Source: Pseudarthrobacter sp. MM222 (GTDB lineage Bacteria > Actinomycetota > Actinomycetes > Actinomycetales > Micrococcaceae). Taken from it: a stretch of DNA of 64,000 nucleotides. Positions within the stretch are counted from its first letter, which is position 1. Every line of letters begins with the position of its first letter. Where the stretch lies: assembly GCF_947090775.1 (NCBI RefSeq), contig NZ_OX352321.1:3038001-3102000 (forward strand), read 5' to 3'. A program made the translations under genes and the position numbers. Below the pieces are notes generated by a model. That model worked only from the letters and a program-made list of their open reading frames with translations. It was not told where the DNA came from and ran no database searches. This document shows positions 1 through 64,000 of this stretch, piece after piece.

Positions 1-974
<974 letters not shown>

Positions 975-1043
975 GTGAAGATGCTCCCAGTCTCAAGCTG
1001 CCGAATTCTGGCGTGTTTAGTCTACGGGAGAGACGCATGGCCG

Positions 1044-2294
1044 CTACGCCTGTTCCCTCACAGCGGATACCGCGCTGGTTGTCCTGGCGACGGCCTCCGC
1101 AAGCGCGGGCGCCAGATCCCCCGTGAGGGTTACGACCACCCGGTCCAGTTGGAGCCACTCTGCCATGAGCTGCAGCTCGGCGGCGAGTTCGACGGCGGTG
1201 TCCGCCGGCGCACCGGGCTCGGCGTGGGCGGCCCTCGCAAGGAGAAGGCCGCGGGCACGGTCGGCCTTGAGGTCTACCCGGGCGACCATCCCGTCCCGGA
1301 GCAGGAACGGCAGCACGTAGTAGCCGAAGCGGCGCTTCGGCTCGGGGGTATAGATCTCGATCCGGTAGTGGAAGCCGAACAGTGCCTCGAGCCGGCGGCG
1401 TTCAAAGACCAGCGAATCAAACGGGCTCACCAGTGCCCTGCCGGTCGCAGTGCGCGGCAGCTTCGCCTCGACGTGCCGGTAGAGCGGCTTGTCCCAGCCG
1501 GTGACCACGACCGGCCGTATCCGCCCGGCCTCGACGAGGTTCCCTACGGACACGGCGGCCGCTTTGAGCGGTACCCGGAAATAATCGGCGAAGCACCGGA
1601 CGGTGCCGATCCCGTGGGCTTGGGCGGCGGCGTCGATCAGCCGGTCCATCGCGGCTTCCGGATCCGCCCCGTTCCCGTCCGGGCCCTCCTGTTCCAGGGT
1701 CAGGACCTTGGCTGTCAGGGTGTAGCGGCGCTCGAAGGACTCGGTCCGGGAAGCCGAGGAAACCAGACCTTCCTCGAAGAGGTGCTCCAGGACCCTCTTG
1801 ACGACGTTCCAGTTCCAGCCCCAGTTGTCCTGTTGCTGGTCCTCAACGTGCCCGAGGCGGCCCGTGAGTTCCGCCGCGGTCATGGGCTTGCCAGCAGCGA
1901 GGACCTCCAGCACCCGCGACGCGATCCCGTTCCGCAGCTGCGGGTCCATGGCGTGTGCCCCCACCCACTTCCGGCGCTGCCACTGCACGAGGTCCTGGAA
2001 ATGGTCGGGCCGGATGAAGCTTGCCTCGTGCGCCCAGTACTCCATCATGCGGCGCGGATGCGTGCCAGCCATCCGGTCCAGGATGCCGCGGTCGTAGTTG
2101 CCCAGCCGCGAGAAGAACGGCAGGTAATGGCTCCTGGACAGCACGTTGACGGAATCGATCTGGACCAGGTGCAGGCGGGCAAAGGTACGGCCCACCGCCC
2201 GTGCACTCACGGGTCCGGCGGGCCGTACCTTGTCCAATCCCTGGGCTGCCAATGCGATCCGCCGGGCCTGGTTAAGGCTCAGCGATTCGTGCAC
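1044..2294 (-). CDS. YcaQ/AlkZ-like winged-helix DNA glycosylase family protein (HTH_42)
   Basis: This 416-residue protein belongs to the winged-helix family that includes E. coli YcaQ (interstrand crosslink glycosylase) and Streptomyces AlkZ. The segment QIDSVNVLSRSHY near residue 45 carries the QxD signature that is catalytic in YcaQ/AlkZ. It is followed by the EYWAHEASF block typical of the family and by a winged-helix region around residues 120-190. The likely role is excision of bulky or crosslinked bases. It lies between secA and hpf on the same strand, 32 nt from hpf's stop codon, so cotranscription is possible. Family assignment is firm, but the exact substrate cannot be read from sequence. 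Confidence 0.85.
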   Translation of the reverse strand: MHESLSLNQARRIALAAQGLDKVRPAGPVSARAVGRTFARLHLVQIDSVNVLSRSHYLPFFSRLGNYDRGILDRMAGTHPRRMMEYWAHEASFIRPDHFQDLVQWQRRKWVGAHAMDPQLRNGIASRVLEVLAAGKPMTAAELTGRLGHVEDQQQDNWGWNWNVVKRVLEHLFEEGLVSSASRTESFERRYTLTAKVLTLEQEGPDGNGADPEAAMDRLIDAAAQAHGIGTVRCFADYFRVPLKAAAVSVGNLVEAGRIRPVVVTGWDKPLYRHVEAKLPRTATGRALVSPFDSLVFERRRLEALFGFHYRIEIYTPEPKRRFGYYVLPFLLRDGMVARVDLKADRARGLLLARAAHAEPGAPADTAVELAAELQLMAEWLQLDRVVVTLTGDLAPALAEAVARTTSAVSAVREQA

Positions 2295-2326
2295 GTCGGT
2301 CCCTTCGTTGGATGGTCCGCACCAGT

Positions 2327-3052
2327 CTAGGTGCTGGCGGGCTCATCCTCGGAACGGTACGCGATGACCTTCGCTTCCAGTGGAGCCTCGCCCGGCTCGC
2401 AGGTCTGGTCAAGGGAGATCACGCCGTAGGTCCAGCCTTCGCGGCGGTAGACGACAGAGGGTGCCTTCGTCTCCTTGTCAACGAACAGATAGAAATCGTG
2501 ACCCACGAGCTCCATGTTGTCCACGGCGTCGTCCAGGGTCAGGGACGCTGCGGTGAAAACTTTGCGACGGATCAGCACCGGGGAGTCCCCGGCGGGAATG
2601 TCGTTCTCCACGTCATACGGCGACTTCACCGATTCAGTCGTCTGGGCCTCCTGCCGGCGGCTCGCTTCCTCGTAGAGGGGTGCGCTGGTGCTGGCCGGTT
2701 CCAGCGACGCCGTGGCTTCGCGCACCGCCACGGGGGTGTGCCGGCCGTGATGGACCTTTTTGCGGTCCTTCGCCCGGCGCAGGCGTTCAAGAAGCTTGTT
2801 GTAGGCAAGATCGAACGCGGCAAATTTGTCCGCGGCGCTGGCCTCGGCCCGGATCACGGGGCCGCGGCCCAGGACTGTCAGCTCGACAGTGAGCATCTCA
2901 TCGGTCTGGCGGGCCTTGGTCTCCTTGGAAACCTTCGCGTCTACCCTCTGGACCTTGTCCCCCAACGACGCAATCTTCGAGATCTTCTCGTCGGCATACT
3001 CGCGGAAGCGGTCTGAGACCGTCAAATTACGTCCGCTGATCATGAACTCCAT
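2327..3052 (-). CDS. hpf: Long-form ribosome hibernation promoting factor HPF
   Basis: Long HPF binds the 30S decoding region and dimerises 70S ribosomes into inactive 100S particles in stationary phase or stress. The 241-residue product begins MEFMISGRNLTVSD, the usual start of the S30AE domain (about residues 4-105). A variable linker follows, then the C-terminal dimerisation domain with FYLFVDKET and VVYRREGWTYGVI. The reading frame stays open to 3091, but the ATG at 3052 has GGAGG five nt upstream and matches family starts, so I use it. The 143-nt upstream gap before comF contains the predicted promoter side and a two-codon mini-ORF described separately. Confidence 0.95.
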   Translation of the reverse strand: MEFMISGRNLTVSDRFREYADEKISKIASLGDKVQRVDAKVSKETKARQTDEMLTVELTVLGRGPVIRAEASAADKFAAFDLAYNKLLERLRRAKDRKKVHHGRHTPVAVREATASLEPASTSAPLYEEASRRQEAQTTESVKSPYDVENDIPAGDSPVLIRRKVFTAASLTLDDAVDNMELVGHDFYLFVDKETKAPSVVYRREGWTYGVISLDQTCEPGEAPLEAKVIAYRSEDEPAST

Positions 3053-3177
3053 GGTGCCCTCCAAATGACTTCGGTGACACGACGGCGGCACTTCCCGGGG
3101 CTGTTCTGACTGACAGTCGAGCCCCTTTCCGAGCCGCTATCGACAGGTACATCTGTTCTTGGTACCCATCTCCGACG

Positions 3178-3194
3178 TTAGTTCATAGCCTCCT
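3178..3194 (-). other. Two-codon mini-ORF (ATG-AAC-stop) behind a consensus Shine-Dalgarno
   Basis: Directly after the comF stop the minus strand reads AGGAGG, two bases, then ATG AAC TAA. This would be translated as Met-Asn and stop. It lies in the putative hpf leader, about 130 nt before the hpf start. It could be chance, a remnant start, or a ribosome-stalling element. Only the sequence is seen; no function is established. Confidence 0.3.
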
Positions 3195-3195
3195 G

Positions 3196-4218
3196 TTATT
3201 CATCCTTTTTTGGTTTATTTTTTTCCTTGACACCCGCCTTCCCCGCCGCTGTGCGGTGACCGGCCGCAAAGTCGGACGCGACGGGCGGGCGTGTCGCAGC
3301 AAGGACCACGGCGCCCCGGACCAGCGCTCCGGCCAGCTGTAGGGCGCGGGCTGCCTCTGCAAGCGTGGCACCCGTCGTGAGCACGTCATCGATGATGATG
3401 ATGGGCTGCCCGCGCAGCTCCGGCGCCCGCGGCCCGCTCCGTACCCGCATCGAACCCCGCACCCGCTGCGACCGCGCACCACGGCCCAACCCTTTCTGCC
3501 CGCCGGGCAGGGACCCCACGGACCCCGTCAGCGCGCGGATCAGGAACCCGGGCGGGGACGGCGTAAGCGGCCGGGTCCCGGACCAGGCCGCCCTCCGCAG
3601 GACTCCCGCCTTCCGCAGCACGTCGACGACCCGAGGACCGGCGGGATCCTGCGGCCCGGAACTCCCGTCCCGGCTGAACCTCCTGAGCAGCACATGGACC
3701 GGGCTGAACCCCCGTTTCCGGAAGGCGCTGTTGCTCGTGGGCACCGGCACCAGCCAAACCCCTGCCGGCTCCCCCACCGCGGCGCCCACGGCCCCGCGGA
3801 GCGCCTGGGCCAGCACCCCGCCGAGCCGCATCTGGCCGTACCGTTTGAATGACAGCACCGCTTGCGCCAGCTCCGCGCGGTAAACGCCGGCGGCAACGAC
3901 CGGAAGCAGCACGGAGCCGTCCATGTCCATCAGCGCGGGGGCCTGCGCCTCGGCCCGGAACGGGTTCCGGGTCAGGAGCCGGATCTGACGCGTGCAGGTG
4001 GCACAGAGCACCAGATCCTCCGCCCCGCAACAGACACAACACACAGGAACAGCCAGGGCAAGCAGCTCAGCCGCTGCGGCCTCGGTCCGGTCCGCCAGCC
4101 GCGTCAGCCCGCGAGGATAGTCCCCTCGATGTTTCGACCCGCTGGATGCCGGCGGGGACAGGTCCGGATCGGCGGCATACCGGTGGGACTGCGTGCCCTT
4201 GTGCCTGTGCCTCGTCAT
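3196..4218 (-). CDS. ComF family phosphoribosyltransferase-like protein
   Basis: ComF proteins carry a type I phosphoribosyltransferase fold and are linked to DNA uptake in competent bacteria, although most actinobacterial copies have no tested role. This 340-residue protein has a CxxC-type zinc region near residues 60-75 (CCVCCG, CATC). The PRPP-binding loop IIIIDDVLTTGATL lies near residue 275. Between them is the QKGLxRxxRxxRVRGS block of the family, preceded by an extra proline-rich stretch of roughly 30 residues. The first 45 residues are low-complexity and may not be translated. The gene sits between lpqB and hpf, as in other Actinobacteria. Confidence 0.88.
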   Translation of the reverse strand: MTRHRHKGTQSHRYAADPDLSPPASSGSKHRGDYPRGLTRLADRTEAAAAELLALAVPVCCVCCGAEDLVLCATCTRQIRLLTRNPFRAEAQAPALMDMDGSVLLPVVAAGVYRAELAQAVLSFKRYGQMRLGGVLAQALRGAVGAAVGEPAGVWLVPVPTSNSAFRKRGFSPVHVLLRRFSRDGSSGPQDPAGPRVVDVLRKAGVLRRAAWSGTRPLTPSPPGFLIRALTGSVGSLPGGQKGLGRGARSQRVRGSMRVRSGPRAPELRGQPIIIIDDVLTTGATLAEAARALQLAGALVRGAVVLAATRPPVASDFAAGHRTAAGKAGVKEKNKPKKDE

Positions 4219-4346
4219 GGTTCAAGGTTGACGCGGCACGGCCAACATCGACACCAGCCAGCAGGTTATGTGCACAACAGGGTCAGGTGCCCAACGCTGT
4301 CGTGCCGGAAGAGCGGACAGGCCGACATCGGGCCTCCGACTTGGGT

Positions 4347-6068
4347 TCAGCCGGGGAAGGCCGGATCGACAGGACCCTTGAGCTGGGGCGACCAGCCGTT
4401 GCCGAGCCGCTGGAAGATGCCTTCGGCGGACTGCGCGTAGATCTCCTCCGGGCCGTTGCCGGCGCTGAGGGCTGTGAGCCCCGGCCAGGGCGCAAGCAGC
4501 TCCGGCTGGGCGGACGTCAGGGACAACAGCTCGGGGATCACGGTTTCGCTCGCCGAGCCCTTCAGAACGGCCACGGTGGCGTCGTCGACCCAGACCCCTT
4601 GGTCGGGGTCGCGGGCCGTCAGGAGGGTCATCGGTGCGGTCAGGTCCCGGGGCGTGCCGTCAGCGGCCCGGATGATGCCAGTCACTTGGACTTTGGTCTT
4701 GCCGTTCTGCTCCGAAATTACCAGCGCCCGTGCGCCCTCACGGGACACCCGGAACTCCTTGACGGTGCGGCCGGCCAGCCAGCTTGGCGCCAGCGAGACG
4801 GTCGGTACGGGAGCACCTTCGGCCAATCCGACGGGCCGGTAGGCAACGACTTCGGTAGCGCCGCTGGCTCCCGGACCGGCGGTCCACACCCAGTCGTACC
4901 GGCCGAAGGAGGGCCGGGACAAGGTAGCTCGGGTCGTCAGCGCCCGTGCGGCCTGACCGGGCACGATCGAGTAGAGGGTGGTCCGGCCGGCATTGAGGAA
5001 GGCCGCGGATTGCGAGACGGGCGACTCCGCCGGGGCCCGGGGGGCAAGGGCTGCCACGGACTGGATATCCGGAAGAGGTGACACCCTGTTGTTCTCGTAC
5101 CGGACCAGCTCGTTGTTGCTGACCGCGATCTGGTGGGCCGGGATGTTCTTCTCGCGGATCGGCGCCAGCACGGATCCGTTGTCCTCGACGCGGACGAGGT
5201 CCTGGTTGGCCCGGAGTTCAACGTTGATGACGTCGGGCTGGCTCCGGAATGTCAGGGCCAGCTGCGTCTGCATCCGCAGCCTGTCCTCGTTGGAGGCTTC
5301 CACGAGGTCCTTGGCGGTGAGATCCACCTGGGCTGCACCGGAGACCACGGGGACCGACTCCCGGGCCAGTTTGATGCCCGAAGGGAAGGCGCTCACGACG
5401 GCGCCCTTGAGATAGGGGGCGGGCCCGCCGAGGAGGGCGCTGGTCATGGACTTGACGGTCTTCTTTTTGATGAACCAGCGGACATCGGGGACAGCGTAGG
5501 TGAAGGTGGGATCGTAAAAGTAGATCGGGTAGGCACCGTAGATGACTTTGAACGTCTCTTCCGGGATGGCGGTGCCGTCCGGGATTTCCGAGATCCTCCA
5601 TTCACCGTCGACCTGCGTCAAGGTCGCGGGAATGTTTTCGGTGGTCCCCGGAGGAAGCTGGGTGGCAACGCCGTCGGCGTCCACGGAGTAAGCCACGTCA
5701 AGTTCGTAGTTGAAGACGTTTTCGACCCCGGTGGGCACCACCCGCGCGGACCGGAAGACGAGGACCCGCTGGTCCGGTTTCCAGGAGACGGACGAGGCCT
5801 GGGTGAGGTACTGGCGGGCGACCGCGTAGTCGTCCTCGTAACCGCTGCCGGCCAGGTAGAAGTCCTCGATCACGGCCTCGGGTCCGGCGCCGGAGCGGGG
5901 AGCGGACGGGAAGAACACGGGAGCGTTATTGGGGTTGCCGGCGCTCTCGTCGGTGCTCTTGCCGACCGGCCCGGAGCGCGGAATCTGGGCGCAGGACGTC
6001 AGCATCAAAAGGACGACGGCCAGCAGGGCGGCGCACGCCTTCCTGACCTTGCTCGAGGAGACCCTCAT
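4347..6068 (-). CDS. lpqB: LpqB lipoprotein, MtrAB accessory protein
   Basis: LpqB is a secreted lipoprotein that interacts with the extracellular part of MtrB and tunes MtrA signalling in mycobacteria. The 573-residue product has a lipoprotein signal with lipobox LTSC (Cys26). An N-terminal and GerMN-type domain region spans about residues 50-330, and a C-terminal beta-propeller-like region follows. Its start overlaps the mtrB stop by 4 nt (ATGA, 6065-6068), so translation is coupled. The order mtrA-mtrB-lpqB is conserved in Actinobacteria, which supports the name. Confidence 0.94.
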
Positions 6069-8068
6069 GACTCCCCCTTGCTTCCGTCATCACTGCCGCC
6101 GGCGCGGGGCACGGTTCCCGGCTCGGCAGCCTTGCCCTCCGGAACGGGCGAGGGGTCCAGCAGCACCATGGTGCGCTGGGGTCCGGAACCGGGCAGTCCG
6201 ACGTCGGCCGGTTCGAGCTGGAGCGGCGATCGGGTGATGGTCTCGCCCTGGCGCAGCGAAAGGGTCAGCCGGAAGTTGGACCCGTTGCCCTTGTCCCCCC
6301 ACGCCTGCAGCCACCCGTTGTGGAGCTTGGTGTCCTCGGCGGCAATGGACAGGCCCAGGCCGCTGCCTCCCGTGGTCCGGGCCCGGGCCGGATCGGCGCG
6401 CCAGAACCGGTCGAAGACGCGGGCGGCCTCGGCGGCGCCCATGCCGATGCCGTGGTCTCGGACGGCCACTGCCACGGCGGTGCCGTTGGCCGCCACGGAC
6501 ACGTTGACCGGGCGGCCCTCGCCGTGTTCCAGGGCGTTCAGGATGAGGTTGCGCAGGATCCGGTCGATCCGGCGGTCGTCCATCTCCACGATGATGCTGC
6601 CCTCGGGGGCGTTGAGGGTGACCTCGGAGCCGTACCCGGCCGCGACGGGGGCCACGCCTTCAATTACGTGGGTGATGAGCTGGACGATGTCGGTGGGCTC
6701 GGCGTCGAGCGTTGCCACCCCGGCGTCGAAGCGGGAAATTTCCAGCAGGTCCGCGAGCAGTGACTGGAAGCGTTCCACCTGGTTGTAGAGGAGTTCCGCG
6801 GAGCGTTTATTGATGGGGTCGAAATCCTCACGCGCATCGTAGAGCACCTCCGCGGCCATCCGCACCGTGGTGAGCGGCGTGCGCAGCTCATGGGAAACGT
6901 CGGAGACGAACCGCTGCTGCATCTGGGAGAGGGTGGCGAGCTGCGTGATCTGTTCCTGGAGGCTGGCGGCCATGTGGTTGAACGAAGCGCCGAGCCGTGC
7001 CACCTCGTCCTCGCCCTTGACCACCATGCGCTCCTGCAGTTGCCCGGCGGCCAGCTTTTCGGACACGACGGCGGCATGGCTGACGGGGCTCACGACGTTG
7101 CGGGTCACGTACCAGGCGACGGCGCCGATCATGAGCACCAGCGCCGCGCCGCCGGCCAGCAGGACGTTCTGGATCTCGTCGAGGGTCTTCTGTGCCGTGT
7201 TGAGGTCGTAGATGAGGTAGAGCTCGTAGACGGTGCCGTTGAAGGTGACCTTGTTGCCCACCGCGATGCCGGGACGGTCCTCGGTTCCCACCGGGAATTC
7301 CGTGGAGGCCCAGAACTGCTCCTTGCCGGAATCCTGCACGGCCTTGCGCAGCTCCGGCGGAATGACGCTGATGGTCAGCTGGTCCGAGGCCCGGGATTCC
7401 ACCCACCGGTTGCGGGGCTTGGTCTGTTCGGGCATGGCTTCGAAGACGTACCGGCGCTGGATCACGGAGCCGCGGCCCTCGACAGCGTTCAGGGTGTCAT
7501 AGACGAGCGTGATGACGCTGGACTGGTCGGTGACCTGGGCGCCGTCGAACGTGTCCTGGACCTGCTTCACGTTGTAGCGCGTCTCGGACTCCGCCTGGGC
7601 GAGGCGTTCCTGGAAAAGATTATTGGCGATCTGGTTGGAGAGGTACGCGCCTACCACGGCAAACGAGCTGATGGCGAGCATCAGCGTCGTAAGTACCGTG
7701 CGGAACTGCATCGAGCGGCGCCATTTGCGGTGCAGGGTCCGCAGCAGGTAACGGATGCCCGGCAGCAGCCGGGAGGCCCCGGTCCGCACCAGGCGCGCGA
7801 CGCGGACCGCCATGATCAAGGCACGGCGCAGCCAGATCCTGGTGCGGAAGCGGATCAGGTGCCAGCCCGCCGGTCCAGGGCGCTGGTCGCCCGGCTCCGG
7901 CTCAAGCTCCGGCTCAAGCTCCGGCTTCGGCTCCGGCTCCGGCTCAAGCTCCTGGGTGGCATGTTGGGAGCGGGCTTGTTCAGTGGCCTGCGCCAGCAGG
8001 GTGTGTTCCGAGGTTGCCCCGGGCTGGCCGTCCGAGGGCTCAGGAACCTGCTTTGTAGCCGACACCAC
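6065..8068 (-). CDS. mtrB: MtrB sensor histidine kinase
   Basis: MtrB is the membrane sensor kinase that phosphorylates MtrA and controls cell-wall and division genes in Actinobacteria. The 667-residue protein has two membrane segments (about 124-145 and 302-321) around an extracellular sensor domain. A HAMP domain (about 322-375), the phosphoacceptor His393 in [11 protein letters not shown], and N, G1 and G2 boxes ([27 protein letters not shown]) follow. The GTG start at 8068 lies inside mtrA, giving a 29-nt overlap. Residues about 40-60 form a Glu-Pro/Glu-Leu repeat encoded by a hexanucleotide repeat. The C-terminal 60 residues are low-complexity. Confidence 0.95.
7892..7953 (-). repeat. 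Hexanucleotide tandem repeat encoding Glu-Pro/Glu-Leu in MtrB
   Basis: About ten near-identical 6-nt units (CTCCGG or CTCAAG on the plus strand) encode an alternating EP/EL/KP stretch in the cytoplasmic N-terminal tail of MtrB. Because the unit is a multiple of three, changes in copy number would keep the reading frame. Repeat-length variation between strains is therefore plausible but not shown. Confidence 0.8.
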
Positions 8069-8714
8069 GGACCGTCAATACAACTTCGGGGGCTTCCGGG
8101 TCACGTTCGATCTTTGACCGAAGCCGCTGGACGTGGACGTTGACCAACCGGGTGTCAGCGGCGTGACGGTAGCCCCAGACCTGCTCCAGTAGGAGTTCCC
8201 GGGTGAAGACCTGCCAGGGCTTGCGGGCCAGCGCCACCAGGAGGTCGAATTCCAGCGGCGTGAGCGAGATCCGTTCGCTGCCGCGGCTGACCAGGTGGCC
8301 GGCGACGTCGATGGTGACATCCGCGATGCGCAGGGTTTCCGGCGCTTTCTGGTCGCCGGGGCGAAGCCGGGCCCGGACCCGGGCCACGAGTTCCGCGGGC
8401 TTGAAAGGTTTGGGTACGTAGTCATCGGCGCCGGACTCCAGCCCCCGGACCACGTCCGAGGTGTCCGATTTCGCCGTCAGCATTACGATCGGGACATCCG
8501 ATTCGGCACGGATCTGCCGGCACACTTCGATACCGTCCATGCCCGGGAGCATGAGGTCGAGCAGCACCAGATCGGGCTTCGACGCACGGAAGACTTCGAG
8601 CGCCTGCGCGCCGTCGGCGCAAAAAACGGGTTCAAAGCCATCATTGCGCAACACAATGCCGATCATCTCGGCGAGCGCCTCGTCATCGTCCACTACCAGA
8701 ATGCGTGCCTTCAT
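8040..8714 (-). CDS. mtrA: MtrA OmpR-family response regulator
   Basis: MtrA is the DNA-binding partner of MtrB. The 224-residue product has a receiver domain with acidic residues at D9-D11, phosphoacceptor D53 (LLDLMLPG) and switch lysine K102 (PKPF). A C-terminal winged helix follows, with TPLEFDLL and VWGY..DTRLVNVHVQRLRSKIE. The frame is open up to 8900, but the ATG at 8714 gives the MKARILVVDDD start shared by the family and has GGGG about 10 nt upstream. The length is close to the 228 residues of M. tuberculosis MtrA. It is divergent from the DUF4166 gene with a 178-nt gap. Confidence 0.96.
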   Translation of the reverse strand: MKARILVVDDDEALAEMIGIVLRNDGFEPVFCADGAQALEVFRASKPDLVLLDLMLPGMDGIEVCRQIRAESDVPIVMLTAKSDTSDVVRGLESGADDYVPKPFKPAELVARVRARLRPGDQKAPETLRIADVTIDVAGHLVSRGSERISLTPLEFDLLVALARKPWQVFTRELLLEQVWGYRHAADTRLVNVHVQRLRSKIERDPEAPEVVLTVRGVGYKAGS

Positions 8715-8892
8715 AGTTATATATTCCCCTATTGAATTGGCTTTGTCGTATTGAGCGCTTTCCGGGCATGGCGCGGAGGCATTGTCCGCGGCCGGACCCG
8801 GGGCCGCACGTGGTCCCGCTGTGACAACCTGCCGCCAGTCCTGCATGCTGTGCACAAGGCACCATTCCGGCCAGGACCCGCAGGAGGCTCCC

Positions 8893-9606
8893 GTGACCAC
8901 ACCGATTTATCTGCTTGCCCTGGGGGATTCGTTTTCCAGGCTGCAACCCCAGCTGCAGGAATATTTCTCCCTCACCCCGGGATCCGGCCATTTCGGCGTC
9001 GGCGAGGGCGTCTTTGACGTGGTGGGTTGTCCGCAGCCCTGGCTGCGCCCGCTCCTGCGCCTCACCAGCGGGGAGCAAGCCTTCTTCCCGGAGTACGGCG
9101 AGCGCATCCCGTTCCGGATCGAAAACCATGCGCACCTGGATCCGTTCGGACGCCCGAGCCTGACGGCCCGCCGTGAGATTTTCTTCCCCGGCACCACGCG
9201 GTTGTTCTCCGACACCACAAGTTTCGAGAACACGGGCAGCAGGCGCGGACTCGTCGATTACGTCGGCCGGTACCGCAGGCTCGCGACGGACCTCAACCTC
9301 AGCGTGACCGACGACGGCCGTCTCCGGGGCGTCTCGGAGGCGTCGCGGCTGTTCCTCGGGCCGCTTCGGATCCCCCTGCCCCAGGCCTTCGACGCCAAGG
9401 CCTACGCCGAACAGTGGTGGGAGCCGCAGGAAAACGGCCAGGGCAGGCACCGGATCCAGGTCAAAGTGATCCAGCCGCAGCTGGGCCTGGTGCTGGTCTA
9501 TGCGGGGCACTTCGACTACCGGCTCGAACCCTACCCCGGCGGCACCACAGTCCCGGGCCACCTGCCCGGCCATGCCCGGCCGGACCGCTGGGAACACCGG
9601 GTCTGA
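8893..9606 (+). CDS. DUF4166 domain protein
   Basis: The 237-residue product starts V/M-TTPIYLLALGDSFSRL and matches what I recall of the DUF4166 family, a group without established biochemistry that often occurs alone or fused to oxidoreductase-like proteins. The pattern of conserved short segments (LGDSFxxL near the start, FGxGxFxV, the REIFFP strand) supports the family. I chose the GTG at 8893 because GGAGG lies 5-6 nt upstream. The upstream open frame (from 8782) would overlap the mtrA promoter region. It lies head-to-head with mtrA and convergent with the MetE-like gene. No signal peptide or membrane span is visible. Confidence 0.75.
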   Translation: MTTPIYLLALGDSFSRLQPQLQEYFSLTPGSGHFGVGEGVFDVVGCPQPWLRPLLRLTSGEQAFFPEYGERIPFRIENHAHLDPFGRPSLTARREIFFPGTTRLFSDTTSFENTGSRRGLVDYVGRYRRLATDLNLSVTDDGRLRGVSEASRLFLGPLRIPLPQAFDAKAYAEQWWEPQENGQGRHRIQVKVIQPQLGLVLVYAGHFDYRLEPYPGGTTVPGHLPGHARPDRWEHRV

Positions 9607-9625
9607 GTCCCGGCGCGGGTTGCCC

Positions 9626-10669
9626 TTAGCCAAGGGCGAGCTGGTTGAGTCCATCCGCGACCTGGGTCAGCCGGGTCAGCACCGCCGTCGCGGACGACGG
9701 CGAATGCCGCGCCAGCCCCTCCGCCGGGGTTACCCGCAGTGCGCCAAGCGTGGACGCCGGCAGCCCGAGCTGGCGCCAGGGGCGCCAGACCGTTTCGACG
9801 GCGTCGGCGACGCGCGGCAGCGTCGCCGAGGGCGAGCCCACGTCCAGCGCACCGGCCCACAGCCGCCTGCCCGCCTCCACCGCTCCGGCCAGCTGCTCCC
9901 ACTGGCGCGAGGTCAGGGCGCGCAGCGGAACAGCGATCCCGTCCGCCCCGGAGGCCAGGATCCGATCAAAGGGTGCCTCGATTTCCGGGACCGCGACGAC
10001 GATTTCGACGGCGCCGGCGGCGCGCAGCGCCTCGACGAGCAACTGCCAGGAGTCGGTGGCCTCCTGGCCGGGGACGGAGCGCAGGGTGCGGTAGCCGCTG
10101 GACGTGGGGATGGTGCCGGCCAGGACAGAGGCGATCTCCGGCTCGTCGATCTGTACCACGATCCGCGCCCCGGGCGCCGCCGCGGCCACTCGTTGCAGAT
10201 AACTGCCGGCTCCGGCGGCCAGCGAGGAGGCGATGTCGCGGCGGGCACCGTAATCGATCAGCGCGCGCTCCCCGTTGTGCAGGTGCAGGCCCGCGGCAAG
10301 GCTCAGCGGGCCGCGCAGCTGCACTTTGAGGTCCCCGGCGGGGCTATCCTCGGCGCCAATCACGTCGGCGAGGACGTTGATATCGGTGGAGAGTGCTGAG
10401 CGCGCCCGCATCAGGTCCTTGCCTGGGCGGTCCACGATCCGCCAGCCGTAGGGCTGAACGTCCACGGCAAGTTCGACGAGGAGCGAGGCCGTCCGGCCGA
10501 GGGCGTCTGAGCCGACCCCGCGGTCCGGTAGTTCGGCCAGGAAGGGCAGGTGGGGGCTGCCGAGTTCGCCGCGGACGATCCGGGTGGTTTCGACGGGGTC
10601 TTCGCCGGGCCACGGGCCGAGCGCCGTCGCCGTGACCTGGCCGGGATCGGGAAGCGTGGAGGCTGCCAT
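9626..10669 (-). CDS. MetE-like TIM-barrel protein without cysteine zinc ligands
   Basis: This 347-residue protein has the fold pattern of the C-terminal domain of cobalamin-independent methionine synthase (Meth_synt_2). Related short proteins are usually annotated as methionine synthase in Actinobacteria. Genuine MetE uses His, Cys, Glu and Cys to bind zinc. This sequence contains no cysteine at all. The block that would carry the last ligand reads TPAEGL where MetE has a PDCGL-like motif. Homocysteine activation by the normal chemistry is therefore unlikely. It begins one base after the chorismate mutase stop codon, so the two are translated as a pair. True function is unknown. Confidence 0.7.
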   Translation of the reverse strand: MAASTLPDPGQVTATALGPWPGEDPVETTRIVRGELGSPHLPFLAELPDRGVGSDALGRTASLLVELAVDVQPYGWRIVDRPGKDLMRARSALSTDINVLADVIGAEDSPAGDLKVQLRGPLSLAAGLHLHNGERALIDYGARRDIASSLAAGAGSYLQRVAAAAPGARIVVQIDEPEIASVLAGTIPTSSGYRTLRSVPGQEATDSWQLLVEALRAAGAVEIVVAVPEIEAPFDRILASGADGIAVPLRALTSRQWEQLAGAVEAGRRLWAGALDVGSPSATLPRVADAVETVWRPWRQLGLPASTLGALRVTPAEGLARHSPSSATAVLTRLTQVADGLNQLALG

Positions 10670-10670
10670 C

Positions 10671-11105
10671 TCAGGCGTCTGCGGAGACGGCGGGGCCCGC
10701 AGGCGCGGCGCGGCCGGAACCCTTTGCTTGGGCGGCGGCCTCGTGGTCCTCGGCGATCGCTTCGTGGTGGCGGATGACCTCGCCGATGATGAAGTTCAGG
10801 AATTTCTCGGCAAAGGCCGGGTCCAGGTGCGCCTCGGCGGCGAGCCGGCGCAGCCGGGCGATCTGGGCGGTCTCGCGGCCCGGGTCCCCTGCGGGAAGCT
10901 TGTGCGCGGCCTTGAGGAAGCCGACTTTCTGGGTCGCCTTGAAACGTTCCGCCAGCAGGTACACGAGGGTGGCATCGATGTTGTCGATGCTGGAGCGGAT
11001 CGACAACAGCTCGGCCATCACGGCAGGATCCACCTGACCGGCCAGGGAACTGGCCCCAGGATCATAGGAAGCGGCATCGGGATGAGTCTGGTTCTGCTCG
11101 GTCAT
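10671..11105 (-). CDS. Chorismate mutase, AroQ type
   Basis: This 144-residue cytoplasmic protein matches the AroQ chorismate mutase fold, which converts chorismate to prephenate for phenylalanine and tyrosine synthesis. Visible family features are the first helix IRSSIDNIDATLVYLLAERF, the K-x-x-H region (LKAAHKLP), the GRETAQIARLR segment and the FIIGEVIRHHE end of helix 3. The N-terminal 30 and C-terminal 20 residues look disordered. No signal peptide is seen, so this is not the secreted type. It is followed after one base by the MetE-like gene. Confidence 0.87.
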   Translation of the reverse strand: MTEQNQTHPDAASYDPGASSLAGQVDPAVMAELLSIRSSIDNIDATLVYLLAERFKATQKVGFLKAAHKLPAGDPGRETAQIARLRRLAAEAHLDPAFAEKFLNFIIGEVIRHHEAIAEDHEAAAQAKGSGRAAPAGPAVSADA

Positions 11106-11190
11106 TGACCCAGTCTAGGGGCACCGCCGCTATTCGTTCCTGCTGTTAAGCGCCGCCCAGCCGGGGGCGGAGGCTGCCTTTCGTCGGCGC

Positions 11191-11249
11191 CAAAAAGGAC
11201 ATGTCCACAGTTCGGGGACCAGTTCAAGGTGAACGGTGGACATGTCCTT
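11191..11249 (-). terminator. Rho-independent terminator of the peptide ABC operon
   Basis: Two perfectly complementary 14-nt arms (11195-11208 and 11236-11249) enclose a 27-nt loop that itself contains GTTC/GAAC complements. On the minus strand the stem is followed by five T residues. It lies 22 nt after the last gene of the operon. Confidence 0.85.
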
Positions 11250-11271
11250 CCGGCGAGTTCGCGAGGGGGCC

Positions 11272-12975
11272 TCAGCTGTGCAGTACGGCGCGGAATTCCG
11301 CCCGGCGCCGGGCCTGCTCGTCCGGGTCGGGAACGGGCAGGGACGCGATGAGTTTCCGCGTGTAAGCGTGCTGCGGGTTGCCCATCACCTGGTTCCCAAG
11401 CCCCTGCTCCACCATTTTGCCCTTGTAAAGCACGCCCACCCAGTGGGACAGGATGTCCACGACGGCAAGGTCGTGGCTGATGAACAGGCAGGCGAAGCCG
11501 AACTCGGCCTGGATCTCCTTGAACAGCTCCAACACCTTCGCCTGGACGGACACGTCCAGGGCCGATGTCGGTTCGTCGGCGATCAGCAGCTTCGGGTTCA
11601 GGATCAGCGCCCGTGCCAGCGAGGCCCGCTGCCGCTGGCCGCCGGAGAGTTCGTGCGGGTAGCGGTCAGCGTACGACGCCGGCAGCTGCACGGATTCCAG
11701 CAGCTCGCGGGTCCGCTGGCGTGCCTGCGCCGGGGTCGGCTTGCCGTGGATGATGAGCGGTTCCGCGATGCAATCGCCGATGGTCAGCTGCGGGTTAAAG
11801 GACGCGGCCGGGTCCTGGAACACGAAGCCGATCTCCTTGCGCAGCGGCTTGAAGGTGCGCTCCCTGAGGTTGAGCATCTCGTAGTCGAGCACCTTCAGGC
11901 TGCCGCCCGTGGTTTTGTTGAGCCCGGCGATGGCGCGGCCGATGGTGGTCTTGCCGGAGCCGGACTCGCCCACCAGGCCGAACACTTCACCCTCGGAGAG
12001 CGTGAAGTCCACGCCGTCGACGGCCTTAAACGCCGGGCTGCCGAGCCGGCCGGGGTACTCGATGGTCAGATTCCTGGCCTCGACCAGGACCTTTCCGCCC
12101 TGGTGGGCGCGCTCGATCAGTCCCTCCGAGGCTGAGTTCCTGCCGAGGTGCGGGACCGCGGCCAGCAGTTTCTTGGTGTAGTCCTGCTTGGGCTCCGCAA
12201 AGAGCGTCCGGGCGCTTGCCTCTTCCACGACGTCGCCCTGGTACATCACGACGACGCGGTCGGCGAGGTCCGCCACCACGCCCATGTTGTGCGTGATGAG
12301 CACGATCGAGGTGCCGTACTGGTCCCGGAGATCACGCAGCAGTTCGAGGATCTCCGCCTGCACGGTGACGTCCAGGGCGGTGGTGGGCTCGTCGGCGACG
12401 ATGAGTCCCGGGTTCAGGGCCAGCGCCGCCGCGATCACGACGCGCTGTTTCTGCCCGCCGGAAAACTGGTGCGGATAGTGGTTGACCCGGGTTTCCGGAT
12501 CCGGGATGCCCACCTTGCGGAGGGCCTCGATGGCACGCAACTTCGCGTCCTTGGCATTAACCCGCCCGGCTCCGCCGCGGCCCGCGTGGGCGCGGATGCC
12601 TTCAGCAATCTGCCAGCCGACGGTGAAGACGGGGTTGAGGGCGGTGGACGGCTCCTGGAAGACCATGGCGACGTCGCGGCCGCGGATCTCGCGGAGTTTC
12701 GACGGGCTGACGCTGATCACGTTGTTGCCGTTGATCAGTACCGCTCCGGAGCTGAGCGCGGTTTCCGGCAGCAGTCCGAGGATGGTCTTCGCCGTGACGG
12801 TTTTTCCCGAGCCGGATTCGCCGACAATGGCCAGCACCTCGCCGGGATTGACCTCCAGGCTGACGTCCTTGACGGCATAAACGTCCCCCGCGTCGGTGGC
12901 GAAGGTGACCTTTAGATGGTCGATGTCCAGGACGGGCCCGGCGCCGCGGCCGCGCTGGTCGATATTGGTGGTCAT
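11272..12975 (-). CDS. Dipeptide/oligopeptide-type ABC transporter, fused DppD-DppF ATPase
   Basis: A single 567-residue protein contains two complete ABC ATPase domains. The first has GESGSGKT, signature FSGGQKQR and Walker B LIVADEPTTALD. The second has GESGSGKT, LSGGQRQR and LLIADEPTSALD. Oligopeptide-binding C-terminal tails (HAYTRKLIASLP type) are present in both halves. It would energise uptake through the two permeases encoded upstream. The frame remains open to 13950, but the ATG at 12975 overlaps the permease stop as ATGA and matches family starts. The fused arrangement is common in Actinobacteria. The substrate could be peptides, nickel or another solute. Confidence 0.93.
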   Translation of the reverse strand: MTTNIDQRGRGAGPVLDIDHLKVTFATDAGDVYAVKDVSLEVNPGEVLAIVGESGSGKTVTAKTILGLLPETALSSGAVLINGNNVISVSPSKLREIRGRDVAMVFQEPSTALNPVFTVGWQIAEGIRAHAGRGGAGRVNAKDAKLRAIEALRKVGIPDPETRVNHYPHQFSGGQKQRVVIAAALALNPGLIVADEPTTALDVTVQAEILELLRDLRDQYGTSIVLITHNMGVVADLADRVVVMYQGDVVEEASARTLFAEPKQDYTKKLLAAVPHLGRNSASEGLIERAHQGGKVLVEARNLTIEYPGRLGSPAFKAVDGVDFTLSEGEVFGLVGESGSGKTTIGRAIAGLNKTTGGSLKVLDYEMLNLRERTFKPLRKEIGFVFQDPAASFNPQLTIGDCIAEPLIIHGKPTPAQARQRTRELLESVQLPASYADRYPHELSGGQRQRASLARALILNPKLLIADEPTSALDVSVQAKVLELFKEIQAEFGFACLFISHDLAVVDILSHWVGVLYKGKMVEQGLGNQVMGNPQHAYTRKLIASLPVPDPDEQARRRAEFRAVLHS

Positions 12976-13994
12976 GAACTTCTCACTTCTGCTTCTACGG
13001 CTGCCTGCGCCGCTGCGGGGGAATCCGGGCCGCTCTTGCCGGCGGAGGCTGCCTTCCGGCCGCGCAGCCGGGGATCGTTTAGGTCGTTGATGCTTTCCCC
13101 GACCAGCGTCAGTCCCAGGACGGTCAGCACAATCGCCAAGCCCGGGAACACGCCTGTCCACCAGATGCCGGAGGTGGTGTCGGCGAGCGCCTTGTTGAGG
13201 TCGAAGCCCCACTCGGCCGCAGAGGTCGGTTCGATGCCGAAGCCGAGGAAGCCCAGACCGGCGAGCGTCAGGATGGCCTCCGAGGCGTTGAGCGTGAAGA
13301 TCAGCGGCAGGGTGCGGGTGGCGTTCTTGAAAATGTGGCGGCTCATGATGCGGATGTTCGAGGCGCCCACCACCTTCGCCGATTCCACGAACGGCTCCGC
13401 CTTGAGCCGGATGGTCTCGGCCCGGATGACGCGAAGGTATTGCGGGATGAAGACCACGGTGATGGAAAACGCGGCCGCGAGGATGCCGCCCCAGAGGTTG
13501 GACCTGCCGCCGCTGATGGCAATGGCCATCACGATGGCAACGAGCAGCGGCGGGAAGGCGTAAATGGCGTCGGCGATCACGACGACGATCCGGTCCAGCC
13601 AGCCGCCGATGTAGCCACTGACCAGGCCCAGGATGACGCCGATGAAAATCGACATGACGACGGCGACGACGATCACCAGGGCGGCGGTCTGCGCCCCCCA
13701 GACAACCCGGGAGAAGACGTCGTATCCGCCGACGGTGGTACCCCAGAGGTGCTTGCCGCCGGGGGCCTCCTGCGCGGGGAAGCCGCCGTCGGCGTCCGAA
13801 ATCTGGGAAAAACCGAAGGGCGCGATCAGGGGCGCGAAGATCGCGGTCAAGAGGAACGCAGTGGTCAGGACGAGCCCGGCCACGAGCATGCCCCGCTGGA
13901 GCCCGACGCTCTTGTTGAAGTGCGATACAACCGGCAGCCGGCGGTACCACGGTACACGGCGGTTCTCGGCTGCAATGCTGGGTTCAATGCTCAT
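12972..13994 (-). CDS. ABC transporter permease, DppC/OppC type
   Basis: This 340-residue inner-membrane protein has a cytoplasmic N-terminus, a first membrane segment near residues 37-57, and five further hydrophobic segments. The EAA-type loop (ESAKVVGASNIRIMSRHIFKNA region) contacts the ATPase. The HLWGTTVGGYDVFSRVVWGA block is typical of the DppC family. It starts one base after the DppB-type stop and overlaps the ATPase start by 4 nt, so the three genes are tightly coupled. Confidence 0.93.
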   Translation of the reverse strand: MSIEPSIAAENRRVPWYRRLPVVSHFNKSVGLQRGMLVAGLVLTTAFLLTAIFAPLIAPFGFSQISDADGGFPAQEAPGGKHLWGTTVGGYDVFSRVVWGAQTAALVIVVAVVMSIFIGVILGLVSGYIGGWLDRIVVVIADAIYAFPPLLVAIVMAIAISGGRSNLWGGILAAAFSITVVFIPQYLRVIRAETIRLKAEPFVESAKVVGASNIRIMSRHIFKNATRTLPLIFTLNASEAILTLAGLGFLGFGIEPTSAAEWGFDLNKALADTTSGIWWTGVFPGLAIVLTVLGLTLVGESINDLNDPRLRGRKAASAGKSGPDSPAAAQAAVEAEVRSS

Positions 13995-13995
13995 A

Positions 13996-15087
13996 TCAGT
14001 ACCTCACGCGGGGGTCGATCAGCGCGGCGAGGATATCCACGATGAAGTTGGTCACGGCCACGATCACGGCGAGGAGGACCACGATGCCCTGGACCGCCAC
14101 GAAGTCGCGCGCCGTCAGGTAGTTGACCAGTTGGAACCCCAGCCCTTTCCACTCGAAGGTGGTCTCGGTCAGCACCGCGCCGCCCAACAGCACGGCAATC
14201 TGCAGGCCCATCACGGTGATGATGGGAATCAGCGCCGGCTTGTAGGCGTGCTTGGTGACCAGGCGGAATTCGCTCACGCCGCGGGAGCGGCCGGCTTCGA
14301 CATAGTCCTTGCCGAGGGTTCCGATCACGTTCGTGCGGACCAGGCGCAGGAAGATGCCGGCGGTCAGCAGGCCAAGCGCGAGGGCGGGCAGGACGGCGTG
14401 CGCCATGACATCACCCAGGGCAGCCATGTTTCCGCTGCGGACTGCATCCAGCCAGTAAACGCCGCTGGGCGCCTGGAGGGCGGTCAGGGCAAGCTCGGTG
14501 GATGTTTTCGCGCGTCCGGCGACGGGGAGCCAGCCCAGCCAGACCGAGAAGGTCAGCTTGAAGAGCAGACCGGCGAAAAAGACGGGCGTGGCGTAGCAGA
14601 GGATGGCGAAGATGCGCAGCACGGCATCCGGAGCCTTGTCGCGGCGGTGCGCGGCGAGCATGCCCAGCGGGATCCCCACGAGCAGGGCTACCACCAGTGC
14701 GTTGATGGTCAGTTCCAGGGTGGCCGCGCCATAGGTGGCGAGCATCTCCGAGACCTGGCGGTTGTCGGAAAGCGTGGTGCCGAAGTTCCCGGTGGCGAGC
14801 TGGCCGAGATACTCAAAATACTGCACGAAGATGGGCCGGTCGTAGCCGGCCGCGGTGATCCGCTCCTGGAGCTGCTCGGGCGGAAGCCGTCCGCCCAGGG
14901 CCGCGGTGATGGGGTCGCCGGTGATCCGCATCAGGAAGAACACCATGGTGACGAGGATGAGAATCGTCGGGAAGATCAGGAAGAACCTGATCACGAGGTA
15001 TTGGCCCAGTCCCCCACCGGACTTCTTCTTCTTTGACGGCAGCAGGCCGTCGGCGTCGGTCGGCGGCGCCTCGATAAGTGATGTCAT
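13996..15087 (-). CDS. ABC transporter permease, DppB/OppB type
   Basis: This 363-residue protein shows the DppB family pattern: a first hydrophobic segment at about residues 30-52, the RITGDPITAALG periplasmic block, five more membrane spans, and the loop YVEAGRSRGVSEFRL that docks with the ATPase. The first 25 residues are a lysine- and serine-containing extension. It lies downstream of the binding-protein gene and is separated from it by a hairpin (15151-15184). That hairpin probably lowers permease expression relative to the binding protein. Confidence 0.92.
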   Translation of the reverse strand: MTSLIEAPPTDADGLLPSKKKKSGGGLGQYLVIRFFLIFPTILILVTMVFFLMRITGDPITAALGGRLPPEQLQERITAAGYDRPIFVQYFEYLGQLATGNFGTTLSDNRQVSEMLATYGAATLELTINALVVALLVGIPLGMLAAHRRDKAPDAVLRIFAILCYATPVFFAGLLFKLTFSVWLGWLPVAGRAKTSTELALTALQAPSGVYWLDAVRSGNMAALGDVMAHAVLPALALGLLTAGIFLRLVRTNVIGTLGKDYVEAGRSRGVSEFRLVTKHAYKPALIPIITVMGLQIAVLLGGAVLTETTFEWKGLGFQLVNYLTARDFVAVQGIVVLLAVIVAVTNFIVDILAALIDPRVRY

Positions 15088-15150
15088 TGGTACCTAAATG
15101 TGTGTTTCCCTCGGCCTCGTGAGCGTCGGGAATCTGTTGTCCTGACGAGC

Positions 15151-15190
15151 AAGAAAGGCGGGACGCCGTGCAGGCGCCCCGCCTCCTTGG
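15151..15190 (-). terminator. Intercistronic hairpin between binding protein and permease
   Basis: The arms AGGCGGG and CCCGCCT (15156-15162 and 15178-15184), with an inner CGCC/GGCG pairing, form a stem followed on the minus strand by TTTCTT. It lies just after the binding-protein stop, the usual place for a partial terminator that lets the lipoprotein be made in excess. Confidence 0.7.
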
Positions 15191-15217
15191 CTGGTCAGAA
15201 CCGGATGGGGATTGGTG

Positions 15218-16852
15218 CTACTTGGAGATCACGCTAAGGCGGGTCTTGAAGGAGGCATCGAGGGTCGTTTCGACGCCCTTGACGTCCTTCCCCGCGACCA
15301 TCAGCTGGGCGCCCTGGAGCAGCGGCAGCGTGGAGAGATCCTTGGCGACGGCCGTCTGGGCCTCACCGAGCACCTTCTCGCGTTCTGCCTTGTCCACCGT
15401 GGTGAGCTGCTTGGCGACCAGGTCCGTGACAGCCGAGTTCTCATAGTGGTTCTTCAGGAAGTTGCCCGGGACGAAGAACGGTGTGAGGTAGTTGTCCGCG
15501 TCGGAGTAATCCGGGAACCAGCCGAGCTGGTAGACCGGGTAGGCATCGGCGGTCCGGTCCTTGGAGTACGTGACCCACTCGGTGGACTGCAGTTCCACCT
15601 TGAACAGGCCCGACTTTTCCAGCTGCTCCTTGATCATGGCGTACTCATCGCCGGAGGACTTGCCGTAGTGGTCCGGGTTGTACTGCAGCTTGATGGTGAC
15701 CGGAGCCGTCACGCCGGCGTCAGCGAAAGCCTTCTTTGCCTTGTCGAGGCTGGGCTTGCCGGATCCGTCGCCGTACATTTCCTTGAGCGGCTGGATCGCC
15801 CCGACGAAGCCGTCCGGAACAACCGAGTAGGCCGGCAGGTACGTGCCCTTGTAGACCTGGGTGGCAATCGCGTCGCGGTCCACCACGTTGGCCATCGCCT
15901 GGCGTACGGCGAGCGCCTTGGCCGGATCGGCGTCGGCCGCCTTGGCGCCGAACGGCATGGTGTCGAAGTTGAACACGATGTAGCGCAGCTCGCCACCGGG
16001 GCCCTTGTGGACCTTGACCTTGGAATCCTTCTCCAGGTCCGCGGCGTCCGTCGCGGTCAGGCTGCGGCCGGCGACGTCGATGTTGCCCTGCTGGACGTCC
16101 AGCTTGAGGTTGTTCGAGTCCGCGTAGTACTTGATGGTGGCGCCGTCGTTGGCCGGCTTGCCCAGCAGGCCCTTGTAGTCCGGGTTGGCCTTCAGGCTGA
16201 CCAGTTCGTTCTTCTTGTAGCTTTCGATCGTGTAGGGGCCCGCAAACGGCTTGCCCTTGACGATTTCGTCGTCGCTGAGCAGCTTGTCCGCCGGGAAGAC
16301 CTCTTCGTCGACGACCGGTCCGGCGTTTGCGGCGAGGACGCCGGGGAATACCTGGTCGTTGCCGGCCTTGAGCGTGAAGACCACCGTGGTGTCGTCCGTG
16401 GCTTGCACCGACGCCAGGTTGCCGAGCAGCGAGGACGGGCCGTTGTCATCCTTGATGGCGACGACACGGTCGATCGAATACTTCACGTCCGAGGAAGTGA
16501 GCGCATGGCCGTTGGCGAACTTCAGCCCGGACTTGAGCTTGACGGTGTACTCGGTCGGGCTGGTGAAGGACGCGGACTCCGCGATGTCGGGGGTGGAATC
16601 CGCGGTGCCCGGCTTCGCGTTGAGCAGGAACGGGTAGATCTGGTTCATCACCATAAAGGAGCCGGCGTCATAGGAACCGGCCGGGTCGAGGGTGACGACC
16701 TTGTCGGTGGTTCCGTACGTAATGGTGCCCCCGCCGGCGGCGCTGCCGGTGGCCGTCCCGCCGCCGGAAGGTCCGGTGCAGGCGGTCAGTGCGAAGGCCG
16801 ATACCCCGGCGAGCGCGATAGCGCTCTGCAGGGCTTTCTTGTTCATTGCCAT
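15218..16852 (-). CDS. Peptide/nickel-type ABC transporter substrate-binding lipoprotein (SBP_bac_5)
   Basis: This extracytoplasmic binding protein delivers substrate to the permease genes just downstream. The 544-residue product has a lipoprotein signal peptide with lipobox LTAC near residue 25, then a Gly/Ser linker. The SBP_bac_5 family blocks follow: TVKLKSGLKFANGHALTSSDVKYSIDR type near residue 100, and QLGWFPDYSDADNYLTPFF near residue 430. I chose the ATG at 16852; a second ATG at 16846 is equally placed for the signal peptide. Longer starts would add a basic region before the signal. The substrate cannot be told from sequence. Confidence 0.92.
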   Translation of the reverse strand: MAMNKKALQSAIALAGVSAFALTACTGPSGGGTATGSAAGGGTITYGTTDKVVTLDPAGSYDAGSFMVMNQIYPFLLNAKPGTADSTPDIAESASFTSPTEYTVKLKSGLKFANGHALTSSDVKYSIDRVVAIKDDNGPSSLLGNLASVQATDDTTVVFTLKAGNDQVFPGVLAANAGPVVDEEVFPADKLLSDDEIVKGKPFAGPYTIESYKKNELVSLKANPDYKGLLGKPANDGATIKYYADSNNLKLDVQQGNIDVAGRSLTATDAADLEKDSKVKVHKGPGGELRYIVFNFDTMPFGAKAADADPAKALAVRQAMANVVDRDAIATQVYKGTYLPAYSVVPDGFVGAIQPLKEMYGDGSGKPSLDKAKKAFADAGVTAPVTIKLQYNPDHYGKSSGDEYAMIKEQLEKSGLFKVELQSTEWVTYSKDRTADAYPVYQLGWFPDYSDADNYLTPFFVPGNFLKNHYENSAVTDLVAKQLTTVDKAEREKVLGEAQTAVAKDLSTLPLLQGAQLMVAGKDVKGVETTLDASFKTRLSVISK

Positions 16853-17166
16853 CTGTGAACTTTCTGTTCGATGAGTACTCGTGCGCGCAGCACGGAAGCG
16901 AGAAAAGGAACTTCGGCGTGCGGACACTGTCCTGATTCCTAGATTCAATCAGAAGACCCGCTGGTGAACCGTTACATCTTGTGAGTTGAGACACAAAATT
17001 TACACGGACGCCGGGAACCCGCCATTATCTTCAGGATTTCTGCCCAATAATCGGCGCCCGGAGGGCCTTCCCCCCGCTTGAGGAACGCGTTAAGCGGGAA
17101 GGAGCACCGCACGTCGAACATGTGCGGTGCTCCTGCATGAGTCCCGGGCGGCCCAGGGCCTGGCGG
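16853..17166. promoter_or_regulatory. 314-nt gap: upstream region of the binding-protein operon and mnmA 3' region
   Basis: No gene is supported here. The part next to the binding protein should hold its promoter, but I cannot fix -35/-10 boxes. An inverted repeat TTGTG-N8-CACAA lies at 16979-16996 and could be an operator. The rightmost part holds the mnmA hairpin at 17100-17134 and a second imperfect stem at about 17069-17103. Confidence 0.4.
17100..17134 (-). terminator. Hairpin after mnmA
   Basis: Perfect 13-nt arms (17100-17112 and 17122-17134) around a 9-nt loop form a strong GC-rich stem 32 nt after the mnmA stop. The downstream sequence has only TTCCC, so termination may depend on stem strength or Rho. 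Confidence 0.6.
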
Positions 17167-18306
17167 TCAGAGCGCCTCGCGCTGCAGCGAACGTGCGGCG
17201 TCGATGGTGGCCTGCCCCAGGACCCGGCTGCCCTGGTAGAGAACCACCGTCTGTCCGGGGGCGACGCCACGCAGGGGTTCCACCAAGGTGACCACGAGGT
17301 TTCCGGGCCCGCCGGCACCGGGTGCGTCCGCGGGTTCCATCCGGGCGGTTGCGGGCACGGGGTCACCGTGCGCGCGGACCTGGGCATAGCAGTCGAATTC
17401 CTCGCCGGTGGCGACTTCTGCAATCGGCAACCCGGCCCAGGACACCTTGATGCCGCGGATTTCATCGATGGCAAGGAGGGCCTCAGGCCCGACCACAACC
17501 TTGTTTTCCTTCGGGCGGATCTCCAGGACAAACCGGGGCTTGCCGTCGGCGGCCGGGGTGCCCAGCTTCAGGCCGCGGCGCTGGCCAACGGTGAACGCGT
17601 TGGCCCCCGGGTGCTCGCCGACCTTCGCGCCGGATTCATCCACGATGTCACCGGTGGTCATGTCGATTTTCTCGGCCAGCCAGCCGGCGGTGTCGCCGTC
17701 GGGAATGAAGCAGATGTCGTGGCTGTCCGGCTTGTTGGCAACGGAGAGGCCTCGGCGCTCGGCTTCGGCGCGCACCTCCGCCTTGGACGGCGTCTCAGCC
17801 AGCGGGAACATGGAGTGTTTGAGCTGCTCGTGGGTCAGCACGCCGAGGACATAGCTCTGGTCCTTCGCCCAGTCGGCGGCCCGGTGCAGCTCGGGGTTGC
17901 CGTCCGCGTCGGTGATCACCTTGGCGTAGTGCCCGGTACAGACGGCATCAAACCCCAGCGCGATCGCCTTCTCGAGCAGCGCAGCGAACTTGATTCGTTC
18001 ATTGCAGCGCATGCAGGGGTTGGGCGTGCGTCCGGCGGCGTACTCGTCAATGAAGTCCTGGACCACGTCCTCCTTGAAGCGCTCGGAGAAGTCCCAGACG
18101 TAGTACGGGATGCCCAGCACGTCGCAGGCGCGCCAGGCGTCCCGGGAGTCCTCAATGGTGCAGCAGCCTCGGCTGCCGGTACGCAGGGTGCCCGGCATCC
18201 GTGACAGCGCCAGGTGGACACCGACGACGTCATGTCCGGCTTCGACGGCACGGGCGGCGGCGACGGCGGAGTCAACGCCGCCGCTCATTGCTGCAAGAAC
18301 TCGCAT
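17167..18306 (-). CDS. mnmA: tRNA-specific 2-thiouridylase MnmA
   Basis: MnmA adds sulfur to U34 of Lys, Glu and Gln tRNAs, using sulfur relayed from a cysteine desulfurase. The 379-residue product starts [17 protein letters not shown], the PP-loop ATP motif. It contains the catalytic cysteine region NPCMRCNE (near residue 98) and the GHYAK block. The second cysteine lies in [11 protein letters not shown] (near residue 195). In mycobacteria mnmA lies beside iscS; here a FAD oxidoreductase gene is inserted between them on the other strand. Identification is secure. Confidence 0.96.
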
Positions 18307-18432
18307 ACTGGCTTTCTCTAGGAGTTGGGGCGTTCGGCGGGCACGGATGCCGGAAGCCGGTTGCTGGCCACGGAACTAACACAATGCCCGCCGCCCCATT
18401 CTATCGCCACGCCGATTACTCCCCCAAAAGCC

Positions 18433-18481
18433 TTGACGGGTGCGCCCCCCGCTTCTAAAGTCAGGATTATCAGTTTTAGAA
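18433..18481 (+). promoter_or_regulatory. Promoter and 29-bp palindromic operator of the FAD oxidoreductase
   Basis: A -35 box TTGACG (18433-18438) and a -10 box TAAAGT (18456-18461) are spaced by 17 nt. A 29-bp inverted repeat (18453-18481; left arm TTCTAAAG, 13-nt centre, right arm TTTTAGAA) covers the -10 box and the expected start of transcription. This is a repressor-like arrangement. The same element with the same offsets lies before the DoxX-like gene at 22682-22710. Confidence 0.72.
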
Positions 18482-18506
18482 TGCCATCGGCGGGGGTCGA
18501 GCGGAA

Positions 18507-19751
18507 ATGGCTGTTGAGGACATCGTGATCGTCGGCGGCGGGCTGGCCGGTGCCACAGCCGCCAGGACCCTGCGGACGGAAGGCTTCAGTGGACCGGTAG
18601 TGCTGCTGGCCGGCGAGCGGCATTACCCCTACCTACGTCCGCCGCTGTCCAAGGAGTATCTGTTGGGCAAGGCCGGGGATGACGCGCTGCCCGTGGTGCC
18701 GGAGGGCTGGTACGACGAAAACGCCGTCGAGCTGCGGTTGGGAGTCCCGGCGACGCAACTGGATCCCTCCGCGCGGACAGTGGGCCTGGCTGACGGCAGC
18801 CGGCTGGAATATGCCTCGCTGTTGCTCGCGACCGGAGCGCGGCCCCGGAGCATTCCGCTGCCGGGCAACGACTTGGACGGCGTGAGCTCCTTCCGGACCG
18901 TGGAGGACAGCCGCCGGCTGCGGGCCCGTTTCGCCGAGGGCGGGCGGAACATTGTGATGATCGGCTCGGGTTGGATCGGAATGGAACTGGCCGCCGCCGC
19001 GAGCAGCTACGGAAATGCCGTCACCCTGCTGGGGTTGGAGGAGGTGCCGTTGGGGGTGGCGATCGGGCCGGAGCTGGGTTCCTTCTTCCGTACCCTGCAC
19101 GAAGCCAACGGTGTGCGGTTCCGGCTTCCGGCGTCGGCGGCCGAAATCCAGGGACGGTCGGGACGGGTGACCGGGGTGCTGACCGACGCCGGAGAGGTCC
19201 TTCCCGCGGATTTGGTGGTCGTGGCCGTGGGGGTGGTACCGGATGGCGCCTTGGCCGAAGCCGCCGGGATCGGAATGCGCAACGGGATCCTGACGGACGC
19301 CTCGCTGCGGACCTCGGCTCCCGGGATCTTCGCGGCCGGCGACGTCGCCAATGCCCTGCACCCGTTCACCGGGGAGCACCACCGCAGCGAGCACTGGTCC
19401 AATGCGCTGAACGGCGGCAAAGTGGCGGCCAAGGCGATGCTCGGCCAGGACGCCGCGCTGGACACCATCCCGTATTTCTATACCGACCAGTTCGACGTCA
19501 GCATGGAATACTCCGGATTCCCCAGCCTCGTCTCCGGGCCGCCCGTAATCCGAGGGTCCCTGGATGCCAAGGAATTCGTGGCGTTCTGGCAGCGCGATGG
19601 CCAGGTGGTGGCCGGGATGAGCGTCAACTGGCCACGGTCCGCAAAACCCCAGAAAGCGATCAAGGCGCTCATTGCAGCCAAGACTCCGGTGGCGCCTGAG
19701 GCCCTGGCCGATCCGGAGGTTCCACTGGATCAGCTTCTTCCGGCAGCCTGA
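18507..19751 (+). CDS. FAD/NAD(P)-dependent oxidoreductase of the ferredoxin/rubredoxin reductase type
   Basis: This 414-residue flavoprotein has an FAD-binding motif [11 protein letters not shown] at the start, an NAD(P)H-binding motif IGSGWIGME near residue 155, the second FAD motif FAAGDVAN near residue 275, and a Reductase_C-like end. It resembles reductases that pass electrons from NAD(P)H to ferredoxins or rubredoxins. No oxygenase or ferredoxin gene lies nearby, so its partner is unknown. A 29-bp operator overlaps its promoter. Its 3' end overlaps the convergent desulfurase gene by 22 nt. It separates mnmA from the desulfurase, which suggests a later insertion. Confidence 0.88.
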
Positions 19752-20971
19752 CGGGCTGTTTGGCGGGCGAGCGTTCCGGCGGTCTGGATGCTCGATTCGT
19801 GCCCGGCCATGCCGGCCTGGCGGGCGCGGGCGTAAGCACCCGGCAGGGCCGCCAGCAGCGCGTCGACATCCTCCGCGGTGGAGGAATGCCCCAGCGTGAA
19901 GCGCTGCGCCCCCCTGGCCGCGGCCTCGTCCAGGCCCATGGCCAGCAGCACGTGGGACGGGCGCGGGACACCTGCCGTGCACGCCGACCCGGTGGAGGAC
20001 TCGACGCCGGCGAGGTCCAGCAGGAACAACAGGGAGTCGCCCTCACAGCCGGGGAAGGTGAAGTGTGCGTTGCCCGGCAGCCGCCCCGCCCCGGGGGCTC
20101 CGCGCAGCACTGCCTCCGGCACCGCCGCCAGGACACCGTCGATCAGGCGGTCCCGGAGCGCCGCGATCCGGACGGCCTCCTCGGGGAGCTTCGCCGCGGC
20201 GGCCTCGGCAGCCGCAGCAAAGGCGGCAATCGAGGCGGTGTCGAGCGTCCCGGAGCGGACGTCGCGCTCCTGGCCTCCGCCGTGCTGGACCGGGGTCAGC
20301 TTCACCGCGCGGCCCAGGAGGAGCGCGCCGACGCCGACGGGCCCGCCGATCTTGTGCCCGGAGACGGACATGGCATCGAGGCCGGTGCCGCGGAAATCCA
20401 CAGGCACGGAGCCGAAGGCCTGGACGGCGTCGGAGTGCACGGGGACGCCGGCGGCGTGCGCCAGTTCAACGATCCTGGCTATGGGCTGGATGGTGCCGAC
20501 CTCGTTGTTGGCCCACATGACCGTGACAAGGGAGACCGATGCCGGATCGCGGGAGAGTTCGGCCTGCAGCACCGCAAGGTCCACGACGCCCTCGGCATCC
20601 ACCGGGAGCCAGCACACGTCCGCGCCCTCATGCCGTTCCAGCCATTCCACGGTGTCCAGCACCGCGTGGTGTTCGACGGCGGAGCACAGGACGCGCGTCC
20701 GGTCCGGATTCTCGGCGCGACGTGCCCAGTACAGGCCCTTGACCGCCAGGTTGTCGGACTCGGTCCCGCCGGAGGTGAAGATGATTTCGGAGGGATGGGC
20801 CCCGGCGGCCGAAGCCAGCACTTCCCGCGCGTCCTCGACAGCCCGGCGGGCCCGGCGGCCAGAGCCGTGCAGCGACGAGGGGTTGCCGGTGCGGGCCAAT
20901 TCGCGGGTCAGCGCTGCCAGCGCCTCCGGGGCGAGGGTGGTGGTGGCGGCATGGTCGAGATAAACAGGCAC
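19730..20971 (-). CDS. iscS: Cysteine desulfurase, IscS/NifS family
   Basis: This PLP enzyme takes sulfur from cysteine for tRNA thiolation or Fe-S clusters. The 413-residue product starts [18 protein letters not shown]. It has the PLP lysine in [10 protein letters not shown] (near residue 205) and the active-site cysteine in STGSACTAG (near residue 325). The GTG at 20971 gives the standard start; the frame is open upstream to 21136 but that part is not family-like. No iscU follows, so its main task may be sulfur supply to MnmA. The last codons overlap the opposite-strand FAD oxidoreductase. Confidence 0.92.
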
Positions 20972-21045
20972 AGCCCCAATTCTACCCGCGGCGGCTGCCG
21001 GCGAAGCAGCCTGGCAAGGCCCGCCGCTCGTGTACATTCGAGCGG

Positions 21046-21921
21046 GTGAAAGCGTCCCTCTACCTTGTCCTGGCCACCCTGTTCTGGTCCGGAAACTACG
21101 TGGTCGGCGAGGCCGCGGTCGCCTCCATGACGCCACTGGAGCTCACCTTCTGGCGCTGGGCCCTGGCGGCCATGCCGCTGCTGCTCCTGGCCCAGTTCGT
21201 CGAGAAGCCTGACTGGCGCGCGGTGCTGCGCCGCTGGCCGGCGCTCCTGGTCCTGAGCATGCTGGGGATGAGCGGCTACACGCTGCTGTTGTACGGGGCG
21301 CTCGGCTACACGTCCGCCATGAACGCCTCCCTCATCACGGCAGCGAACCCGGCGCTGATCGTGGTGATGGCGATTATCCTGCTCGGGGAGAAGACGACCC
21401 GACTGGGCTGGCTCGGTATTTGCCTCGGCCTCCTGGGCGTGCTCCTCGTGCTGACGCGGGGCGAGCTTCAGAGGCTCCTCAGCTTCACAATGAACACCGG
21501 CGAGCTCCTGATGATCGGCGCGATCATCGTCTGGGGCTTCTACACGATCATTGCCCGCCGGCTGAACTTGCCGGCCATCGCGGCTACCGCCGTCCAGGTG
21601 GTGATGGCAACCGTGAGCCTGGCACCGTTCGCCCTCGCCCTGAACGTGCAGTTTCCCGACACCCCGGCCGAGGGCTGGTCCCTTGCCTACATCGCGGTCT
21701 TCCCGTCCCTTGGCGCCTATCTGCTCTGGAACCTGGCGCTGAAGTCCACCCCGCCGGGCACTGCGGGAAACTACCTCAATCTCATGGTCGTCTTCACCGC
21801 CGTCATCACCGTCGCGCTGGGGACGCCGCTGACCCTGGTACAGGTCATAGGCGGCCTGATGGTGATCGCGGGCGTCCTGCTGACCGGGGTGAAGGGGCGG
21901 TCCAGGCTCAAGGCAGCCTGA
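21046..21921 (+). CDS. EamA-family (DMT) transporter
   Basis: This 291-residue integral membrane protein has about ten hydrophobic segments arranged as two repeated five-helix EamA units. The first repeat begins [19 protein letters not shown] and the second begins [19 protein letters not shown]. Members export amino acids or other metabolites, but the substrate cannot be predicted here. The GTG start at 21046 lies 74 nt from the divergent desulfurase start. The gene is convergent with the SufR-like regulator, ending 11 nt before that gene's stop. Confidence 0.88.
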
Positions 21922-21932
21922 ACCGGGCGCGC

Positions 21933-22631
21933 TCAGGCCGGCCGGATCCGGGCGCAGCATTGCCCGGGCCCTGCGGCTCCGCTGGCACGGAGGTCCTCGA
22001 TGGCCAGCGCCTCCACGCATTCCGGGGCAACGCCGCAAGCTGCGGCGGCTCCGCCCAGGAAGGCGCCGTTCATGGCGCACACCACGTCCGCATGGCCGGC
22101 CGCGATCCGGTGGAACGGGCAGTTCAGTAGCACCAACCCGCCCGCACCGTCGTCCTCGGGCCGATAGCCTTCCGCGGCCAGCAGCTCCGCAAAGGCCGCC
22201 GCATCCTTCCCGTCCGCGGCGGCCCGCCCGCGCGCATAAGCGGACCGGAGCAGCGCCTCGCGGGCAGGGACGCCAGCCGCCGTCGACTCCTCGATCGCGG
22301 CGACCAGCAGCTCGGCTGCCAGATCATAGTTCCGCTCAGGTACGGAGGCGGCTACCTCCTGGACTCCGGCCTTGTATAGCTTGGCGGGACGGCCGGAACC
22401 GGGGCCCTCCCGGCCCCCGAGCTTCCGGAACTCCACAGCAAGAAGCCCGTCGTGCACCATCCGGTCCAGATGAAAGGACGCGGTGCTCCGCGGCACGCCC
22501 AGGGCGCCGGCGGCGTCGTTCCGGCTTACCGGCTCCTCCGCTGACGCAACAAAAGCGAACAACTTCCGGCGGGTCTCGTCGCCGAGGGAGGCCACGGCGG
22601 CCATCCTGCGCCGCCAGGGAAGTGTGCTCAT
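21933..22631 (-). CDS. SufR-like winged-helix regulator (COG2345 type) with C-terminal cysteines
   Basis: The 232-residue product has an N-terminal ArsR/MarR-like winged helix (about residues 10-90, with VSRNDAAGALGVPRSTASFHL as recognition region). The C-terminal domain carries cysteines at 171, 185, 199, 205 and 225-226. The C-x13-C-x13-C spacing resembles the [4Fe-4S]-binding SufR family. I therefore infer a metal- or FeS-sensing repressor. The ATG at 22631 is preferred over the upstream start at 22655. It is divergent from the DoxX-like gene, and operators cover the shared promoter region, so autoregulation is likely. No suf genes lie in the window. Confidence 0.75.
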   Translation of the reverse strand: MSTLPWRRRMAAVASLGDETRRKLFAFVASAEEPVSRNDAAGALGVPRSTASFHLDRMVHDGLLAVEFRKLGGREGPGSGRPAKLYKAGVQEVAASVPERNYDLAAELLVAAIEESTAAGVPAREALLRSAYARGRAAADGKDAAAFAELLAAEGYRPEDDGAGGLVLLNCPFHRIAAGHADVVCAMNGAFLGGAAAACGVAPECVEALAIEDLRASGAAGPGQCCARIRPA

Positions 22632-22643
22632 GAGGCATTCTAA

Positions 22644-22672
22644 CTCTAAAAACAAGATCCATTGTTTAATAG
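22644..22672. promoter_or_regulatory. Degenerate second operator over the regulator's own promoter
   Basis: This 29-bp stretch matches about 17 positions of the intact operator at 22682-22710, including CTAAAA and CAAG in the left half. It covers the predicted -10 TATTAA (22671-22666, minus strand) of the regulator gene. Its -35 TTGATT (22693-22688) lies inside the intact operator. The match is moderate, so it may be a weak site. Confidence 0.4.
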
Positions 22673-22710
22673 CCCTAGCGGTTCTAAAATCAAGTTATTC
22701 ACTTTTAGAA
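22662..22710 (+). promoter_or_regulatory. Promoter and 29-bp palindromic operator of the DoxX-like gene
   Basis: A -35 box TTGTTT (22662-22667) and a -10 box TAAAAT (22685-22690) are spaced 17 nt. The inverted repeat at 22682-22710 has perfect 8-nt arms (TTCTAAAA, TTTTAGAA) around 13 nt and overlaps the -10 box. The offset between operator and -10 is the same as at 18453-18481, and 23 of 29 bases are identical. The Shine-Dalgarno AAGGAG begins at the operator's right edge. Confidence 0.75.
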
Positions 22711-22720
22711 GGAGCTTGAG

Positions 22721-23134
22721 ATGGAATCCTCCACAATCCGTTCCACCGCTACCCGTCCGTTGCTCGAGGGACCAGGTCGGCAGGCCTTTCTGCTGCTGAG
22801 GACGGTCTTCACCGTGGCGCCCATACTGTTCGGACTGGACAAATTCACCAATCTGATGGCTGACTGGACGATCTATCTGGCGCCCGTGGCCACGTCCGTG
22901 ATCCCGCTTCCGGCCCAGACCATCATGTACGCAGTCGGCGTCGTGGAAATCGTTGCCGGGCTCACGGTGGCGTTCCGGCCCCGCTTCGGATCGCTGCTGG
23001 TTGCCGTCTGGTTGTTCGGCATCATCATCAACCTGCTCGTGCTGGGCGCCTTCTTCGATGTGGCCCTTCGCGATTTCGGTTTGTTGGTCGGAGCGCTGGC
23101 GCTGAACCGGCTGTCACCGGGGAAGCTCCGGTAG
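22721..23134 (+). CDS. DoxX-like small integral membrane protein
   Basis: The 137-residue protein has four hydrophobic segments and the LFGLDKFTNLMADW region typical of DoxX-like membrane proteins. DoxX-family members have been linked to redox balance at the membrane in some bacteria, but this copy has no tested role. The start at 22721 has AAGGAG with good spacing. It is divergent from a SufR-like regulator and shares its operator type with the FAD oxidoreductase gene, so both may answer the same signal. A stem at about 23137-23175 follows the stop codon. Confidence 0.78.
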   Translation: MESSTIRSTATRPLLEGPGRQAFLLLRTVFTVAPILFGLDKFTNLMADWTIYLAPVATSVIPLPAQTIMYAVGVVEIVAGLTVAFRPRFGSLLVAVWLFGIIINLLVLGAFFDVALRDFGLLVGALALNRLSPGKLR

Positions 23135-23136
23135 GG

Positions 23137-23175
23137 CCGCCACAAGCCCGCGGAGCGCCAACTCCGCGCGGTGGC
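23137..23175 (+). terminator. Possible terminator hairpin after the DoxX-like gene
   Basis: The inner arms CGCGGAG and CTCCGCG (23149-23155, 23162-23168) and outer arms GCCAC and GTGGC (23139-23143, 23171-23175) form a stem with an internal loop. There is no T tract. Confidence 0.4.
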
Positions 23176-23291
23176 CGGCTTGCCCCGCGGGAACCATCCG
23201 GGCCCGCGCGGTCGTTGTTCCCCTAGCCGGTTAAGCTGGCCATACCGGACGCCCAGGATGGGCCGGAGCCATCAACGTAAAGGATTCTTGG

Positions 23292-24248
23292 TTGACCCAG
23301 GGGAACAGCTCGCATTACCAGGTCCTCCGCATCCCGGTGACGGCGACGGACAAGGAGATCAAGGTGGCCTACCGCAAGGCCGCCCGCACTGCGCACCCGG
23401 ACCATGGTGGCGACCCTGCGGCCTTTCGTAGGGTGACCCTTGCCTACGAGACGCTGATCGACGCCAAGAGCCGGGCCGACTACGACCGGTCCTACGGCAG
23501 CGGCCGCGGCGCCTTCACCGTCCCGTCCGACGACGAGGGTGCCCACTTTGATGCCCCGGCCGCCGGCAGCCGTGCTTCGGCGAATGTCCGGCGCCCTAAC
23601 ACGCCGCGGAATACCGCAGCCGACGCCCCGGTCTATGTCCCTCCCTTTGAGCAATATGCGCAGACCGGCGAGGTGCCGCTGATCCCCGAGGAACTGGCGC
23701 GCCAGCAGGTCCACGGGCTGCCGCGGAAGCGTGGGATTTTCGGTGCGGAGGCCAGGATCCAGCGGGAGATGCGGACGGTGCAGCTGATCAGCCGGCAGAT
23801 CCTCCCCGCCATCCCCGCCGCACGCCTCATCAACGGCCTGCAGTCACCGGCGGACAACAGCCACATCGACCACGTGGTCCTCTCCGGCTACCGGATGGCG
23901 ATCGTCGGCTCCATGCTGCTTCCGCCGGGGGCCTATGCCTGGAACGGCGGCGCCCTGACGCACGGCGGGCGCTCGATCGCCCCGCCCCAGCTTGCCCATG
24001 TGGTGCGCCGGATGCAGGATATCTTTCCGGAGCTGAATGTCACGGGCTGGACGGTGGTCCACAGCTCCGACGGCAACCTGCACGAACCGGTCATCGACCG
24101 GCACCGCCGTTCCGGCGCGCACGAAACGGTCCAGGTGGTGAATGCGGCCGGCCTGGCCCGCGGGCTCAAGCAGTTCCTGAGCTCCGGCCCGGCGCCGAAC
24201 ACCGTCGCTGTGCCCGTGCTCGCCCGGCTGCTGCGGGGAATGCACTAG
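23292..24248 (+). CDS. J-domain protein with an uncharacterised (possibly NERD-like) C-terminal domain
   Basis: The 318-residue protein begins with a J domain (about residues 8-65): HYQVLRIP, then KVAYRKAARTAHPDHGGD with the essential HPD tripeptide, then FRRVTLAYETLID. J domains stimulate the ATPase of DnaK. There is no Gly/Phe-rich or zinc-finger region, so it is not a general DnaJ. Residues about 165-300 include SHIDHVVLSGYRMAIV, which faintly recalls nuclease-related NERD domains; this is only a suggestion. The TTG start at 23292 has AAAGGA upstream. It is followed by trmL on the same strand. Confidence 0.75.
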   Translation: MTQGNSSHYQVLRIPVTATDKEIKVAYRKAARTAHPDHGGDPAAFRRVTLAYETLIDAKSRADYDRSYGSGRGAFTVPSDDEGAHFDAPAAGSRASANVRRPNTPRNTAADAPVYVPPFEQYAQTGEVPLIPEELARQQVHGLPRKRGIFGAEARIQREMRTVQLISRQILPAIPAARLINGLQSPADNSHIDHVVLSGYRMAIVGSMLLPPGAYAWNGGALTHGGRSIAPPQLAHVVRRMQDIFPELNVTGWTVVHSSDGNLHEPVIDRHRRSGAHETVQVVNAAGLARGLKQFLSSGPAPNTVAVPVLARLLRGMH

Positions 24249-24287
24249 CCGGCATCCGGCACGGCATCATCTCGCTAGGATGGGACC

Positions 24288-24755
24288 GTGTTCCGCATCC
24301 TCTTCCACGCCCCCGAAATCCCCGGCAATACCGGCAACGCCATCCGGCTGGCCGCGATCACGGGGGCCCAGCTGCACCTGGTCGAACCGCTGGGCTTTGA
24401 TTTTTCCGACGCCAAGCTGCGGCGCGCAGGCCTCGATTACCACGACCTCGCCGTCGTGACCGTCCACCGAGACATCGACGCGGCCTGGGAGGCGCTGGCA
24501 CCGGACCGGGTCTTCGCCTTCACCTCCGACGGCGAGGCCTCCTACACGGACATCAGCTACCGCCCGGGAGACGTTCTCCTGTTCGGCTGCGAGTCCGTGG
24601 GGCTTCCCGAGGAGCTCAAGAACGATCCCCACGTGACCTCCCGCGTCCGCCTGCCGATGCTGCCCGCCCTGCGCTCGCTGAACCTTGCCAACGCGGCCTC
24701 GATCGCGGTCTACGAGGCGTGGCGCCAGAACGGCTTCGCCGGGGCCCGGCTCTAG
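24288..24755 (+). CDS. trmL: tRNA (cytidine/uridine-34-2'-O)-methyltransferase, TrmL type
   Basis: This small SPOUT enzyme methylates the 2'-O of the wobble nucleotide of certain Leu tRNAs. The 155-residue length is typical. The SPOUT knot motifs are visible as PEIPGNTGNAIRLAA (motif 1), VLLFGCESVGLP (motif 2) and RSLNLANAASIAVYEAWRQ (motif 3). The start is a GTG at 24288. The family is clear; the exact tRNA target is inferred. Confidence 0.9.
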   Translation: MFRILFHAPEIPGNTGNAIRLAAITGAQLHLVEPLGFDFSDAKLRRAGLDYHDLAVVTVHRDIDAAWEALAPDRVFAFTSDGEASYTDISYRPGDVLLFGCESVGLPEELKNDPHVTSRVRLPMLPALRSLNLANAASIAVYEAWRQNGFAGARL

Positions 24756-24999
24756 CAGCAGATCCAAGCACGCAAGATTCCGTCCGCTGCAGCCCATCCG
24801 GGCGTGCCGCCGCGCCGAATCCCCTATGAAGCCCGGTACACGGGGCAGCCGCACGGAGCACGGGGAGAGGAGCGAGGAACTGCAGGTGACGACAGTGCAG
24901 GTGGACAGATGCCCAAACCGCCGGGCCGCGGGCGGTCGCGCTCCTTGGGCGGACTATCCTGGCCCGGGATCGGCGCCCGGCGCCTTATGCTTGAAGGTG

Positions 25000-25605
25000 A
25001 TGGACACTCCCAACGCCCCGAATCCCGAGGCCGCCGCTCCCCCCGGCACGTCAGCCGACGTCAACCGTCGACTGGGTTCCTTGCTGGAACTGATCGCCCG
25101 GGGTGACCAGGCCGCCTTTGCCGAGTTTTACCAGCTCACCTCGCGGCGCGTTTACGGCATGGCCCGCAGGGTCCTGATCGATACGGAACTCAGCGAGGAC
25201 ACGACGCAGGAAGTTTTCCTCCAGGTCTGGCAGAACGCGTCCAAGTTCAATCCCGATGCCGGCAGTCCGCTTGCCTGGCTGATGACCATCTCGCACCGAC
25301 GGGCCGTGGACAAGGTCCGTTCCTCCCAGTCCTCCACGGACAGGGAGGCGAAATACGGTGCCAGCAGCCAGGAAATCGACCATGACTCCGTCTCCGACGA
25401 GGTCGGCAGCCGGCTCGAAGCCGAGGCCGTGGTCCGCTGCCTCGAGACGCTGACGGACACGCAGCAGGAGTCCGTGCGGCTCGCCTACTACGGCGGGCTC
25501 ACGTACCGGGAAGTCGCAGAAAGACTCAACGCTGCCGTGCCCACCATCAAGTCCCGCATCCGCGATGGACTGATCCGCCTGAAGACCTGTCTGGGGGTGA
25601 GTTGA
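25000..25605 (+). CDS. sigK: ECF sigma factor, SigK type
   Basis: This 201-residue ECF sigma factor has sigma-2 (FAEFYQLTSRRVYGMARR...TQEVFLQVWQNASKF) and sigma-4 (TDTQQESVRLAYYGGLTYREVAERLN...KSRIRDGLIRLK) regions. The ATG at 25000, with AAGG five to six nt upstream, gives the usual SigK length; a GTG at 24997 is possible. The immediately following gene encodes an RskA-like anti-sigma factor, as in mycobacteria, where the SigK/RskA pair responds to an extracellular redox signal. No target promoter could be assigned within the window. Confidence 0.9.
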   Translation: MDTPNAPNPEAAAPPGTSADVNRRLGSLLELIARGDQAAFAEFYQLTSRRVYGMARRVLIDTELSEDTTQEVFLQVWQNASKFNPDAGSPLAWLMTISHRRAVDKVRSSQSSTDREAKYGASSQEIDHDSVSDEVGSRLEAEAVVRCLETLTDTQQESVRLAYYGGLTYREVAERLNAAVPTIKSRIRDGLIRLKTCLGVS

Positions 25606-25606
25606 G

Positions 25607-26500
25607 ATGACCGAGATGAATGCGCACAACAACGCACGTGTTCCCGGCGCCTTTGCGGCCGACATCGCCACCGACCTCACTTCGGGCAGGGCAGTGGACC
25701 TCGCGGAGGTCTACGCCCTCAATGCGGTCGACGACGCCGAGCGCGCCGCCATCGAGCGCTATGTCGCCTCGGCCCCGGCCGCAGAGCGCGCCGCTTTCAA
25801 CGAAAGGGTGCACCAGGCGCAGGAAACACTGGCGGCGAGTTTCACCGCGGAGGCCGAACCGCCGTCCGGACTGCTGAACCGCATTCTGTCGTCGCTGCCG
25901 GTACACGATGCCGAACAGGGCCAGCAGACGGCCGCCACGCCCCCCTCCGCACCTCCGGTGGCCACCGCGCCCGCCCCCTTTGCCCAGGAATCCTCGGCGC
26001 CGCACCCCACCGATGAACTGGACGCGGCCCGCCGTCGCCGGGAAGAACGGCGCCGGCCGCAGGGCATGCGCACCTGGCTCGTGGGCGTCGCGGCAGCCGC
26101 CGCCATCGCCCTGGGCGGGGTCGGCGTCGGCGCCTATGTGGCGAACCAGAATGATCCGCTTAACCAGGTCATGCAGGCCGGTGACATCCGCCAGGCTACC
26201 GTCGACGTGGCGGGCGGCGGCACGGCCACCGTGTCGGTCTCCCCGTCGAAGGACGCGGTGGTGGTCAAGATGAACAACGTCCCGCCACCGCCTCCCGGCA
26301 AGGTCTATCAGATGTGGCTGATCCCGAAGGACGGTTCGGCGCCGGTATCACAGGGCCTCATGGACGCCGAGGCACTCTCGAAGCCGGCGGTCGTCAAGGG
26401 TATCCGCACGGCTGCGGCCCTGGGCATCACGGTGGAGCCGGCAGGCGGTTCGACGTCGCCGACCATGCCGACGGTTGCCGCCGCCACGCTGGGAGCGTAG
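25607..26500 (+). CDS. rskA: RskA-type transmembrane anti-sigma factor
   Basis: The 297-residue protein has a cytoplasmic N-terminal anti-sigma domain (about residues 25-100, with VYALNAVDDAERAAIERY). A basic Arg-rich stretch comes next, then one membrane segment (about 162-182), and an extracellular RskA domain ending in VYQMWLIPKDGSAPVSQG and a Gly/Ser/Thr tail. It would hold SigK inactive at the membrane until cleaved or altered outside. It starts one base after the sigK stop, so the two are cotranslated. The linker is unusually rich in Ala and Pro. Confidence 0.9.
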   Translation: MTEMNAHNNARVPGAFAADIATDLTSGRAVDLAEVYALNAVDDAERAAIERYVASAPAAERAAFNERVHQAQETLAASFTAEAEPPSGLLNRILSSLPVHDAEQGQQTAATPPSAPPVATAPAPFAQESSAPHPTDELDAARRRREERRRPQGMRTWLVGVAAAAAIALGGVGVGAYVANQNDPLNQVMQAGDIRQATVDVAGGGTATVSVSPSKDAVVVKMNNVPPPPPGKVYQMWLIPKDGSAPVSQGLMDAEALSKPAVVKGIRTAAALGITVEPAGGSTSPTMPTVAAATLGA

Positions 26501-26550
26501 CCTTCGGGCGCCGGTTCCGGACAGCGAGTACCGGCAGCAGGACCAACGAC

Positions 26551-26604
26551 AAAGCCGCGCAGGCCTTGGCTCCGTCAGGAGATCAAGGCCGGCGCGGCTT
26601 TTTT
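26551..26604. terminator. Bidirectional terminator between rskA and gntP
   Basis: The arms AAAGCCGCGC and GCGCGGCTTT plus an inner GGCCTTG/CAAGGCC pairing form a long stem followed by a run of six T on the plus strand and preceded by A residues for the minus strand. It fits two converging genes. Confidence 0.85.
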
Positions 26605-26645
26605 GGGCCGTGGTGGCGTCCGTGCGGGGTTGCGGGCGTGCTCCG

Positions 26646-28058
26646 CTAGACGATCAGCGAGAGCAGCATCACGAAGCCGAAGCCGACCACGGAGATCAGC
26701 GTTTCCATCACCGACCAGGTCTTGAAGGTCTGGCCCACGGTCAGGCCGAAGAGTTCCTTGACAAGCCAGAACCCGGCGTCGTTCACGTGCGAGAGGAACA
26801 GCGAGCCGGCACCGATGGCAAGGGCCAGGAGCGCTGCGTGCGTCGGAGTGAGCGAGCTGGCCAGGGGCGCCACGATGCCGGCCGCCGTGACGGTCGCCAC
26901 GGTGGCGGAGCCAGTGGCCAGGCGCAATGCGACGGCCACGATGAAGCCGAGCACGAGGACGGACATGTTGGTGCCCTCGGCCCACTTCTTGACGGCATCG
27001 CCGACGCCGGCACCGATGAGGGTCTGTTTGAAGCCGCCGCCGGCGCCGACGATCAGCAGGATAGCGGCGATGGGGCCGAGGCTTGCGCCGATCTTCGCGG
27101 TGATCTTGTTGCCGGTGAAGCCCACCGCGTAGCCGAAGGTAACGATCGCGAGCAGCACGGCCAAAGTCATGGCGACGAGCGGCTGGCCGACGAAGTCGAA
27201 GAAGCCCCGGATCCCGGGCGCCGTCGCGGCATCGGGCCAGATGATGTCCACGATGGCCTTCAGGAGCATCAGGACCACCGGGAAGATGATGGTCAGCAGG
27301 GTGACGAGGAAGCTCGGCTGGCGCTTGACGCCTTCCATGTCCGCGCCGTGCTGGGTGTCGATGCCGCCCGCGAAGGCGGGGGCGCCGACGGGAACCCACT
27401 TCGCCGCGAGCCGGGAAAACAGGGGCCCGCAGATGATGACCGTGGGAATGGCGACGAGCAGGCCCAGCGCCAGCGTGGTGCCGAGTTCGGCCTTGACGGC
27501 GCTGATCGCGATCAGCGGTCCGGGGTGCGGCGGCACCAGGCCGTGCAGCACGGACAGGCCGGCCAGCGCGGGGATGGCGATGCGCATGAGGGGCATCTTG
27601 GAGCGCTGGGTCACGAGGACGATCACGGGCAGCAGCAGCACCAGACCGATTTCGAAGAACATCGGCAGGCCGATAATGACCGCCACGAGCGTGATGGACC
27701 AGACGAGCTTGTTGCCCGTGGCCTTCGCCAGCAGCGTGTCCACCACCCGGTTGGCCCCGCCGGAGTCCGCCAGCAGCTTGCCGAGCATGGCGCCGAGGGC
27801 GATCAGCAGGCCCACTTCCTTCAGGACGCCGCCCACTCCGTCCTCGAAGTTGGTGATGATTTTGGCCAGCTCCACGCCCGAGGCGAGGCCAACGGAGGCG
27901 GAGCCGAGAATGAGGGCGAGGAAAGGGTGCAGCTTGAATTTGGCGATCAGCACCACGATGAGCGCGATGCCCAGGGCGGCGACCACCAGAAGGCGGGTGT
28001 CGTGGCCGGTCCAGGCCTCGAGGGCAGCGGGAAGCTGCAAGGGCATAAGAGAATTCAA
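26646..28058 (-). CDS. gntP: GntP-family gluconate:H+ symporter
   Basis: This 470-residue membrane protein has about 12 hydrophobic segments and the GntP family blocks ALILGSASVGLASGVELAKI and GLPMFFEIGLVLLLPV. It imports gluconate or a related sugar acid. The TTG start at 28058 has AGGA eight nt upstream; an ATG at 28046 lacks a ribosome site. It lies 46 nt after gluconokinase on the same strand, so the pair forms an uptake-and-phosphorylation operon feeding the pentose phosphate pathway. Confidence 0.93.
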   Translation of the reverse strand: MNSLMPLQLPAALEAWTGHDTRLLVVAALGIALIVVLIAKFKLHPFLALILGSASVGLASGVELAKIITNFEDGVGGVLKEVGLLIALGAMLGKLLADSGGANRVVDTLLAKATGNKLVWSITLVAVIIGLPMFFEIGLVLLLPVIVLVTQRSKMPLMRIAIPALAGLSVLHGLVPPHPGPLIAISAVKAELGTTLALGLLVAIPTVIICGPLFSRLAAKWVPVGAPAFAGGIDTQHGADMEGVKRQPSFLVTLLTIIFPVVLMLLKAIVDIIWPDAATAPGIRGFFDFVGQPLVAMTLAVLLAIVTFGYAVGFTGNKITAKIGASLGPIAAILLIVGAGGGFKQTLIGAGVGDAVKKWAEGTNMSVLVLGFIVAVALRLATGSATVATVTAAGIVAPLASSLTPTHAALLALAIGAGSLFLSHVNDAGFWLVKELFGLTVGQTFKTWSVMETLISVVGFGFVMLLSLIV

Positions 28059-28104
28059 AACGTGTTCCTAGCTGAGATGACTGGTGGGACGGCGGCGGTG
28101 CCGG

Positions 28105-28638
28105 CTACGGCCGGGTGGCGCCGCCGGCTTCAAGACCCAGCCGGTCGATGATTTCCTGTGCTTCCTCCGCGGGCGTCGCGGAAACACACAGGGTGATAAA
28201 GGTCTCATCCTCTGTGGGCGCCTCAAGGGCGTCGAACTGGGACGCAAGCAGGGCTGGTGGCATGAAATGCCCGTGCCGGGAGGCCAGCCGGTCCGAAATG
28301 CGGTCCTTGCTTCCCTCAAGGAAGACAAACACCACACCTTCGCCGCGCAGGACGTCCCGGTAGCGCTTCTTCAGCGCCGAGCATGTCACGACGCCGGGCG
28401 TTCCGGCCGCTGTGTGCGCCCGGATCCACTCGGCGATGGATTCCAGCCACGGCCAGCGGTCGTCGTCGGTCAGCGGCTCGCCGGCCTGCATCTTGGCCAC
28501 GTTCGCCGGCGGGTGCAGGTCGTCGCCTTCGGCGAGATCCCAACCGAGCCGGCCGGCCACGAGGCCGGCCACCGTTGACTTGCCTGATCCCGAAACACCC
28601 ATGATCACGAGCACGGGTTGTTGCGCAGTCTTCGCCAT
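28105..28638 (-). CDS. gntK: Gluconokinase, GntK type
   Basis: The 177-residue enzyme phosphorylates gluconate to 6-phosphogluconate. It has the Walker A loop MGVSGSGKST at the start, the EGDDLHPPANVAKMQAG block, and the CSALKKRYRD segment typical of GntK. GGAAGG lies upstream of the ATG at 28638. The AT-rich upstream stretch (28640-28675), unlike its surroundings, probably holds the promoter. It is followed by gntP. Confidence 0.94.
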   Translation of the reverse strand: MAKTAQQPVLVIMGVSGSGKSTVAGLVAGRLGWDLAEGDDLHPPANVAKMQAGEPLTDDDRWPWLESIAEWIRAHTAAGTPGVVTCSALKKRYRDVLRGEGVVFVFLEGSKDRISDRLASRHGHFMPPALLASQFDALEAPTEDETFITLCVSATPAEEAQEIIDRLGLEAGGATRP

Positions 28639-28711
28639 TAAAGTCTGCCTTCCATAATAAATATGATTTAAACAGAGGCCAGCATATGGCAGGGGCAGGC
28701 AAGGGGCAACA

Positions 28712-29491
28712 CTAGAAGCCCGCGATGGTCCCGGGACCGTTAACTGTTACGACATGGAACGCCTCGGCACTGCGGCCGGCGGGCAGGCCGGCGCGTTCGG
28801 CGGTCTGGCCCATCAGGCCCCGCACGGTGCGTTCCATCGCCTCGACGTCGGGGTGCTGGCTGACGTGGATATGGATGGCGGCGAGCTTGCGGTCTACCTG
28901 GGCCGTGACGTCCACGAAGTGGTTTTCACGTTCCTCGGGCCCGGCGAAGAGCCACAGCCAGGGCAGCTTGTAGGCCTCGAGGCCGGCTGCGGCGAGCTCC
29001 GGGTAGGCGAACGGGTTCTCCAGTGCGGGATACACCGCCCGGGTCACGGCCTCCCCCACCGCCAGGTGGTCGGGGTGGCTCTTCTGGATCCGGTTCCAGT
29101 TTCGTTCGGGGTGCATGGCAAGCACGACGTCGGGCCGCAGCTGGCGGATCAGCCGCACCACCTGCCGGATCACCTCATGGGTGGGCTCGAGATAACCGTC
29201 GCGCTCGTGCAGGTAGTGGATGTCCGTCACGCCGACCAGGGCGGCGGCACGGCGCTGCTCCTCGCTGCGCAGCCGGACGATTTCGTCCCGCTGTTCCGGG
29301 TCGAAGCCGCCCGCGTCGCCGTCGGTCATGATGCAGTAGCTGACCTCAACCCCGGCGGCGGTCCAGGCGGCCACGGTGCCTGCGGCACCGAAATCAATGT
29401 CGTCGGGGTGCGCGGCGAAACAAAGCACCCGTCCGATCCGGGATTTATCCGGGTCGAACGGGCTTTGCGCCGTGGTGGCATTGGTGCTCAA
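28712..29491 (-). CDS. PIG-L family deacetylase (LmbE-like)
   Basis: This zinc-dependent deacetylase family acts on N-acetylglucosamine conjugates, including mycothiol precursors, or on antibiotics. The 259-residue product has the zinc motif AHPDDID near residue 26 and a second histidine block SHPDHLAVGEAV near residue 140. The TTG at 29491 lies four nt after the etfA stop; the longer frame to 29560 would overlap etfA by 65 nt and looks unlikely. It seems to be the third gene of the etfB-etfA operon. It could be MshB/Mca-like, but its substrate is not determined. Confidence 0.83.
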   Translation of the reverse strand: MSTNATTAQSPFDPDKSRIGRVLCFAAHPDDIDFGAAGTVAAWTAAGVEVSYCIMTDGDAGGFDPEQRDEIVRLRSEEQRRAAALVGVTDIHYLHERDGYLEPTHEVIRQVVRLIRQLRPDVVLAMHPERNWNRIQKSHPDHLAVGEAVTRAVYPALENPFAYPELAAAGLEAYKLPWLWLFAGPEERENHFVDVTAQVDRKLAAIHIHVSQHPDVEAMERTVRGLMGQTAERAGLPAGRSAEAFHVVTVNGPGTIAGF

Positions 29492-29495
29492 CGAA

Positions 29496-30449
29496 TCAGC
29501 CCCGGCGCTTCTTGATTTCTTCAGTGGCCTGCGGGAGGACCTTGAAGAGGTCTCCGACAATTCCGAAGTCGGCGATCTCGAAGACCGGCGATTCGGCGTC
29601 CTTGTTCACCGCCACGATCACTTTGGCCGTCTGCATGCCGGCCTTCTGCTGGATGGCGCCGGAGATGCCGGCGGAAATGTAGAGCTGGGGCGAGACGGTT
29701 TTGCCCGTCTGGCCGATCTGGGCGTCGTGTCCGATCCACCCCGCGTCCGTCGCGGCGCGGGAGGCGCCCACAGCGGCTCCCAGCGCATCCGCAAGGTCTT
29801 CCAGGGGACCGAAATTCCCGTCCACACCGCGTCCGCCGGCCACGATGATGCGCGCCTCGGAGAGGTCGGGGCGGCCGCTGGCGGCTTTTTCATTGCGCGC
29901 CGTGATCCGGGCCGAAGCGGCGGTGGCCGTGTCCGGGACCTCGATCGTGACGGCATCCGGTGCCGTGCCGGTGACGGCAGGCTCCGGAATGGTGCTGTTG
30001 GCCTTGACCGTGAGCACGGCCACGGGCGTGGTGGCTTTCGCCGTGGTCATGTAGGAACCGGCGAGCACTGACTTGTGCGCCGTTCCGTCGGGGTCCACCG
30101 CCACGACGTCCGTGATCACACCAGCGCCGAGCTTGATGCCCAGCCGGGCCGCGATTTCCTTGCCGTCGGCGGAGTTCTCGGCCAGGACGACGCTGGCCCC
30201 GGAGGTCTGCACGGCAGCGGCCAGATAGGACGCCTTCGGCCCCACCAGGTAGTCGTCAAGGTCAGCGGCGGAGGGCCGGTAAAGGGCCTGCGCTCCGTAA
30301 GCGCCCAGGGCAGCCGCGACGTCGTCGTGCAGTTCCCCGTTGAAGGCGACCGCCGGTTCGCCGAGGGACCGGGCAATGGTGAGCAGCTCAAGGCTGGACT
30401 TTTTCAGCGCCTGGCCGGGATTGTCGATGAATACGAGAACTTTTGCCAT
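29496..30449 (-). CDS. etfA: Electron transfer flavoprotein alpha subunit
   Basis: EtfA with EtfB carries electrons from acyl-CoA and other dehydrogenases to the membrane. The 317-residue protein has the C-terminal FAD domain with VAGGRGVDGNFG, GASRAATDAGWIGHDAQIGQTGKTVSPQLYI and KDAESPVFEIADFGIVGDLFKVLP. The start at 30449 lies 15 nt after etfB. It is typical of the single-ETF type found in Actinobacteria. Confidence 0.95.
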   Translation of the reverse strand: MAKVLVFIDNPGQALKKSSLELLTIARSLGEPAVAFNGELHDDVAAALGAYGAQALYRPSAADLDDYLVGPKASYLAAAVQTSGASVVLAENSADGKEIAARLGIKLGAGVITDVVAVDPDGTAHKSVLAGSYMTTAKATTPVAVLTVKANSTIPEPAVTGTAPDAVTIEVPDTATAASARITARNEKAASGRPDLSEARIIVAGGRGVDGNFGPLEDLADALGAAVGASRAATDAGWIGHDAQIGQTGKTVSPQLYISAGISGAIQQKAGMQTAKVIVAVNKDAESPVFEIADFGIVGDLFKVLPQATEEIKKRRG

Positions 30450-30464
30450 GTTCGGATGATCCCC

Positions 30465-31265
30465 TTAGAGCAGCTTCTGGGCGGCCAGGAACTCGACCAG
30501 CTTGATGCCGGCGTCGCCTTCGTCGGTAATGATGGTGCCCGCGGTGCGCGGGGGGCGGGCCTCGGCGGTTTCTACGGAGGTCCACGACCCGGACTTGCCC
30601 ACCTGGGCCGGGTCGACGCCGATGTCGGCGAGGGCCAGCGTGGTGATGGTCTTCTTCTTGGCCGCCATGATGCCCTTGAAATTGGGGTACCGGGGGTCGT
30701 TGATCTGGTCCGTGACCGAGACGAGGGCGGGCAGTGTGGCTTCGATCGTGTCTGCATGGGAATCGCCGTCGCGGCGGGCCGTGAGCCTACCGCCGTCGAG
30801 CTCCAGCGAGGAAGCGAAGGTGACCTGCGGCCGGCCCAGGCGTTCCGCGAGCTGGGCCGGGACCAGCGACGTTTCCCCGTCGGTCGAGGCCATACCGGTC
30901 AGGATGAGGTCTGCCGGCCGGTCCGCTTCCAGGTGCCGGATGGCCGCGGCCAGGGCCAGGGAGGTCGCAGCGGCGTCGGAGCCTGCGAGTGCCTCGTCGC
31001 TGAGGTGCACCCCCTCGGTCGCGCCGATCTGCAGAGACTTCTTCACCGCGTTGACGGCACCTGCGGGGCCCATGCTGAGTGCAATCACCTTGTTGCCGGC
31101 CGCTTCTCCGCCGCGGGCCTCGATCAGCTGGAGCGCTGCCTCCAGCGGGTATTCGTCCAGCTCGGAGAGGATGCTCTCGGAACGGTCAATCGTGCTGCCG
31201 GCGCCGGCCAGATGCCGGTCGAACTGGGCGTCAGGAACGTGCTTGACCAGCACGATGATCTTCAA
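30465..31265 (-). CDS. etfB: Electron transfer flavoprotein beta subunit
   Basis: The 266-residue protein has the EtfB start KIIVLVKHVPDAQFDR, the nucleotide-binding region VIALSMGPAGAVNAVKKSLQIGATEGVHLSD and the LILTGMASTDGETSLVPAQLAE block. I prefer the TTG at 31265, with GGAAGAG a few nt upstream, because the family starts with (M)KIIVLVKH; a GTG at 31277 is the alternative. It is the first gene of the etf operon. Confidence 0.93.
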   Translation of the reverse strand: MKIIVLVKHVPDAQFDRHLAGAGSTIDRSESILSELDEYPLEAALQLIEARGGEAAGNKVIALSMGPAGAVNAVKKSLQIGATEGVHLSDEALAGSDAAATSLALAAAIRHLEADRPADLILTGMASTDGETSLVPAQLAERLGRPQVTFASSLELDGGRLTARRDGDSHADTIEATLPALVSVTDQINDPRYPNFKGIMAAKKKTITTLALADIGVDPAQVGKSGSWTSVETAEARPPRTAGTIITDEGDAGIKLVEFLAAQKLL

Positions 31266-31439
31266 AGTCTCTTCCACTGTGTGTACAGCAGCCTTCCATG
31301 CGGGTGGACAGCCAGCCGGGTGGGGTCGTGGCCACGGAACGCCCGGGATGCCGGGGTGTTCCTAGCTAACCACATAGCGGAGCCGGAACGCGGCCCGGGT
31401 TAACGTCGATGTCAGTGCAATGCCGGAGGAACGCAAGAA

Positions 31440-31475
31440 AACGGGCCGGCACCTGCTGGTGCCGGCCCGTTCTAG
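31440..31475 (-). terminator. Rho-independent terminator of the HtrA-type protease gene
   Basis: Perfect 14-nt arms (31440-31453 and 31458-31471) enclose a four-base loop. On the minus strand the stem runs into TTTTCTT. It lies 30 nt after the protease stop. On the plus strand it would face nothing coding. Confidence 0.87.
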
Positions 31476-31500
31476 TGGACAGTCTTCCCTGTGGACAGTG

Positions 31501-33084
31501 CTACTGCTCTGCAGCCGCACCGAGCGTTACGTCGAGTTGCTGCTCCTGGCCGTTGCGGAGGACGGTTACCTTCACCGTGGCTCCGGCGGCCTGTTCGCGG
31601 ACCGCGGCGGTCAGTTGGTTCGGATCGCTGATGGACAGGTTCTGGAACTTCGTGACCACGTCACCGACCTTGATGCCGGCTTTGTCCGCGGCGGATCCGG
31701 GCTCGACGGTGGCGACTTCGGCCCCGACCGAGAACCCGGAGGACGAGGTGCTCGCGGTCTTGGGCTTCACGCTGACGCCGAACTGGCCGTGGGTGGCCTT
31801 GCCGCTGCTGATGATCTCCTGCGCCACGCGCTTGGCGTGGTTGATCGGGATGCTGAAGCCGACGCCGATGTTGCCGCTGCTGGTGCTGTCCCCGCCCGCC
31901 GAGGCGATGGCGACGTTGACACCGATGATCTCGCCCTTGGTGTTGACCAGCGCGCCGCCGGAGTTGCCGGGGTTGATGGCCGCGTCGGTCTGGATCACGT
32001 TTATGGAGATGGAACCCTGGTTCGCCGTGCTTTGGCCCTGGCCGCCGTCCGGCGGGGCGAACTGGAAGCCCTGGTCGCCGCCCTGTGAATTGTCGGCGCC
32101 CTCCTTGGGCGCCGCGGAGGAGGCGACGCTGATGGTCCGGTTAAGGGTGGAGACGATGCCGTCGGTGACCGTTCCCGTGAGGCCCAGGGGCGAGCCGATC
32201 GCGACGGCGGTGTCGCCGACGTTGAGCTTGCCGGAGTCGCCCAGCGTTGCCGGGACCAGTCCGGAGCCGTTCTGGATCTGGACGACCGCGAGGTCAGAGA
32301 GCGGATCCGTTCCGACGATCTTGGCGGAGTAGACCTTGCCGTCACTCATCCGCACCTCGATGCTGGCGTTGGCCACCGTGCCGTCGAGCGTGACGACGTG
32401 GGTGTTGGTCAGGACGTGGCCTTCGCCGTCCAGGATGATCCCGGAGCCCGTCCCGCCCTCGCTGCCGCTGGTGGCCTTGATCGTGACGACGCTTGGACTG
32501 GCCTTGACGGCGGCGGCCGTGATGGCGTTGACGTCATCCTTGTTGTTCACGATGACGGGGCCGGCCTGGCTGCTGTTGCTGCTGGCCGAGGAAAGGGGAG
32601 GTGCGTCGCCCAGGAGTTGCGTGGTGCCGGCAACGACGCCGCCGCCGACCAGTCCGGCGGCCAGGATGCTGGCGACGAGGGTGGGAACGCCGAACGCGGC
32701 CTTGCGCTTGGGGGCGTTCGCGGACGAGGCGTACTGGGGCTGGCCGTACGGGGCGGGGGTCTGCTGGGGCTGGGCGTCAGCGTGCTGGGTGTACTGCTGT
32801 CCGTGCTGGGAGTGACCATACTGGGACCGGTTCTGCGGCTGGCTGTGGTGCGGCGCGCCGTACTGCTGGGGCCCTGTGGGCGCAGACTGCTCGCCGTAGA
32901 ACGGCGGGCGCTGGGGGTAGACCGGCCGCGGGGCGCCTTCGTCCGTTCGGTCCAGCCGGAGGGTTGGGTTTTCGTAAGCTGAGTCCGGTGTGGGCGCGGC
33001 CTGCCGCTGCTCCGACGAGCCCTCGTGCGGCTTCGCCGGCTCCCGGTTCTCTGGTGACGCACCCTGCAGTGGGTTCTCAGTCAT
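31501..33084 (-). CDS. HtrA/DegP-type membrane-anchored serine protease with PDZ domain
   Basis: The 527-residue protein has a long Gln/Pro-rich cytoplasmic tail (about 1-125), one membrane anchor (about 134-158), a trypsin-like domain with catalytic His229 (TNTHVV), Asp264 (DPLSDLAV) and Ser375 (NPGNSGGALV), and one PDZ domain (about 430-525). It resembles actinobacterial PepD/HtrA proteases that remove damaged exported proteins. A roughly 30-residue Gly/Gln-rich insertion (325-357) lies in the loop region before the active serine. The ATG at 33084 has AGGAAG upstream. It is divergent from the TPM gene. Confidence 0.93.
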   Translation of the reverse strand: MTENPLQGASPENREPAKPHEGSSEQRQAAPTPDSAYENPTLRLDRTDEGAPRPVYPQRPPFYGEQSAPTGPQQYGAPHHSQPQNRSQYGHSQHGQQYTQHADAQPQQTPAPYGQPQYASSANAPKRKAAFGVPTLVASILAAGLVGGGVVAGTTQLLGDAPPLSSASSNSSQAGPVIVNNKDDVNAITAAAVKASPSVVTIKATSGSEGGTGSGIILDGEGHVLTNTHVVTLDGTVANASIEVRMSDGKVYSAKIVGTDPLSDLAVVQIQNGSGLVPATLGDSGKLNVGDTAVAIGSPLGLTGTVTDGIVSTLNRTISVASSAAPKEGADNSQGGDQGFQFAPPDGGQGQSTANQGSISINVIQTDAAINPGNSGGALVNTKGEIIGVNVAIASAGGDSTSSGNIGVGFSIPINHAKRVAQEIISSGKATHGQFGVSVKPKTASTSSSGFSVGAEVATVEPGSAADKAGIKVGDVVTKFQNLSISDPNQLTAAVREQAAGATVKVTVLRNGQEQQLDVTLGAAAEQ

Positions 33085-33382
33085 GGGACTTCCTTTCATC
33101 CTCGTCTGGATTAACTATGGACGCTTTGACTGATACTAGAGCGGACATTTGCTGGGAGGTTCCTGAACGGCCGCAGGGCAGCCCCGTCTCCGGCCCGTTC
33201 TACAGCTTTCAGCGCGTTTCGCTGGTGGCATATTCCCACCGGTGGACGGCCAAATGGGTGGACCATAGAATCAAATTGAATCGCCACAGCGACCTGCGGC
33301 TTCACACCTGCGTGGGGGCGCTGCTGCATTCGAAAACGACTGGTTCGGCCGAATCGGTCGCAGAAGTGCTGAAGGGTTGCAC
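33085..33382. promoter_or_regulatory. Divergent promoter region between the HtrA-type protease and the TPM-domain gene
   Basis: No gene is supported in this stretch. A plausible promoter for the plus-strand gene has -35 TGGACG (33243-33248), a 17-nt spacer and -10 TAGAAT (33266-33271), giving a leader of roughly 100 nt. For the minus strand I cannot fix boxes. Confidence 0.45.
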
Positions 33383-35422
33383 ATGCGGTCTAAGTTCAAA
33401 CGTATCCTCGCTGTTCTTGGCGTCGCCGGACTGCTGGCGCTTCCTGCCGCTCCGGCCCTGGCCGAAGATCCGGTGGCCCTTGATCCGGCCACGAAGGTTG
33501 TGGACTCCGCGGGAGTGCTGGGCAGCCGGAAGGCTGACGTCCAGGCAGCCATCCAGAAGCTCGGCACCGACCACGCGATGACCTTCCACGTCGTCTACGT
33601 CAAGAAGTTCGAGAACCCCACAGACCGGGTTGCCTGGGCCAACGCAGTGGCCGAGAAGGCGAGCCTGGGAGCGAACGCCATGCTGCTGACGGTCGCCACG
33701 GACACCCGCCAGTACCAGCTGAGCAAGCCCTCCAACAGCAAGATCACCAACGCCCAGCGCGACAACATCAGGGATAAAGCGGTGGACCCGCAACTCCGGA
33801 AGGGTGACTACGCGCAGGCGGCCATCGATGCCGCCGCAGCCATTGGCGATGCGGCCGGCGGCGGGGCCGGCAACGTACCCTCCGCGGACGGCGCGGGCAG
33901 CGCCGTCCTGGTCGGAACCGGCGTCGTGGCCGCCGGCGGTGTCGGCGCCTACCTGTACCTGCGCAACAAGCGGAAGAAGGCGGCTCTGGCCGCCGGCCCG
34001 GGCCAAGGGCAGCAGGGCACGGAGCCGGACCCGTTGGCGTCGATGAGTGTCGAGGACCTGCGCCGCAAGAGCGGTTCGCTCCTGATTGAAGCGGACGACG
34101 CCATCAAGTCCAGCGAACAGGAACTCGGCTTCGCGCAGGCGCAGTACGGCGACGCCGCCGTCGGCAACTTCACCAAGGCGCTGCAGGATGCCAAGGGCCA
34201 CATGTCGGAATCCTTCAAACTGCAGCAGCAGCTCGACGACCACATCCCCGACACCGAGGAGCAGCAGCGCGCCTGGCTCGGCGAGATCATCCGCCGTTCC
34301 GAGGCCGCCCTGTCCTCGCTCCAGGAGCAGAAAGCCGACTTCGATTCGCTGCGCGAACTCGAGAAGAACGCCCCGCAGGCCCTTGCCGCGGTCAGCGCCG
34401 GCGCGGCGCAGGCCGAAGCCAAGATTGCCAGTGCCGAACAGCTGCTGGCCGGGCTGCGGAACAAGTACGCCGAGAGCGCGCTGGTCCAGGTTGCCGACAA
34501 CATCAGCCAGGCCAAGGATCGGTTGGAGTTTGTGCAGAACGCCTCCACGACGGCCCGGGAGAAGCTCAGCACGGGCGAGGGCAGCCTCGCCGCCGTGGCG
34601 GTCCGGGCGGCGGAAGAGAGCCTGCACCAGACGAACGTTCTGATTGACGCCATCAACAAGGTCGCCGCGAATCTGGACGAGGCACGCAGCGGGCTGGAGT
34701 CCGCCGTCGTTGACACCTCGCAGGACCTGGCACAGGCCCGCGCGATGATCCAGTCCGGGGCGCACCCGGAACTTGCCGGCCCGGTCGCCGCTGTGGAAGC
34801 CGCACTGGCCCGGGTCAAGGCCGAGATCCAGGGCGGCAAGATCGACCCGATCGCCACGCTGGAGCGGGTCGAAGCGGCGCACCAGTCGCTGGACACGGCC
34901 CTGACCGGCATCCGCGACCAGCAGGAACAGGCCCGCCGGGCGCAGGCCTCGCTGCAGCAGAGCATCATGTCGGCCCAGGCGCAGATCAGCGCGACGTCGG
35001 ACTACATCACCGCGCGCCGCGGCGGCGTGGGAACCGAGGCGCGCACGCGCCTCGCCGAAGCCCAGCGAAACCTGGACTATGCCCTGTCGATCTCCCGGAA
35101 TGACCCGGTCACGGCCCTGCAGTACGCGCAGCAGGCCCACTCGCTGGCCGCGCAGGCAGCCCAGCAGGCACAATCCGACGTCGACCAGTTCGGCGGCTAC
35201 GCCAACCAGGGCCAGGGCTACGGCCGCGGCGGGATGTTCGGCGGCGGCGGAGGTGGCGGCCTCGGTGGCGCCATCCTCGGCGGCATCCTGATCAATTCCA
35301 TTCTGCATGGCGGCGGTGGCGGCGGCTGGGGCGGCGGAGGCGACTCCGGCGGGGACTTCGGCGGTGGCGGCGACTCCGGCGGCGGCTGGGGCGGCGACTT
35401 CGGCGGCGGCGGCGACTTCTAG
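33383..35422 (+). CDS. TPM-domain secreted/membrane protein with coiled coil and Gly-rich tail
   Basis: The 679-residue product has a signal peptide (cleavage near ALA-ED, residue 27) and a TPM domain (about 35-155) with the pattern VVDSAGVLG...FHVVYVKKFE. A membrane segment (about 173-194) follows, then a long Ala/Gln/Glu-rich coiled-coil region (about 210-610), and a glycine-rich tail (about 620-679). TPM proteins are implicated in envelope and photosystem maintenance, with phosphatase activity in some plant members. The ATG at 33383 has AAGGG upstream. PspA follows 110 nt downstream, which suggests an envelope-stress pair. Confidence 0.83.
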   Translation: MRSKFKRILAVLGVAGLLALPAAPALAEDPVALDPATKVVDSAGVLGSRKADVQAAIQKLGTDHAMTFHVVYVKKFENPTDRVAWANAVAEKASLGANAMLLTVATDTRQYQLSKPSNSKITNAQRDNIRDKAVDPQLRKGDYAQAAIDAAAAIGDAAGGGAGNVPSADGAGSAVLVGTGVVAAGGVGAYLYLRNKRKKAALAAGPGQGQQGTEPDPLASMSVEDLRRKSGSLLIEADDAIKSSEQELGFAQAQYGDAAVGNFTKALQDAKGHMSESFKLQQQLDDHIPDTEEQQRAWLGEIIRRSEAALSSLQEQKADFDSLRELEKNAPQALAAVSAGAAQAEAKIASAEQLLAGLRNKYAESALVQVADNISQAKDRLEFVQNASTTAREKLSTGEGSLAAVAVRAAEESLHQTNVLIDAINKVAANLDEARSGLESAVVDTSQDLAQARAMIQSGAHPELAGPVAAVEAALARVKAEIQGGKIDPIATLERVEAAHQSLDTALTGIRDQQEQARRAQASLQQSIMSAQAQISATSDYITARRGGVGTEARTRLAEAQRNLDYALSISRNDPVTALQYAQQAHSLAAQAAQQAQSDVDQFGGYANQGQGYGRGGMFGGGGGGGLGGAILGGILINSILHGGGGGGWGGGGDSGGDFGGGGDSGGGWGGDFGGGGDF

Positions 35423-35487
35423 CCCCTAGAGACTAAGCGCCGGCAGGAAGGTTCCGACCGGCGGATAGAAGCGGTACATTCACTGTT

Positions 35488-35501
35488 CACTGAATTCAGT
35501 G
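35488..35501. promoter_or_regulatory. 14-bp perfect palindrome upstream of pspA
   Basis: CACTGAATTCAGTG is a perfect palindrome, with further CACTG/CAGTG copies on both sides (35481-35510). It lies 32 nt before the pspA start and could be an operator. No regulator is identified. Confidence 0.4.
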
Positions 35502-35532
35502 GGAACCACTGAGCAGGACGAAAGGTAACACC

Positions 35533-36318
35533 ATGAAGCAGTCCATTTTCGGCCGCATGGCGCAGCTGGCGAAGGCCAACATTAACTCCCTTCTGGACCA
35601 GGCGGAGGATCCGCAGAAGATGCTGGACCAGATGGTCCGGGACTACACGAACAACATCGCGGAGGCCGAGTCCGCGGTGGCCCAGACTATTGGGAATCTG
35701 CGCATGCTGCAGGACGACTACAACGAGGACATCAAGAACGCCCAGGACTGGGGCAGGAAGGCCCTCGCCGCGTCCCGCAAGGCCGACGAGTACCGCGCCG
35801 GCGGCGACGCCACCGACGCCGAAAAGTTCGACAACCTCGCCAAGGTCGCGCTGCAGCGGCAGATGGCGTCGGAGAACGAGGCGAAGGCCGCCGAGCCGAG
35901 CATCGCCTCCCAGAGCGAGGTTGTGGACAAGCTCAAGCACGGCCTGGACCAGATGAAGGGCAAGCTCAACGAGCTCACCAGCAAGCGCAACCAGCTGGTG
36001 GCACGCTCCAAGACTGCCGCGGCGCAGTCCCAGGTGCACGATGCCCTGAAGAGCATCGACTTCATGGATCCCACGTCCGAGGTGGGCCGCTTCGAAGAGA
36101 AGATCCGCCGCGAAGAAGCCAAGGTCCGGGGCCAGCAGGAGCTCGCCGCCTCCAGCCTGGACGCGCAGTTCAACTCGCTCGAGGATCTTGGCGAGCAGAC
36201 CGAGATTGAAGCACGGCTGGCCGCGCTGAAGTCCGGCGGCTCCCCAGCAGCCATTGGCGCCGGCGAGGGCAAGCGCACCGAGGCCACCATCGAGGAAGCC
36301 GACTTCGACAAGCTGTAG
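35533..36318 (+). CDS. pspA: PspA/IM30 (Vipp1) family membrane-stress protein
   Basis: This 261-residue, almost entirely helical protein matches PspA/IM30: MAQLAKANINSLLDQAEDPQKMLDQMVRDY at the start, then long coiled coils. PspA proteins form rods and rings on the cytoplasmic membrane face and protect it during stress. The start has GAAAGG about seven nt upstream. It is adjacent to the TPM-domain gene and followed by a strong hairpin. No pspC or liaI-type genes are in the window. Confidence 0.93.
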   Translation: MKQSIFGRMAQLAKANINSLLDQAEDPQKMLDQMVRDYTNNIAEAESAVAQTIGNLRMLQDDYNEDIKNAQDWGRKALAASRKADEYRAGGDATDAEKFDNLAKVALQRQMASENEAKAAEPSIASQSEVVDKLKHGLDQMKGKLNELTSKRNQLVARSKTAAAQSQVHDALKSIDFMDPTSEVGRFEEKIRREEAKVRGQQELAASSLDAQFNSLEDLGEQTEIEARLAALKSGGSPAAIGAGEGKRTEATIEEADFDKL

Positions 36319-36367
36319 GCCGCCCGGCAAAGCTGCCGCCGACCGGCCAGCCACCGCACTGGTGCCC

Positions 36368-36405
36368 GAGGCCGGGTCTCCTGGACGTTCAGGAGACCCG
36401 GCCTC
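36368..36405 (+). terminator. Strong hairpin after pspA
   Basis: Perfect 16-nt arms (36368-36383 and 36390-36405) surround a six-base loop. There is no T tract, so it may act with Rho or as a 3'-end stabiliser. Confidence 0.65.
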
Positions 36406-36465
36406 TGCCGTGCCGGGCAGTGCTGTGCCGGGCCCCGCCTGCGGCTACGCGTGTACCGTGGGTCC

Positions 36466-37902
36466 ATGCCCTCCGGATCCAATCCTTCGTCCCTTGTCTG
36501 GCTCCGCGATGACCTCCGCCTCGATGACAACCCGGCCCTCGTCAAGGCCGCCTCGCTGGACGGCCCGCTCACCGTCGTCTACGTGCTCGACGAAGCCTCC
36601 CCCGGAGTGCGTCCGCTCGGCGGCGCAGCAAAATGGTGGCTGCACCACTCACTGGCCGCTCTCGGTGCGGACCTGGCGGCCGCCGGTTCCCGGCTGCTGC
36701 TCCGCCGCGGCGCCGCCGCCGGCATCATCCAGGCACTGGCCGAGGAAACCGGCGCCACAACGCTGCTGTGGAACCGGCGCTACGGCGGCCCGGAGCGTGC
36801 CGTCGACGCCGGCCTCAAGGAGTGGGCAACGGGGCGCGGCATCACCGCCACAAGCTTCCAGGCGAACCTGATGTTTGAGCCGTGGACAGTACGCACCGGC
36901 GCCGGCGGCCCCTACAAGGTCTTCACGCCGTTCTGGAGGGCCTGTCTCGACGGGACTGAGCCCAGGCTCCCGCTGGAGGCCCCACGGCGGCTCCCTCCGC
37001 CGGCCGCGGACGCCTCCGGACAGCCGCCGGCTAGTGAGTCCCTGGCGGACTGGGGGCTGCTCCCCCACACGCCGGACTGGAGCGTTGGCCTCGGCGCGAC
37101 CTGGACCCCGGGCGAATCCGGCGCCCACAGCAGGCTGGAAGAATTTGTCGACGGACCGGTGGAGGACTACGGCACCGGCCGGAACATCCCCGGCGTCGAA
37201 GGGACCAGCCGGCTTTCTCCCCATCTCCGCTTCGGGGAGATCAGCCCCTTCCGGATCTGGCACACCCTCCGGGAACACTTTCCCCAGCAGGCCCCGTCCG
37301 ACGTCGGGATTTTCCGTTCGGAGCTCGGCTGGCGGGAATTCTGCTGGCAGCTGCTCTACGAGAACCCGGAGCTTGCCAGCCGGAACTACCGGCCGGAATT
37401 TGACCGCTTCGCCTGGCAGACGCCGTCGGAGTCCGAACTGACGGCCTGGCGGCAGGGCCGCACCGGCTATCCCCTGGTCGACGCCGGCATGCGCCAGCTC
37501 TGGCAGACCGGGTGGATGCACAACCGGGTCCGGATGGCGGCAGCATCGTTCCTGGTCAAGAACCTGCTGGCGGACTGGCGGCTGGGCGAGGCCTGGTTCT
37601 GGGACACCCTGGTGGATGCGGACGCGGCCAGCAACCCCGCAAACTGGCAGTGGGTGGCGGGCTCCGGCGCCGACGCCTCACCCTACTTCCGCATTTTCAA
37701 CCCGATCACCCAAAGCAAAAAGTTCGACGCCGAGGGCCGCTACCTGCGCCGCTACCTCCCGGAACTGTCAGGCCTGGACGCCAAGCGGATCCACGAACCC
37801 TGGAAGGCGGACTGCGCCCTGGACTACCCGGACCCCATTGTCGGGCTGCCGGAGTCCCGGGCGCGGGCGCTGGACACTTACCAGCGGCTCAAGGACACCT
37901 GA
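36466..37902 (+). CDS. phrB: Deoxyribodipyrimidine photolyase (cryptochrome/photolyase family)
   Basis: The 478-residue flavoprotein repairs UV-made pyrimidine dimers with light. It has the N-terminal antenna domain (SSLVWLRDDLRLDDNPAL) and the FAD domain with GTSRLSPHLRFGEISP, the DAGMRQLWQTGWMHNRVRM block and the end block NPITQSKKFDAEGRYLRRYLPEL. Class I CPD type is likely. The ATG at 36466 gives the usual start. The terminator at 37973-38004 follows. Confidence 0.95.
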   Translation: MPSGSNPSSLVWLRDDLRLDDNPALVKAASLDGPLTVVYVLDEASPGVRPLGGAAKWWLHHSLAALGADLAAAGSRLLLRRGAAAGIIQALAEETGATTLLWNRRYGGPERAVDAGLKEWATGRGITATSFQANLMFEPWTVRTGAGGPYKVFTPFWRACLDGTEPRLPLEAPRRLPPPAADASGQPPASESLADWGLLPHTPDWSVGLGATWTPGESGAHSRLEEFVDGPVEDYGTGRNIPGVEGTSRLSPHLRFGEISPFRIWHTLREHFPQQAPSDVGIFRSELGWREFCWQLLYENPELASRNYRPEFDRFAWQTPSESELTAWRQGRTGYPLVDAGMRQLWQTGWMHNRVRMAAASFLVKNLLADWRLGEAWFWDTLVDADAASNPANWQWVAGSGADASPYFRIFNPITQSKKFDAEGRYLRRYLPELSGLDAKRIHEPWKADCALDYPDPIVGLPESRARALDTYQRLKDT

Positions 37903-37972
37903 GCCGGGACTGTTCACGCGGCAACGGGATTCAACGGGATCAACGGGACAGCCGCCTTTAGCCGGGGAACGA

Positions 37973-38010
37973 GAAAGGCCCGGATCAGATGATCCGGGCC
38001 TTTCTATTCT
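37973..38010. terminator. Bidirectional terminator between photolyase and tRNA-fMet
   Basis: The arms GAAAGGCCCGGATC and GATCCGGGCCTTTC (37973-37986, 37991-38004) enclose AGAT and are followed by a T/C-rich run. It can serve photolyase on the plus strand and the first tRNA on the minus strand. Confidence 0.85.
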
Positions 38011-38017
38011 TCTTCAG

Positions 38018-38091
38018 TTGCGGGGACAGGATTTGAACCTGTGACCTCTGGGTTATGAGCCCAGCGAGCTACCGAACTGCTCCACCCCGCG
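38018..38091 (-). tRNA. Initiator tRNA-fMet (CAT), copy 1
   Basis: The 74-nt sequence folds as a cloverleaf with anticodon CAT in loop CTCATAA. It is an initiator: the first pair is C1:A72 mismatched, and the anticodon stem ends with three G:C pairs (GGG/CCC). The T loop reads GGTTCAAATCC. The CCA end is not encoded. A candidate -10 box TAGTGT lies 11 nt upstream. Confidence 0.95.
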
Positions 38092-38195
38092 TCGCAAGAT
38101 CAACACTACCCTAGTTTGCCGGGACTCCCGACCACTACCGTGCGGCGCGGGATAGTCAGGGGCCGGATAGTCAAGGGCCGGCCTTAAAGCAGAAA

Positions 38196-38225
38196 GCCCG
38201 GAACACTGTTTCCAGAATTCCGGGC
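38196..38225 (-). terminator. Terminator of tRNA-fMet copy 2
   Basis: The arms GCCCGGAA and TTCCGGGC (38196-38203, 38218-38225) form a stem followed on the minus strand by TTTCT. It lies 13 nt after the tRNA end, mirroring the structure after copy 1. Confidence 0.65.
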
Positions 38226-38237
38226 CATCTTCTTCAG

Positions 38238-38311
38238 TTGCGGGGACAGGATTTGAACCTGTGACCTCTGGGTTATGAGCCCAGCGAGCTACCGAACTGC
38301 TCCACCCCGCG
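38238..38311 (-). tRNA. Initiator tRNA-fMet (CAT), copy 2
   Basis: This copy is identical over 74 nt to the tRNA 220 nt away, with the same C1:A72 mismatch and CAT anticodon. Short flanks (TCGCAAGATCAAC on the plus strand after the 5' end, and TCTTCTTCAG at the other end) are also duplicated. A promoter with -35 TTGGCC (38351-38346) and -10 TAGAGT (38328-38323), spaced 17 nt, is well placed. Confidence 0.95.
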
Positions 38312-38395
38312 TCGCAAGATCAACTCTACCTGCCGGTGAACTTGAGGCCAAATCCAGGTGGCGTGATCTGCATCTCGCATGCAAAGCCCGCATGG

Positions 38396-38436
38396 AAAAA
38401 GCCGGGCCCCGCTCCTGTGCAGCGGGGCCCGGCTTT
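38396..38436 (-). terminator. Rho-independent terminator of the UPF0182 gene
   Basis: Perfect 16-nt GC-rich arms (38398-38413 and 38421-38436) around a seven-base loop run into five T residues on the minus strand, 25 nt after the stop codon. Confidence 0.9.
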
Positions 38437-38460
38437 CAGGCGTCGGTCAGATCCTTCGGG

Positions 38461-41457
38461 TCAGCTGCTCGGCGTCGGGGCCGGGGTCGCCGTCGGCGTG
38501 GCAGCCGGCGCCGGTGCTGGAGTAGCCCCGAGCTTGGCCTCGGCGTCGAGCGCCTTCTGCAAGGCCGCGGCGAGCCGCCGCTGCTGGTCGCCGTAGGCGG
38601 CGAAGTCGCCCCGGGCGAGGGCTTCCTGGCCGGCCCTGATCGCTGCGTTGGCTTCGTCCAGCGCGGCCTTCAGTTCCGCCTTTGCATCAACCGTTCCGGT
38701 AGCCGGCGGCGCGGCACCGTCCGGCGGCGTGACCGCCGGAGTCTGGCCGTTGTTCGCCGAGTCGCCGGCCGTGGCGCCGGAGTCGCCGCCAAACAATTGG
38801 TTCAGCGCCGCATCAAGCGTCGGTGCGAACCCGATCTTGTCGCCAAACGCCACCAGCACGCGCTGCAGCGTGGGGTAGGAGGTCTCACCGGTGGATCGCA
38901 GATAGACGGGCTGGACGTACAGCAGGCCGCCACCGACAGGCAGTGTCAGCAGGTTGCCGTTGAGCACCGCCGACGCTCCCTGGCGCAGCAGGTTAAGCGC
39001 CTGCGACACCGTCGGGTCCGAGTTGAACTTGTTCTGGGCCTGGCCCGGGCCGGGCACCTGGGCTTCCGGCGGGATCTGCAGGAGCCGCAGCTGGCCGTAG
39101 CTCTCGGCCTTAACGCCCTTCTGGTTGCCGGCGTCGGAGTCCGCGGCGAGGAAGCCGTAGAGCACGTTGCGGGCTGTGCCGTTGACCACCTGCGGAATGA
39201 AGGATGAGGTCAGCTGGAAGGCCGGCTTCTCCTGGTCAGGCATCTTCAGGGACATGTAGAACGGGGGCTGCTTGACCTCATCCTGGACGGTGGGGTCGTT
39301 GGGCACGCTCCACGCGTCGTTGTTCGTGTAGAAGTTGTCCGGCTGGGTGACGTGGTAGCGGCCCAGGAGTTCGCGCTGAACCTTGAACAGGTCCTCGGGG
39401 TAGCGTACGTGGCTCATGAGGGAGCCGGACATTTCCGAGAACGGCTTCAGCGAGCTCGGGAAGATGTTCTGCCAGGCCTTGAGGACCGGGTCCTGGTCGT
39501 CCCAGGCGTAAAGCGTCACGGAGCCGTCGTAGGCGTCCACGGTGGCCTTGACCGAGTTGCGGATGTAGTTCACCGAGCTGTTCGGAAGAGCCACGGTTCG
39601 GCCCGCCGTCGTCTGCGAGTCCGTGGTGGCCGCGGACAGCTGTTCCTGCTGGGAGTACGGGTAATACTGGCTCGTGGTGTAGCCGTCCACGATCCACTTC
39701 ACCCTGCCGTCCACCACGGCCGGGTACGCGTTGCCGTCCACCGTCAGGTACGGGGCGACTTTCTCGACGCGGTCCCGGGGGTTGCGGTCGTAGAGGATTT
39801 GGGACTCGGCGTTCACACCGTCGGAGAGCAGCAGGTCCGAGGACTGGAACTTGATCGCGTAGAGGATCTTGTTGAAGAAGCTGCCGACGTTGGGGCCGCC
39901 GTTGCCGGTGAAGGTGTACTGCGTTTCCGCGTCCCCTTCCTTGCCGGCGGGGCGGTCCTGCTCGCGGTGCGGGGCACCGTCCGGAGCGCCGACGATCGAG
40001 TACTCGGGTGAGTCTTCGCCGAAGTAGATCCGCGGCTGGTACGTGGAGTCATTGCCGAGCACACCGTTGGACGGGATGCCCGCCTGCAGGAAGTCCGGCT
40101 TGCCGTCGGCGGTGAACTTGTTGCCCTTGGCGGCAACGACGCCGTACCCGTGGGTGTAGACCACGTGGCGGTTCAGCCAGGACTGCTGGTTGGTGGCCAG
40201 GCCGTCGGGGTTGAGCTCGCGGACTGCGATGACGGTGTCCTGGATCTTGCCGTCCACCTCGTAGCGGTCCACGTTTAGGGCGCTTGGGAACTGGTAGTAG
40301 GGCCGGTACTGCTCCAGCTGCGAGAACGCATCGGAGATCAGGTTCGGGTCCAGCAGGCGGATGTTGGCGGTGGTTTCGGCGTCCGCCGCCAGCGCGCCGG
40401 TGGCGGCGTTCGTTGTGGCGTTGTACCGCTTTTCCTGGATCTTATCCAGGCCGTAGGCGTCCCTGGTCATGGTGATGTTGCGTTCGATGAACGGCTTCTC
40501 CAGGGTCTGCTCGGAGGGACGGACCTGGAACTGCTGGATCACCCAGGGGTACACGCCGCCGGCCAGGATCGAGGTGATCACGAGCATCGCGGTACCGATC
40601 ACGGGCAGCCGCCACTTGCCGATCACGGCAGCGACGACGAAGAGCACGGCGACGAGGGCCGCGGCAACGGCCAGGATCGACTTGGTCGGGATGACGGCGT
40701 TGACGTCCGTGTACAACGCACCGGCCCACCGTCCACCGTTGTTCTGCACGGCGGAGTACCGGTCCAGCCAGAAGTTCACGCCGAGCAGGAGCAGGAACGC
40801 CGCGCCGGTGACTGCCAGATGGATCTGGGCAGCCCGGCTGGTGAAGATGCCGCGTTCCATGATCCGGATGCTGCCGTAGAGGTAGTGCGTGAGGATTCCG
40901 GCCAGGCCCGCGACGATGGTGACGCTGATCAGGAAGCCGGTGATGAAGCCGAGGAACGGCAGCGTCATGAGGTAGAAGCTGATGTCCATGTTGAACTGCG
41001 GGTCGGGCTTGCCGAAGGGCTCCTGGTTCAGGAACAGCAGCACCTTCTGCCACTGGCTTGCGGCGGCACTGCCCGCGAAGAGGCCGAACAGGATCGGGAG
41101 GCCGACCATAACGACGCGGCGGACCGGCTCCAGCTGGACCTGGTAGCGGTTCAGGTTGTCCCGGATGTCTGAATCCGGGGCGTAGACCGGCCGTGCGTGG
41201 TAGGCGATCCGGATGGCGAAGAACACCGCCGTGAACATCACGACGAAGCCTGTCAGGAAGATCGCGATGCGCGCCAGGTTTTCGGTCAGGAAGACTTCGA
41301 AGAAGCCCAGCTGCTGGTACCAGAGGACGTCCGTCCAGACATTGGCGAAGAAGATGAACCCAACCACGATCAATGCCACGACGATCAACGTCGGCGTCAG
41401 GGCGCCTCGTCGTGTCTGCGGTCTTCCGGGCGGGACGGTGCTGGCGGGACGGGACAA
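38461..41457 (-). CDS. UPF0182 family large membrane protein
   Basis: This 998-residue protein has seven predicted membrane segments in the first 330 residues, beginning [27 protein letters not shown] near residue 21. A large extracellular domain follows, containing the [26 protein letters not shown] block typical of UPF0182. The C-terminal 100 residues are Ala/Pro/Asp-rich with a short helical stretch and a Pro/Thr/Ala tail. No biochemical function is established. The TTG start at 41457 has GAGG eight nt upstream. In M. tuberculosis I recall the homologue (Rv3193c) beside the same PDZ protease gene, as here. Confidence 0.9.
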
Positions 41458-41622
41458 ACTCGGTACCTCATAGCTGGTCGTGAGCTGCTGGTTTTAATTA
41501 TCAGTCGGTGCGGTCAAGCCGTGGTGTTGCTGCATTGTAGCGACAGCGGGCACCGCCCTGCCGGGCGGGCAATACTGTCATAGGTGCCACGAGTGGCGGC
41601 GGATCTTAGTTCCGGGGCCAGT

Positions 41623-42768
41623 CTAGTTGCTGGAGCAGGCCGGCAGACCGGATGTGTCGGCGCCTGACGCGGCCAGTTCGACGGCTTTCCTCGCCTCGGC
41701 CAGATTCTCCACCTTGACCACCTGCAGGCCGGCCGGAATGTGCCCGGTCACCTCATCGCAATTGGCTGCGGGGGCCAGGAACAGGGTGGCCCCGCCGGAC
41801 CGGGCGCCGTACATCTTCTGGGCGACGCCGCCAATCGGGCCGACTGCGCCGTCGGGGGTGATGGTCCCGGTTCCCGCGATGTGCTTGCCCCCGGTCAGAT
41901 CCCCGGGCGTGACCCTGTCGACGATCCCGAGGGCGAACATCATCCCGGCGCTGGGACCGCCGACCTTTTCGAGCGAGATCTTGACCTCGAAGGGGAACGT
42001 GAACTTGTACTGCAGCATCACGCCGAGAATGAACCGACCGGTGGCGGCCTTGGCGGGGGTGATGGCGACCGGAATACGGGTGCCGGCCCGGTCGACGGCG
42101 ACCGTCACCGGCGCGCCGTTGCCCGCGGCGAGTTCCGCCTGGACGACACTCAGGGCGGTGATCGGCTTGTCATTGATGGCGACGAGGACATCGCCCTCCT
42201 GCAGCTTGCCGCTGGAGGCGGAGTCCTCCGGGAGACCTGCGACCTGCATTTTCTGCTCGAACGGGATGTTGAGTTCCTTGAGCGCCGAGGCGACCGCATT
42301 TTCCTGGGAGGTGGTCATCGCGACGGCACTCTCCTGCTGGGACTGCTCCTTGGTCACACCTTTGGGGAAGACCAGTTCCTCCGGGTACACGGCCTTGGTG
42401 CCGTCGAGCCAGGCGGAGAACGCTTCGAAGACACTGACGGGCCCGTTCGGGCCGCCGTCGACGTAGACGGTGGTGAGGTCCAGGTTGCCCGTGGCGGGAA
42501 AATTTTCGTGCCCGGTGATGCTGATGACCGGCTTGCCGCTGTCATCGCCCAGAGTGTTGAACGTGGGGCCGGGCGATTCCACCACGTACGGGACGGGCAG
42601 GCTCACCGCTGTGATGCCCAAGCCCAGCGCCAGAAGGCCCGAGACGAGCATGGCGGAGGACCGTTTGTCATTGCGGGGCGCACGCGGTCCACCGAGCAAT
42701 GCCCTGCGGCCCCGCGTCTGGCCGGCCGCTGGTTCGCTGGCGGGCTGCTCGCCTTGGGTAATCGTCAA
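41623..42768 (-). CDS. PDZ and Lon-like (S16) membrane serine protease, YlbL type
   Basis: The 381-residue protein has a membrane anchor (about 39-59) and a PDZ domain (about 155-240). A Lon-protease-like domain follows, with catalytic Ser273 in VGGPSAGMMF and Lys318 in GGVAQKMYGA. It would degrade proteins at the outer membrane face; YlbL homologues have been tied to division control in Bacillus. The TTG at 42768, with GAGG nearby, is chosen because the open frame up to 43836 is not family-like. It is divergent from the DUF2342 gene. Confidence 0.9.
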   Translation of the reverse strand: MTITQGEQPASEPAAGQTRGRRALLGGPRAPRNDKRSSAMLVSGLLALGLGITAVSLPVPYVVESPGPTFNTLGDDSGKPVISITGHENFPATGNLDLTTVYVDGGPNGPVSVFEAFSAWLDGTKAVYPEELVFPKGVTKEQSQQESAVAMTTSQENAVASALKELNIPFEQKMQVAGLPEDSASSGKLQEGDVLVAINDKPITALSVVQAELAAGNGAPVTVAVDRAGTRIPVAITPAKAATGRFILGVMLQYKFTFPFEVKISLEKVGGPSAGMMFALGIVDRVTPGDLTGGKHIAGTGTITPDGAVGPIGGVAQKMYGARSGGATLFLAPAANCDEVTGHIPAGLQVVKVENLAEARKAVELAASGADTSGLPACSSN

Positions 42769-43011
42769 TGAAGGACCTCTCCGTGCCGGCGCCCGGGACC
42801 GTGTGGAACCCGTGAACAGCGCACCGCCGCCGCAGCGGCGGCTGCTGCCTGCAAATATTCCAGCTTCTAACAGTACGCGCTCACCCGCCGCAACGGCCCG
42901 GCGAACGCGGTCTTTGCCTAGAGCGAACGGGGCACACTTTCGGCAGACAGCCCCTCTCGACGCGGGGTACCGTGAAGTTGAGAAGAAGCCACACCGACGA
43001 TCGGCGGGATC

Positions 43012-44472
43012 ATGACCTCCAACCCACTCAATCCGTCCAATGGTGACGAGGAACCCAAGGATCCGCTGGCAGAGATGCTGAAGAACCTGATGGGGGGCCA
43101 GGGCATGGGAAATATCGACCCCGCAGAACTCGCCAAGGCGGCCGGGCTCCCGGATGACCCGAACCTCCTCGCCCAGATGTTCTCCCAGGTCCAGGCAATG
43201 ATGAGCGCCCCCTCCGAAGGGCCGGTCAACTGGCAGCTCGCGCATGAGAACGCGCGCCGGGTGGCCGCGAGCGGCTCCGACCCCTCCGTCACGGACCAGC
43301 AGACACGCCAGGTCGACGAGGCCCTGCGCCTCGCCGAGCTCTGGCTCGACCAGGTCACCGGGTTGCCCGCCACCGGGCTGATCGGCCGGGCCTGGTCCCG
43401 GGCCGAATGGGTCGAGGAGACCCTGGGGACGTGGAAGCGGCTGACCGAGCCGGTCGCCAACAGCATCGCCAACGCGCTGTCCTCCGCAATGACCGAACAG
43501 ATGCCCGAAGAGATGAAGTCCATGATGGGCGGCGCCTCGTCGATGCTGCAGAACATGGGCGGGGCGATTTTCGGCATGCAGCTGGGCCAGGCCATCGGCG
43601 CCCTCTCCGCCGAAGTGGTCAGCTCCACGGACATCGGCGTTCCCCTCGCGGACCTCGAAATGGCGCTGCTGCCCTCGAATGTGGCGAAATTCGGGGAAGG
43701 CCTCAGCCTGCCCGAGAACGACATCCGGCTGTTCCTGGCCGTCCGGGAGGCGGCCCACGCCAGGTTGTTCGTGCAGGTGCCCTGGCTCCGGGGCCACCTG
43801 CTCGGCGCGATCGAGGCCTACGCGCGCGGCATCCACATCGACACCTCCCGGATCGAGGAACTCGCCCGGGAACTGGACCCGAGCAATCCCGAGGGCATCC
43901 AGGAAGCGCTCTCACAGGGCGTCTTTATGCCGCAGCGCACGCCGGCGCAGGAACAAGCGCTGGAGAAGCTGGAGACGGCCCTCGCCCTGGTGGAAGGCTG
44001 GGTTGATGAACTGACCTGGGCCGCCACCGAGAAGCTGCTGCCCTCGGCCGGCGCCCTTCGCGAGACCGTCCGGCGGCGCCGTGCCACCGGAGGCCCGGCC
44101 GAACATGCATTCTCTTCCCTCGTCGGCCTGGAGCTTCGTCCGCGCCGGCTCCGGGAAGCCGCCACGCTGTGGGCTTTCCTGAAGGAGGAACGCGGCGCCG
44201 AGGGCCGGGACGCGATCTGGCAGCACCCGGACCTGCTTCCGACCGCGGAGGACCTGGATGATCCGCAGGGCTTCAGCGGGCGCCGCAAGCTTGCCGAAGC
44301 GAGCGACACCGAGGTGGACGACGCGCTGCAGAAGCTGCTGAACGGCGGCTTCGATGAACCGGAGGACGCCGAAAAGCCCGGGGAAGACACCGGGGAATCC
44401 GGCGAAGCCGAACAACCGGGAGAACCCGGACCGGACGATGCCCCCGGAGAAGGCGGAAGCCCCAAGTCCTAG
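43012..44472 (+). CDS. DUF2342 zincin-like protein (putative zinc-dependent metalloprotease)
   Basis: The 486-residue protein matches the DUF2342/zincin_2 family, common in Actinobacteria and sometimes called F420 biosynthesis-associated. The family block VREAAHARLFVQVPWLRGHL lies near residue 245. It carries an E-A-A-H arrangement, not a textbook HExxH, so hydrolytic activity is uncertain. The C-terminal 50 residues are acidic and Gly/Pro-rich. It lies divergent from the PDZ/Lon-like protease, as with Rv3195 and Rv3194c in my memory of M. tuberculosis. Confidence 0.82.
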   Translation: MTSNPLNPSNGDEEPKDPLAEMLKNLMGGQGMGNIDPAELAKAAGLPDDPNLLAQMFSQVQAMMSAPSEGPVNWQLAHENARRVAASGSDPSVTDQQTRQVDEALRLAELWLDQVTGLPATGLIGRAWSRAEWVEETLGTWKRLTEPVANSIANALSSAMTEQMPEEMKSMMGGASSMLQNMGGAIFGMQLGQAIGALSAEVVSSTDIGVPLADLEMALLPSNVAKFGEGLSLPENDIRLFLAVREAAHARLFVQVPWLRGHLLGAIEAYARGIHIDTSRIEELARELDPSNPEGIQEALSQGVFMPQRTPAQEQALEKLETALALVEGWVDELTWAATEKLLPSAGALRETVRRRRATGGPAEHAFSSLVGLELRPRRLREAATLWAFLKEERGAEGRDAIWQHPDLLPTAEDLDDPQGFSGRRKLAEASDTEVDDALQKLLNGGFDEPEDAEKPGEDTGESGEAEQPGEPGPDDAPGEGGSPKS

Positions 44473-44482
44473 GAATTGAGCC

Positions 44483-44524
44483 GGAGAGCCCCGGCCGGAA
44501 CTTCGGTTCCTGCCGGGGCTCTCC
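44483..44524. terminator. Terminator between converging DUF2342 and peptidase genes
   Basis: The 13-nt arms (44483-44495 and 44512-44524) and an inner GGAAC-TTCG-GTTCC form a long stem with a very stable UUCG tetraloop. A long T tract is absent. It fits convergent termination. Confidence 0.75.
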
Positions 44525-44571
44525 TGTGCCCGCTGTCATCCGCGCGGGCCGCGCCGCTGGCAAAGGCTGCG

Positions 44572-45237
44572 CTACTCGGCCGGGGCCGCCGCGTCCGGGC
44601 CGTCCACGTCGTCTTCCTCGCTTGCCGGGGTGAGGCCGCGGGACGTGGCGAAGGAGACGCCCTCGAGGAAAGCCTTGGCGCGTCCCGTTTCCGGGTAGGC
44701 CTCCAGCAGCCGCCAGAACGCGGCGTTGTGGCCGGCCACGAGCAGGTGCGCCAGTTCGTGGAGCAGCACATAGTCGATGACCCACTGCGGCATGGAACGA
44801 AGCTTGTCGGAGAGCCGGATGCTTCCGTCCGAGGGCGTCGCCGACCCCCAACGTGAGTTCTGGTTGCTGACCCAGCGGACCGACGACGGCACGGCGCGGC
44901 CGCTGAAGTACTTTGCTGACAGCTCCGCGGCGTGGCCGGCCAGGGCGGCATCGCTGCGCGGACGGCGCTTGCCGGCGCCTGGTGCTCCCCGCTCCCCCTG
45001 AAGCCGGAGCTTCTCCAGCATGCGGTGGACCCACTCGCGCTCCTGGGTGCGGGTGAAGGAAGCGGGGATGGCGACCACGGCGGTGCCGTTTTCCCAGAAG
45101 GCGGCAACTGTACGGCGACGGCGGGCCGAGCGTCGCACCTCCACGGGTGCGCCCTCGGGCGTGGTCAGCGGAACCGCCGCCGCGGCCGCGTGGGCGGGTG
45201 TCCGGTTACCCGCCCGGCCGTCCGCACCGCCGGCCAT
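44572..45237 (-). CDS. YgjP/SprT-like zinc metallopeptidase (DUF45)
   Basis: The 221-residue protein has the zinc motif HELAHLLVAGHNAAFW, typical of the DUF45/YgjP metallopeptidase group, and the preceding RWGSATPSDGSIRLSDKL block. Members are thought to degrade proteins, and SprT-like relatives act on DNA-protein crosslinks; this copy is untested. The ATG at 45237 overlaps the uvrD2 stop by one base (TGATG), so translation is coupled to the helicase. That neighbourhood hints at, but does not prove, a DNA-repair role. Confidence 0.85.
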   Translation of the reverse strand: MAGGADGRAGNRTPAHAAAAAVPLTTPEGAPVEVRRSARRRRTVAAFWENGTAVVAIPASFTRTQEREWVHRMLEKLRLQGERGAPGAGKRRPRSDAALAGHAAELSAKYFSGRAVPSSVRWVSNQNSRWGSATPSDGSIRLSDKLRSMPQWVIDYVLLHELAHLLVAGHNAAFWRLLEAYPETGRAKAFLEGVSFATSRGLTPASEEDDVDGPDAAAPAE

Positions 45238-47438
45238 CAGAGGCTCGTGCTTTCGACGAGCACGGCCAGCACCGCTTCGCCATATTTCTCCAGCTTCGAC
45301 GGACCCACTCCTGCGAGTTTGGCCAGCTCTTCCAGCGACTCGGGGCGGGCCTCGGCGATGGCCGTGAGGGTCGCGTCGGTGAAGACGACGAACGCCGGGA
45401 CGTCCGCCTCGAGGGCGACGTCCTTTCGCCATTGCCGGAGCGCGTCAAAGGTCTGCTCCTCATAGCTGGGCGGGCACTGACCGCAGCGTCCCACCTTGCG
45501 TTCCGCGCCGGAGGAGAGCATGCTCCCGCAGACCCGGCACGACGCCGGAACGGCGGCCTTGCGGCGCGGCGCCGCACCCTTGCCGCGCACGGAGGAGCTG
45601 GCCACCGAATCCGGGCGCAGTCCGTCCAGGAAGCGGGACGGCTTGCGGTTGGCGCGCCCGCCCGGTGTCCGCGCGGTGGACCAGGACAGGAACAGGTGCT
45701 CGCGGGCCCGGGTAATCCCGACGTACAGCAGGCGCCGCTCCTCGTCCACGGATTCGGGGGTGTCCGCGAAGGAGATCGGCATGAGTCCTTCACTGAGCCC
45801 GACGAGGAAGACGGCGTCCCATTCGAGGCCCTTGGCGGAGTGCAGCGAGGCCAGGGTCACGCCCTGGACGGTCGGGGCGTGCTGGGCGAGGGAGCGTTCC
45901 TGAAGTTCGTTGACGAACTCGGAGAGGCTGAACTGCTCGCCGCGGCTGAGCACGAGTTCGTCGGCGAGGGCCACGAGGGCCGCCAGCGATTCCCAGCGTT
46001 CCCGGACAGCGCCGCCGCTGTGCGGGGCCGCGTCCGTGTAGCCCAGGGAGGCGACAATGTCGCGGACCAGCTGGCCGAGCGGTTCGGACGTGGCGGTTTC
46101 CGCGACGGCGCGGGTGGCGGCCCGGAGCTGGAGGATGGCGTCGCGGACTTCCTTGCGGGCGAAAAAGCGCTCACCGCCGCGGAGCTGGTAGCCGATCCCG
46201 GCCGAGGCCAGGGCCTGTTCGTACGCTTCAGACTGCCCGTTGGTGCGGAACAGCACCGCGATCTGGCTCGCGGGCGTGCCGGCGTCGAGCAGCCCTCGGA
46301 CCTTAACCGCCACCGTGGCCGCCTCCGCCTCGTCGTCGGAGCATTCCGTGAACTGCGGAACCGGGCCCGCCGGACGCTGCGCCACCAGCTGCAAGGGTGT
46401 TGCCCAGGCCGCGTCCGCCACCGGACCGCCGCTGCGCCGGCCCGCCAGCAGCTCATTCGCCAGCCTCACCACCTGCGGGCTGGAACGGTAATCGCGGATC
46501 AGCTTGACCACATTTGCTTCCGGGTACATCGCCTTGAAGCCGAGCAGGTGCTTCGGGGAGGCGCCGGTAAAGGAGTAGATGGTCTGGCTGGCGTCGCCCA
46601 CGACACACAGCTCATCGCGGCCGCCGAGCCACAGTTCCAGCAGCCGCTGCTGCAGCGGTGAGACGTCCTGGTACTCGTCCACGACGAAGTGCCGGTACTG
46701 CTCACGGACCGTGGCGGCGACCTTGGGGTCCTCCTGCAGGATGCCCACCGTAATCAGCAGCACATCCTCGAAGTCGATCACGTTGCGGTCTGTCTTGACG
46801 TCCTCGTAGGACTGGAAAACCCGGGCGACGGCCGTCAGGTCGAACCCGCCGGGGTTTCCGCGCGTCTGCGCATTTTCGAGGTAGTTGGCCGGGGTCAGCA
46901 TGGACACCTTGGCCCATTCGATTTCGGAGGCGAGGTCCCTGATCGAGGCGCGGTCGGTACTGAGGCGGAGCCGACGCGCGGCCTCCGCGATCATCTGCGC
47001 CTTGTGGTCGAGCAGGTTCGGCAGCGCGCCGCCTACCGCCTGGGGCCAAAAGAACTGCAGCTGACGGAGTGCGGCGGCGTGAAAGGTGCGGGCCTGGACG
47101 TTCCCGACGCCGAGGTCCCGGAGCCTGCTGCGCATTTCGGCGGCGGCCCGCGAGGTGAACGTAACGGCCAGGAGCCGCTGCGGGCTGTAGACGCCTGAGT
47201 GCACGCCGTACGCGATCCGGTGGGTGATGGCGCGGGTCTTGCCGGTACCGGCACCCGCCAGCACACACATTGGTCCGTTCAGCGTGCTGGCAACTTCGCG
47301 TTGTTCGGCGTCGAGGCCGCCAAGGATGCGCTCCTCCAGGGAACGGCCGTCCGGTTCCTGGGCTGGTATGTCGCGCGGGGTTTCGGCGCCTGGAAGGAGG
47401 CCGGGAAAGGTGCTGGTGTTCACGTTCTCTGTCGTCAC
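45237..47438 (-). CDS. uvrD2: UvrD2-type superfamily 1 DNA helicase with HRDC domain
   Basis: The 733-residue helicase has Walker A GAGTGKTR, motif II VDEYQD, and the SAKGLEWDAVFLVG and LLYVGITRAREHL motifs. A tetracysteine segment (CRVC...CGQC, near residue 600) and a C-terminal HRDC domain follow, as in mycobacterial UvrD2. It unwinds DNA in repair or replication. The GTG at 47438 begins the likely protein; the frame extends to 47492, so the start is uncertain by 18 codons. It lies 93 nt after nudC and is translationally coupled to the peptidase. Unlike M. tuberculosis, no mycoredoxin gene sits before it. Confidence 0.92.
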   Translation of the reverse strand: MTTENVNTSTFPGLLPGAETPRDIPAQEPDGRSLEERILGGLDAEQREVASTLNGPMCVLAGAGTGKTRAITHRIAYGVHSGVYSPQRLLAVTFTSRAAAEMRSRLRDLGVGNVQARTFHAAALRQLQFFWPQAVGGALPNLLDHKAQMIAEAARRLRLSTDRASIRDLASEIEWAKVSMLTPANYLENAQTRGNPGGFDLTAVARVFQSYEDVKTDRNVIDFEDVLLITVGILQEDPKVAATVREQYRHFVVDEYQDVSPLQQRLLELWLGGRDELCVVGDASQTIYSFTGASPKHLLGFKAMYPEANVVKLIRDYRSSPQVVRLANELLAGRRSGGPVADAAWATPLQLVAQRPAGPVPQFTECSDDEAEAATVAVKVRGLLDAGTPASQIAVLFRTNGQSEAYEQALASAGIGYQLRGGERFFARKEVRDAILQLRAATRAVAETATSEPLGQLVRDIVASLGYTDAAPHSGGAVRERWESLAALVALADELVLSRGEQFSLSEFVNELQERSLAQHAPTVQGVTLASLHSAKGLEWDAVFLVGLSEGLMPISFADTPESVDEERRLLYVGITRAREHLFLSWSTARTPGGRANRKPSRFLDGLRPDSVASSSVRGKGAAPRRKAAVPASCRVCGSMLSSGAERKVGRCGQCPPSYEEQTFDALRQWRKDVALEADVPAFVVFTDATLTAIAEARPESLEELAKLAGVGPSKLEKYGEAVLAVLVESTSL

Positions 47439-47531
47439 TTCATGCTGCTTAGTCGCTTTAGTCGCTGGTGGGTTTCGGGTAGCCGGCGGCACCGCGGGGC
47501 CACGCGATCGCTGAGGGTGTTCATCCGGACC

Positions 47532-48632
47532 TCATTGAGTATCCGGTCGGTCCTGGATGGTGCCGCCGTACCAGTGCTCGATGAGGGCCCGGGCAATGGA
47601 CAGCCGGCTGGAGATCACGATTTCGCCGCTAAGAACCGCGTCCTGCAGTTCGCTCCTGCTGAACCAGCGCGCCCTGGTGACCTCGACGCCGTCGGGCGTG
47701 GCGGTAGTGTCCTGGGTCGTCGCGGTGAACCCGAGCATCAGCGAGGCCGGGAACGGCCAAGCCTGGGACCCGAGGTATTGGCAGGCGGTGACGCGGACGC
47801 CGACCTCCTCGCCGATCTCCCGGACCACAGCCTGCTCCAGGGACTCCCCCGGTTCAACGAAACCCGCCAGCGTGGAATAGTTCCGGGCGTCCAGGGGTCC
47901 TCCGCCGCCGAGCAGGAGCCGCCCGTCGGCGCCCACCACGGTGACAATGATGGCGGGGTCAGTGCGCGGGTAATGCTCGGAACTGTCCGTGGGGCAGCGG
48001 CGGACCCAGCCGCCGGCCTCCGGTTGGGTGGCGGTACCGCAGCGCGGGCAATGCGTGTGGCTCGCATGCCAGTTGGCGATGGCACTGGCTTCCACAAAAA
48101 GGGCAGCGTCCGTGGGGTTCAGGCGGGCAGCGACGTCCCGGAAGCCGGCCCATTGTGCCCCCGCCGGGATGCCCGCGATGTGCGACTCGAATTCCTCGGC
48201 CTTGACCTCGAATTGCCGGGGCAGGAGGAAGAGGACCAGCTGCGTTCCCGCCTCGAGGTCCGAGCCGGGCAGCGCCGAGCCCAGGTAGATCAACTGGTCC
48301 GGAGCATAGTCTGTGTCCCGCAGGTGGTCGACAAGTTCGGCCGCGTCCAGGAGGACCAGGCTGTCGCCGTCGATGAGGGCCTGCCGTCCGGAGAGCACCA
48401 TGGCCCGGGCGGTGCCGGAGCCGACGAGGTCTTCCAGCATGTTCGGCTTCATCCGCGCGGCGGATCCGCGGTCGATCAGCGCGGCGCGCACGGGAAGAAC
48501 GGTGTTCTGCAGGTGGTTGGCCAGGAGGCCCGGTCCCGGCGGCGTTGGCGTGCCCGACCATGATTCGTTCCTGGATGCCGGTGACGGTGCCGATGCTGCC
48601 GATGATGATGACGGTGACTCCGCAAGACTCAT
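47532..48632 (-). CDS. nudC: NADH/NAD+ pyrophosphatase NudC
   Basis: NudC hydrolyses NADH and removes NAD caps from RNA in tested bacteria. The 366-residue protein has the zinc ribbon CPRCG...RRC, the Nudix box GFVEPGESLEQAVVREIGEEVGV-type, and the SQxWPFPxS signature read here as SQAWPFPAS. The N-terminal region is of the NUDIX-like type. The ATG at 48632 gives the usual family length; the open frame upstream to 48737 is not needed. It is followed by uvrD2. Confidence 0.93.
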   Translation of the reverse strand: MSLAESPSSSSAASAPSPASRNESWSGTPTPPGPGLLANHLQNTVLPVRAALIDRGSAARMKPNMLEDLVGSGTARAMVLSGRQALIDGDSLVLLDAAELVDHLRDTDYAPDQLIYLGSALPGSDLEAGTQLVLFLLPRQFEVKAEEFESHIAGIPAGAQWAGFRDVAARLNPTDAALFVEASAIANWHASHTHCPRCGTATQPEAGGWVRRCPTDSSEHYPRTDPAIIVTVVGADGRLLLGGGGPLDARNYSTLAGFVEPGESLEQAVVREIGEEVGVRVTACQYLGSQAWPFPASLMLGFTATTQDTTATPDGVEVTRARWFSRSELQDAVLSGEIVISSRLSIARALIEHWYGGTIQDRPDTQ

Positions 48633-48822
48633 GTACCCACCGTACTGACTCCCGCTGACAATTGACATTTGCAGGAGGTGTTTGCGGGAGCGGTCACGTG
48701 GCCCGGTGACCGGGGGCACGCAGGGGCCGCAGCGCATGCTCTCCGCGTGCTATTTATTCCCGATCTGAAGACTCGCCGTGGTGCATCGCAGTCTTGGGCG
48801 CTGCTCAATCTACCGTGGAAGC

Positions 48823-50298
48823 GTGAGAAGAAAACCAATCGAACTGGCAGCTGTGGCAACCGCGGCAGTCCCCGGACTGACCCCGACCGCCGTTAGCTCT
48901 GCGCCTGACGATCCGGCGGACTTCGATTCGGCGCTCCTCCTGGACTCCGAAGGCAAGCGCTGGCGCGTCCGGTCCCCCCGGCATGCCGAAGCCAGCGCCC
49001 GGCTGGAGACGGAATTCATGGTGCTGCGGGCCTTCGCCCCCGCCATCCGCGCCGAGCTCCCCTTCCTGATGCCCACCGTCGCCGGCACCGTGCGGCAGGG
49101 ACCGCTGAGCACGTTCGTGTACTCGCATTTGGGCGGGTCCACCCGCTCCGTCGAGGACCTCAGCGAGGGATCCGCCGCCCTGGCCCGGGAGATCGGGGCC
49201 GCCATGGCCGCGATCCATGATCTGCCGCACTCCCTCGTCAGCAACGCCGATCTCCCGAGCTACACGCCGAACGAGTTCCGCCAGCGCCGCCTCAACGAGC
49301 TGGACCAGGCGGCAACCACCGGCAAGATCCCGCCGCTCCTGCTCAGGCGGTGGGAACACGCGCTGGAGGACGTGTCGCTGTGGCGGTTCAACCCCTGCGT
49401 CGTCCATGGCGACCTGCACGAGGACAACCTGCTCGTCGACGGCGAGCGGGTGACCGCCGTAACAGGATGGACGGATCTGCGCATCGGCGACCCCGCGGAC
49501 GACATGGCCTGGCTGGTCGCCTCGAACGACCAGGACTTCGTGGACGCTGTGCTTCAGCACTACACCTCCAGCCGGCGGGACGCCCCCGACGCCCATCTGC
49601 TCCGGCGCGCCGCCCTGTCCGCCGAATTCGCCCTGGCCCAGTACCTGGTCAAGGGTCTTTCCGCCGGGAACCAGGAAATGATTGACGAGGCCGAATCGAT
49701 GCTCACGGCGCTGGCCGAGGACGTCGCGGAACACGGCGGACAGCCGATCAGTGTGGAACCGCTGCCGCAGCCGGTGGTCCCGCCCGCCCCCGACCAGCCC
49801 ACGGACCCGGAGAGCATTCCGGTGCCGGCCGTGAGCAAAGTGACGCTGCTCGCGCCGGACTCGGTCTCCGGCCTGCCGGCGGTTCCGTCGAGCAGCGCGA
49901 TGCCCGCCGTCCAGGTGACCCCCATCCCGCTCGACGACGTCAGCGGCAATGACGGTGGCGCCGGCAGCGCTGCGGACGAACCAGGCGACGATGTGCCCGC
50001 TGTCCCGGTCGATGCCGAAGGTGTTGTTGCCGACGACGCTACGGCCGACACCGCCGACGGGCCCGGTGGGTCCAGCGACGCCGCTGCCGACGCCGCCGAC
50101 GCGCCCGGCGAGTCCAGCGAAGCCGCTGCCGACGGCACTGACTCTGCCGAGGAGCCGTCTGAGGTGGTTCAGGCCCCGCAGGCAACCGTCGTCGCCGCGG
50201 ACGACACCTCGACGCAGTCCATTTCCGTGGTGGCCGCCACGCCCCCCGAGGACACCTCGACCACCGCGCTGCCCGTCGTCGAGGCCAAGCCGCGCTAG
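48823..50298 (+). CDS. APH-family phosphotransferase with an acidic low-complexity C-terminal tail
   Basis: The 491-residue product has an aminoglycoside/macrolide phosphotransferase-like kinase fold (about 1-300) with catalytic loop VVHGDLHEDNLLVD and metal-binding IGDPADDMAW. Such proteins phosphorylate small molecules or proteins; the substrate is unknown, so I do not call it a resistance gene. Residues from about 310 onward are rich in Ala, Asp, Pro and Ser, with an internal repeat at about 415-440. The GTG at 48823 is preferred, with GGAAG a few bases upstream. Its stop shares CTAG with the adnB stop. Confidence 0.82.
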   Translation: MRRKPIELAAVATAAVPGLTPTAVSSAPDDPADFDSALLLDSEGKRWRVRSPRHAEASARLETEFMVLRAFAPAIRAELPFLMPTVAGTVRQGPLSTFVYSHLGGSTRSVEDLSEGSAALAREIGAAMAAIHDLPHSLVSNADLPSYTPNEFRQRRLNELDQAATTGKIPPLLLRRWEHALEDVSLWRFNPCVVHGDLHEDNLLVDGERVTAVTGWTDLRIGDPADDMAWLVASNDQDFVDAVLQHYTSSRRDAPDAHLLRRAALSAEFALAQYLVKGLSAGNQEMIDEAESMLTALAEDVAEHGGQPISVEPLPQPVVPPAPDQPTDPESIPVPAVSKVTLLAPDSVSGLPAVPSSSAMPAVQVTPIPLDDVSGNDGGAGSAADEPGDDVPAVPVDAEGVVADDATADTADGPGGSSDAAADAADAPGESSEAAADGTDSAEEPSEVVQAPQATVVAADDTSTQSISVVAATPPEDTSTTALPVVEAKPR

Positions 50299-53200
50299 CC
50301 CTGGCCCAGGGCGGCCGCCACGATTGACTCAAGACGCTCCACTGACCCCAGGTCGTGCGGGCGGACCACCTGGTTGTCCGCCACGTAGTAGAACGCGGCG
50401 CGGACTTCGTCCAGCGGAACACCCTTGAGCCGAGACCATGCCAGCCGATAGACAGCAAGCTGAACGGCCTTGACTTTGAGCTGGCCTGCGGCCGGCCGGC
50501 GCCCGGTCTTCCAGTCCACCAAATCCCAGCCTCCGTCCGCGTCCCGGAAAACGGCATCGATCCGGCCGCGGACCACAACGTCTCCGATGCGCGTCTCCAC
50601 CGGCACTTCGACATGGGCCGGTGCACGGTGGGCCCACTCCGACTGGCGGAACGTCTCCACCATCGCGTCCAGCCCGTAGGCCTCATCGATGTGGTCGTCC
50701 GAGCCGGCCGCCTCGCCGAGGTCCAGCATTCCGGCGGCGCCGAAGTACTCTTCCACCCAGGCGTGGAAGGCGGTGCCCTTGCGCGCGGACATCCCCGGTT
50801 CCCTCGGAACGGGCCGCCGCAGTCTGGCGACCACCGAGCCGGCGTCGTCTTCCAGGTCCACCAGGGTGGACGCGGAAATGTGGCCCGGCAAGTGGACATC
50901 CTGCACGACGCTCCGCCGGGAGCGGCGCTCCAGCAGCATCGCTGCCTCGCGGGCCCAGCCACCGGCCGGTCCCCGGAGGAGCCGGGGCTGTTCCCCGCTC
51001 CTGTGGGCCTCCGCCGCGCCGATCGGGTCCAGAACGGCTTCGGGCGCGCCGCCGGAGAGGGACGCCAGCACTCGTGCCGCGGCCACCTCCATGGCCGCCC
51101 GCCGCCCGGCGACGAGCCTGAGCCGCGAGCCAGTGCGCGGGTCGACCGGACCTTCGAGCGGGTCGTAGGGCCACAGCGCCAGTTCCAGTTCCGAGGTCAG
51201 CGGACTCTTCTCCGGCAGTGATTCCTCGCTGACGGACCGGGGATGGATCTCCGCGCGCCCGTCGCCGGCGAGCACCTCAAGCTCGGCCAGGAAAGGTGAC
51301 ATCTCCGCCATGCCCGCCCGGGATCCCACCCAGGCTGCACTGGATACCCAGAGGACATGTTTGGCGCGGGTGTAGGCCACGTAGGCCAGGCGCCGCTCCT
51401 CGGCCTCGCCGTGCACCTGGACGGCGGATTTGAACTCCTTCTCGGCGTCGAGCCAGCCCTTCTGGTCCGGCTGGTCCACGTCCCATTGCGGCAGGTCCGC
51501 CCGGTCCCCGCGCAATGGCCAGGGAAGGGCGGCGCTGCCGCTGCTCCAGCGCGAGTCGCGGCTGCTGGGAAAGGCGCCTGCATTGAGCCCGGGGACGAAC
51601 ACAACATCCCATTCCAGGCCCTTGGACGCATGCACGGTCAGCAATTGCACGGCCTCGTGGTTCACTTCGGGTGCGGCGGCGTCCAGGCCGTTTTCCTCGG
51701 CGGCCGCGGCCTCCAGCCAAGCGAGGAAGGCCAGCACGTCGACGCGCTGGGAGGTGAACAGGAATCCCGCTGCGGCATCCTGGAAAGCGTCCAGGTTCCG
51801 TCGCGCCTGGTGGATGCTGATGCCCGGTCGCGCGGCGACCTCGATGTCGAGGAGCATCGCGCGCTCCACCTCGCCGAGCAGCGTGGTGAGGTCGTCGCCC
51901 ATGAACCCGCGCAGCTGGCGGAGTTCCGCCGAGAGGCGGTGGAGCCGTTCGAGGGCCTCGGGGGTGAGTGCGCGGCCGTGGCGGGAAACCCAGCCTTCGC
52001 GCGGCAGCCAGTCCAGTGCTTCGATCAGGCTGGCGGCATCTGTGAGGTCGCCCTCGATCACCGTTTCATCCGCGCCGGTGTCGGCGTCGGCGTCGTCCGC
52101 GTCGGGGCTGCCGGGGCGTCCCCGGCGCCGGGCCAGGAAACGGGACCAGTCGGAGAAGGCCATCAGGTCGGCCGGCCCGATCCGCCAGCGCGCTCCGGCC
52201 AGCAGCCGCATCAGGGCGTCCGACCGCCCCGGATCGGCCAAGACCCGCAAGGTGGCAACCAGGTCCACTATTTCGGGCGTGTCCAGCAATCCGCCGAGTC
52301 CGACGATCTCGTACGGGATGCCCCGCTGCTCGAATTCACGGCGGACGCACTCCATCTGCGCCCGTCGCCGGCACAGTACCGCCATCGCGGGGGGCTCGGG
52401 ATGCGCCGCCGACGACTCGAAGTCCGTTACCCGAAACTTCAGCACGTCGCCGGCGATGGCCGCGGCTTCATCCTCGTCCGTGGCAAAGCGGCCCATCACC
52501 ACCCGGCCCTGGACCGCGGCCGGGCTCGGCTGCAGGGGCGGCACTTCGACGGTTTCGGCGGTGTCCCGCGCGCCGGCGGCTCCCGCATGGGCGGCTGCCT
52601 GGCTGAGCGGTCCCGAAATGACGTTCGCGGCCGAGAGGATGTTCCGGCCGTTGCGCCACGCGGTGGTGAGGTACGACGTCGGCGCCACGGCGAAGCGGGG
52701 CGCTCCGGCGTTCCGGTCCGCCTCGCCTTCGGCGCTTCCGGTGGCCTCATCGGCGCCTTCGGCGGCGCCGATCCGGAGCGGGAACTCCCGGACAAAATGG
52801 AACAGCTGCCCCGCGGACGCCCCGCGGAAGCCGTAGATTGACTGGTTCGGGTCGCCCACCGCGGTCACGGCGTGGCCGTCGCCGAAGAGCCGGGAGAAGA
52901 GCACCAGCTGGGCGTGGGAGGTGTCCTGGAATTCATCCAGCAGCACCACCTTGTAACGCTGGCGCTCGGTTTCCGCGGCGACCGGGATTTCGTTCGCCAC
53001 CCGCGCCGCCAGGGACACGAGGTCGCCGAAGTCCAGTGCGCCGCGGGCACGTTTGGCCTCGGAGTAGCGTCCCACCATGTCCGCAACGCTGGCCCGGGTG
53101 CGGAGCAGGGCGCTGAGCTCGCCCGCGGCCTGGCTCGGGTTCTTCTTGGCCGTGGCGAGGTAGGGCAGGGATTCGAACTCCGCCACCCGTTCCAGCAGCC

Positions 53201-53849
53201 AGCCGCGCACCCCGGCAGGGTCCTGCAGGTGCTCAGCGCATTCCCCGGCGAGCTGGATCACCGCTTTGACCAAGGTGGACTTGGCTGCGCGGAAATGCTC
53301 GTACTCGCCGTCGAACGCCTCCACCACCTCGCTGGCCAGCTGGAAGGACTGGGCACCGCCGAGCAGCACAACGTCGCGTTCCACGCCGAGCCGGAGACCG
53401 TAGTCGGACACGATTCCACTCGCGTAGGAGTGGTAGGTGGAGACCTTGGGCTCAAGTGCGTCGGTACTGAGTAGGCCGGCCGGAAAGACCTGGTTCGCGG
53501 AGTCCTCGGCGGCGATCCGCTGCAGCGCGGCCAGCTTTGCGCGGATGCGGGTGGCGAGCTCGCCGGCGGCCTTGCGGGTAAAGGTCACGCCGAGGACTTC
53601 CTCGGGCCGGACCCAGCCGTTGGCCACGAGCCAGACGACACGGTCCGCCATGGTTGCCGTCTTTCCAGAGCCTGCACCGGCAATGACCAGGCGGGGTGCC
53701 AGGGGGGACGAAATAATCAGGGATTGTTCCGGCGTCGGGCTGTTCTTCTCCCCCAGCATCGCGGAGAGTTCCTCGGGACTGAACCTGGGGACGGGAAGGG
53801 GTGCCGGAAGCACCGCCTGCCGGGGTGGCGGCGTTGCCTCGGTGGTCAT
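50295..53849 (-). CDS. adnB: AdnB-like helicase-nuclease subunit
   Basis: The 1184-residue protein has Walker A GAGSGKTATM, motif II VVLLDEFQDTSHAQ, later UvrD motifs (LTVHASKGLEWDVVFVPG), and a C-terminal RecB-like nuclease with GTAFHAW, IDAVFRDADG and VDWKTGR. In mycobacteria AdnAB resects double-strand breaks, and AdnB is the main motor. The intact helicase motif II here fits that assignment. The ATG at 53849 overlaps the upstream subunit stop by 4 nt (ATGA). Named from gene order and motif quality; the A/B naming is from memory. Confidence 0.9.
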   Translation of the reverse strand: MTTEATPPPRQAVLPAPLPVPRFSPEELSAMLGEKNSPTPEQSLIISSPLAPRLVIAGAGSGKTATMADRVVWLVANGWVRPEEVLGVTFTRKAAGELATRIRAKLAALQRIAAEDSANQVFPAGLLSTDALEPKVSTYHSYASGIVSDYGLRLGVERDVVLLGGAQSFQLASEVVEAFDGEYEHFRAAKSTLVKAVIQLAGECAEHLQDPAGVRGWLLERVAEFESLPYLATAKKNPSQAAGELSALLRTRASVADMVGRYSEAKRARGALDFGDLVSLAARVANEIPVAAETERQRYKVVLLDEFQDTSHAQLVLFSRLFGDGHAVTAVGDPNQSIYGFRGASAGQLFHFVREFPLRIGAAEGADEATGSAEGEADRNAGAPRFAVAPTSYLTTAWRNGRNILSAANVISGPLSQAAAHAGAAGARDTAETVEVPPLQPSPAAVQGRVVMGRFATDEDEAAAIAGDVLKFRVTDFESSAAHPEPPAMAVLCRRRAQMECVRREFEQRGIPYEIVGLGGLLDTPEIVDLVATLRVLADPGRSDALMRLLAGARWRIGPADLMAFSDWSRFLARRRGRPGSPDADDADADTGADETVIEGDLTDAASLIEALDWLPREGWVSRHGRALTPEALERLHRLSAELRQLRGFMGDDLTTLLGEVERAMLLDIEVAARPGISIHQARRNLDAFQDAAAGFLFTSQRVDVLAFLAWLEAAAAEENGLDAAAPEVNHEAVQLLTVHASKGLEWDVVFVPGLNAGAFPSSRDSRWSSGSAALPWPLRGDRADLPQWDVDQPDQKGWLDAEKEFKSAVQVHGEAEERRLAYVAYTRAKHVLWVSSAAWVGSRAGMAEMSPFLAELEVLAGDGRAEIHPRSVSEESLPEKSPLTSELELALWPYDPLEGPVDPRTGSRLRLVAGRRAAMEVAAARVLASLSGGAPEAVLDPIGAAEAHRSGEQPRLLRGPAGGWAREAAMLLERRSRRSVVQDVHLPGHISASTLVDLEDDAGSVVARLRRPVPREPGMSARKGTAFHAWVEEYFGAAGMLDLGEAAGSDDHIDEAYGLDAMVETFRQSEWAHRAPAHVEVPVETRIGDVVVRGRIDAVFRDADGGWDLVDWKTGRRPAAGQLKVKAVQLAVYRLAWSRLKGVPLDEVRAAFYYVADNQVVRPHDLGSVERLESIVAAALGQG

Positions 53850-56800
53850 TCGGTAACCTGCTTTCCACGTGCGCACAGCGGACAGACCTCGGGCAGCCGG
53901 CAGCCGTGGCCGCCGTGCCCGCTCTTGGACGGGTCGTGACGCGCTTCGAAGGTGGTGCCCGACATCACGCGCGCGGCGTCGCCCACCATGTCCAGCGCCC
54001 AGTTCTCCGCCGGCTCCAGTGCTGCCTGGGCCTGGATGCCCGGGCTTTTGGTGGTGGTCCCGAGCTGGGCCAGGACGGCACCGCCCGGAAGTGGGGGCGG
54101 ACCGTCGTCAGGGCCGGCAAAGCCTCCTGCCAGGACGGCGGCCTGGTAGGCGCCCAGCTGCGGGTGCCGCTCCAGGTCGGCTTTGCCGGGCTGGCGTTTC
54201 CCGGTCTTGAGGTCCACGACGACCAGTCGGCCTTCGGCGTCGATCTCCAGCCTGTCAACCTGGCCGCGCAGCACGGCCGGGCGGGCCGGCCAGCGCTCAC
54301 CTGCGTCGCCGCTGCCCGTGCTGTGTTCCGGGGAGTCCGGTGCGACGTCGGGCAGCTTCACCTCGAAATCCTGCTCGACGCCGACCAGGCTGCGGCCTTC
54401 GGCGCGCATGAGCAGCACGTATTGTGCCAGCTTCCGCACCATGGCTTCGGCGCGCTGGAAGTCGAGCCTGCCTTCCCAGTTGTCCTTCATCCCGAGCGCC
54501 GGCCAGCGGCGCACCAGTTCGGCTACGTATTCATTGCCCGAGGCGTCCGGCAGGTCCTGCGCGATGGCGTGCACGAGAGTCCCGAGGCTGCGGGCGAAAT
54601 CGGTCGCCGCCTCGCCTCCTGCAGCCTGGACGAACCAGTCCAGCGGCGATTTCTGCACCGTTTCAACCTTCGACGGTGAGACGTAGACGGTGCCGCCCGG
54701 CGGCACGACGGGCGCATCGGAGGACAGCGGCGGAAGACCCCACCAGCTGCCGGGATGTGCCCCGGGCACGGGAGGTTCCGCGGCAGCCAGGGCGCCCAGC
54801 ACGGCGGTCGCCTCGGCAGCCTCGGGAGCGTCCAGCTGGGCATGCTGGCGCAGTTCCGCCACGAGGGCGCGCAGGGTCAAGGGCCGTTCCACCGGGGTGA
54901 AGCCTCGCCGGTCCTGGTCCGGGTGCAGGGGCGCCACATAGTCCAGGAACGAGGAGGGCTGCTCGTCTTCCGAGGAAACGGCGGTGCAGATCAACTCCTG
55001 CCGGGCCCGCGAGACCGCGGTGGAAAAGCTCCGCAGCTCGTCGTAGCGAATTTCCCGCAGCCTGCTGAGCGGGTCCAGCTGCAGCGCATACGCCACCCCG
55101 TGTTCGACCGCGTCCGCAAACAGGGTGCTGCCCAGCAGTTCTCCACGGAGCCTGGTGTTGGGCCAGACGCCCTCCTGAAGTCCCGGAACGATCACAACCG
55201 GCCATTCCCGTCCGGCGGAGCTGGCGGGGGTCATGAGTTCCACGGCGTCCTCCAGCTGCGCCCTCGCCGCCAGGGTGTCCATGGGCAGTTCCTGGCTAAG
55301 CAGGTACTCGAGGAACTGTTCGGGACCTGAGCCGGGAAGCTGGTCCACGTAGCGCTCGGCGGTGTGGAACAACGCCATCATGGCATCGAGATCCCGGTCG
55401 GCGCGGGCTCCGGCGGCTCCCCCGGCCAGCGCAGACTCAGTCCACCGTGAAGCGAGGCCGGTGGAGCTCCAGAGTGCCCACAGTACCGTTTCGGCATTGC
55501 CGCCGGGCGCCTGCGCGGCTTCCCTGCCGGCGTGGATCATCCGGGCAATCCGGCGTGCGGAGTACCCCTCGATGCCGAGCGTGGCCAGTGCCCCTGGCTC
55601 CAGCAGGGCCTCGACGAGGAGGGCGTCGCTGGTGCGGCCGCCACCTCCGAGGATTTCCTCGCGGCGCAGCGACTGCCGAAGCCGGCGCAGTTCAATCGAC
55701 GTGGCGCCGCCGATCCGTGACGTCAGGAGGGCCACCGCCGCCTCGGGAGTCAGCACAGCCGGATCCAGCACCACGGCGTAGGCGTCGAGCAGGGGCCGGA
55801 CGGCGACTTCGTCGCGGACGGCGGATTCAGCCACCGGGATCCGGACGGGGATGCCCTGGCCCGAGAGGTACCGCTGCAGTTGTCCGAGCTGGCCGCCGTT
55901 GCGGACGATCACGGCGATCTCGCCCAATTCCCGGCCGTCGTTCAGCTGGGCTTCGAGGATCCGCTGCGCCACGTAGCGCAGTTCGTGGACCGGGGACGGC
56001 AGCAGGTGCGCCTCGACCCGGCCGGCGCCGAGGTGCCCCGGTTCCGGACGGGCCGCTTCCAGGCCGGCGGCGGGGGCGGGACCGCTGCCGGTACCCGTCG
56101 CTGCGTTCGGGCCGGGCTGCTCGAGCCGGCGCGCGGACTGCCCACCCGCCCGGCGGGAGATGCGCCCGGCTACCGAGAGCCAGGCCTCCGCCACGGCGGG
56201 AGTGTGGCGGTGCGCCGTCGAGAGCGGGCGTTCGAGGACGGCTCCGCCAGCGGGCGCAAGCAGCCGCGGCAGCTCGGCCACGAGATCCGGGCGGGCGCCG
56301 CGGAAGCCCTGAACCACCGTGTCCGGAGAGAAGGTGATGAGGGAATCCTTGCCGGCTGCAATATCCGCGAGCAGTTCGAACACGGCAGGGTTCGCTTCCT
56401 GGATATCATCCACCAGCACCAGCTGCAGCCGGGCGCGCTCGGCCGCCAGGAAGTCCGGGGCGTCCTGGAAGATCTGGCGGGCTGCGGTGATGATGCCCGC
56501 CGGGTCAAAAGCCTCGGGCATCCGCAGGTCCAGGACGTCACGGTATTCGGAATACAGTGCGGCCGCGGCCACCCAGTCCGGCCGGTGGCAGCGCGCCGCC
56601 AGGACCACCAGATCCTCGGCCGTGCGCCCGGATTCGATGATCCGGTCAAAGAGCTGGCGGACCTCCTGCCGGAACCCCCGGGTCTGCAGGGCGGCGCCCA
56701 GGTCTTCCGGCCAGGGCAGCTCGAGTCCGGGCCGGGCATGGCCTTCGAGGAGCTCCTTGATGATCAGGTCCTGCTCCGGGCCGGACAGGAGCTTCGGGGG

Positions 56801-57184
56801 ACGCGGCAGGGGCAGGATGCCTTCGGCCTTGGCACGCCGGATCAGATCAAAAGCGTAGGACGCCCAGGTGCGGGCCGGCGTCGTACTCAGGCTCCGGTCC
56901 AGCCGCGCCGTGAACTGGTCCCTCAGCGTGTCCGCGGCGAGCCGTCCCGGGGCCAGGATCAGCATCCGCTCCGGGTCCAGGCCGTCGCGCCGGGCGCGGC
57001 GCACCGCGGCCTCCACGAGAACGGTGGACTTGCCGGTGCCCGGGGCTCCAGGGACGAGGACGGGCCCGGAACCATGCGGGACGTCAACGGCGGCGCGCTG
57101 GTCCGCCGAAAGACACGGAACGGTGGTGTGCTGTTTGCGGGGCGGAAGCAGGCGGAGAGTGGGGTTCTGGCTGGAGGTGCTCAC
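53846..57184 (-). CDS. adnA: AdnA-like helicase-nuclease subunit
   Basis: The 1112-residue protein has Walker A GAPGTGKST, but motif II reads VDDIQE instead of DExQ. That suggests a weak motor, as described for AdnA. The C-terminal RecB-like nuclease shows GTLVHAI (about 875), GQVDRLEI (about 975) and VVDLKTGK. The block that normally holds the first Fe-S cysteine reads KSPLDWF, with Ser for Cys, and the tail has GCRLPEVCPLC. It starts with a GTG overlapping the alkyltransferase-like stop as GTGA. Confidence 0.89.
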   Translation of the reverse strand: MSTSSQNPTLRLLPPRKQHTTVPCLSADQRAAVDVPHGSGPVLVPGAPGTGKSTVLVEAAVRRARRDGLDPERMLILAPGRLAADTLRDQFTARLDRSLSTTPARTWASYAFDLIRRAKAEGILPLPRPPKLLSGPEQDLIIKELLEGHARPGLELPWPEDLGAALQTRGFRQEVRQLFDRIIESGRTAEDLVVLAARCHRPDWVAAAALYSEYRDVLDLRMPEAFDPAGIITAARQIFQDAPDFLAAERARLQLVLVDDIQEANPAVFELLADIAAGKDSLITFSPDTVVQGFRGARPDLVAELPRLLAPAGGAVLERPLSTAHRHTPAVAEAWLSVAGRISRRAGGQSARRLEQPGPNAATGTGSGPAPAAGLEAARPEPGHLGAGRVEAHLLPSPVHELRYVAQRILEAQLNDGRELGEIAVIVRNGGQLGQLQRYLSGQGIPVRIPVAESAVRDEVAVRPLLDAYAVVLDPAVLTPEAAVALLTSRIGGATSIELRRLRQSLRREEILGGGGRTSDALLVEALLEPGALATLGIEGYSARRIARMIHAGREAAQAPGGNAETVLWALWSSTGLASRWTESALAGGAAGARADRDLDAMMALFHTAERYVDQLPGSGPEQFLEYLLSQELPMDTLAARAQLEDAVELMTPASSAGREWPVVIVPGLQEGVWPNTRLRGELLGSTLFADAVEHGVAYALQLDPLSRLREIRYDELRSFSTAVSRARQELICTAVSSEDEQPSSFLDYVAPLHPDQDRRGFTPVERPLTLRALVAELRQHAQLDAPEAAEATAVLGALAAAEPPVPGAHPGSWWGLPPLSSDAPVVPPGGTVYVSPSKVETVQKSPLDWFVQAAGGEAATDFARSLGTLVHAIAQDLPDASGNEYVAELVRRWPALGMKDNWEGRLDFQRAEAMVRKLAQYVLLMRAEGRSLVGVEQDFEVKLPDVAPDSPEHSTGSGDAGERWPARPAVLRGQVDRLEIDAEGRLVVVDLKTGKRQPGKADLERHPQLGAYQAAVLAGGFAGPDDGPPPLPGGAVLAQLGTTTKSPGIQAQAALEPAENWALDMVGDAARVMSGTTFEARHDPSKSGHGGHGCRLPEVCPLCARGKQVTE

Positions 57185-57597
57185 ACGGTCATTTCATCAT
57201 CGGGCGCCGACATTTTATGCCGCCTACGTTCGAGCCCTTCGGCGATCGCGTCAATCCGGTCGAAGTCACCGTCGGAAGGCGCCCACCGCGCCGACATCAG
57301 GTCGACACGCCACCGCCCTTCGCCGGTGCGGAGGTACTCCGCGTAGCTTCCCAGCAGCGGGGTACCTTCCAGGACGTACAACGCCAACGCCTCGCGCTCA
57401 TGACCCGGCGGGGCATCTCCGCTGGCCTTCAGGACGCGCCACCAGGGCGCCGAACTGCCGTGGTGGCTCAAAACGGACCCGACCTGCCGGGCGCCGCCGG
57501 AACCCAGGAGTTCTGCCACGTCGCCGTACGCCACCGCGGTGCCTGCGGGGATCAATGCCACAAGTTCCAGCACCGCCTCCACATACTCCATCCGCAT
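57181..57597 (-). CDS. Alkyltransferase-like protein (ATL, MGMT-family, no active-site Cys)
   Basis: The 138-residue protein matches the DNA-binding half of O6-alkylguanine transferases: VALIPAGTAVAYGDVAELLGSGGARQVGSVL, then WWRVLKASG. Where MGMT has a Cys in PCHRV, this has W, the mark of ATL proteins, which flag O6-alkylguanine for excision repair. It is the first gene of an ATL-adnA-adnB operon, overlapping adnA by 4 nt. A start at 57591 (second Met) is also possible. In M. tuberculosis, by memory, Rv3204 lies at the same place. Confidence 0.88.
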   Translation of the reverse strand: MRMEYVEAVLELVALIPAGTAVAYGDVAELLGSGGARQVGSVLSHHGSSAPWWRVLKASGDAPPGHEREALALYVLEGTPLLGSYAEYLRTGEGRWRVDLMSARWAPSDGDFDRIDAIAEGLERRRHKMSAPDDEMTV

Positions 57598-57734
57598 GAC
57601 TCAAGCCTAGCCGGGCAGGCGCCCTGTCTGCTCGGCACCGGCCGGTCCGGTCCTGGCCGGGGCCTTCAACGGACCCGCGCCGCGGCCGGCGCGGGTGGCG
57701 CATTACTGTCGGTGGCAGCAGGTAGCGTTGACGC

Positions 57735-58445
57735 ATGACCACTTGGAACACCCTCCCCCGCGCAGCCTTCGACCTTGAAACTACCGGCCGGAACTCGCGC
57801 TCGGCCAGGATCGTCACCGCGTCGGTCACCGTGGTGGATTCCCACGGCGGGATCATCAAGGAACATGAATGGCTTGCCGATCCGGGCGTGGAGATCCCCA
57901 CGGAGGCCAGTGACATCCACGGCGTCACCACTGAAAAGGCCCGCAGCGAAGGCCGGCCGGCCGCGGACGTGACACGGGAACTGGCGGCCGTGCTCCAGGA
58001 ACTGTTCGACACCGGCGTGCCCGTGATCGCCTTCAACGCCAGCTACGACTTCACTGTGCTCGCCGCCGAATCGGCCCGGTACGGGGTGCCTCAGCTGAGC
58101 CGCTTCCCGGTGCTGGACCCCTACGTCATGAACAAACAGGTGGACCGCTACCGCAAAGGCAAGCGCACCCTGACCGCCCTCTGCGAGGAGTACGGCGTCA
58201 ACCTGGACAACGCCCACACCTCCGCGGCGGACGCCCTCGCCACCCTGCGCGTGCTCGATGCCATGGCCGGGAAGTTTCCGAAGCTGAGGATGCCGGCCAG
58301 CCACCTGCACCAGCTGCAGGTCGATTGGGCCTCCGCCCAGGCCACGGATTTCCAGACGTACCTGCGCAAGACCAAGCCAGCCGCCGTGATCGAAGGCGAC
58401 TGGCCCGTGCTTCCCCCGGAAGATGCCAGCCGCGGGGACTTCTAG
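57735..58445 (+). CDS. DnaQ-like 3'-5' exonuclease (DEDDh)
   Basis: The 236-residue protein has the exonuclease motifs FDLETTGRN (D and E), FNASYDFTVL (D) and HTSAADALATL (H and D). The last is the DEDDh pattern of DNA polymerase III epsilon. No other domain is visible. It may proofread or act in DNA repair or RNA turnover. It is divergent from the ATL gene, with 137 nt between them. Confidence 0.9.
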   Translation: MTTWNTLPRAAFDLETTGRNSRSARIVTASVTVVDSHGGIIKEHEWLADPGVEIPTEASDIHGVTTEKARSEGRPAADVTRELAAVLQELFDTGVPVIAFNASYDFTVLAAESARYGVPQLSRFPVLDPYVMNKQVDRYRKGKRTLTALCEEYGVNLDNAHTSAADALATLRVLDAMAGKFPKLRMPASHLHQLQVDWASAQATDFQTYLRKTKPAAVIEGDWPVLPPEDASRGDF

Positions 58446-58753
58446 CCCAGCGCGCGCTGGCTGCGGCCCAGCGAGCCCGGCTCCTGGTCCTCCCCCCGGG
58501 GGCCGCTGGGACGGAGATCACAGGGCGTTCCCGGCGCCCGCGCGCGGGAAGGGCAGGGCAGGGATTCCGCACAGCCCGGCCTGCCACCGCCGCCACGTGG
58601 CCGAGGTCCTCCAGGTTCCGAATATTCGGTACCGTTCCCGGCGAATATCTGAATTTTCTGCGTAAGTGGCTGCCGAATCGCGGCGCTGACATAATTTAGT
58701 TCAGACGCGTGCGTGTGTTATGCCGCGCCCAATCCCCAAACGCCAGAGGATCA
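58446..58753. promoter_or_regulatory. 308-nt gap upstream of metNIQ with palindromic elements
   Basis: No gene is supported. A perfect 12-bp palindrome CCGAATATTCGG (58618-58629) is followed by CGAATAT (58642-58648), which is complementary to ATATTCG (58622-58628). A weak -10 CATAAT (58690-58695) with TGGCTG (58667-58672) at 17 nt may be the promoter. No SAM riboswitch pattern is seen. The elements could bind a methionine-linked repressor, but this is not shown. Confidence 0.4.
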
Positions 58754-59857
58754 ATGATCACAGTTACCGACCTTCGCAAGGTCTACCGGCAGGGCAAGAA
58801 GGAAGTGGTGGCCCTCGACGGCGTCACTCTTTCGGTGCCGAAGGGGTCCATCCACGGCATCATCGGCCACTCCGGCGCGGGCAAGTCGACCCTTGTCCGC
58901 TGCCTGACCCTGCTGGACCGCCCGACGTCCGGCTCCGTCAGCATTGACGGGACCGAACTCAGCTCGGTCCGGGACTCGGAGATCCGCGCTGCCCGCCGCC
59001 GCATCGGCATGGTGTTCCAGCACGCCAACCTGATGGACTCCCGGACCGCGGCCGGCAACGTGGCCCACCCGCTCGAACTCGTGAAAACCCCGAAGGACCA
59101 GATCCGGAGCAGGGTCGCCGAACTCCTGAAGCTCGTGGGGCTGGAGGGCTTCGAGGACGCCTACCCGTCGCAGCTGTCCGGGGGTCAGCGCCAGCGTGTT
59201 GGCATCGCCCGCGCCCTTGCCTCGGACCCCGACGTGCTGCTCTGCGACGAGCCCACGTCCGCACTGGACCCCGCCACGACGGATGAGATCCTGGACCTGA
59301 TCCAGGAGCTGACCCGCCGTCTGCAACTCACCGTGCTGATTATCACGCACGAAATGAACGTCGTGAAGCGCGTCTGCGAGTCCGTGTCCCTGCTGTCCCG
59401 GGGCCGGATCATTGAACACGGCGCCCTGCGCGACGTGGCCGGCGACCTGGACAGCATGCTTGCCCGCGCCCTGCTGCCGCTCCCGGCGTCGGAGCCACTG
59501 CCCGGCGCGCTGCAGGGCGGCCCCGCCTTGGAGATCCTGTTCTCCGGCGACAGCGCCAAGGAGCCGGTGCTGACGGGCGTTGCGCGGCACTTCGACATCG
59601 ACATCAACGTCCTGGCCGGCAGCGTCGAGACTTTGGGCGGCCAGCAGTTCGGCCACCTTCGCGTGCAGCTGGCCGAGAACGCCGACGTCGACGCCGTGCT
59701 GCGCTACCTCCACGACCGCGGCATCGCGGCCAAGCGCGCCGCGCCGGCCGCCGCCGCGGAGCCCGCATTCCCGGACTCCGAGACCGACCTGCCGGATTCC
59801 GGCGCTCCTCTCCCGAATTCTGTCCTCCTCCGCGGGGAACAGGGAGGCCTCTCATGA
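58754..59857 (+). CDS. metN: Methionine ABC transporter ATP-binding protein MetN
   Basis: The 367-residue ATPase has Walker A GHSGAGKST, Q-loop, signature LSGGQRQR, Walker B VLLCDEPTSALD and the switch His region ITHEMNVV. A C-terminal NIL domain (about 275-345) follows; in MetN this binds methionine and inhibits transport. The ATG at 58754 has AGAGGA upstream. It overlaps metI by 4 nt. The Pro/Asp-rich last 20 residues are extra. Confidence 0.94.
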   Translation: MITVTDLRKVYRQGKKEVVALDGVTLSVPKGSIHGIIGHSGAGKSTLVRCLTLLDRPTSGSVSIDGTELSSVRDSEIRAARRRIGMVFQHANLMDSRTAAGNVAHPLELVKTPKDQIRSRVAELLKLVGLEGFEDAYPSQLSGGQRQRVGIARALASDPDVLLCDEPTSALDPATTDEILDLIQELTRRLQLTVLIITHEMNVVKRVCESVSLLSRGRIIEHGALRDVAGDLDSMLARALLPLPASEPLPGALQGGPALEILFSGDSAKEPVLTGVARHFDIDINVLAGSVETLGGQQFGHLRVQLAENADVDAVLRYLHDRGIAAKRAAPAAAAEPAFPDSETDLPDSGAPLPNSVLLRGEQGGLS

Positions 59858-60525
59858 ACGACATTTTCAGCAACCCCGTCCTGGTCAAGGCACTGCCGGA
59901 GGCCATCGTCGAGACCCTCCAAATGGTCGGTATCTCCGCGTTCTTCACGGTCCTGGTCGGCCTTCCGCTGGGCGTTTTCCTGCACGTCTCCGCCCCGGGC
60001 GGGCTGCGGCCGATGCCGGTGACCAACCGCGTCCTGAGCGATGTGATCGTCAACATCACCCGGTCCATCCCGTTCGCCATTCTGATGGTCGCCCTCATTC
60101 CGCTGGCCCGGGCCCTGACGGGCACCAGCCTCGGTCCGGTGGCCGCGTCGGTGTCCCTGTCGATCGGCACCATTCCGTTCTTCGCCCGGCTCGTGGAAAC
60201 CTGCCTGCGCGATGTGCACCACGGCAAGATTGACGCGGCCCAGGTGATGGGCTCCACGAACATGCAGGTCATCAGCAAGGTGATGCTGCGTGAATCCCTG
60301 CCCGCCCTCGTCGCGGCCACCACCACCACGGTGGTCACGCTCGTCGGCTATTCCGCCATGGCCGGCCTGGTCGGAGGCGGAGGCCTCGGCAAGCTGGCGT
60401 ACAACTACGGCTTCCAGCGCTTCGACGTCACGGTCATGCTCGTCACCATCGTGCTGATCATCGTCCTGGTTCAGGTCATCCAACTGGTGGGCGAGCGGAT
60501 ATCCCGCAGCCTCGATCACCGCTGA
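59854..60525 (+). CDS. metI: Methionine ABC transporter permease MetI
   Basis: The 223-residue permease has five membrane segments, the EAA loop region (IDAAQVMGSTNMQVISKVMLRESLPALVA-type) and the NITRSIPFAILMVALIPL block of MetI. It forms the channel with MetN. It overlaps metN by 4 nt and precedes metQ. A GC hairpin lies in the gap to metQ. Confidence 0.94.
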   Translation: MNDIFSNPVLVKALPEAIVETLQMVGISAFFTVLVGLPLGVFLHVSAPGGLRPMPVTNRVLSDVIVNITRSIPFAILMVALIPLARALTGTSLGPVAASVSLSIGTIPFFARLVETCLRDVHHGKIDAAQVMGSTNMQVISKVMLRESLPALVAATTTTVVTLVGYSAMAGLVGGGGLGKLAYNYGFQRFDVTVMLVTIVLIIVLVQVIQLVGERISRSLDHR

Positions 60526-60556
60526 CGTCCGGCTCCAGCGACTGCACACCGCGGCC

Positions 60557-60577
60557 CGGTCCGGCCCGGCCGGACCG
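60557..60577 (+). repeat. GC-rich hairpin between metI and metQ
   Basis: Nine-nt arms (60557-60565 and 60569-60577) leave a three-base loop. It has no T tract. It may protect the upstream mRNA or lower read-through, so metQ levels could differ from metNI. Confidence 0.5.
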
Positions 60578-60681
60578 CCGTCCTCCAAACCATCACCCTG
60601 CAGCGGGTAGCCGCCCTCTGCATCTGCACGGATCACGGCGTCGACGTCGTGATTCCAGCTACTTCGAAAGGAACGCATCCG

Positions 60682-61524
60682 ATGCGTAAGTCACTTACCC
60701 TCCTGGCCACCGGCATTGTCACTGCCCTGACATTGACGGCTTGCGGTGGCTCGTCCACCCCCAGCGCCGAGGTCAAGACCCTTGACCCTGCCAACCCGGT
60801 CACCCTCTCCGTCGGCGCCAGCCCCGTCCCGCAGGCGAAGATCCTGGAGTTCATTAACCAAGACCTCGCCCCGAAGGCCGGCCTCAAGCTGGACATCAAG
60901 GAGATCGAGGATTACCAGACGCCGAACACGGCACTAAGCGACGGCTCACTGGACACCAACTACTACCAGCACCTGCCGTGGTACGAGGACCAGGTGAAGA
61001 CCAAGGGCTACAAGTTCGGCCACGGCGAGGGCATCCACATCGAGCCGTACGCCGCATTCTCGGAAAAGGTCAAGGACATCAAGGACATCCAGGACGGCGC
61101 CAAGGTGGCCATCACGAATGACCCGTCCAACCAGGTCCGTGCCCTCAAGGTCCTCCAGGTCGCCGGCCTGGTGAAGGACATCAAGGACGACACTTCCGTG
61201 CTGACCCTCAGCGATGAGCAGAACCCCAAGAAGCTGAAGTTCTCGGAGAACCAGCCCGAACTGCTGATCAACGACCTCAAGGACCCCTCCGTGGACCTGG
61301 CCCTGATCAACGGCAACTTCATCCTCAAGGCCGGCCTGAGCACCCAGAACGCCCTGGCCGTGGAGTCAGTGGAGAACAACCCCTACGCCAACTTCCTGGC
61401 CTGGCGCGAGGATTCCAAGGATGACGTCCGGATCAAGAAACTCGACGAGCTCCTGCACTCCCCCGAGGTCAAGGCCTTCATCGAGAAGGAATGGCCCAAC
61501 GGAGACGTGACCGTCGCCTTCTAG
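60682..61524 (+). CDS. metQ: Methionine-binding lipoprotein MetQ (NlpA family)
   Basis: The 280-residue lipoprotein has lipobox LTAC (near residue 21) and the NlpA pattern VTLSVGASPVPQAKILEFI, DYQTPNTALSDGSLDTNYYQHLPW and KVAITNDPSNQVRAL. It delivers methionine to MetNI. The ATG at 60682 has AAAGGA upstream; a longer frame to 60649 lacks a ribosome site. A 46-bp palindrome lies after the stop. Confidence 0.94.
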   Translation: MRKSLTLLATGIVTALTLTACGGSSTPSAEVKTLDPANPVTLSVGASPVPQAKILEFINQDLAPKAGLKLDIKEIEDYQTPNTALSDGSLDTNYYQHLPWYEDQVKTKGYKFGHGEGIHIEPYAAFSEKVKDIKDIQDGAKVAITNDPSNQVRALKVLQVAGLVKDIKDDTSVLTLSDEQNPKKLKFSENQPELLINDLKDPSVDLALINGNFILKAGLSTQNALAVESVENNPYANFLAWREDSKDDVRIKKLDELLHSPEVKAFIEKEWPNGDVTVAF

Positions 61525-61543
61525 GCCCGGTGGTCTTGAACCG

Positions 61544-61589
61544 TTAAACTCCTAGGGCACCCGCCGCGGCGGGTGCCCTAGGAGTTTAA
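61544..61589. terminator. 46-bp perfect palindrome between metQ and hemL
   Basis: Every base from 61544 to 61589 pairs with its mirror around 61566/61567. In RNA this gives a stem of about 21 base pairs. It lies between two converging genes, so a bidirectional terminator is the simplest reading, although no long T tract follows. Confidence 0.75.
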
Positions 61590-61590
61590 G

Positions 61591-61620
61591 GACGACGACG
61601 ACGACGAGGACGACGACGCC
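61591..61620. repeat. GAC trinucleotide repeat
   Basis: Ten codon-like units in a row are GAC except one GAG and a final GCC. It lies between the palindrome and the hemL stop, outside any gene. It could be a slippage-prone tract. Confidence 0.7.
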
Positions 61621-61638
61621 GCCGGAGCGGTCCGGCCG

Positions 61639-62970
61639 TTACGCCTCCGCTGCCGCGGCGGCCTTTGCCGCGGCGGGCAGGGCGTCGAAGATCCGGTTCA
61701 TCGCGGCGTCGTCGTGCGCTGCGGAGAGGAACCACGCCTCGAAAACGGACGGCGGGAGGTAGACGCCGGAGTCCAGCATGGAATGGAAGAACGGCGCATA
61801 CCGGAAGGACTCCTGGCCCTGGGCGTCAGCGTAGTTGCGGACGCCGCGGGCGGAGGTGCCGAAGGCCACCGAGAACAGGTTCCCGGCACGCTGGATCGAG
61901 TGGTCCACGCCGGCCGTGTCCAGCGCCGAGGACAGCGCTGCGGAGAGCTCCAGTGACCTTGCGTCCACGAAGGAGTAGACCTCCGGGGTCGCGTGGGTCA
62001 GTGTCGCGACGCCGGCGGCCATGGCCACCGGGTTCCCGGACAGCGTGCCGGCCTGGTAGACCGGGCCCACGGGGGCGAGGTAGTCCATGACCTCCGCGCG
62101 TCCGCCGAGGGCCGCGGTCGGCATCCCGCCGCCGATGACCTTGCCGAAGGTCAGCAGGTCCGGCGTCCAGGGCTGGTCCGCGCCGGCGGCGCCCCCGGTG
62201 AGTCCCCAGTAGCCGGAGTAGCCGGTGCGGAAGCCGGTCAGGACCTCGTCGAGGATCAGCAGGGCCCCGTGCTCGCGCGTGATCCGGGCCAGCCCTGCGT
62301 TGAAGCCCTCGCCGGGCGTGACGACGCCCATGTTGGCGGGCGCGGCCTCGGTGATCACGGCGGCAATGTTCGGGCCGTGCGTGGCGAAGGCGGCTTCGAC
62401 GGCGCCGAGGTCGTTGTAGGGCAGCACGAGGGTTTCGGCGGCCGTCGCGGCGGTGACGCCGGCAGAGCCCGGCAGCGCCAGGGTGGCGACACCGGAGCCG
62501 GCCGCGGCGAGGAGCCCGTCGAGGTGGCCGTGGTAGCAGCCGGCAAACTTGATGATGAGGTCCCGGCCGGTGAAGCCGCGTGCCAGCCGCACGGCGGTCA
62601 TGGTCGCTTCGGTTCCGGTGGACACCATCCGGACCCGCTCCGCGGCAGGAACGCGTTCCTGAACGATCGCGGCGAGGTTGGCCTCATCGGGCGTCGAGGC
62701 GCCGAAGGACAGCCCGCGGTCGACGGCGGCGTGGACCGCCGCGAGGACCGCCGGGTGGGCGTGACCCAGCAGCGCCGGACCCCAGGAGCAGACAAGGTCG
62801 ACGTATTCGGCCCCGTCCGCGTCGGTCAAATAGGGGCCTTTGGCGGAGACCATGAACCGCGGCGTCCCGCCGACGGAGCCGAAGGCGCGCACGGGCGAGT
62901 TCACGCCGCCGGGCATCAACTGGCGGGCACGGTCGAAGAGTTCCTCGTTGCGAGGGCTGCTGGAAGTCAT
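61639..62970 (-). CDS. hemL: Glutamate-1-semialdehyde 2,1-aminomutase HemL
   Basis: This PLP enzyme converts glutamate-1-semialdehyde to 5-aminolevulinate in the C5 heme pathway. The 443-residue product has the start [17 protein letters not shown], the [13 protein letters not shown] block, the PLP-binding [10 protein letters not shown] and the lysine in [14 protein letters not shown]. The ATG at 62970 has AGGAACC upstream; the open frame up to 63096 is not family-like. The C-terminal end is Ala-rich. The gap of 34 nt to the following gene suggests cotranscription. Confidence 0.94.
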
Positions 62971-63004
62971 GGTTCCTATTCTTTCAGGTGCTTTCACTGT
63001 TTTT

Positions 63005-64000
63005 TCAGCTGCCTGCGCCGGCTGCTGCGGTGCCCGGGGCGGCCCCGGCCAGCACGTCGGCCACACGGGGCGCCACTTCCGTGCCGAAAAGTTCAATGGA
63101 CCGCATCATGGCGGCATGCGGCAGCGTGCCGTTGCTGTATTTCAGGTCGAAGCGGTCCACGCCGAGGTTCTTCTTGAGCAGCACGATCTTCGCGGCGACG
63201 GTCTCCGGCGACCCCACGTACAGGGCACCCTCCGGCGTGCACATCGCGTCGAATTCGCTCCGGTTGCCCGGTCCCCAGCCGCGCTCGGAACCGATCCGGT
63301 TACGCTGCGCGAGCCAGTGCGGGAAGAACTCCTCCCTCGACTCCTCATCGGTGGCGGCAACGTGGCCGGGTGAATGGGTGGCCATCTGCTGCATCGGGTG
63401 GCCGTATTTGGCCATCGCTTCGCGGTAGAGGTTGGCCAGCGGCGCGAACGCCCGGGGTTGTCCGCCGATGATGGCGAAGATAATCGGGTAGCCGTACTCG
63501 GCGCAGCGCAGCACCGACTCCGGGGTTCCGCCGACGCCGATCCAGGCCGGCAGCAGGTGGTGTTCCAGCGGCGGGTAGACGCTCAGCCCGCTGATGGCGG
63601 GCCGGGTGCGGCCTTCCCAGTGCACGGGATTCTGTGCCCGGACCTTGTCGAAAAGCTCAAGCTTTTCCTCGAACAGGACCTCGTAGTCCGCCAGGTCTAG
63701 CCCGAACAGGGGGAAGGATTCGATGAAGGAGCCGCGGCCCAGCATGACCTCCGCGCGGCCGTTGGCGATGGCATCCACGGTGGCGAAGCGCTGGAAGACC
63801 CGGATGGGGTCATCCGAGCTGAGCACCGTCACGGCCGAACCGAGCCGGATATTCCGGGTTCGTGACGCCGCGGCGGCGAGGAACACCTCCGGCGCGGAGA
63901 CGGCAAAGTCCCGGCGGTGGTGCTCTCCCACGGCGAAGGCGTGCAGCCCGACCTCATCGGCGAGCTCGGCCTGTTCCAGGAGCTGGCGCAGCACCTGGGC
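63005..64000 (-). CDS. LLM-class flavin-dependent oxidoreductase (5' end outside window)
   Basis: At least 329 residues of a luciferase-like flavin oxidoreductase are present, missing the start. Visible features are the [22 protein letters not shown] block, the [22 protein letters not shown] region and the PVWIG-like [13 protein letters not shown] segment. It uses FMNH2 or F420 to act on an unknown substrate. It lies upstream of hemL on the same strand. The C-terminal end is Ala/Gly-rich. Confidence 0.85.

What the first reader, a model, noticed from the sequence alone, without database searches (positions are those of the whole stretch)
18433..22710. Two promoters 4.2 kb apart carry the same 29-bp inverted repeat at the same offset
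The sites at 18453-18481 and 22682-22710 share 23 of 29 bases, with 8-nt arms and a 13-nt centre. In each, the -10 box starts three bases into the repeat and a -35 box lies 17 nt upstream. They lie before a FAD oxidoreductase gene and a DoxX-like membrane gene. In high-GC DNA such AT-rich, matching palindromes are unlikely by chance. They point to one repressor controlling both, probably the SufR-like regulator next to the second site.
Basis: partly seen in the sequence, partly recalled or inferred. Interest (0 to 1): 0.8.

Follow-up and report, generated by a model that had tools for sequence, protein, structure and literature searches.

The report
SufR-like repressor's conserved DoxX operator regulon
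Two matching palindromes in front of a flavoprotein gene and a small membrane-protein gene are very probably landing sites for one neighbouring, unstudied regulator, and that regulator and its gene partners recur across actinobacteria, which points to a shared stress response that can now be tested.

Summary
The two 29-bp repeats are the only copies with up to two mismatches in the 4.29-Mb genome. In relatives the sites follow DoxX, the FAD ferredoxin reductase and the regulator, not the genes beside them. Sites and regulator co-occur: 66 of 67 site-bearing genomes carry the regulator, which 86 of 245 family genomes have. In some distant actinobacteria the regulator stands divergent to one row of DoxX, FolE and FAD, so the window's two promoters look like pieces of a split regulon that each kept an operator. 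The regulator is a SufR relative, not SufR: the genome has another SufR next to sufB. It nearly keeps the spacing of SufR's three essential cysteines (C-x13-C-x27..39-CC) and has an ArsR-type winged helix. Best reading: an autoregulated repressor that sits on the promoters and lets go when its cysteine-bound cofactor, probably an Fe-S cluster, is lost or oxidised. Binding, repression and signal are inferred. Nine paper searches found no account of this regulon.

The parts
18453..18481 (+). Operator over the FAD-reductase promoter: TTCTAAAG-N13-TTTTAGAA
   Evidence: a site with at most 3 mismatches upstream of FAD in 28 of 28 Arthrobacter-type loci that have the gene
18433..18438 (+). -35-like TTGACG, 17 nt before the -10
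   Evidence: at spacer 17 with 5 of 6 matches in 10 of 10 distinct FAD sites
18456..18461 (+). -10-like TAAAGT inside the left arm
18507..19751 (+). FAD/NAD(P)H ferredoxin-reductase-type enzyme (Pyr_redox_2 + Reductase_C)
   Evidence: Pfam; nearest solved chain 3lxd, then rubredoxin, putidaredoxin and ferredoxin reductases
22682..22710 (+). Operator O1 over the DoxX promoter: TTCTAAAA-N13-TTTTAGAA
   Evidence: conserved in relatives
22644..22672 (+). Second, degenerate operator O2 (CTCTAAAA-N13-TTTAATAG), 38 bp before O1; covers the DoxX -35 and the presumed -10 of the regulator gene
   Evidence: Matrix scan; a second site (at most 3 mismatches) 38 or 39 bp from O1 in 24 locus entries, about 19 distinct places; an O2-like element in distant families by eye
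22662..22667 (+). Weak -35-like TTGTTT for DoxX, inside O2
   Evidence: TTGACT/TTGACA at nearly the same place in many relatives
22685..22690 (+). -10-like TAAAAT for DoxX, inside O1
21933..22631 (-). SufR-like regulator: ArsR-type winged helix (HTH_20) plus C-terminal C-x13-C-x39-CC
   Evidence: an upstream TTG start at 22655 cannot be excluded
22721..23134 (+). DoxX-like membrane protein, 137 aa
   Evidence: PF07681 below its cut-off (E 0.0034, 18.4 bits against 23.6); matched at E up to 1 by 14 of 17 aligned members, this one included

Best explanation
The gene at 21933-22631 encodes an autoregulated repressor, a relative of SufR. It binds TTCTAAAR-N13/14-YTTTAGAA palindromes that lie over the -10 region of its targets. 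O1 (22682-22710) shuts the DoxX promoter, the 18453-18481 site shuts the FAD-reductase promoter 4.2 kb away, and the weaker O2 (22644-22672) covers the DoxX -35 and probably the regulator's own promoter. The arms lie 21 bp apart, about two helical turns, so a dimer (or two) could bind one face and exclude RNA polymerase. The C-terminal cysteines, spaced much like SufR's, probably hold an Fe-S cluster; loss or oxidation of it releases the DNA and switches on DoxX, the flavoprotein and the regulator together, as a redox or Fe-S-damage response. The ancestral layout was probably regulator <> DoxX, FolE, FAD in a row; in this lineage the row was split and the DoxX and FAD pieces kept an operator. 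Shown here: conservation, specificity and co-occurrence of sites and regulator, domain make-up and cysteine pattern. Inferred: direct binding, repression, Fe-S sensing, the ancestral order, the stress.
For: Genome-wide rarity. Co-occurrence 66 of 67, Fisher p 1.9e-40, not corrected for kinship. 84 of 88 regulator-upstream regions with a site against 0.55 of 88 for shuffled and 1 of 88 for the reversed pattern. Target specificity; the 5 of 33 loci without FAD beside mnmA also have no site there. Sites kept where DoxX lies away from the regulator (L065-L070, L072) or FAD does (L027-L032, L034). 78 of 80 named loci hold DoxX, FolE or FAD within the fetched flanks of the regulator; all three lie in one row in L186, L198, L266, L267, L269 and L272. 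The arm change TTCTAAAR to TTCTATMR goes with S/T/N (39 of 39 loci) to Q/K/R (15 of 16) in the recognition helix. Cysteine spacing parallels C203/C216/C244 of Rv1460, needed for its function, and Synechocystis SufR also has two sites between divergent genes (PMC6034842, passages).
Against: No binding or expression data. Kinship inflates the counts. The reversed control pattern with up to one mismatch occurs in 21 of 245 genomes against 67 for the real one, so single hits can be chance. 4 of 88 regulator-upstream regions lack a site with at most 3 mismatches within 300 bp (one of them, L023, has a perfect site a little further off). 20 of 86 regulator genomes have no site at 1 mismatch or less (18 of these have a relaxed or N14 site, 2 none). 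G110 has the site without the regulator and was not examined. 24 of 79 classed named loci, most of them Microbacteriaceae or loci without DoxX, show neither arm type at 2 mismatches or less. 6 of 29 phylum-level regulator loci show none of the three partners within 1.5 kb, and some FolE matches counted there are only 37-42% identical. SufR's known DNA motif and its CxxxC are absent, so the Fe-S reading is by analogy. The DoxX -35 in the window is weak. The helix correlation is confounded: 15 of the 16 variant loci are Streptomyces.
Confidence: 0.72

Rival explanations
1. The same regulator binds the sites, but senses through thiol oxidation, electrophiles or a metal such as zinc rather than an Fe-S cluster.
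For: The N-terminal part is ArsR-type, a fold shared by metal and thiol sensors; the invariant CC pair could form disulfides; the CxxxC of SufR is missing; DoxX-like proteins are described as up-regulated under oxidative stress (PMC12161575, one passage).
Against: Cysteine spacing and the flanking CP...C block parallel SufR; profile match to the genome's SufR over 189 columns including that block. PMC11614215 (passages) reports no DoxX-family up-regulation in a thiol stress of Mycobacterium.
Confidence: 0.3
2. Another regulator, for example the canonical SufR beside sufB, binds these sites.
For: The genome has a second SufR-type protein directly upstream of sufB.
Against: The sites track the local regulator in 66 of 67 genomes; no other copy with up to 2 mismatches exists in the genome, so none at suf; a [CG]AAC-N6-GTT[GC] pattern, widened from the S. 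avermitilis motif reported in PMC11995493, is absent from both promoters, though it was also not found upstream of the genome's own sufR.
Confidence: 0.05
3. The repeats are promoter elements of a special sigma factor, not operators.
For: They overlap -10 and often have a fixed -35 distance.
Against: The right arm lies downstream of the -10; O2 sits over the -35; the spacer varies 13/14; they co-occur with one HTH gene.
Confidence: 0.03
4. Chance or a repeat spread by duplication.
For: Only two good copies in the genome; a reversed control pattern turns up in 21 of 245 family genomes.
Against: Expected 0.02 per window; conserved upstream of the same genes while neighbours lack it; centres differ freely.
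Confidence: 0.01

Closest known systems
SufR (Rv1460 of M. tuberculosis, S. avermitilis, C. glutamicum and cyanobacterial SufR)
   Same: ArsR-type winged helix plus C-terminal cysteine block; C-x12-C-x27-C against C-x13-C-x27..39-CC; divergent gene with two operators as reported for Synechocystis (PMC6034842, passages)
   Different: Sites at DoxX, FAD reductase and FolE rather than suf; operator TTCTAAAA-N13/14-TTTTAGAA rather than CAAC-N6-GTTG (PMC11995493, passages); no CxxxC; a separate SufR sits at sufB in the same genome
ArsR/SmtB metalloregulators (CadC, CzrA, ArsR)
   Different: Extra C-terminal half with four invariant cysteines; score below the NCBIfam HTH_metalloreg cut-off (25.1 against 55 bits)
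MhqR/YodB quinone sensors of Firmicutes that control DoxX-like genes (recalled; papers seen only in the listing)
   Same: One-component repressor of a DoxX-like gene in a redox or electrophile response
   Different: MarR/DUF24 folds, no C-terminal cysteine block, other operators (recalled)

Membership tests
SufR | ArsR-type winged-helix N-terminal half | tested here: met
   HTH_20; fold match to ArsR proteins
SufR | Three cysteines equivalent to C203/C216/C244 of Rv1460 (C-x12-C-x27-C) | tested here: met
   C-x13-C-x27..39-CC in 30 of 30 aligned members; first spacing one residue longer, second variable
SufR | Fourth ligand in CxxxC as listed for C. glutamicum (171, 175, 188, 216) | tested here: not met
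   The genome's SufR at L234 has CxxxC; the window regulator does not, but has an extra C in CC
SufR | Match to TIGR02702 SufR_cyano above cut-off | tested here: not met
   No match listed for the window regulator; the suf-linked SufR is also below the cut-off (76.5 against 178.8 bits), so this model says little in this genus
SufR | Linked to and controlling suf genes | tested here: not met
   No suf gene recognised among its neighbours; no operator copy elsewhere in the genome; another SufR lies at sufB. A NifS-like cysteine desulfurase lies nearby
SufR | Operator CAAC-N6-GTTG (S. avermitilis) | tested here: not met
   Absent from both promoters; operator is TTCTAAAA-N13-TTTTAGAA
SufR | Binds an Fe-S cluster that governs DNA binding | not testable with these tools
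   Needs purified protein
DoxX | PF07681 above gathering score | tested here: not met
   18.4 bits against 23.6; 14 of 17 aligned members match at E up to 1; called DoxX-like only
Ferredoxin reductase (BphA4/putidaredoxin-reductase type) | Pyr_redox_2 plus Reductase_C | tested here: met
   below the cut-off of each of the 25 NCBIfam models shown (of 55 matched), so substrate and partner are open

The most novel reading that the evidence does not exclude
A widespread but undescribed actinobacterial response: a second, SufR-derived Fe-S repressor that has left the suf operon and commands a DoxX, FolE and ferredoxin-reductase module, so that cluster damage raises a membrane redox protein, an NAD(P)H flavoprotein and pterin or folate synthesis together.
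Probability: 0.5. Interest if true: 0.68.

Novelty: new member of a known kind. Interest (0 to 1): 0.55.

Why it matters
It turns a hypothetical ArsR-family gene and two genes of unknown role into a defined regulon with named operators and a predicted sensing chemistry, seen from Arthrobacter to Streptomyces and in some distant actinobacterial families. To my knowledge DoxX-like proteins have no settled function; co-regulation with GTP cyclohydrolase I and a ferredoxin reductase in other genera gives a direct handle. It also suggests that the SufR family split into a suf branch and a second branch with other targets and another operator.

Tried and rejected
Further regulon members in the window's genome: three 3-mismatch hits (L003-L005), fewer than the reversed control, taken as chance. 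GTP cyclohydrolase I in the own genome: one copy at C1:162320, with no operator copy of up to 3 mismatches near it. Canonical SufR as the binder: rejected as above. A SufR-type site upstream of the genome's own sufR: none found with the pattern used, so that pattern is a weak test. Fold of the C-terminal half: the rows of the PDB search and second look cover residues 3-100 mainly; no statement about a new fold. Partner genes beyond DoxX/FolE/FAD: nine neighbours from five distant loci were scanned; COX1, DUF2231, transaldolase, phosphofructokinase and a transposase each came up once, cell-wall-binding repeats twice, two had no match. Literature: nine searches listed no paper on this regulator or its operator; subscription papers are largely not held. 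PMC8371249 and PMC7480368 are not held.

Rows left out: one search counts a regulator only at E below 1e-30 (86 of the 110 genomes with a match at E up to 1e-3). One search uses tblastn E up to 1e-20 and collapses identical regions to 88. One search uses 33 of the 80 named loci (L154-L185 and L194); L206 was left out because its genes appear in pieces. One search classed 79 of the 80; 24 stayed without a type. In one search one DoxX of 27 (L166) lacked a site because its match begins at residue 40 and the start was set past the site; one search shows a perfect site there. The list is capped (120 of 6,298 shown, 7,997 candidates scored). One search kept the best 80 of 575 loci. My notebook gives O2 as 22645-22673 and a spacing of 37-39; the right values are 22644-22672 and 38 or 39. 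The 'handles with reversed control' counts (21 and 9) were read by eye.
Full report
Observation. The repeats are real, at the stated places, with 23 of 29 bases shared. The arms fit TTCTAAAR-N13-YTTTAGAA. With up to three mismatches the window has two hits against 0.02 expected from shuffles. In the whole 4,287,032-bp genome no other copy has two mismatches or fewer; three with three mismatches are fewer than the 15 of the reversed-pattern control. The left site's arms pair at 7 of 8 positions. Both sites carry a -10-like hexamer three bases in and a -35-like hexamer 17 nt upstream, though the DoxX one (TTGTTT) matches the consensus at only 3 of 6.

A third site. A weight matrix built from 57 distinct sites of relatives (own genome left out) ranks the two known sites first and second, and then CTCTAAAAACAAGATCCATTGTTTAATAG at 22644-22672 with 14.2 bits, while the best stretch that is no site scores -5.2. 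It starts 38 bp before O1, between the regulator and DoxX. A second site with at most three mismatches 38 or 39 bp from the first is seen in 24 locus entries, about 19 distinct places. In Microbacteriaceae and Streptomyces a similar element around the -35 can be seen by eye. In the window it covers the DoxX -35 and the likely -10 of the regulator gene, as expected for autoregulation.

Who owns the sites. In a sample of 245 family genomes, 67 hold a site with at most one mismatch and 86 hold a regulator match below E 1e-30; 66 hold both, one only the site (G110, not examined), 20 only the regulator. Fisher p is 1.9e-40, uncorrected for kinship. The reversed control pattern occurs in 21 of the 245 genomes, and 9 of those 21 have the regulator (read), so chance hits exist but do not track it. 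Of the 20, 18 have a site with two or three mismatches or a 14-nt spacer, two (G075, G112) none. Of 88 distinct regulator-upstream regions, 84 have a site with at most three mismatches; the reversed pattern gives 1, and twenty shuffled palindromes a mean of 0.55. Of the four without, L023 has a perfect site just beyond the 300 bp searched, and L037 has lost DoxX but keeps the FAD site (same genome, L079).

Which genes. In 33 of the 80 named loci, chosen as Arthrobacter-type, sites with at most three mismatches lie within 250 bp upstream of DoxX in 26 of 27, FAD in 28 of 28 and the regulator in 31 of 33 (often the shared DoxX/regulator stretch); CysD 0 of 33, EamA 0 of 11, DnaJ 0 of 30. mnmA has one in 28 of 33 because it is divergent to FAD; the five without are the five loci with no FAD gene there. 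Where DoxX is missing beside the regulator, O1 is missing too and the FAD site stays (L161, L175, L178, L184, L185). In other genera DoxX lies elsewhere in the genome with its own palindrome (L065-L070, L072), or the FAD site lies far from the regulator (L027-L032, L034). In two genera of the sample (g24, g28) the site precedes a GTP cyclohydrolase I gene followed by FAD, as in several named Arthrobacter-labelled loci. The -35 with at least five of six matches at spacer 17 is found in 10 of 10 distinct FAD and 9 of 9 FolE sites; for DoxX 21 of 48 at spacer 17 or 18; shuffled upstream sequence 4.3%.

Depth. 78 of the 80 named loci show DoxX, FolE or FAD within the fetched flanks of the regulator, among them Streptomyces, Rhodococcus, Amycolatopsis, Nonomuraea, Geodermatophilus and Microbacteriaceae; these 80 were the best of 575. 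In a phylum sample 42 of 346 genomes have the regulator at E up to 1e-30; 23 of 29 loci read show at least one of the three partners within 1.5 kb, some FolE matches being only 37-42% identical. All three partners lie in one row on one side of the regulator in 4 of 8 such places read further (L266, L267, L269, L272) and in the named loci L186 and L198. I infer an ancestral regulator <> DoxX, FolE, FAD row, split in the window's lineage. This would explain why two promoters 4.2 kb apart carry one operator.

Coupled change. In the 15 Streptomyces loci and one Nonomuraea the arms fit TTCTATMR better, and the residue after R in the recognition helix is Q (13), K, R or N; in 39 loci with TTCTAAAR it is S, T or N in all; 24 of the 79 classed loci show neither arm type at two mismatches or less. 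This fits direct contact, but is confounded by descent.

The regulator. HTH_20 in front, model pLDDT 89.5, residues 3-100 like ArsR proteins. The other half carries C-x13-C-x27..39-CC in 30 of 30 aligned members. Profile comparison with the genome's own SufR, which lies directly upstream of sufB (sufB named by me from its sequence), aligns 189 columns with probability 95.5%. Rv1460 needs C203, C216 and C244, that is C-x12-C-x27-C, and Synechocystis SufR has a strong site for suf and a weak one for itself (PMC6034842, passages). C. glutamicum SufR is listed with a fourth ligand in CxxxC and S. avermitilis SufR with the motif CAAC-N6-GTTG (PMC11995493, passages); both are lacking here. So it looks like SufR in layout and cysteine pattern but is not SufR.

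Mechanism and signal. Sites over the -10 and start region speak for repression. Fe-S loss as the inducer is by analogy; thiol or metal sensing is the main rival. What DoxX, a ferredoxin-reductase-type flavoprotein and FolE do together is not known; a redox or Fe-S-damage response is my inference. Of 6,298 homologues found, the 120 listed carry, where named, only helix-turn-helix, ArsR-family or plain transcriptional regulator names, and nine paper searches listed no account of this regulon.

Noticed in passing
window 17167-18306 (-) and 18453-18481: mnmA is divergent to the FAD gene, so the operator might also touch its promoter, but where FAD is absent mnmA has no site.
   Followed up: yes
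   Followed up: partly
L065-L070: DoxX genes far from the regulator carry longer palindromes, for example TTCTAAAAACATAA...TTATGTTTTTAGAT.
   Followed up: no
L062, L063, L087, L092, L093, L096, L099, L101, L104, L106, L136, L213, L218, L228: Operators with a 14-nt instead of 13-nt centre and arms that fit the pattern fully.
   Followed up: partly
L272: Cytochrome oxidase subunit I gene next to FolE, FAD, DoxX and the regulator, a possible respiratory link.
   Followed up: no
L270: DUF2231 membrane protein gene follows DoxX and FolE beside the regulator.
   Followed up: no
L206 (Arthrobacter sp. Hiyo4): Regulator, CysD, FAD and mnmA each appear in several pieces, perhaps sequencing errors; left as found.
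   Followed up: no
G110: The only one of 67 site-bearing genomes without the regulator; its site position was not listed, and the reversed control also hits there.
   Followed up: no
L234:4275-5120: Canonical SufR-type gene directly upstream of sufB in the window's genome.
   Followed up: yes
L105: Two weak sites 93 bp apart instead of 38-39 between DoxX and the regulator.
   Followed up: no
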